Source of the DNA: an uncultured bacterium
GTDB lineage: Bacteria > Bacillota_I > Bacilli_A > RF39 > UBA660
Assembly (NCBI GenBank): GCA_905215635.1
Contig: CAJMQX010000033.1
Location: 1-7,234, forward strand
Length of the DNA: 7,234 nucleotides
Direction of reading: 5' to 3'
How positions within the stretch are numbered: the stretch's first letter is position 1; every line of letters begins with the position of its first letter. The notes below the pieces were generated by a model. That model saw nothing but the letters and a program-made list of their open reading frames with translations. It did not search any database and had not been told where the DNA came from. A program made the position numbers and the translations under genes. Below, in pieces: positions 1 through 7,234 of the stretch.

Positions 1-402
1 AAAGATGAAATAGAAAGATTAGAAAGAAGTAAATCTAAAATACTAGACTTAATTGTCAAAGAGTTAATTAACGAAGATGACTTTAAAAAACAAAGTGATG
101 AGATAGTATCTAAAATTCATAAATTAGAAAATGAAATATCGGAGTTAGAAACTAAAAGTAAAAGTATATTAACTAACTATAAGTATCTAGAAGAAGTAAG
201 AAAGAAAGCATTGGAAAAGTTAAAATATGAAAATGCTGATATAGATAGTTTGATTTATGAATTTCTAGAGAAGATAGAAGTTTATAAGTTAAATGATAAC
301 AACTATATATCTTTAAGAGTTATATTAAATACCGGAAATCAATATGGTATTACTTTTAAACATGGAGAGCATCCTTTTGGTACGAACTATACATATGATT
401 AA
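1..402 (+). CDS. Large serine recombinase, C-terminal part (5' end outside window)
   Basis: The frame is open from base 1 to the TAA at 400-402 with no start needed, so this is the 3' end of a longer gene. The first ~75 residues are a charged, heptad-like helical stretch rich in E, K, L and I (for example LENEISELE). It is followed by IDSLIYEFLEKIEVYKLNDN and a short beta-rich tail. That order (long coiled coil, then a 'lvekI.V' segment) is typical of the C-terminal region of large serine site-specific recombinases of integrative elements. The catalytic serine domain and zinc ribbon would lie left of the window and cannot be checked. The last codons overlap the first recognisable codons of the spoIVA fragment in another frame, so the gene abuts its own attachment junction. 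A TTG at 211 could be taken as a start but lies inside the coiled coil. Family call is from pattern recognition; confidence is good but not certain. Confidence 0.75.
   Translation, partial: KDEIERLERSKSKILDLIVKELINEDDFKKQSDEIVSKIHKLENEISELETKSKSILTNYKYLEEVRKKALEKLKYENADIDSLIYEFLEKIEVYKLNDNNYISLRVILNTGNQYGITFKHGEHPFGTNYTYD
383..397. other. Putative element/chromosome junction (attL or attR) inside spoIVA
   Basis: Rightward from about base 386 the +2 frame reads T-I-H-M-I-K-V-D-V-E-S, which fits SpoIVA, where I recall ...S-I-H-M-I... before the conserved V-D/E-E segment. Upstream of 386 the same frame reads M-E-S-I-L-L-V-R, which is unrelated, while the recombinase frame stays coherent to its stop at 402. 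The crossover should therefore lie in about 383-397. Exact limits need the other junction, which is outside the window. Confidence 0.55.
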
Positions 403-664
403 AGTAGATGTCGAATCAACATTTGAACCAATTATAGGTAGTGAGATGCAAAGTAAAGAATTAATTAATGGTCTTACAGATGCTTCTAAAAGTGATGATA
501 TTTGGAAAAGTGAAATATTTGGACGCAGTTTAGATGTTATTGTTCAAGAAGGTATTCAAGCTAAATTAGCTATGATGCCAGAATCAGTAAGATATAAACT
601 ATGTCAAACATTAACTAAAATTATTAACAAAGGTAGTACTACAATGATTGCAATTGTCATATAG
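386..664 (+). pseudogene. spoIVA: spoIVA 3' fragment (stage IV sporulation protein A C-terminus)
   Basis: The product resembles the extreme C-terminus of SpoIVA, the ATPase that polymerises on the forespore surface as the coat basement layer. Visible family features are VDVES, PIIGSE, QSKELI, IFGRSL, IVQEGIQAKL, MPESVRYKL, a TLTKIINKGS stretch and the hydrophobic IAIVI end. About 93 residues remain of a protein usually near 490, so the GTPase-like ATPase region is absent here. The frame stays open back to an ATG at 344, but residues before ~386 are recombinase DNA read out of frame. ATG at 395 has no convincing Shine-Dalgarno, so normal translation is doubtful. HU lies next downstream, as in Bacillus, which supports the native locus. 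The fragment looks intact and uses the same AT-rich codons as its neighbours, as expected for a recently or reversibly interrupted gene. The 5' part is predicted beyond the element. Confidence 0.85.
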
Positions 665-687
665 ACATTTTATGTAAAATAGAAATT

Positions 688-715
688 AAAAAGGCCAGAA
701 AAAATGGCTTTTTTT
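688..715 (+). terminator. Rho-independent terminator after spoIVA fragment
   Basis: An AAAAAGGCCA arm (688-697) can pair with TGGCTTTTT (705-713, one G-T wobble) across a 7-base loop, followed by an uninterrupted T tract to 715. It starts 24 bases after the spoIVA stop and separates it from HU. Confidence 0.75.
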
Positions 716-725
716 ACTTAAAGTA

Positions 726-754
726 TTGATTTTGAACTAAAAAAATGGTATTGT
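726..754 (+). promoter_or_regulatory. Candidate sigma-A promoter for HU
   Basis: TTGATT (726-731), a 17-base spacer and TATTGT (749-754), with TG two bases before the -10 giving an extended -10 form. An alternative is TTGAAC (732-737) with TATTGT at 754-759 and a 16-base spacer. Either would give a leader of roughly 45-50 bases before HU. Confidence 0.5.
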
Positions 755-795
755 ATTGTTTGTAAGCATAGATGTTGTTTACTTAAACTAGAAAA

Positions 796-802
796 TGGAG
801 GT
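796..802 (+). promoter_or_regulatory. Ribosome binding site of HU
   Basis: TGGAGGT ends 8 bases before the ATG at 811. It is a strong match to the 16S anti-Shine-Dalgarno and fixes the start of HU. Confidence 0.85.
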
Positions 803-810
803 AATTAAAA

Positions 811-1083
811 ATGACAAAAGCATGTTTAGTTGAATACATTGCTGAAAATGCTGACTTAACAAAAGCTGATGCTACTAGAGCATTAGAAGCTATGTTAGAA
901 GGTGTAACAAAAGGACTAAAAGAGGAAGGAAAAGTTACATTAGTAGGTTTTGGAACTTTCACTGCTAAAAAGAGAGATGCAAGAACTGGTAGAAATCCTC
1001 AAACAGGAGAAGAAGTTAAAATTGCTGCTAGAGTAGTACCTGGTTTCAAAGCTGGAAACAAATTAAAAGATGCTTTAAATTAG
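811..1083 (+). CDS. hup: HU-family nucleoid DNA-binding protein
   Basis: This is a 90-residue histone-like HU protein, the usual family length. It forms a homodimer that binds and bends DNA without strong sequence preference and compacts the nucleoid. The DNABII signature GFGTF (46-50), the basic arm [20 protein letters not shown] and the intercalating Pro63 in RNPQTG are all present. The family's C-terminal [10 protein letters not shown] motif closes the protein. A TGGAGGT Shine-Dalgarno correctly spaced before ATG 811 supports the start. It has its own promoter and a strong downstream hairpin, so it is probably monocistronic. Bacillus hbs lies directly downstream of spoIVA, and the same order is kept here. 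Residue 5 is Cys (MTKACL), a small oddity. Identification is essentially certain; the name hup versus hbs is a matter of convention. Confidence 0.97.
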
Positions 1084-1095
1084 TCTTTTATAAAT

Positions 1096-1135
1096 AAAAT
1101 AACTAATAACGATTTAATGTTATTAGTTATTTTTT
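1096..1135. terminator. Bidirectional terminator between convergent HU and S24 regulator genes
   Basis: AAAATAACTAATAAC (1096-1110) and its near-perfect complement GTTATTAGTTATTTT (1119-1133) form a ~15 bp stem with an 8-base loop. A T run follows on the + strand and a T-rich stretch on the - strand. It lies 12 bases past the HU stop. It also ends directly at the 3' end of the opposing regulator gene, so it can serve both transcripts. Confidence 0.8.
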
Positions 1136-1136
1136 A

Positions 1137-1802
1137 TTATTTAATTTCTCTATGAATAGCTGTTACTTTTCCTAATATCATATCAGTAGAAATAATATTA
1201 ACATTAATACTAGGATATTTAGGATTCATAGCTTGAAGAATTATTCCCTTAGGATACTTATATAATTTTCTTACTGATAAAATATTACTTTTAGTAGCAA
1301 TTACGATATCATCACCATTTTTATAATCATCTAGTCTTTCAAAGAAAACTTTATCATTTTTTAAATAATATGGATTCATTGAGTCATCTAATATTTTAAC
1401 AGATAATTCTGATTTACCTACAAGAGGCTCATAAGAAGCATTTTTATATGTATTAATAATTTTTTCATTTTTAGCTGTTAGATTATTATCTATACGAGTA
1501 CTTTTAACATAATTTTTAACAAACTTATTTTCTAAAAGTTGTTTTTCTTCTGAAGTTATATTAGCTGTGCTTAATATAGAAGTGTCTATGTTAAAAATAT
1601 TACAAATTTCAAAGAATAAATCATATGGTATATTTAATAATCCTGTTTCATATTTATGTAATGTTTGACGATTTTTTTGATGATTTAAGGCTACAGATAA
1701 ATCTTCTAGAGAATAATTGTATTTCTTACGATTTTCCTTTATTAAATTACCTACGAATGGTTTTAATTCATCACTTACTAATTCTTTCTTTCTAGTTCTC
1801 AT
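1137..1802 (-). CDS. XRE-family HTH / S24 (LexA-like) transcriptional regulator, possibly cleavage-deficient
   Basis: Residues ~15-72 form an XRE/Cro-type helix-turn-helix (SLEDLSVALN, then the KYETGLLNIPYDLF recognition and dimer region). A linker runs to ~125, and residues ~126-221 are an S24 LexA/CI-type domain: ILDDSMNPYY with candidate nucleophile Ser141, GDDIVIA, LSVRKLYK, LQAMNPKYP and GKVTAIHRE. In LexA and UmuD the general-base Lys lies 37 residues after Ser; here that position is Arg178, with Lys179 next to it. No Ala-Gly pair, the usual self-cleavage site, occurs in the linker; V128-G129 is the nearest analogue. It may therefore sense a signal without cleaving itself, or the alignment may slip by one. 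A good AAGGAG site precedes ATG, 14 bases after the VUT gene stop, indicating the last gene of that operon. It is not LexA itself: HTH type and context differ. Targets are unknown; autoregulation of its operon is an inference. Confidence 0.88.
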   Translation of the reverse strand: MRTRKKELVSDELKPFVGNLIKENRKKYNYSLEDLSVALNHQKNRQTLHKYETGLLNIPYDLFFEICNIFNIDTSILSTANITSEEKQLLENKFVKNYVKSTRIDNNLTAKNEKIINTYKNASYEPLVGKSELSVKILDDSMNPYYLKNDKVFFERLDDYKNGDDIVIATKSNILSVRKLYKYPKGIILQAMNPKYPSINVNIISTDMILGKVTAIHREIK

Positions 1803-1816
1803 ACTAATACTCCTTA

Positions 1817-2479
1817 CTAACTAATTTTATTGGCTATATAGATAGGAATTGTTCCTAGAATACCAATAATGGTTTTTATTATATATCTAATTACTATACA
1901 GATGATTAAATCAATAGTATTATATTCAAATAAGAATGATATTAAAGCAAATAAGGCACTATCTAATAGTTCTACGATGATTATGGAAAATATATTGCTT
2001 AAAATTATCTTATTCTGAAGTCTTTTTATTAAATAGTATAATTTACTGCTTAAATATGTTGATGATAATAGGGATACTATTAAAGCAATATATATACGAA
2101 GGTTATATTTAAAGATACTATCATATGATTTATTAGCTAGTTCATTATATTTACTACTCTCAATAAGACCAGATAAATTCAAGAAACAGCAACTTACTAA
2201 GGCAGTTATTAGAATTAAACTTAAGTATGTAACTAATTCTTGTGGGCCTCGTTTTTGAGTAATTAGGTTTCCTGCTATAATTATGGAAATTGTTGTGGCG
2301 AGGCCAATAGGAATATTTACTCCCATTAAATCTATCTGCTTTAAACTCATGATACATGATACAAGAGTAGCTATAATACCATAAACATATAGACCATCTG
2401 TTTTATACTTTTTATATAATATTGTCAAAGATAAATAACAAATTAACATTTCTACTATTATTAATATAATATTTTTCAT
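1817..2479 (-). CDS. VUT (YhhQ-like) family membrane transporter, second of a tandem pair
   Basis: A 220-residue, very hydrophobic protein with about six or seven membrane helices. It fits the VUT/DUF165 family (YhhQ-like), whose characterised members import queuosine precursors. Matching features are a YGIIATLVSCIMSLKQID segment after helix 1, then VNIPIGLATTISIIIAGNLI and TQKRGPQE (conserved-type Asn71 and the basic/GP loop). Near the C-terminus, ELLDSALFALISF (Asp173) corresponds to the family's D-x-x-x-F helix, followed by RYIIKTIIGILGTIPIYI. The start ATG overlaps the stop of the preceding membrane gene as ATGA, and AAGAAGGTG lies just upstream, so translation is coupled. Substrate cannot be read from sequence: queuosine precursor is the default family inference, another vitamin is possible. 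No queuosine genes or riboswitch are visible nearby. A frame inside it at 2160-2357 is a shadow. Confidence 0.75.
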   Translation of the reverse strand: MKNIILIIVEMLICYLSLTILYKKYKTDGLYVYGIIATLVSCIMSLKQIDLMGVNIPIGLATTISIIIAGNLITQKRGPQELVTYLSLILITALVSCCFLNLSGLIESSKYNELANKSYDSIFKYNLRIYIALIVSLLSSTYLSSKLYYLIKRLQNKIILSNIFSIIIVELLDSALFALISFLFEYNTIDLIICIVIRYIIKTIIGILGTIPIYIANKIS

Positions 2480-3141
2480 TCTTGCACCTTCTTATTGATA
2501 AGATAATTTATTATTAAGAGATTTATCAAGGTAACTAAGATACCAATAATATAAGTAGATATACCAATAAATAAAGAGTCTTTTACTTCTAAGATATTAA
2601 TATACGATAGAATGGAGAAGAGCATTGTTGGAATTAGGCCAGTTATAATGTAAGTTAAACTGACATTTATAGAAATGTTTTTCTTAAGTTCTGACATTAA
2701 TTTGTATAATCTAATGACAATATATTGACTAATAGCCATAATAATAGGGTAGACAATTAATATTTTGTAATTGTAAGCAAATGTTCCTTGCATATTTATT
2801 GATATTGTTTCTGTTATAGCTGGTACAAAATAATTCATAGTAGCTATTAGTAGACTAGTTGATATATTAGAATACAAAGATATCAAGATAATATTTTTAT
2901 TTTCTTTGTAGCCATATTTTGTTATAAATACATATATTATAGTAAAAACGGCAATTACAGGAATAATATTTAGATTAACATTTATCTTACTAATAGTTGC
3001 TACTTTGAATGATAGTATTAAACCTAGAATATTCATAATTACTAGTGAAAAGTAGTAACCTCGTTTATCTAGCATTTTGTAGATGCTGAAGGTTGTTAAA
3101 ATTGTTAAAAATATTAATATTAAGAAAATTATCTCACTCAT
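2476..3141 (-). CDS. VUT-like membrane protein, first of a tandem pair (divergent paralogue)
   Basis: A 221-residue protein of about seven hydrophobic helices, close in length and helix layout to the next gene. Both start with a TM helix and a K/D-rich loop ending in G-Y/L-Y. Both continue with NILGLILSFK / ATLVSCIMSLK (Lys46 here, Lys47 there), then a hydrophobic helix ending in ITKYG / ITQKRG. This suggests an old duplication. The family Asp in the late D-x-x-x-F helix is not seen here (IPTMLFSILSYI), so this copy may be degenerate or the non-substrate-binding half of a heterodimer; that is inference. It is the first gene of its transcript, with an AAGGTGG ribosome site and an extended -10 promoter upstream. 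It ends in an ATGA overlap with its partner. Without the neighbour I would call it only a polytopic membrane protein. Confidence 0.6.
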   Translation of the reverse strand: MSEIIFLILIFLTILTTFSIYKMLDKRGYYFSLVIMNILGLILSFKVATISKINVNLNIIPVIAVFTIIYVFITKYGYKENKNIILISLYSNISTSLLIATMNYFVPAITETISINMQGTFAYNYKILIVYPIIMAISQYIVIRLYKLMSELKKNISINVSLTYIITGLIPTMLFSILSYINILEVKDSLFIGISTYIIGILVTLINLLIINYLINKKVQE

Positions 3142-3166
3142 TTGTCCACCTTCTTATTCAATTAAT

Positions 3167-3175
3167 ATTATAACA
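3167..3175 (-). promoter_or_regulatory. Extended -10 promoter of the VUT-VUT-S24 operon
   Basis: On the - strand, TG (3175-3174), one base, then consensus TATAAT (3172-3167). No good -35 is seen at 17 bases, and TTGTAT (3193-3188) would need a 15-base spacer. Predicted start near 3160 gives a leader of about 20 bases containing AAGAAGGTGG before ATG 3141. Confidence 0.6.
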
Positions 3176-3182
3176 TAAAAAT

Positions 3183-3211
3183 AAAAGATACAAAATATTT
3201 TCGTATCTTTT
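3183..3211 (-). terminator. Terminator of the dehydratase-like gene pair
   Basis: AAAAGATAC (3183-3191) and GTATCTTTT (3203-3211) are perfect 9-base inverted arms. The inner AAAATATTTT also self-pairs with one bulged C. On the - strand the right arm runs into TTTTATTTTTATG. It lies ~28 bases past the stop at 3239 and just upstream of the next operon's promoter. A T run also exists on the + strand. Confidence 0.65.
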
Positions 3212-3238
3212 TCTTAAAATATTATATATAAACATTAT

Positions 3239-4300
3239 TTAATGTCTTTTAGTATTAATCATATCATTAAAGGCTTCTATTTTAGTATCAATGTTAGCTA
3301 TATTATTTTCGCCATCAAAACTTAGATATAGAATAGGGACATGATATTCTTCGCTAATTTGACTTAAGATTGGCATGGCATTTATTTCAGGGACACAACT
3401 AAAACTTTTTATATGAATTATACCATCAACACCTTTTTCACAATGTTCTATGGCATGAACTACTGATTCAGTGCCATCTGCTCCAAGAGGGTATTTTATA
3501 TATTTTTTTCCTTTTCTTAGTAAATATCTTCTTTTAAATCTTTTAATTATTAATAAATATGTAAGATTGGTATATCTTGTTATTTCTATTTCTTCTTTTA
3601 TTAAGTTTCTTTCAATATTGTTACTAGAATTTAAATCCATAAGGGAAAATAATTCTCCAATTAAGAGGATCTTTTTTCTAGGTATATCTTTTAATTCAAT
3701 TGATTTATAGATTCTTTTATATTTATGATATATTTTTATAATTTTAATAAGGCTTAATTTTGAATTTAAATATTCTTGATGCATATTTTTTTCAGCATTT
3801 TCAAATGAGTTTAGCTGTTTTTCAAAACCCATATTCTTTCTTAATATTATATCTAATTTATCCATAAATATCATTATTAGAAAGCCTTTTAAAAGACAAT
3901 ATGCATAATAAAAAATATTTAGTTTTTTATTTTGAGTTTTAGCAAACTTATATAATTTAATTAAAGAGACACGATTATCTTTTATTAGATTTACAAATGT
4001 AAATTTATATCCTAGATCTTTTAAGATTTGTTCTTGTAATTCGGCAAAATATCCATAACGGCATCCGCCTCCTGCTTGTATTAAAATGTCAGCACCAGAA
4101 TTTAGAGCATCTATATAATTACCTAAATTATATTTAAAAGGCATGCATATATCATCTGGACTATATTTTGAACCAAGACTAATAGTATGTTTATTATTTT
4201 CTTCAGGAATAATCATCTCGCATTTAGTGATTTTTTCAATAATATATTTTATAGGAATATAATATTTACCTAGATGAGGTAGAGATATTTTCTTATTCAT
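3239..4300 (-). CDS. 2-hydroxyacyl-CoA dehydratase-related Fe-S protein (COG3581-like)
   Basis: This resembles the stand-alone proteins annotated as 2-hydroxyacyl-CoA dehydratase family or COG3581, whose relatives use an Fe-S cluster for radical dehydration. Diagnostic blocks are SPDDICMPFKYNLGNYIDAL (Cys52), AGGGCRYGYFAELQE (Cys80), a GVDGIIHIKSF segment and SFSCVPEINAMPI (Cys302), with the closing VPILYLSFDGE and IEAFNDMI. Cys52, Cys80 and Cys302 are candidate cluster ligands. The middle (~110-270) is Lys/Ile-rich, weakly conserved and predicted helical. Its ATG overlaps the upstream partner by 8 bases (ATGAATAA), with AGAGGTG as ribosome site, so the two are co-translated and probably form a complex. 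No ASKHA-type activator ATPase is present in the window. The physiological reaction of these short homologues is unknown to me, so no substrate is proposed. Confidence 0.8.
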   Translation of the reverse strand: MNKKISLPHLGKYYIPIKYIIEKITKCEMIIPEENNKHTISLGSKYSPDDICMPFKYNLGNYIDALNSGADILIQAGGGCRYGYFAELQEQILKDLGYKFTFVNLIKDNRVSLIKLYKFAKTQNKKLNIFYYAYCLLKGFLIMIFMDKLDIILRKNMGFEKQLNSFENAEKNMHQEYLNSKLSLIKIIKIYHKYKRIYKSIELKDIPRKKILLIGELFSLMDLNSSNNIERNLIKEEIEITRYTNLTYLLIIKRFKRRYLLRKGKKYIKYPLGADGTESVVHAIEHCEKGVDGIIHIKSFSCVPEINAMPILSQISEEYHVPILYLSFDGENNIANIDTKIEAFNDMINTKRH

Positions 4301-5207
4301 TATTTACACCTCTTAAAATATCAATAAAACTTTCTAGTTTTGTTTCTAGACTTAAATCAGTAATGTTTTCATCAATTAATAAATTTAATATGGGGAGTTG
4401 TTTATTCTTTCTAATAGCTAAATTATTAACAAGAGAATCTACACCACAAGGATATGTTGAGATAAATATTAAACCATCTACTTGATGATAGTAGTAGTAT
4501 AAGGCTCCAATCATTTCTTTAGAGTATTTCCAATATAATGTATTTGAAAAATATTCTGAAAATTTAGTAGCCGTTTTTTTATTCAAATAATTTGAGAATA
4601 TTGGAGTGATATTATTTTTTTCTAGATAATCGATAATATATCCAGAAATATATTTATCTTTTATATTGTAGAAATGGGACATAATTAATATTTTCTTATT
4701 AGACTTTGATAGCTTATTTTTGGTTTCTTGTTCTTTAGTAATATTATATGTTTTTTGTTTTTTTAAAGCATATATATAACTAGAAATAATTTTTATAGGA
4801 TTTTTAGTAAATTTGAATCCTATTTTTAGCAGACTCATAAATTGATATTTGTGTTTAGTATGTTCAATATCAATATCTAGTAACATACTTTCTGGTAGTA
4901 AGCATCTTAAATTATCATATATACCATTAAGTCTAGTACATGATTTATCTTTTTTACCATAATCACATACTCTTGATATAAGTAAATAGTCGCACTTTTC
5001 TGCAAGATATAGAGCATGTCCTATATATATTTTATAGGATAAACAGCATTCATCAATAGTGTTATTAACTCCTAAATCTACTATTTCATGATTTGTTTCA
5101 GGGCTTAAGATAACATTTACTCCTAAAGATTCTAAATAATTCTTCCATAATACACCATAACGATAATATAGTAAAGCTCTGGGAATACCAACTTTTATTT
5201 TTTTCAT
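4293..5207 (-). CDS. Acyl-CoA dehydratase activase-related protein (DUF2229 / COG3580-like)
   Basis: The N-terminus MKKIKVGIPRALLYYRYG, then LGVNVILSPETNHEIVDLG and IDECCLSYKIYIGHAL, is the hallmark of DUF2229 proteins annotated as acyl-CoA dehydratase activase-related. Cys54-Cys55, Cys81 (RVCDYGKKD), Cys90 (KSCTRLNG) and Cys254 (TYPCGVDS) are the family-type cysteines likely to bind Fe-S. The C-terminal LPILNLLIDENITDL and LETKLESFIDIL match the shared domain of the partner. At 304 residues it is the short stand-alone form, not the ~1400-residue fusion with an ATPase. AGGTGA lies three bases before ATG 5207, a tight spacing, and is buried in a predicted leader hairpin. It has its own extended -10 promoter, downstream of the rpoE terminator. 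The cysteine pattern supports a cytoplasmic Fe-S protein; the reaction is not known. Confidence 0.82.
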   Translation of the reverse strand: MKKIKVGIPRALLYYRYGVLWKNYLESLGVNVILSPETNHEIVDLGVNNTIDECCLSYKIYIGHALYLAEKCDYLLISRVCDYGKKDKSCTRLNGIYDNLRCLLPESMLLDIDIEHTKHKYQFMSLLKIGFKFTKNPIKIISSYIYALKKQKTYNITKEQETKNKLSKSNKKILIMSHFYNIKDKYISGYIIDYLEKNNITPIFSNYLNKKTATKFSEYFSNTLYWKYSKEMIGALYYYYHQVDGLIFISTYPCGVDSLVNNLAIRKNKQLPILNLLIDENITDLSLETKLESFIDILRGVNNE

Positions 5208-5209
5208 AT

Positions 5210-5255
5210 TTCACCTAATTAAATATATGTTGATATATTTAAAATATGAGGTGAA
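5210..5255 (-). promoter_or_regulatory. Leader hairpin that can sequester the DUF2229 Shine-Dalgarno
   Basis: In the - strand transcript, UUCACCU (5255-5249) is complementary to AGGUGAA (5216-5210), which contains the Shine-Dalgarno. Between them a 10 bp stem UUAAAUAUAU / AUAUAUUUAA (5242-5233 with 5228-5219) closes a CAAC loop. A 6/2 internal loop separates the stems. No T run follows, so it is not a terminator. It fills most of the leader between the predicted start near 5268 and ATG 5207. Folding was done by eye only. Confidence 0.5.
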
Positions 5256-5274
5256 TTTTTATTTATAAATTTAA

Positions 5275-5283
5275 ATTATATCA
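5275..5283 (-). promoter_or_regulatory. Extended -10 promoter of the dehydratase-like gene pair
   Basis: On the - strand TGATATAAT (5283-5275) is a perfect TGnTATAAT. The -35 region falls on the rpoE terminator and stop codon and is weak (GAATAA at 17 bases). The predicted start near 5268 gives a ~60-base leader. Confidence 0.6.
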
Positions 5284-5286
5284 AAT

Positions 5287-5310
5287 AAAAAAGATAGTTA
5301 TTCACTATCT
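5287..5310 (-). terminator. Terminator overlapping the end of rpoE
   Basis: On the - strand AGATAG (5310-5305) pairs with CTATCT (5297-5292) across the loop TGAATAA, followed by TTTTTT ending at 5287. The loop holds the last Glu codon and the TAA stop of rpoE. The stem is only 6 bp and AT-rich, so termination may be partial. Confidence 0.6.
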
Positions 5311-5735
5311 AATTCATCTTCAGAAAGAATTGTTAAATCACTTAAATCTTCTTCGGCATATTCACTTTCATCATCTATAGAATTGAATTCATCTTCTTCA
5401 GTTATTTCTTCATCGTTTTCTTCATCTTGATATTCTTCATCCTCGTCGTCTTTATCTTCATACAATTCATCCATGTCTATTTTAATTTTATGATTGGATT
5501 TTAAATCCCATTTACCATCTTCTAAGAGAATAAATTCTTTTGATGTAGTTAATGATTGGAAAAAATCAGCTATCTTATCTTGATACTCTTTATCTGATAA
5601 TTCTAATAATGAACATACTTGTTTGAATAAGTCAGCAGTATTCATAGTTGTTTTATTTTCTTCTAAATATAATTTTGCAATATCAGTATATGATAATAAT
5701 TCTAATTCTTCTTTACTCATTTTACTTAATTTCAT
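5298..5735 (-). CDS. rpoE: DNA-directed RNA polymerase delta subunit
   Basis: The delta subunit of Firmicutes RNA polymerase. It speeds core recycling and displaces RNA or DNA, sharpening the response to initiating nucleotide levels. Residues ~8-90 form the HARE-HTH domain: LLSYTDIAKLYLEE, MNTADLFKQVCSLL, YQDKIADFFQSLTTS, then the FILLEDGKWDLK hairpin. From ~89 to the end the chain is almost all Asp, Glu and Ser, the disordered polyanionic tail typical of delta. At 145 residues it is slightly shorter than the Bacillus protein. An AGGAGG site overlaps the argS stop codon and lies 7 bases before ATG 5735, so the gene is translated right after argS, as in the Bacillus argS-rpoE order. pyrG, which follows rpoE in Bacillus, is replaced here by the dehydratase-like pair. 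This is not the sigma factor RpoE of proteobacteria. Confidence 0.93.
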   Translation of the reverse strand: MKLSKMSKEELELLSYTDIAKLYLEENKTTMNTADLFKQVCSLLELSDKEYQDKIADFFQSLTTSKEFILLEDGKWDLKSNHKIKIDMDELYEDKDDEDEEYQDEENDEEITEEDEFNSIDDESEYAEEDLSDLTILSEDELDSE

Positions 5736-5746
5736 TTGTGTTCCTC

Positions 5747-7141
5747 CTACATTTGTTCTCTTGGTATAATACCAATTAGATTTAAAGAATTATTAATAAC
5801 TATTTTTATAGCTTGTAATAAGATCATTCTTTCATTTGTATACTCTTTGTCATCAGTAATGAATTTAACTTGAGAGTAATATGAATGGAATAATGATGCT
5901 AATTCATAGATGTAATTACATATTATGTGAGGTTGTTCTTTTTCAGCAGCAGTAATTACTGTATCTTCAAAGTTTATCAATTTATCCATAATAGTATATG
6001 CTAATGGTTCATTTAATGTATTAAATTTAGTTATTTTTGGTAATTCTTCTTTATAACTATTTAAAATTGATGAAATTCTAGCATTTGCATATTCTATATA
6101 GTATACAGGGTTTTCGTTACTATTTTTTATAGCTAGTGACATATCAAAGTCCATTTGAGTATCTAGGCTCTTTGATGCAAAGAAATATCTTGTAGCATTA
6201 ATTCCTACTTCTTCAATAAGGTCATTTAGGGTAATTGTTTTTCCAGTTCTTTTACTGATTTTTATTTCTTCACCATCTTTTAATAATCTTACCATTTGTA
6301 ATAATTTTACTTCTAGAATACTACTATCATATCCTAAGATATCAAGAGAGGCTTTTAATCTGTTAACATATCCATGATGGTCTGAACCAAAAACGTCAAT
6401 TAATTCATCAAATCCACGTGCTATTTTATGAACATGGTTAGCTATATCTGGTAAAAGGTAAGTATAACTTCCGTCATTTTTTACAATTACACGATCTTTA
6501 TCATCACCAAATTTTGTAGTACGAAGCCACAATGCATCATCTTCGATATAACAATCATTGTTCTTTTTGAAAGAATTTAGGACATCTTCAACATAACCAT
6601 GATCATATAGTGATTGTTCACTAGTAAATACATCAAAATTTACTCTAAATGTATCTAGGTCTGTTTTTATTTGTTGCATTAATCTTTTTAAACCTTCTTG
6701 TTTAAAGAATTCAATATCCTCATCAAGGCATTTATCTTGATGTTCTTTATAGATAGATTCTGCAATAGTAATGATTTCTTTTCCGTGATATCCATCTTCT
6801 GGTAAATTACATTCTAAGCCACATACTTCTTTATATCTTTCTTTTATAGATATACCTAAATTATTCATTTGATTTCCAGCATCATTTATATAATATTCAC
6901 GAGTAACATCATAGCCACAAAAAGACATAATTCTTGATAAGTTATCTCCATAAGCAGCACCTCTACCATGACCTATATGAAGAATACCTGTTGGATTAGC
7001 ACTTACATATTCAATATCTATTTTTTTACCATTACCAAGATTATTTTTACCATATGATTTACCTAATTCAATAATCTTATTTAACTCTTCATATAATCTT
7101 TCTTTCTTTAAATAGAAATTTATAAATCCTGGTCTTGCCAC
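5747..7141 (-). CDS. argS: Arginyl-tRNA synthetase, main part (5' end shifted in frame)
   Basis: A class I aminoacyl-tRNA synthetase that charges tRNA-Arg with arginine in the cytoplasm. Counting from the GTG at 7141, the chain starts MARPGFINFY, normally the end of the N-terminal tRNA-binding (Add1) domain. EYVSANPTGILHIGHGRGAA carries the HIGH motif (55-58). EYYINDAGNQMNNL, FGDDKDRVIVKNDGSYTYLLPDIA and GSDHHGYVNRLKAS follow, then the KMSKS equivalent KISKR (294-298). A C-terminal anticodon-binding DALR domain ends in NSLNLIGIIPREQM. 464 residues compares with ~556 for Bacillus. The missing ~90 residues are encoded upstream in another frame (7144-7234 and beyond), so GTG 7141 is unlikely to be the genuine start and no ribosome site is seen before it. 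The catalytic core is intact. Whether the frameshift is real or a sequencing error is open; an essential gene argues for error unless a second argS exists. Confidence 0.9.
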   Translation of the reverse strand: MARPGFINFYLKKERLYEELNKIIELGKSYGKNNLGNGKKIDIEYVSANPTGILHIGHGRGAAYGDNLSRIMSFCGYDVTREYYINDAGNQMNNLGISIKERYKEVCGLECNLPEDGYHGKEIITIAESIYKEHQDKCLDEDIEFFKQEGLKRLMQQIKTDLDTFRVNFDVFTSEQSLYDHGYVEDVLNSFKKNNDCYIEDDALWLRTTKFGDDKDRVIVKNDGSYTYLLPDIANHVHKIARGFDELIDVFGSDHHGYVNRLKASLDILGYDSSILEVKLLQMVRLLKDGEEIKISKRTGKTITLNDLIEEVGINATRYFFASKSLDTQMDFDMSLAIKNSNENPVYYIEYANARISSILNSYKEELPKITKFNTLNEPLAYTIMDKLINFEDTVITAAEKEQPHIICNYIYELASLFHSYYSQVKFITDDKEYTNERMILLQAIKIVINNSLNLIGIIPREQM

Positions 7142-7143
7142 TT

Positions 7144-7234
7144 CTACTTTATCAAGAATATAGAAGAAATATTATCTTTAATTTTATTAGCTATTGCTTC
7201 TGGATTTTCGTGAAGTTTTTTAGTTAATAGTAGG
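7144..7234 (-). pseudogene. argS: argS 5' coding segment in a shifted frame (runs off window)
   Basis: Read on the - strand from 7233, the frame gives LLLTKKLHENPEAIANKIKD, then NISSIF and a stop at 7146-7144. L-x-K-x-x-x-x-N-P-x-x-I-A is the expected ArgRS Add1 domain pattern shortly before V-x-V-A-x-P-G-F-I-N. The downstream argS frame picks up at GAT (7153-7151) as D-K-V-E-V-A-R-P-G-F. Only 5 bases (7158-7154) lie between the Ile codon at 7161-7159 and that GAT. One missing base (or two extra) therefore explains the break. The gene's start lies beyond the right edge. Confidence 0.75.

Follow-up and report, generated by a model that had tools for sequence, protein, structure and literature searches.

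The window analysed here is the whole stretch of 7,234 nucleotides. At its left end, the tail of a large serine recombinase gene runs into the 3' part of spoIVA, and the gene for an HU-family DNA-binding protein follows (Table 1). The preliminary description had recognised this order correctly, while its estimate of about 93 codons for the spoIVA fragment is reduced to about 89 (88–89 codons, with the stop codon at 662–664). The shared core that it had placed within 383–397 does exist and is corrected to the CATAT of Table 1.

Table 1. Features at the left end of the window
Feature	Position	Strand	Remarks
Large serine recombinase (site-A subtype A1), C-terminal 133 residues	1..402	+	Open reading frame without stops; start outside the window
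Putative attR core CATAT	392..396	+	In relatives also ends the spoIVA 5' half (CATAT or CACAT)
spoIVA 3' fragment, codon ~401 to stop	395..664	+	PF20439; TIGR02836 403–492
HU-family DNA-binding protein, gene in its native place downstream of spoIVA	811..1083	+	PF00216, 112.5 bits

The Pfam family SpoIVA_C (PF20439) is covered over its full length by window positions 398–661 (87.5 bits, cut-off 25), and the spore_IV_A model TIGR02836 aligns to the fragment only over the positions listed in Table 1. The C-termini of spoIVA in two relatives (L001 and L002) are 92% identical to the fragment. A PDB sequence search with SpoIVA gave no match, nor did an Rfam scan of the window at gathering scores.

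The recombinase tail (1–402) has no Pfam or NCBIfam match of its own. It shares 77.5% identity over 129 aligned residues with the tail of an uninterrupted, full-length frame of 555 aa in genome G352, which ends in HPFGTNYTYD as in the window, and 62.2% identity over 127 positions with the region past an in-frame stop in the recombinase of G004 (L014). Both tails adjoin the same spoIVA break as the window's, which supports the left side of the window junction. On the right side, a query cut at position 393 showed that the window is collinear, to approximately position 7227, with L002, where spoIVA is intact (75.8%), and with L003, where its 3' part is intact (74.9%), so that a misjoin on that side is unlikely. 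Intact relatives have ATTCATATGAT at the position of the window core.

Two further observations concern the window. The last codons and the stop of the site-A recombinases come from spoIVA DNA (window 386–402; L021 9960–10011), so that the C-terminus of these proteins would change upon excision. At 3239–5207, two adjacent minus-strand genes gave separate matches to HGD-D (just above the cut-off) and DUF2229, both of which occur in proteins of the 2-hydroxyacyl-CoA dehydratase/activase type.

The window is best explained, with good confidence in the reading as a whole, as the attR, or right-hand, end of an integrative element with site-specific insertion, for whose large serine recombinase codon ~401 of spoIVA would be the attachment site.

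Insertion points in spoIVA and rejoining of the frame

The search of genome_contigs with the spoIVA fragment retrieved 421 relatives, of which the best 80 were analysed. Most of these 80 have a single open spoIVA frame that reads ...SIHM-IKV across the window's break point; the intact spoIVA followed by hup that the preliminary description proposed to look for is found among them, with the same downstream order. In 10 of the 80 loci spoIVA is split. The break lies at the window's codon (site A) in four loci (L014, L021, L023 and L027) and at codon ~121 (site B) in seven (L003, L013, L018, L028, L035, L074 and L021), L021 being split at both. The gene has two attachment sites, A at codon ~401 with the core CATAT, and B at codon 121 with the core TGG.

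Insertion at these cores is precise. At site A, the 5' half ends in ...TCAATTCATAT/AACAACTATAAAAATG and the 3' half starts with ...TTCTTATGCATAT/GATAAAAG (the slash stands for the junction); the core is CACAT in some hosts, and it was matched on attL and attR in G001–G004, G199, G181 and G352. At site B, the 5' half ends in ...ACTCCTTGG/GTG..GTGATACCC and the 3' half starts with GGTATCAC...CATACTGG/TATAG, the element arms forming an inverted repeat around TGG.

A complementary spoIVA 5' piece is present in nine of the ten genomes behind the split loci, G008 being the one without it. When G352 is included, whose 5' half (codons 1–405) adjoins an element arm like that of G004, the proportion is 10 of 11. 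In G001 the gene lies in three pieces (codons 1–122, 119–407 and 399–489). The preliminary description had expected a 5' part with a matching short core, as these genomes have; the opposite outcomes that it named (no 5' part, an intact spoIVA elsewhere in the genome, or a contig misjoin) were not what the relatives presented.

Joining the halves at the core gave an uninterrupted SpoIVA of 489–492 residues in all 25 testable genomes (24 and G352), in agreement with the intact frame of ~490 residues anticipated earlier; two joins were needed in G001. For site B, each half was cut at the TGG codon, which stands at the break in the same reading phase in both halves; for site A, the pair of nearby CAYAT matches yielding the longest frame was chosen. 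Such joins check two things, the presence of the core in a common phase on either side of the break and the absence of stops and frameshifts from each half; G012 and G198, to which no element DNA is attached, are among the 25. Besides, the short 5' stretch at a contig end in G181 gives 116 aa across the join, and G097 and G008 have no 5' piece extending to the core. Several other candidates for splits were rejected as ordinary contig breaks, namely G289 (94/95), G108 (171/216), G259, the 5' contig of G097 (codon 112) and G019 (390/414), the last with two different sequences.

Judged from these junctions and frames, the elements have almost certainly integrated into spoIVA with a geometry that would permit reversal. 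The earlier proposal that spoIVA serves as an integration site agrees with the precise insertions at two cores in the relatives.

Distribution, gene content and recombinases of the elements

Within a family sample of 291 genomes, 256 had a spoIVA match, and element DNA was found at one of the two cores in 20 of the 256 (8%), a lower bound since single partial matches were followed only in part. For this count, 44 genomes with several or partial spoIVA matches were chosen by hand and searched again, and the stretches of both sides were retrieved for most splits. Site-B element DNA is carried by 16 genomes (G001, G007, G009, G031, G056, G097, G101, G119, G167, G178, G219, G221, G230, G244, G261 and G275) and site-A element DNA by five (G001, G003, G004, G181 and G199). 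In the protein collection, the spoIVA fragment had 534 matches; among the 120 listed, at least 14 start with one of the leader peptides MVRTIHM, MVLLLNMESILLVRTIHM, MITVFHLTIKSILFVRTIHM, MHM or MLSRHM. The first four correspond to recombinase junctions found in split genomes, and MLSRHM is without counterpart.

Three site-B elements and one site-A element are complete on single contigs, flanked by spoIVA on both sides (L143, L144, L145 and L021), with lengths of ~3.6 kb (G244), 5.2 kb (G167), 11 kb (G178) and 7.1 kb (G001, site A). The ~3.6-kb element encodes an AAA/DUF4143 ATPase, a small ORF and the recombinase, and the 7.1-kb element encodes a macro-domain protein, a small invertase and an HTH protein (assigned by eye). 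Other elements are longer: that at site B of G001 begins on one contig and finishes on another, with over 6 kb of its sequence on each. The site-A element of G004 encodes an AAA protein with a sub-threshold Prim-Pol match. Ten proteins chosen from four elements (loci L021, L014 and L143), a subset of the element ORFs, were compared with PHROGs; they were assigned to recombinase/invertase, primase/helicase and other DNA-metabolism types or to unknowns, with no phage structural gene among these ten. As a separate observation, most of the 11-kb element is filled by the gene for a 2317-residue protein (L145 reverse complement, 3602–10555), a large cargo for a host genome of 1.1 Mb.

The 15 full site-B recombinases that were translated have 519–529 aa, are uninterrupted and share 64–100% identity. 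Three recombinases were scanned for domains (one of site B, one of A2, and A1 of L014): all scored above the cut-off for PF00239 and PF07508, and those of site B and A1 also for PF13408. The site-B protein comprises Resolvase, Recombinase and Zn-ribbon domains, and the solved full-length proteins closest to it are entries of the SP-beta protein YokA (SprA). In 51 other or partly overlapping genomes (E <= 1e-60), matches to the site-B query reached at most 56% identity, except in G119 and G018 (91–92%). Besides an intact spoIVA, G018 has a contig (L229, C24; L230) on which the small ORF is accompanied by the N-terminal 307 residues of a recombinase, 92% identical to the site-B one and cut off by the contig end; this contig possibly represents an occupied strain or the excised element. 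Neither the SpoIVA fragment nor the window's recombinase tail had a relative in viral_contigs, and the site-A2 and site-B recombinases had only distant ones there (31–44%), in 2 and 9 loci, respectively.

One identical recombinase is present in G001, G007, G275 and G097, whose SpoIVA proteins are 70–98% identical; the elements therefore move between hosts whose SpoIVA differs by up to 30%. The sister hosts G001 and G007 are 99.4% identical over 6.7 kb that span the spoIVA 5' piece together with the site-B element next to it, and site A of G007 is empty exactly where G001 has its clean 7.1-kb insertion. The identities of recombinase and host SpoIVA are weakly correlated (r = 0.20, 105 pairs), a value compatible with either recent mobile insertions or settled ones, and co-divergence of host and element was rejected as proof of domestication. 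In G004, whose recombinase is of the window's subtype, an in-frame stop follows residue 419, so this copy may be unable to excise.

Related recombinases were also seen beside other genes. In six loci (L202 3142–4309, L200, L212, L213, L217 and L220), the recombinase, ~39–44% identical to that of site B, is next to a LysM or amidase-LysM gene that appears cut at the 5' side, and CATANNAT, a CATA-type box, precedes the recombinase module in all five testable LysM loci (L202, L212, L213, L217 and L220). Two intact LysM homologues were viewed, L273 with CATAAAAT upstream and L276 without it. The LysM gene is possibly a second split spore or cell-wall gene. By eye, related recombinases also adjoin ABC substrate-binding-like genes (L214, L221 and L226) and a gene for a collagen-like repeat protein (L224).

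Proposed developmental control and alternative explanations

A small conserved ORF precedes the site-B recombinase in all 16 genomes with that stretch, and the box CATANNAT lies no more than 70 nt upstream of this ORF in 16/16 (12 distinct), compared with 53 of 894 other ORFs (at least 150 codons, same loci, unfiltered). The motif was selected after viewing these sequences and the elements are related, so that the 16/16 count is no independent test. A CATA-type box also precedes spoIVA itself in 33 of 88 upstream stretches. Regarding a directionality factor, site B combines the small ORF with the box; the box was also found within 330 nt of 8 of 26 related recombinases elsewhere (shuffle expectation near 0.2), which weakens it as specific proof, and none was seen directly before the site-A small ORFs. 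Five of those eight loci adjoin the LysM genes mentioned above.

Sporulation-type sigma factors occur in most carriers. Among 30 genomes (27 affected and 3 intact), 27 gave a sigK-type (spore_sigmaK) match of at least 270 bits, 12 of the 30 above the family cut-off, and 29 gave a second match of 239–265 bits that was taken for sigE. The bare tally of 30/30 is unspecific, since 11 of 14 control genomes also match, none of them above the cut-off. G005, G009 and G167 have no full-length sigK-type match of 270 bits. A split sigK in G167 was rejected, its two contigs overlapping by 77 bp. As an observation in its own right, sigK of G005 (L190 2357–4467, C5) consists of a 3' part only, from near NEILMYF, directly after a recombinase frame of 568 aa; the split is skin-like, in a genome where spoIVA is split too, and the 5' sigK part is absent from the matches listed.

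Contig ends hint at the state of the sites. The contigs of both spoIVA halves in G012 and G198 end exactly at TGG, with only those three bases in common, and the 3' contig of G149 begins at TGG and overlaps by 141 bp exactly with a 5' contig in which the gene continues unbroken. A de Bruijn assembly of occupied and empty sites together should break at the core, whereas a shared element alone should leave element bases on the contig. These ends therefore suggest the branches expected if both forms coexist. The three bins have no site-B recombinase at the threshold used, beyond relatives of 41–42% in G012, so strain mixture could explain the ends as well. The circle junction (attP) was not found in 386 genomes with exact patterns for site B and site A2, outside which some arm variants fall (e.g., that of G056). 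The same patterns matched six (site B) and no (site A2) stretches in viral_contigs; the six were taken as chance, as none encodes a site-B recombinase or SpoIVA.

Anchoring of the whole spore coat depends on the ATPase SpoIVA, which is produced early in the mother cell. Each of the two spoIVA sites is used by its own recombinases. We propose that the small protein encoded just before the recombinase would act as an excision (directionality) factor, and that sporulating cells would make it in the mother cell. The element would be cut out there and SpoIVA restored early enough for the coat to be assembled; the chromosome in the forespore would retain the element. Excision in the mother cell is probable in view of the target gene, the layout of small ORF and recombinase, the CATA box, the uninterrupted frames and the precedent of known systems. 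Taken together, an element at a spoIVA attachment site that is removed in the mother cell is the best explanation, and one in which we have good confidence.

It is unlikely, on balance, that the elements are plain mobile DNA inserted at conserved spoIVA codons under no developmental control, leaving their hosts without a normal coat until chance loss, in lineages that would be short-lived. Their clear horizontal movement, with one recombinase identical in four hosts, the broken recombinase of G004 and the circle junction that was not found in 386 genomes all favour such elements, and a recent insertion would likewise leave spoIVA fragments undecayed. Against this, recombinases of distinct groups have come to use the same gene, at two points in it, and 20 of 256 genomes carry the elements though spores probably serve transmission. 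The site-B recombinase is moreover preceded by a skr-like small ORF with a CATA box, and the contigs that end at the core suggest coexisting forms; both observations argue in the same direction.

Far less probable is that the hosts no longer sporulate and that spoIVA is a free target, hit without consequence. The hosts are uncultured and have small genomes (0.9–1.7 Mb), we know of no sporulation phenotype for them, and 35 of the 291 family genomes gave no spoIVA match, many of them surely incomplete bins; on the other hand, most genomes of the sigma-factor sample reach 270 bits for the sigK type, every joined frame is uninterrupted, and a CATA-type box precedes spoIVA in part of the upstream stretches. 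Chimeric contigs fusing a recombinase repeat to spoIVA are a negligible alternative: many records are metagenome bins by title and many elements extend to contig ends, yet breaks at these two cores are seen in many separate assemblies, for four elements a single contig includes the flanking spoIVA on either side, and the window flank is collinear with relatives.

Significance and relation to known intervening elements

If SpoIVA is rebuilt by excision, these uncultured gut bacteria, members of one family and probably spore formers, may restore the gene only at spore formation. As SpoIVA is early and anchors the coat, splitting its gene places recombination upstream of coat assembly. The known split sporulation genes are extended here by two sites in one gene, a gene in three pieces, small elements and many species. 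With these genomes one can compare, across naturally occurring cases, how mobile elements come under developmental control; among them are bins where occupied and empty spoIVA sites may coexist. More tentatively, and with somewhat less confidence than doubt, spoIVA could be a hotspot in gut Bacilli where distinct recombinase lineages each evolved excision timed to the mother cell, with sister modules of small ORF and recombinase splitting other cell-wall or spore genes (the LysM amidase and, by another recombinase, sigK), so that programmed rearrangement would be general in the sporulation of this family. If this is true, the three-piece spoIVA of G001 would require two recombination events, separate from each other, within a single developing cell.

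The split sporulation genes named in the portions of the literature consulted are sigK, spsM, spoVFB, spoVR, gerE, kamA and yabG. The corresponding portions of PMC5595907, PMC10747680 and PMC6957869 do not mention spoIVA; elsewhere, in passages of the respective papers, it appears as a sigma-E target and expression marker in C. difficile (PMC5025042) and as a CRISPR-spacer target (PMC5553647). Among open-licence papers on spoIVA with intervening elements, prophages, recombinases or mobile elements, no report of it as a target was found.

The elements described here share with the sporulation gene-intervening elements skin, SP-beta/spsM, vfbin, vrin, gin and yin a split sporulation gene with both parts in one genome, a short direct-repeat core with in-frame rejoining, and an encoded large serine recombinase. 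In skin, which interrupts sigK in Bacillus subtilis, SpoIVCA is the recombinase and Skr the directionality factor. The gene skr (64 aa) lies just upstream of spoIVCA and has a sigma-E promoter, according to the part of PMC6957869 consulted. The spoIVA elements resemble it in their large serine recombinase, the small ORF directly upstream and the rejoinable sporulation gene. They differ from skin in that their target is spoIVA instead of sigK, that excision is here proposed, and that skin is a defective prophage, while the ten element proteins scanned include no phage structural gene.

SP-beta, the prophage with SprA and SprB that is inserted in spsM, offers the nearest solved relatives of the site-B recombinase by sequence and also uses a small factor, whose gene sprB has a perfect sigma-E/K -10 and an imperfect -35 sequence in the section consulted of PMC4191935. 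Unlike this active prophage, the spoIVA elements are smaller (~3.6–11 kb where complete on one contig), occupy a different gene, and are presumed to be excised. The gin element is a non-phage integrative element that likewise lies inside a mother-cell gene, gerE of Bacillus cereus, and is excised by GirC with the extra factor GirX; as far as the consulted part of PMC5595907 describes it, gin has 28.6 kb and three recombinases, while the spoIVA elements use two points of one gene in many species. Finally, integrated and excised forms of yin, in yabG of Clostridium botulinum, occur in one culture, as stated in the excerpt consulted of PMC10747680, and a similar coexistence is suspected for spoIVA from the contig ends; yin is prophage-like and is known from one strain, whereas the spoIVA elements are spread over many species.
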